From assembly GCA_016200385.1 (NCBI GenBank), contig JACQEV010000204.1:1-11900 (forward strand): a stretch of 11,900 bases of DNA, read 5' to 3'. A program made the translations under genes and the position numbers. Each line of letters begins with the position of its first letter. Position 1 is the first letter of the stretch. Below the pieces are notes generated by a model that saw only the letters and a list, made by a program, of their open reading frames with translations, was not told the origin of the DNA and made no database searches. Below, in pieces: positions 1-11,900 of this stretch. Source of the DNA: Candidatus Methylomirabilota bacterium (lineage in GTDB: Bacteria; Methylomirabilota; Methylomirabilia; Methylomirabilales; Methylomirabilaceae).

Positions 1-22
1 CCAGCCTCCGTGTACGCTTCAT
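1..22 (-). CDS. 5' end of a divergent gene, product unknown
   Basis: On the minus strand an ATG at 22..20 opens a frame reading MKRTRRL before it leaves the window. It is preceded by a perfect AGGAGG at 34..29 with a six-base spacer, which is as strong as any ribosome binding site here. The basic start (Lys, Arg, Arg) would suit a signal peptide or a DNA-binding protein, but seven codons do not allow a family call. It is transcribed away from the transporter cluster, so the non-coding region to its right probably holds promoters for both directions. Confidence 0.6.
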
Positions 23-28
23 TCGATT

Positions 29-34
29 CCTCCT
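29..34 (-). promoter_or_regulatory. Shine-Dalgarno of the left-edge divergent gene
   Basis: AGGAGG read on the minus strand, six bases before the ATG at 22..20. It is the main reason to believe that a gene starts at the left edge, because only seven codons of it are visible. Confidence 0.6.
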
Positions 35-331
35 AGAAGGTAGTTCCGGCTCGCGAGCACACCAGACCAGGTGTATTCGACCCTGCTGCAATGTTACGGC
101 TCAACCCCGGATCGGGCTCCGAGAAGAAAAGTAGCGTAACTTCGAGAACATCAAGCTTTCGAATTGTCCCCTGCAGGAGGAGCCAAATCAAGTTGAAAAA
201 ACCAGTTGGGAAAGGACCGTATATGGCGTACCTCCTGAGTGATCTTTGCATCGGTGCCCGATGAAGAGCCGGGATCCCGCTCGTCATATTCGAGCACGCG
301 ATGAAGTATATCAGGGGACAGAGATATAGAT

Positions 332-372
332 GGAGGGGCGGGCGTCCGACCCCGGAGGGTGCTTTCCCCTCC
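332..372. repeat. GC-rich inverted repeats with a shared right arm
   Basis: GGAGGG at 354-359 can pair with CCCTCC at 367-372 across a seven-base loop. GGAGGGG at 332-338 can instead pair with CCCCTCC at 366-372, using the same right arm, so the two stems exclude each other. No T-run follows, so neither is a standard terminator. A -10-like TATAAG follows at 378-383. The function is unknown and chance is possible in GC-rich DNA. Confidence 0.3.
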
Positions 373-570
373 CCCGGTATAAGAGAAAACAAGCCTTCCC
401 TTCTTCCCCACGACTTGCTATGCGCTGAGAAGCTCTTATGGGGGCGCGCCGGGTGGCAAGCTCGAATTCGTGAGATTACGCGCACCCCCTGTGTTGGAAT
501 CGCCGCTGCATTCGGTTAAGTACTAGTATTTCTCGAGTGCGGTTTTGCCTTTGGGCTGAGCACTTTACTC

Positions 571-621
571 ACTGAGGCTGGGGCAATGAGCTTTGGACTG
601 AGGCTTGCTTGCTCAAAGCCT
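571..621 (+). repeat. Direct repeat ACTGAGGCT and a hairpin upstream of the cluster
   Basis: ACTGAGGCT occurs at 571-579 and again at 597-605, 26 bases start to start. The second copy runs into a perfect hexamer hairpin, AGGCTT at 601-606 with AAGCCT at 616-621 around a nine-base loop. It ends 75 bases before the first start codon of the cluster, so it may be an operator pair or a leader-RNA structure. The call rests only on the repeats. Confidence 0.35.
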
Positions 622-683
622 TAACCAGGACCCGTGGGGAATTTGTGCGGTAAGTGAAAGTACCTGTCAAGAACTCCAAACAA

Positions 684-688
684 GAGGG
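684..688 (+). promoter_or_regulatory. Shine-Dalgarno fixing the start at 696
   Basis: GAGGG at 684-688 lies seven bases before the ATG at 696. The in-frame GTG at 654 has no comparable site and would put 14 hydrophilic residues before the signal peptide, so 696 is preferred. Confidence 0.6.
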
Positions 689-695
689 CGACATC

Positions 696-1616
696 ATGAA
701 GTCAAAATGCAGCAGTGCTCGCCACAAAGCAGTGGCTGTCGCAGCGCCCTTTTTAGCGATGGCTGTAGCCTTCACTTGCCTCGGTCTGGCTAGTGGCATC
801 GCTATAGCGCAGCACAGTCAGACTTCTGTCAAAGAGTTCGAGGACTTCGACTCCAAGAATTTCGACCGTTCGACCCACATCGACAACGAATGGTTTCCCC
901 TGAAGCCGGGGACGCGATTCGTCTATGAGGGGTTCACCATCGAAGATGGTAAGCGCCTTCCTCATCGCGTGGTTTTCACGGTCACCGACTTGACCAAGGT
1001 GATCGGCGGCGTGCGCGCGGTCGTTGGTTATGATTTGGACTATAGCGCGGGCCAACTGGCGGAGAAGGAGATTATCTTCTTCGCGCAGGACAACGGCGGA
1101 ACGGTCTGGCACCTGGGTCAGTACCCAGAGGTATACGAGAACGGGAAGTTCGTCGAGGCCCCAGCCTGGATCCACGGCATTCAAGATGCGAAAGCCGGAA
1201 TCGTCATGAAGGCAGAGCCGCGGCTTGGGACACCCAGCTACTCTCAGGGGTTGGCACTCGCGGTCAACTGGACGGACCGCGGGGTGGTGTACCAGGTGGG
1301 CCAGAAGGCCTGTGTTCCCTTGAAGTGCTACGAGGACGTTCTGGTGATCGACGAATCCAGCAGGGAGGAACCGGGCGCTCACCACCTCAAGTACTATGCC
1401 CGCGGCGTGGGTAATGTTCGAGTCGGCTGGAGAGGTGAGGGAGATAAAACGAGAGAGACCCTAGAGCTGGTCAAAGTCGTGCAGCTCGGGCCACAGGCCC
1501 TAGCGGCGGTTCGCGCGGAGGCGCTGGAACTGGAGAAGCGCGCCTACAAGATCAGCAAGAAAGTGTACGTTCACACGACACCGGCAGAGCATACGCCTGG
1601 CGCCAAAGGTCAATAG
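696..1616 (+). CDS. Exported protein of unrecognised family (HIDNEWFPL motif)
   Basis: A 306-residue protein with a good signal peptide: a basic start (Lys2, Lys4, Arg9, Lys11), a hydrophobic core at about 12-37 and a probable cut after AIA at residue 38. The mature part opens with THIDNEWFPLKPGTRFVYEG at about 60-79, a motif I associate with uncharacterised secreted proteins of several phyla; I know no assigned function. Most of residues 70-260 reads as alternating beta-type sequence. Cys206 and Cys211 form a CxxxxC pair that could make a disulfide or bind metal in the periplasm. Residues from about 265 look helical and charged. It is the first gene of the cluster, 25 bases before the RND permease, which suggests an accessory periplasmic role such as substrate binding or sensing. 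That role is inferred from position only. Confidence 0.75.
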   Translation: MKSKCSSARHKAVAVAAPFLAMAVAFTCLGLASGIAIAQHSQTSVKEFEDFDSKNFDRSTHIDNEWFPLKPGTRFVYEGFTIEDGKRLPHRVVFTVTDLTKVIGGVRAVVGYDLDYSAGQLAEKEIIFFAQDNGGTVWHLGQYPEVYENGKFVEAPAWIHGIQDAKAGIVMKAEPRLGTPSYSQGLALAVNWTDRGVVYQVGQKACVPLKCYEDVLVIDESSREEPGAHHLKYYARGVGNVRVGWRGEGDKTRETLELVKVVQLGPQALAAVRAEALELEKRAYKISKKVYVHTTPAEHTPGAKGQ

Positions 1617-1641
1617 GCGTCCACGGCAAGGGAGGTCAGCA

Positions 1642-4600
1642 ATGGTGCGTTGGATTGTTGGGTCTAGCATGAAGTTTCGTCTCGTGGCGGTCGCGCTCGG
1701 GGTGTTGCTGATTGTCTTCGGCTTCACACAGTTTGAAAAAATGCAGGTGGATGCCTTGCCCGAGTTCTCGCGGCCGTATGTGGAGATTCAAACCGAGGCC
1801 CTCGGGCTTTCCGCCCAAGAAGTGGAAGCTATGATCACCACTCCCCTGGAGGCGGACATGCTCAATGGGATGCCATGGGTGGAGGAGATCCGTTCCATGT
1901 CGCTTCCCGGCCTGTCTTCCGTCATTCTCGTCTTCGAGAAAGGGACGGACCTCATGCGTGCCCGGCAAGTGGCGCAGGAGCGCCTCGTAGGCGTGTTTGC
2001 GCTGCCGAATGTGTCGAAACCCCCTACCATGATCAATCCCGTCTCCTCGACCAGCCGGTGCATGGTGATCGGACTGACCTCCGACAAACTGTCCCTCATT
2101 GAAACTTCGGTGCTCGCCCGATGGACGATTCTGCCCCGCTTGATGGGCTTACCCGGCGTGGCAAATGTCTCCATTTGGGGTGAGCGGAAGTGGCAGTTGC
2201 AGGTGCAAGTGAATCCGGAACATTTGAAGAATGAGAATGTTACGTTGATGCAGGTGATCAAGACCGCCGGCAACGCGTTGTGGGCATCGCCATTGACCTT
2301 TCTAGAAGCCTCGACGCCTGGTACCGGCGGGTGGATCGACACGCCCAGCCAAAGAATCGGGATCCGGCACCTCCAGCCCATCCAAAAGCCGGCAGAGCTG
2401 GCCCAATTGACCATCGAGGGGGCACCGTCGAAGCGCCTAGGTGACGTGGCCAAAGTGGTGGAAGACCATCAACCGCTCATTGGGGATGCCATCGTTAAGG
2501 ACGCCCCAGCGCTCATGTTGGTCGTTGAGAAATTTCCATGGGCCAATACGATGGAGGTCACGGAGGAAGTGGAAGAGGCGCTCGAGGCGCTCCGCCCTGG
2601 CCTGTCCGGTCTGGAGATCAACCCCACGCTGTTTCGACCGGCGACCTTCCTCGAGCTGGCGATGGGCAATCTCACCATGGCGATCCTCATTGGCGCCGTT
2701 CTCGTGGTTCTGATGTTCGGCACCTTTCTCTTCAACTGGCGCACCGCCTTGATCAGTACCGTGGCGGTCCTGGTGTCGGTGATCGCAGCCGGGGTTGTGT
2801 TCTACGTGCGGGGAATTCCGGCCAATCTGGTCACCATAGCTGGTCTCATCGTAGCCCTCGGCGTTGTCATCGATGATTCTGTCATCGACGTAGAAAATAT
2901 GGTGCGACGCCTCCGCCAAGCTCGCGAAGAGGGCAGCGATAAATCGGCTATGACCATCATTTTCGAGGCTGCGGTCGAGATGCGCAGCCCTATCCTCTAC
3001 GCGACGCTGATCCTGCTGCTGGCGGTCATGCCGGTAATGTTCCTGGAAGGCTTGGCGGGCTCGATCTTTCGGCCGCTCGTTACCTCCTATGTGCTGGCGT
3101 TGCTCGCCTCCCTGCTGGTTGCGATGACTGTCACGCCGGCGCTGAGCCTGATGTTCTTGCGCAACACCCCACTCCAGGCCGCCGATTCTCCCGTCATGGG
3201 CGTGCTGCGTGGTATCTACAGAGCGCTTTTTGCGTTGGCCACGCGCACACCGCGCTGGGCCTTCGTCGCTATCTGCGCCGTCTTCGTCGTCGGCCTTGCA
3301 TCTATACCATTCCTCCGCCAGGAGTCACTGCTTCCGAACTTCAAAGAAACGGATTTGGTGGTTCGCTGGGAAGGCAGTTCCAGCGCTTCCCATCCGGCCA
3401 TGAGCCGGATCACCACTCTGGCCAACCGCGAGCTGCGGTCCATTCCGGGCGTCCGCAACGTCAGCGCTCATCTGGGGCGCGCCATAACGTCGGATAGGCG
3501 GACCAATATCAATGCCGGCGAGCTTTGGGTCAGCATTGATCCTTCCGCCGACTATGACGCGACGGTGGCCTCGGTTAAGCAAGCGGTGGCAGGTTATCCC
3601 GGTCTGTCTTCGGAAGTGTTGACCTACCTGCAAGCAAAGCTAAGGGAGGAGCTGTCGGGAACAGGCGACTCCCTCGTCGTCCGCGTCTATGGCCAAGACA
3701 TGAATATCATCCGCCAAAAGGCGGAGGAGGTCGAGAAAGTCCTGGCAGGGATCAACGGCGTCATTGGTTCAAAGGTGCAGTATCCAAGAGAAACGCCAAC
3801 TCTAGAAATGGAGGTAGACATCGAGAAGGCCAAACGCTATGGCCTTAAACCGGGTGACGTGCGCCGGGAGGCGGCCTCCTTGGTCTCGGGAATCGGAGTC
3901 GGCAGCCTTTACGAAGAACAAAAAGTGTTCGATGTGGTGGTGTGGGGCGCGCCCGAAACCCGCGACAGTCTGACCCACGTTCAAGACCTTCTGATCGACA
4001 CGCCCTCGGGGGGTCACGTGAGCTTGAAGGACGTAGCTGCGGTGCGCATCGTGCCAGGCGCCACGGTGATCAACCGAGATGCCGTTGCGCGTCGCATGGA
4101 CGTGACGGCCAACGTGCGTGGACGTGATCTCGCCGCTGTCGCGGCTGATGTCAAACGCGGCATCGGACAAATCAACTTCCCGCTGGAGTATCGTGCGGAG
4201 CTGTTGGGAGAGTATGCGGAGCGGCTCGCGGCCCAGAAGCGCTTGCTGGCTATTGCGATAGCCGCTGCCATCGGGATTCTCCTGCTCCTGCAGGCGTTCT
4301 TCAGGAACTGGGGCCTGGCTGCAGCCGTCTTCCTGACCCTGCCAGTGGCCTTGGTGGGCGGTGTGCTGGCCGCACTCTTGACCGGCGGCGGCCTTCTCTC
4401 ATTCGGTTCTATCGTTGGTTTCGTCGCGGCGTTCGGAATCGCTCTTCGCAACGCTCTCACGCTGGTGAGCCGCTATCGGCAGCTCGAGCAGCACGATGGC
4501 AAGGCTTTTGGCCCCGAGCTGGTCCAGCGCGGCACCCAAGAGCGGTCTGCGCCGGTCCTGATGATTGCCATAACGACAGCACTGGCCTTCCTGCCCTTGG

Positions 4601-4869
4601 CGCTATTCAGCAACAGAGCCGGCCTCGAGATCGCGCGCCCGATGGCCATCGTCGTTCTCGGTGGCCTGGTGACGACGACGCTCCTCACCCTGCTCGGTAT
4701 CCCCGCCATGTACCTGCTGTTTGGCGCTGCCCGTGAACGAGACCTTGGCCTGGAAGAGGTCCCGGCCACAGGAATTAATGAAGGCATGGTGTTCGCTGAC
4801 AACGAGCCGGAGGCGGCCACGGGGAGAAGTGACGAAACGAAGACAAAGGCAAAAGCCGCCTCGGGATGA
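1642..4869 (+). CDS. RND permease 1, heavy-metal-efflux type (CusA/CzcA-related)
   Basis: A 1075-residue inner-membrane proton-driven exchanger of the RND superfamily, full length for the HME branch (about 1030-1070). GGAGG at 1631-1635 sits six bases before the ATG. TM1 is at about 12-31, TM2-6 at about 340-500, TM7 at about 539-558, TM8 at about 868-887 and the last four helices reach about 1027. The two large periplasmic loops lie between TM1-2 and TM7-8. FRPATF at 331-336 leads into TM2. The TM4 relay reads A405-L-G with Asp411, Asp412, Asp416 and Glu418-Asn419: the counterparts of CzcA Asp408 and Glu415 are present, but the first Asp of the CzcA DFG motif is Leu406. Arg936-Asn937 occupies the late-helix site where CusA has a Glu. 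By-eye alignment finds no CusA-like Met trio, so Cu/Ag is not implied. A charged 40-residue tail follows the last helix. Substrate unknown. Confidence 0.93.
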   Translation: MVRWIVGSSMKFRLVAVALGVLLIVFGFTQFEKMQVDALPEFSRPYVEIQTEALGLSAQEVEAMITTPLEADMLNGMPWVEEIRSMSLPGLSSVILVFEKGTDLMRARQVAQERLVGVFALPNVSKPPTMINPVSSTSRCMVIGLTSDKLSLIETSVLARWTILPRLMGLPGVANVSIWGERKWQLQVQVNPEHLKNENVTLMQVIKTAGNALWASPLTFLEASTPGTGGWIDTPSQRIGIRHLQPIQKPAELAQLTIEGAPSKRLGDVAKVVEDHQPLIGDAIVKDAPALMLVVEKFPWANTMEVTEEVEEALEALRPGLSGLEINPTLFRPATFLELAMGNLTMAILIGAVLVVLMFGTFLFNWRTALISTVAVLVSVIAAGVVFYVRGIPANLVTIAGLIVALGVVIDDSVIDVENMVRRLRQAREEGSDKSAMTIIFEAAVEMRSPILYATLILLLAVMPVMFLEGLAGSIFRPLVTSYVLALLASLLVAMTVTPALSLMFLRNTPLQAADSPVMGVLRGIYRALFALATRTPRWAFVAICAVFVVGLASIPFLRQESLLPNFKETDLVVRWEGSSSASHPAMSRITTLANRELRSIPGVRNVSAHLGRAITSDRRTNINAGELWVSIDPSADYDATVASVKQAVAGYPGLSSEVLTYLQAKLREELSGTGDSLVVRVYGQDMNIIRQKAEEVEKVLAGINGVIGSKVQYPRETPTLEMEVDIEKAKRYGLKPGDVRREAASLVSGIGVGSLYEEQKVFDVVVWGAPETRDSLTHVQDLLIDTPSGGHVSLKDVAAVRIVPGATVINRDAVARRMDVTANVRGRDLAAVAADVKRGIGQINFPLEYRAELLGEYAERLAAQKRLLAIAIAAAIGILLLLQAFFRNWGLAAAVFLTLPVALVGGVLAALLTGGGLLSFGSIVGFVAAFGIALRNALTLVSRYRQLEQHDGKAFGPELVQRGTQERSAPVLMIAITTALAFLPLALFSNRAGLEIARPMAIVVLGGLVTTTLLTLLGIPAMYLLFGAARERDLGLEEVPATGINEGMVFADNEPEAATGRSDETKTKAKAASG

Positions 4870-4929
4870 AAAGAGGAGAGGGCGTGCGAGGCGACTTCCA
4901 AGAGATAGACAAACTTGTAGCTCACCAGT

Positions 4930-4935
4930 AGGAGG
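4930..4935 (+). promoter_or_regulatory. Strong Shine-Dalgarno of the mini-adaptor gene
   Basis: AGGAGG nine bases before the ATG at 4945. It gives this gene its own strong ribosome entry after the 75-base gap, the widest gap within the five-gene cluster. Confidence 0.6.
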
Positions 4936-4944
4936 AAACAAGCC

Positions 4945-5391
4945 ATGAAGCACAGTGACCGGTGGTTGGTTGCAGGCCTGATGATTCTGGGTCTGTCACT
5001 GACTGCGTGTCAAAAGGTGGCACGCACTCACGCTGACGAGTCTCCCGCCAAGGTCGAGCGCATCAAGGGGTCGGAGCTCAGCCGTGTGACTTTGACGGAG
5101 AGGGCCATTCAACGGGTTGGGCTCAAGACGGATCAGGTTCGTGAGCAGCGAGTGTCGCGCTCGACCTCACCGCGGATGATCGTGCCCTACGCTTCGTTGA
5201 TCTACGACCCGCGCGGTGAGACCTGGGTGTACATCAGTCCCCAACCTCGAACCTTTGTTAGACATAAAGTCGTCGTCGACTACATTGAAGGTAATATTGT
5301 GGTTCTGAAGGACGGTCCACCTGTCGGCACAGTGGTCGTGACAGTCGGAGCGGCTGAGGTGTACGGCACCGAGACTGGCGTTGGACACTAA
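4945..5391 (+). CDS. Mini-adaptor lipoprotein (membrane-proximal domain of an RND periplasmic adaptor)
   Basis: A 148-residue lipoprotein. The signal peptide ends in a clean lipobox, L19-T-A-C22, so Cys22 should be lipidated and the protein anchored to a membrane. Residues about 47-70 (VTLTERAIQRVGLKTDQVRE) resemble the short N-terminal strand region of HlyD/CusB-type adaptors. Residues about 78-148 match their C-terminal membrane-proximal part: VPYASLIYDP, WVYISPQPRTFVRH, then VVTVGAAEVYGTE and a final GVGH. The barrel, lipoyl and alpha-hairpin domains that normally lie between these halves are absent, and adaptors are usually about 350-450 residues. It lies between two RND genes, 21 bases before the second, so it probably sits on one or both permeases. 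It is too small to reach an outer-membrane channel. I infer a true compact protein rather than a decayed gene because the frame, start and both ends are intact. Confidence 0.8.
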   Translation: MKHSDRWLVAGLMILGLSLTACQKVARTHADESPAKVERIKGSELSRVTLTERAIQRVGLKTDQVREQRVSRSTSPRMIVPYASLIYDPRGETWVYISPQPRTFVRHKVVVDYIEGNIVVLKDGPPVGTVVVTVGAAEVYGTETGVGH

Positions 5392-5412
5392 AACTGCGAA
5401 GGGACACCTACC

Positions 5413-8400
5413 ATGATGCGTTGGCTGGTCGGAAACAGCCTGAAGATTCGTTTCCTGGTGATCGCGAGCGCCGCGGGGTTGATGTACTTCGGTATGGGGC
5501 AGCTTCGCAAGATGCCCGTGGACGTCTTCCCTGAGTTCGCTCCCCCCCTTGTGGAGATTCAGACCGTGTGTCTCGGCCTTTCCGCCGCTGAAGTGGAGGC
5601 CCTCGTTACCGTCCCGCTGGAGCAGGCCCTCAACGGAGTGCCGGGGCTGGACATCATGCGCTCCAAATCGGTCGAACAGTTGTCGTCGGTCAAAATGATC
5701 TTCAAGCCTGATACCGACCTGTTCCGGGCTCGACAAGTGGTGCATGAGCGCCTCTTGGTCATGCCGACGCTGCCAACTTGGGCAGCCCCGCCTGTCGTAT
5801 TGCCGCCCCTGTCGGCGCTCAGCCGGGTCATGAAGATCGGGGTTTCGTCCAAATCCGTGTCTTTGATTGACTTGTCGATGATCAGCTATTGGACCATCAG
5901 GGAGCGCCTCTTACGCGTACCCGGTGTGGCCAATGTCGCCATATGGGGCGAGCGGCTGAAAATGCCCCAGGTGCAAGTCGTGCCGGAACTCCTGAAAAAG
6001 CACGGTGTAACTCTCGAGGAGGTCATGACGGCCACCTCGGATTCCCTGGACGTCGGTATGTTCATGTTTTCAGATGGACATTACATTGGTGCCGGCGGGT
6101 GGATCGACACTCCCAATCAGAGGCTGCAAGTCCGGCACGTCTTGCCCCTCATCTACAAGACCGACGAACTCACCACACCGGATGCGCTGGGGAATATGCC
6201 CGTGGCCGTACGCAATGGCAAGCAACTGTATCTGAAAGACGTGGCCGAGATAGTGGTGGATCATCAACCGATGGCCGGAGACGCTATCATCAACGATGGT
6301 CCCGGCCTTCTGCTTATCGTTGAAAAATTCCCCTGGGGCAACACGTTGCAAGTGACCAAAGGTGTGGAAGAGGCGCTCGATGCATTACGGCCGGGCCTTT
6401 CTAATATCGATATCGACTCCACGATCTTCCGGCCCGCCACCTTCATCGAGATGTCGATCGACAATCTCACCAGGGCGCTACTCCTTGGTTGTCTTCTTGT
6501 GGTTCTGATTCTCGCCTCCTTTCTTTTCGATTGGCGCCCCGCGTTGATTAGTTGCCTGGCGATCCCCTTGTCTTTGATGGGAGCGGTGATCGTGCTCTAT
6601 CTGCGTGGGGCGACCATCAATACGATGGTCTTGGCGGGCCTCGTGATCGCCGTCGGTGTCGTGGTTGACGATGCCATCATCGACATAGAAAACATCATAC
6701 GGCGTCTGCGTCAGCACCGCAAGGAGGCTAGCAAAAAGTCGACTGCGAGAATCATTCTTGAGGCCTCGCTCGAGGTGCGCGGCGCCATCATCTACGCCAC
6801 GCTGATCGATGCCATGACTTTGTTGCCGGTCTTCTTCCTGACGGGCCTGTCCGGCGCCTTCTTCCGGCCTCTGGCCATCTCCTATGCGCTGGCGGTGCTC
6901 GCCTCCTTGTTGGTCGCGCTGACCGTCACCCCGGCCATGGCCCTGATTCTCTTGCGCAATGCGCCGCTGGAGCATCGCGGGTCGCCTCTCGTACCGTGGC
7001 TTCAGCGTAAGTACGAGACGACTCTCGCGCGGATCATCCGCAGACCCCGCGCAGCCTACGTCACCGTCGCTGTCACCGTCTTGGCCGGTGTCGTGACGTG
7101 GCCCCTGCTGGGGCACTCCCTGCTGCCCTCGTTCAAGGAACGGGACTTCCTGATGCATTGGTTGACCAAGCCCGGTACCTCCTGGCCGGAGATGAACCGG
7201 ATCACCATTCAAGCCAGCAAGGAGCTGCGCTCCATTCCAGGTGTCCGCAACCTCGGCGCCCACATCGGGCAGGCCCTGATCATGGACGAAGTGGTCGGTA
7301 TTAATTTCGGTGAGAATTGGGTCAGCGTCGATCCCTCGGTTGACTACGACAAGACGGTGGCCGCGCTTCAGGCAACGGTGAACGGCTACCCCGGCCTCTT
7401 TCGCGACGTGCTGACCTTTCTCAAAGAGAGGATCCGGGAAGTGCTGACCGGCGCCTCCCAAGCCATTGTCGTGCGCATCTATGGCCAAGACCTGGATGTC
7501 CTCCACAGCAAAGGGAACGACGTAAAGGAGGCCCTTAAGGGAATCGACGGCATCGTTGATTTGCATGTGGAGCTCCATGAGAACATTCCACAGATTGAAG
7601 TCAAGCTTGACCTCGCCAAGGCCCAACGCTATGGCCTCAAACCCGGCGATGTGCGACGCGCAGCGGCCGTCTTGGTGGCCGGCGAAGAAGCCGGCGACAT
7701 CCACACTCCCAACAAAACATACGATGTGCAAGTGTGGAGCATACCTGCGGCGCGCAATACTCTGACCGACATCCGCAAGCTGCTCATCGACACACCCGGC
7801 GGCGGTCACGTGCAGTTGCAAGACGTGGCCGACGTGCGCATCACACCGACGCCGAATGTCATACAACATGAAAACCTCAAGCGTCGTCTCGACGTTCGCG
7901 CCAACGTGCGTGGACGCGATCTCGGCTCCGTCGTGGCCGATGTCGAAGCTCGCCTCCAAAAAGTGAAATTCCCACGTGAATACTATCCGGAGCTGGTCGG
8001 AGAGTACAAAGAACGACAGGCTGCCCAACGTAGCATTCTCATCTTTTCGGCAGTCGCTGCGGCCGGGGTTTTCATGTTCCTGTTCACGTCTTTCCAGAGC
8101 GGCCGATTGGCGACTCTATCTTTCTTGACCTTGCCCATGGCCCTGGTGGGCGGCGTGCTCGGGGCGTACCTCGGTGACGGCATCATCTCGCTGGGCTCGC
8201 TCGTTGGATTTCTAACCGTCTGGGGGATTGCCGCACGCAACGGCATTATGATGATCAATCACTTTCAGCATCTGGAGCGGTATGAAGGGGAAGCCTTCGG
8301 TCCCGCGCTTGTCTTGCGCGGGGCGCGGGAACGGCTTTCGCCGATCTTGATGACGACGTTGGCAACAGCACTGGCTCTCGTGCCACTGGTGATTGCCGGC

Positions 8401-8556
8401 AACCTCCCTGGTCACGAGATCGAGCACCCGCTGGCCGTAGTCGTTCTGGGTGGCTTGGTCACTTCGACGTTGCTCAACCTGTTCGTTGTGCCTAGCCTGT
8501 ACTTGCGCTTTGGGTCTAGCCGTAAACCTGACACGTCGAGGCCGCAATTGGCATAA
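5413..8556 (+). CDS. RND permease 2, heavy-metal-efflux type, paralogue of permease 1
   Basis: A 1047-residue inner-membrane RND exchanger, full length. GAAGGGA at 5398-5404 precedes ATG 5413 by eight bases. It is similar to permease 1 along its whole length: both share GGWIDTP, VEKFPW, FRPATF and [10 protein letters not shown] blocks, which points to an old duplication. TM1 lies at about 12-31, TM7 at about 547-566, TM8 at about 875-895. The TM4 motif is A413-V-G with Asp419, Asp420, Asp424 and Glu426-Asn427, again without the CzcA DFG aspartate. Arg942-Asn943-Gly sits in the late helix. No Met relay like CusA Met573/623/672 is apparent by eye. It lacks the long charged tail of permease 1. 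Co-encoding with permease 1 and one small adaptor suggests either a mixed trimer, as in MdtBC, or two pumps sharing the adaptor. Substrate unknown. Confidence 0.93.
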
Positions 8557-8564
8557 AGCAGAAT

Positions 8565-8570
8565 GGTGGA
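8565..8570 (+). promoter_or_regulatory. Weak Shine-Dalgarno supporting the porin start at 8576
   Basis: GGTGGA five bases before ATG 8576. The longer frame starting at GTG 8450 would overlap the permease by more than 100 bases and hide the signal peptide, and ATG 8594 has no site before it. Confidence 0.45.
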
Positions 8571-8575
8571 TTGCA

Positions 8576-9883
8576 ATGCGTTGCCGCTGCCCGATGAGCA
8601 TCTTGCTGGCTACCTTGGCAATCTTTGTGGCTGTATCCCCAGTCTGGGCGGCGATTGCGGCGGTGGATGCAGCCAAAGACGTGGCCTCTGAGGAATGGGG
8701 CGAAGCGGCTTCTCTACCTACTCTTTCCTCAGATCAGTCTTCTCCTCCTTCCCCAGATTCGAAGGTGGGAAATTCGGAAGGCTCGAAAGCGACTCAAGCG
8801 ACAGACCCGAAGCAGGAGACGCCGGTACAACCTGCGTCTGCCAGTGTGCAAGGAGCAGCGAATTCTGCCGTCTCCAATCATAAGCAGAAGAGGATTACGT
8901 TTAAACCCGGATTTCGTTTGCAGCTCCGTGAGGCATACGATCTCGCAAGTGGCCAGAATGACGTTTTTCTCGCTAGGTTGCGACTTAAGGCTAAGGGGGA
9001 GCTTTTCCACGTCATCAGATATTTTGCTGAATTGAAAATCGATAATTTGGGGCGACGTGGGAAAGATCCAAAGGCTCAACCCGAAAACGCCTGGCTCGAG
9101 TATACGGTTACCCGCAACTTCGCTCTTCGTGTGGGATTGTACGACCTGCCTTTTTCCAGGAACGCACTCACGTCAGACTCAAAACTGTTGTTAATTGATC
9201 GTAGTTTGATCAAAGACTCGCTAACCAGTTTCGGGCTGGCGGACAATACCACCGGGCTGCTCGGCCACGGACGACCTTTTGGAGGCCGTTTCGAGTATGC
9301 GGCGGGAATCTTCAATAATGACAGGTTCAGGAGGATTGGAGCTCCTGGACCGAACCGGTCCGATTCCCTGATGCCTGCGGGACGGGTAGTCGTCAATCTC
9401 CTTGATCCAGCCCCACGAGGAGGGTACGCCGATTACCAAAGTTCGTACCTTGGGAAGGGGAAAAGACTGTCCATAGGAACTCATTTTGCACACCTCCGGA
9501 AGGCGCACGACAGCGTCAGTGGATTTAGTCTCTTCGGCTGGGGCACGGATGTCATTTTCTCTTCCGGGCCGTTCACGTTTGAGGGCGAGTACGATCGGTT
9601 GAGGAAGCGGTTGAATGGGGGGAATCCCGATGTGCACGTTGATGGGTGGCATGTTCAAACAGGTTACTTAGTTCGACGGCGCGTCGAGTTCACCGCCCGG
9701 CACCAACAACTCAATCCTGGTGTGCGTGTCCCTGACAAGACATTACGGTGGACCTCCGTAGGTTCAAACGTATACATCCGCGGGCATAACCTCAAGGTAC
9801 AGTTCGACTATACATTCAGGCGGGGGCCAGGGCAGGTCGTCAAAACCGATGTGGTGCAGCTTCAAATGCAGGCTGATTTCTAA
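8576..9883 (+). CDS. Outer-membrane porin, OprO/OprP (phosphate-selective porin) type
   Basis: A 435-residue protein with a signal peptide (core at about 8-22, likely cut after VWA at residue 25). Residues about 26-105 are a Ser/Pro/Ala/Gln-rich, low-complexity stretch. The beta-barrel starts at about 107 with RITFKPGFRLQLR and continues with the OprO/P-type pattern: RLRLKAKGEL, YFAELKID, AWLEYTV, LRVGLYDLPFSR, DNTTGLLGHG, and later FTFEGEYDRLRKR. It ends in Phe435 (QMQADF), the usual outer-membrane assembly signal. The strands are Arg-rich, as suits anion passage, though the family name does not prove phosphate as substrate. It begins 19 bases after permease 2, so it is almost surely in the same transcript. 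This is odd, since RND operons normally encode a TolC-like channel, not a diffusion porin. Confidence 0.85.
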   Translation: MRCRCPMSILLATLAIFVAVSPVWAAIAAVDAAKDVASEEWGEAASLPTLSSDQSSPPSPDSKVGNSEGSKATQATDPKQETPVQPASASVQGAANSAVSNHKQKRITFKPGFRLQLREAYDLASGQNDVFLARLRLKAKGELFHVIRYFAELKIDNLGRRGKDPKAQPENAWLEYTVTRNFALRVGLYDLPFSRNALTSDSKLLLIDRSLIKDSLTSFGLADNTTGLLGHGRPFGGRFEYAAGIFNNDRFRRIGAPGPNRSDSLMPAGRVVVNLLDPAPRGGYADYQSSYLGKGKRLSIGTHFAHLRKAHDSVSGFSLFGWGTDVIFSSGPFTFEGEYDRLRKRLNGGNPDVHVDGWHVQTGYLVRRRVEFTARHQQLNPGVRVPDKTLRWTSVGSNVYIRGHNLKVQFDYTFRRGPGQVVKTDVVQLQMQADF

Positions 9884-10069
9884 CTGATATTCGAGTTCTG
9901 GATTCGAATTCGGCAGTGCTTTCAGAAGTGGAAGAGATATGCTCTCTAATAAGGCGAAATCGAAGAACAAAACAAATCCTCCCGAGCTTGCGGGCCAGCC
10001 GGTGTGGGTTGCTCGGCTCGTCATCCACCTCGCTGAGCCCAGGAGACATATTCAGAAGGTGCGCATTTG
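9884..10069. other. Gap between the porin and the DUF5916 gene, with weak inverted repeats
   Basis: A 186-base non-coding gap, much wider than those within the cluster. CCGAGC at 9982-9987 can pair with GCTCGG at 10011-10016 (23-base loop), and GGCTC at 10015-10019 with GAGCC at 10035-10039 (15-base loop). No T-run follows, so I do not call a terminator. The next gene may have its own promoter here, but I see no convincing one. Confidence 0.3.
10054..10059 (+). promoter_or_regulatory. Shine-Dalgarno of the DUF5916 gene
   Basis: AGAAGG ten bases before ATG 10070. It supports that ATG over the TTG directly before it at 10067. Confidence 0.45.
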
Positions 10070-11824
10070 ATGTCTCGAAAATCCATGTCAGCCTTTATCC
10101 CGCTTGCTGTTCTTTTTCTGGTTGGCGTCCAAGCAGCAGAAAAAGATGAACAAAAGCCCACGCTGCGCGCCGGTGCCCTACCTAAAGAGGGTGTGAAGTT
10201 AGACGGAGTGTTGTCCGAGCCGGCATGGGCTGTTGCTGATGCGATCCCCAATCTGACCACGATTGAACCGGACGAAGGTGGCGTTCCCGCGGGCCAGACT
10301 ATTGTCAAAGTCCTGGCGAACTCGAAGGAAATCATCATCGGCGCTATTTGCCACGATCCCGAACCCACGAAAATCGTATCCTTTTCCAAAGCACGGGACG
10401 CCGAATTGGACGACGAAGATAATATCACGATCGTGCTGGACACCTTTCAGGACGGTCGAACCGGCTACGTGTTTGCCGTTAATCCGAGCGGCGCCCGTTT
10501 CGATGCTCTCGTGAGTCCACAAGGCGGGGAGGTCAACAGCGACTGGGATGCGGTGTGGGAAGCCCGCACTTCACGAGATAACAGTAGCTGGAGCGCGGAA
10601 ATTCGGATTCCAATCCAAAGCCTGCGATTCAAGCCGGGCCTTTCCAGTTGGGGATTCAACGTGCAACGGCGGGTCCAGCGCTTGCAAGAAACCAGCCGCT
10701 GGTCCGGCATCCAACGCGACTACAAGATTCACCAAACGAGCCAAGCCGGAATCTTGACGGACCTGCCGAATTTCGACTTGGGCCTTGGCTTGAGTATCCG
10801 TCCCGCGTTGGTGGGCCGCAGCGAGAAAACAGCTGGACAGAGAACGCATTTTACCGGCGATCCCAGCCTGGACGTCACCCAAAGACTGGGCCCAAACATC
10901 TTGACGTCATTGACGGTCAACACGGACTTCGCCGAGACCGAGGTAGATGCCCGTCAAACCAACTTGACTCGATTCGAGATTTTCTTCCCAGAAAAAAGAA
11001 CCTTCTTTCTCGAGGGCGCAAATATTTTCGAATTCAGCAGCGGATTAGAAGAAGCCATGATTCCGTTCTTTAGTCGCCGCATTGGCCTTTTTTTCGAACA
11101 AGAGGGCAGGCCAGGGGTCGAGATACCCATAGATGTCGGCGGCAAAGTGAACGGACAACTGGGCAATACCAGCGTGGGAGCGCTGGTGGTGCGCACCCGC
11201 AAGGTGGATCATCTCGGGGTGCCCGGCGCGACCATGGGTGTCGTACGGCTCAAACAACATATCCTCTCCGAATCTTCGGTGGGCTTGATTGCCACCGCGG
11301 GCGACCAACTGGGGCGTCCCGGAAGCTGGCTCACCGGCGTGGATTTCACCTACCGGAATTCGCGATTCCGTGGGGACAAGAACCTTATCCTTAGCGTTTG
11401 GGGGCTCGTGAACGGACGCAAGGATCTCCAAGGCAATAAAAGCGCTTTTGGTTTTGTGGTGGATTATCCGAACGACCGGTGGAATTGGACGGTCGCTTCC
11501 AAACGCATCGGTGACGGCTTCGATCCCTCACTCGGTTTTGTGCCACGCAGGGGCGTACACATTTGGGACGGCTCACTCGAGTTCAGACCCCGGCCGGGTT
11601 GGCATCTCGTTCGCCAAATGTTTCATGAAGTGCGGTACTCCGTCGTAAATACTCTGCATTCCGGGTTGCAGAGCTATGCCGTGACGATAAAGCCGTTTGA
11701 CTGGCTCTTGGAGAGCGGCGATCGTTTTGAGTTCAGCGTAACGACGGCAGGCGACAGACTAAGAGAAGAATTTGATGTGTTTGACCGCGTTGTTTCGCAC
11801 CGGATTGATTGGACACTGAACTGA
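10070..11824 (+). CDS. Exported CBM9-like plus DUF5916 protein, 3'-truncated
   Basis: A 584-residue protein with a signal peptide (core about 8-20, cut near VQA at 20-22). Residues about 30-225 form the CBM9-like sandwich, with the typical LDGVLSEPAW at 44-53 and a DDEDNITIVLDTF strand further on. DUF5916 starts at about 235 and shows its signature at 276-318: NILTSLTVNTDFAETEVD, then LTRFEIFFPEKRTFFLEGANIF. Despite the common label carbohydrate-binding, I infer an outer-membrane-associated barrel-like protein with no known substrate. Family members usually run to about 700 residues or more; this one stops just after a block (EFSVTTAGDRLREEFDVFD) that normally lies well before the end. Its last codons and stop coincide with the probable end of an insertion sequence, so the gene is likely disrupted. 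Whether the shorter product folds is unknown. Confidence 0.8.
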   Translation: MSRKSMSAFIPLAVLFLVGVQAAEKDEQKPTLRAGALPKEGVKLDGVLSEPAWAVADAIPNLTTIEPDEGGVPAGQTIVKVLANSKEIIIGAICHDPEPTKIVSFSKARDAELDDEDNITIVLDTFQDGRTGYVFAVNPSGARFDALVSPQGGEVNSDWDAVWEARTSRDNSSWSAEIRIPIQSLRFKPGLSSWGFNVQRRVQRLQETSRWSGIQRDYKIHQTSQAGILTDLPNFDLGLGLSIRPALVGRSEKTAGQRTHFTGDPSLDVTQRLGPNILTSLTVNTDFAETEVDARQTNLTRFEIFFPEKRTFFLEGANIFEFSSGLEEAMIPFFSRRIGLFFEQEGRPGVEIPIDVGGKVNGQLGNTSVGALVVRTRKVDHLGVPGATMGVVRLKQHILSESSVGLIATAGDQLGRPGSWLTGVDFTYRNSRFRGDKNLILSVWGLVNGRKDLQGNKSAFGFVVDYPNDRWNWTVASKRIGDGFDPSLGFVPRRGVHIWDGSLEFRPRPGWHLVRQMFHEVRYSVVNTLHSGLQSYAVTIKPFDWLLESGDRFEFSVTTAGDRLREEFDVFDRVVSHRIDWTLN

Positions 11825-11900
11825 GTGTATTCATGCAGCCGCTCCGAGCGCAAGAAGTTGCTGCCGCGCCTGCGCTGGTGTGAGGTAGCCCAAGCGCTGG
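11810..11900 (-). mobile_element. End of an IS3-type insertion sequence
   Basis: From about 11810 the sequence starts TGGACACTGAACTGAG, with the 5'-TG expected of IS3-family ends. The transposase stop lies about 20 bases inside, a normal distance. The element continues beyond the window, so the opposite inverted repeat and the target duplication cannot be checked. The exact boundary is a guess; it could lie a few bases either way. Confidence 0.55.
11831..11900 (-). CDS. Transposase C-terminus (IS3 OrfB-like, integrase core), partial
   Basis: Reading the minus strand from 11899 gives QRLGYLTPAQARQQLLALG followed by three Ala and a TGA at 11833..11831. This matches the tail of integrase-core transposases of the IS3 group, where a H-x-x-LGYLTPA-type block closes the catalytic domain after the last acidic residue. 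Only 22 codons are in the window, so subgroup and intactness are unknown; related IS481-type elements have a similar ending. It points toward the DUF5916 gene and ends just before that gene's stop. Confidence 0.7.
   Translation of the reverse strand, partial: QRLGYLTPAQARQQLLALGAAA

What the first reader, a model, noticed from the sequence alone, without database searches (positions are those of the whole stretch)
1642..9883. RND operon with two permeases, a mini-adaptor and a porin instead of a standard tripartite pump
Seen: two full-length HME-type RND permeases flank a 148-residue lipoprotein, and an OprO/P-like porin follows 19 bases after the second. Known: HME-RND systems such as CusCBA and CzcCBA encode one permease, a full adaptor and a TolC-like channel. 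Neither a full adaptor nor such a channel is here. Inferred: the permeases may move substrate only between inner membrane and periplasm, with the porin handling outer-membrane passage, or they may borrow partners encoded elsewhere. The tight spacing argues that the odd set is functional.
Basis: partly seen in the sequence, partly recalled or inferred. Interest (0 to 1): 0.75.

Follow-up and report, generated by a model that had tools for sequence, protein, structure and literature searches.

The report
Twin-permease pump with miniature adaptor
Bacteria from at least ten phyla, some with no outer membrane, carry an unusual pump operon of two sister transporters around a tiny remnant of the usual connector protein, which suggests a pump that no longer needs an outer-membrane exit tunnel.

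Summary
Two RND permeases (P1, P2) flank a 148-aa lipoprotein, and an OprO/P-like porin starts 19 bases after P2. RND–mini-adaptor–RND occurs in 34 of 40 related loci from about ten phyla (five are cut by contig ends, one is an orphan mini-adaptor). Bearers include Actinomycetota isolates; 0 of 8 of their genomes have a TolC-family gene.

By homology and predicted fold the lipoprotein is only the membrane-proximal domain of a CusB/ZneB-type adaptor. P1 and P2 are sister clades from one duplication and share a docking-domain loop of 36-37 residues (25 in 8 of 9 related single permeases). Those singles have full adaptors and usually a TolC-type gene (8 of 10 loci; 0 of 40 twin loci). P2 keeps its proton-relay residues; P1 is eroded.

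The porin is an occasional add-on (window plus three loci). The commoner fourth partner is the unannotated exported protein at 696–1616, with a LolA/YmcC-like predicted fold.

Best reading: a heteromeric, TolC-independent RND exporter acting at one membrane with a minimal adaptor. Heteromerisation, substrate and direction are inferred. A published survey of 920 Gram-negative proteomes found tandem permeases only in HAE-1 clade B. New variant of a known kind.

The parts
696..1616 (+). Exported 306-aa protein, no Pfam/NCBIfam family; recurrent dyad partner; predicted LolA/LolB/YmcC-like beta fold
   Evidence: adjacent to the dyad in 15 of 40 loci; genome co-occurrence 10 of 12 against 2 of 87; AF2 pLDDT 88, moderate fold matches
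1642..4869 (+). P1: upstream RND permease, faster-evolving paralogue
   Evidence: ACR_tran 596 bits; P1 clade UFBoot/SH-aLRT 100/100
2278..2316 (+). P1 residues 213-225, in the stretch that spans the docking-domain (DN) loop extension
2863..2898 (+). P1 TM4 relay motif VVIDDSVIDVEN
4945..5391 (+). Mini-adaptor: lipoprotein made of the membrane-proximal domain only
4993..5010 (+). Lipobox LSLTAC
   Evidence: sequence; Cys at this column in 89 of 95 rows of A3
5074..5145 (+). N-terminal half of the membrane-proximal domain
5167..5388 (+). C-terminal half of the membrane-proximal domain; in longer adaptors the other domains lie between the two halves
5413..8556 (+). P2: downstream RND permease, conserved paralogue
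   Evidence: ACR_tran 729 bits; P2 clade 100/100; 62-67% identity to P2 of eight Actinomycetota isolates
6046..6084 (+). P2 residues 212-224, in the stretch that spans the docking-domain (DN) loop extension
6658..6693 (+). P2 TM4 relay motif VVVDDAIIDIEN
8224..8247 (+). P2 TM10 GIAARNGI, Arg at the AcrB K940 position
8576..9883 (+). OprO/P-like porin, occasional diderm accessory
   Evidence: porin relatives after P2 also in L040, L041 and L205
10067..11824 (+). DUF5916-like protein, probable accessory; also near dyads in L038, L039, L205

Best explanation
The operon encodes an RND exporter that has lost its outer-membrane coupling. SHOWN by sequence and tree: P1 and P2 come from one duplication of a CusA/CzcA-related permease; both share an extended DN docking-domain loop; the adaptor is reduced to its membrane-proximal domain; the trio travels together across about ten phyla, including bacteria with no detectable TolC-family gene. 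INFERRED: P1 and P2 assemble into a heterotrimer, with P2 the proton-driven transport subunit and P1 a partner that may still hold the central D408-R940 ion pair. The lipid-anchored mini-adaptor binds the outer face of the permeases as a CusB-type membrane-proximal domain does and acts as clamp and activator rather than as a tunnel. Substrate is moved from the inner membrane or periplasm to the outer face of that one membrane and, where the 696-1616 type protein is present, handed to it as a soluble carrier of something hydrophobic. In some diderms, as here, a porin and a DUF5916 protein may look after the outer membrane.
Against: No complex was predicted or measured, so heteromerisation is inferred. 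Window P1 keeps most relay residues (D, D, E, R, R; Ile at T978), so it may be a working pump by itself. Nine of 15 further bearer genomes and the window's genome have OEP genes elsewhere. L045 has the mini-adaptor with no dyad; its genome's nearest P2 relative is 27% identical. Some lineages keep a longer adaptor of about 220-301 aa with a barrel-like insert. The partner protein is missing beside many dyads, e.g. all five Catellatospora loci and Nonomuraea. One neighbour hints at metals: a CopC-CopD protein upstream in L051. 0 of 14 same-genus genomes hold the mini-adaptor, so this contig may be transferred or misbinned. Most loci are MAGs.
Confidence: 0.6

Rival explanations
1. P1 and P2 are two separate homotrimeric pumps in one operon, and the mini-adaptor serves one or both.
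For: Window P1 keeps most relay residues; no interface was modelled; identity between window P1 and P2 is only about 50%.
Against: The pair stays together in all 34 loci that have RND genes and are not cut beside the mini-adaptor; P1 relay residues D407, E414, R971, T978 are kept in only 25, 11, 25 and 24 of 34, while D408 is kept in 34 of 34, as expected of a partner; the DN-loop extension is shared by both paralogues; the MdtBC precedent is an active B2C heterotrimer (PMC12802153, passages).
Confidence: 0.25
2. In diderms the dyad borrows a TolC-type channel and full adaptor encoded elsewhere and works as an ordinary tripartite pump; monoderm copies are derived.
For: OEP genes exist elsewhere in the window's genome and in 9 of 15 bearer genomes.
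Against: Actinomycetota P2 is 62-67% identical to the window's P2 although 0 of 8 of those genomes have an OEP gene; the mini-adaptor would compete with a full adaptor for the same contact (inference); full adaptors with OEP lie beside the single-permease relatives instead.
Confidence: 0.12
3. One reading: the porin is the outer-membrane exit of this pump.
For: Porin starts 19 bases after P2; porin relatives after P2 in L040 and L041 and L205, i.e. in Gemmatimonadota and Bacteroidota too.
Against: Not found in 38 of 40 loci, 20 of 20 stretches and 6 of 7 twin loci, many with flanks of several kb, by a profile built from three porins. A porin is a diffusion channel, so it need not touch the pump (general knowledge).
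Confidence: 0.15
4. The mini-adaptor is not an adaptor but an unrelated small stabiliser like mycobacterial MmpS.
For: Similar logic: a small anchored beta protein with an RND transporter; MmpS protomers stabilise the MmpL trimer (PMC12803245, passages).
Against: Sequence homology to full CusB-like adaptors, including intermediates of about 220-301 aa, and fold match to CusB/ZneB; no Pfam match to a mycobacterial family. The functional analogy may still hold.
Confidence: 0.05

Closest known systems
CusCFBA / ZneCBA (HME-RND tripartite pumps)
   Same: Permeases are nearest in the PDB to ZneA and then CusA; mini-adaptor fold is the CusB/ZneB membrane-proximal domain
   Different: Two paralogous permeases, no hairpin/lipoyl/barrel in the adaptor, no OMF beside it; H/F/E instead of the CusA Met triad in P2; below the TIGR00914 cut-off
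MdtABC / MuxABC (HAE-1 two-permease pumps)
   Same: Two paralogous permeases at about 50% identity from one ancient duplication
   Different: A separate duplication in a CusA-related lineage; adaptor gene lies between the permeases and is MP-only; bearers include monoderms. PMC10872679 (passages) found tandem permeases only in HAE-1 clade B among 920 Gram-negative proteomes
BesA of Borrelia BesABC
   Different: BesA keeps lipoyl and beta-barrel domains and works with the channel BesC; the mini-adaptor has only the MP domain
MmpS-MmpL (mycobacterial RND)
   Same: Small anchored beta-domain protein stabilising an RND transporter (PMC12803245, passages); that no TolC-type channel is involved is recalled
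   Different: Different RND family (recalled); no Pfam match of the mini-adaptor to a mycobacterial family; MmpS itself was not compared
YknWXYZ-type adaptors of Gram-positive bacteria
   Same: Adaptor proteins in bacteria with no outer membrane (PMC4338810, passages)
   Different: ABC transporters; those adaptors are said to keep the general architecture with the hairpin (same passages)

Membership tests
HME-RND (CusA/CzcA, TIGR00914) | Score above the curated cut-off (701.45 bits) | tested here: not met
   465 (P1) and 582 (P2) bits
HME-RND (CusA/CzcA, TIGR00914) | CusA methionine triad M573/M623/M672 (CusA subgroup only) | tested here: not met
   P2 has H/F/E in 34 of 34; P1 variable
Tripartite RND efflux pump | RND permease with proton-relay residues | tested here: met
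   P2 D407, D408, R971, T978 34 of 34, E414 33 of 34, K940 replaced by Arg 34 of 34
Tripartite RND efflux pump | Full adaptor (MP, barrel, lipoyl, hairpin) beside the permease | tested here: not met
   0 of 40 twin loci by a ten-row profile
Tripartite RND efflux pump | TolC-type OMF beside it or in the genome | tested here: not met
   Beside it: 0 of 40 loci. In the genome: 0 of 8 isolates, but present elsewhere in 9 of 15 other genomes and in the window's own
Two-permease heteromeric RND (MdtBC type) | Two paralogous permeases from one duplication | tested here: met
Two-permease heteromeric RND (MdtBC type) | Same duplication as MdtB/MdtC | tested here: not met
   MdtB and MdtC pair with each other, outside the P1/P2/S clade
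Two-permease heteromeric RND (MdtBC type) | Physical heterotrimer | not testable with these tools
   needs co-purification or cryo-EM
Membrane fusion / periplasmic adaptor proteins | Membrane-proximal domain | tested here: met
Membrane fusion / periplasmic adaptor proteins | Lipoyl, beta-barrel and hairpin domains | tested here: not met
   148 aa here; 99 of the 120 listed relatives are 147-150 aa; a barrel-like insert is kept only in intermediates
MmpS (mycobacterial RND accessory) | Sequence or fold of MmpS | not tested
   only the absence of a Pfam match; no direct comparison made
LolA/LolB/YmcC-like fold (696-1616 protein) | Predicted fold | tested here: inconclusive

The most novel reading that the evidence does not exclude
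A distinct class of RND exporter shared by diderm and monoderm bacteria: a heteromeric pair of paralogous permeases clamped by an MP-only adaptor through a rebuilt docking domain, delivering a hydrophobic substrate at the outer face of a single membrane to a LolA-like soluble carrier. It would be a TolC-type pump lineage that was uncoupled from the outer membrane once, early, and then spread across phyla.
Probability: 0.35. Interest if true: 0.85.

Novelty: new variant of a known kind. Interest (0 to 1): 0.72.

Why it matters
Adaptors are usually explained as the bridge to TolC. PMC4338810 calls the role of adaptors in Gram-positive envelopes a significant gap in knowledge and the kept hairpin puzzling (passages). 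Here evolution seems to have done the reverse experiment: hairpin, lipoyl and usually barrel are gone, the membrane-proximal domain stays under strong constraint, and the set lives in bacteria in which no TolC-family gene was found. That makes it testable what an adaptor does to an RND pump apart from docking a channel. It also adds a second two-permease lineage, outside HAE-1, partly in phyla that the published survey of tandem permeases left out (Actinobacteria, Chloroflexi).

Tried and rejected
Porin as core component: not borne out by the counts. Chance neighbours: rejected by the conserved order. Metal pump: not supported, since P2 lacks the CusA Met triad and the proteins score below the HME cut-off, but ZneA-type acidic sites were not examined, so metals are not excluded; single neighbours that would fit metals are a CopC-CopD-cytochrome protein in L051 and one FTR1 iron permease among the Actinomycetota neighbours. 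Substrate from neighbours: Pfam tallies of 95 neighbours of 14 Actinomycetota loci and 113 neighbours of other loci showed no recurrent metal or drug gene among the 25 families listed of 68 and of 103; families beyond the 25 were not seen, and the ORF picking was greedy and imperfect in GC-rich loci. The PG-binding protein beside a MacB-like exporter in L053 may be an ABC-type adaptor; my adaptor profile did not match it. Misbinning: tetranucleotide and GC comparison was uninformative (window correlation 0.37 against 0.25-0.49 among own contigs; GC 0.577 against 0.58-0.64; four of 20 stretches gave GC 0 and were not usable). PDB sequence search with the mini-adaptor profile gave only a chance hit. 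Rfam and tRNA scans of the window: nothing. Paper searches for such a system: I recognised no paper describing it in the listings; subscription journals are mostly not held.

Caveats on counts: the OEP, adaptor and porin profiles were built from few sequences (4, 10 and 3), and seven of the ten adaptor rows are relatives found through the mini-adaptor itself. The two single-permease loci without an OEP match (L074, L080) are cut by the contig end beside the adaptor; the L077 match is on the other strand. Many twin loci have short flanks. Loci overlap in part with earlier ones (L168 is L036, L169 is L037; L174 and L175 share contig lengths with the records of L048 and L059). The Fisher values ignore relatedness. 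In one search loop lengths are capped by the fixed alignment width. The P1 and P2 sets left out ORFs of 900 aa or less. could not return proteins longer than about 259 aa.
Full report
WHAT IS THERE. The window (whole contig C377, 11900 bases, of an 81% complete MAG) carries, all on the + strand: an exported protein (696-1616), RND permease P1 (1642-4869), a 148-aa lipoprotein (4945-5391), RND permease P2 (5413-8556), an OprO/P-like porin (8576-9883) and a DUF5916-like protein (10067-11824). The host is probably of the NC10/Methylomirabilota order: G026 ('same order') and G035 ('same class') are, by contig coordinates, the NC10 CSP1-5 and Rokubacteria genomes of L053 and L036 (inference). None of 14 same-genus genomes holds the mini-adaptor or the 696-1616 protein, so the contig is either transferred or misbinned, or the others have lost it. 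Composition did not decide this.

CONSERVATION. A protein search with the lipoprotein found 484 relatives at E up to 1e-3 among 535 candidates; 99 of the 120 listed are 147-150 aa. A scan of named genomes gave 50 loci. In 40 of them (L032-L071) the match is to the twin type; 34 show RND-mini-RND in order on one strand, some with a permease cut at a contig end; 5 (L043, L052, L061, L070, L071) are cut beside the mini-adaptor; 1 (L045, Ignavibacterium) has a mini-adaptor without the dyad. Record titles, or NCBI ranks for them, name Methylomirabilota/NC10, Rokuibacteriota, Nitrospirota, KSB1, Gemmatimonadota, Bacteroidota, Chloroflexota, Planctomycetota, Latescibacterota, Deinococcota (Trueperaceae), Thermodesulfobacteriota and Actinomycetota. 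Most are MAGs, but eight are Actinomycetota isolates (Cryobacterium x2, Catellatospora x5, Nonomuraea), and all eight hold both permeases side by side, P2 at 62-67% identity to the window's. Sampled prevalence: 15 of 396 Actinomycetota, 8 of 301 Chloroflexota, 12 of 99 relatives, the own genome included. In Bacteroidota 11 of 296 matched, but only 2 over the whole mini-adaptor; the other nine match parts of 360-606 aa frames.

TWO PERMEASES FROM ONE DUPLICATION. In the careful tree (33 rows, DN-loop columns left out) P1, P2 and P1+P2 are each supported 100/100, inside a wider clade with the single permeases S (the quick tree of 63 rows agrees). MdtB/MdtC lie far outside, so this is a second, independent permease pair. 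P2 sequences are more alike (mean 63%) than P1 (50%).

DOCKING LOOP. The loop aligned to AcrB 210-240, in the domain that meets adaptor and channel, is 36-37 residues in all 34 P1 and 34 P2; among 9 single permeases it is 25 in eight and 31 in one, and 25-31 in 4 references. A second, partly overlapping set gave 36-37 in 48 of 48 twin permeases and 25 in 3 of 3 singles. That this loop reaches into the neighbouring protomer in AcrB is recalled, not tested; it is why I suspect a role in P1-P2 assembly.

CATALYTIC RESIDUES (34 of each, the window's included). P2: D407 34, D408 34, E414 33, Arg at K940 34, R971 34, T978 34; at the CusA Met-triad positions H, F, E in 34 each (an exception in the second set: L178 has A for F). 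P1: D407 25, D408 34, E414 11, Arg at K940 32, R971 25, T978 24, with variable triad positions. Window P1 has D, D, E, R, R and Ile at T978. So P2 is fully equipped, while P1 drifts but keeps its central D408-R940 pair in nearly all.

NO CHANNEL, NO FULL ADAPTOR. An OEP profile found a gene in 8 of 10 single-permease loci and 0 of 40 twin loci, then 3 of 3 singles and 0 of 7 twin loci and 0 of 20 further stretches. Genome-wide, 0 of 8 Actinomycetota isolates and 9 of 15 other bearers have PF02321 genes; the six without are five Chloroflexota and the Trueperaceae MAG, which may be incomplete. The window's genome has OEP genes on other contigs, so borrowing is open there.

PARTNERS. The 696-1616 family is large (4330 scored relatives, candidates capped at 7996) and unannotated. 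It lies within 650 bases on the same strand in 15 of 40 twin loci (L053 only weakly, 42 bits; a weak match in L035 in a frame that overlaps P2 is not counted) and in 0 of 10 single loci; strong matches stand next to a dyad or its P2 in 15 of the 20 stretches (four of these repeat earlier loci) and in 4 of 7 twin loci. Among 99 relatives, 10 of 12 mini-adaptor genomes have a strong match against 2 of 87 others (Fisher 2.7e-10, relatedness ignored), and in 9 of the 10 both hits are on one contig. Its model (pLDDT 88) resembles YmcC-like, DUF1849 and LolA/RseB folds, a moderate match. The porin follows P2 in the window, L040 (with the partner gene in between), L041 and L205; DUF5916 is near in the window, L038, L039 and L205.

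MECHANISM. Best supported: a proton-driven heteromeric RND pump acting at the inner membrane only, in which the mini-adaptor clamps and activates the permeases and a soluble carrier may take over the product. The domain loss, the duplication, the loop and the lack of neighbouring channel genes are shown; assembly, direction and substrate are inferred.

LITERATURE. MdtB2C is the active form of the known two-permease pump (PMC12802153, passages), and MdtB and MdtC have split roles (PMC4338810, passages). The MdtBC duplication is dated before the proteobacterial split (PMC7015380, abstract and passages). BesA lacks only the hairpin (PMC3807786, abstract and passages). PMC10872679 (passages) searched 920 Gram-negative proteomes, left out Actinobacteria, Chloroflexi and Firmicutes other than Negativicutes, and found 203 tandem permease repeats exclusively in HAE-1 clade B; a pair with an adaptor gene in between may have escaped its definition. 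The passages of PMC8277102 that I saw (12 of 31 places) mention two-permease MdtABC and hairpin-less BesA, not this system.

Noticed in passing
L045:9935-10429: Orphan mini-adaptor in an Ignavibacterium MAG chromosome without the dyad; nearest P2 relative in that genome is 27% identical.
   Followed up: partly
L179:10943-11554: A second mini-adaptor-like ORF upstream of P1, so that one dyad has two.
   Followed up: no
L038:19451-20426: A second, longer mini-adaptor-like ORF about 5.6 kb downstream of the dyad.
   Followed up: no
L053:15606-19033; L063:15418-18860: A peptidoglycan-binding-domain protein and a MacB-like ABC exporter follow the dyad and its partner protein in L053; ORFs of like size and order in L063.
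   Followed up: partly
L051:3615-5960: A CopC-CopD-cytochrome c fusion protein just upstream of a dyad in an Anaerolineae MAG.
   Followed up: no
window 654-1616 family: A large unannotated exported-protein family (4330 scored relatives), with about 560-aa forms and one listed member carrying PF03413 (PepSY, name recalled).
   Followed up: partly
window 1-650: Only two short overlapping minus-strand ORFs (150 and 86 aa), not tested by homology; the contig begins here and GC (0.54 in 1-1000) is lower than in the permease genes.
   Followed up: no
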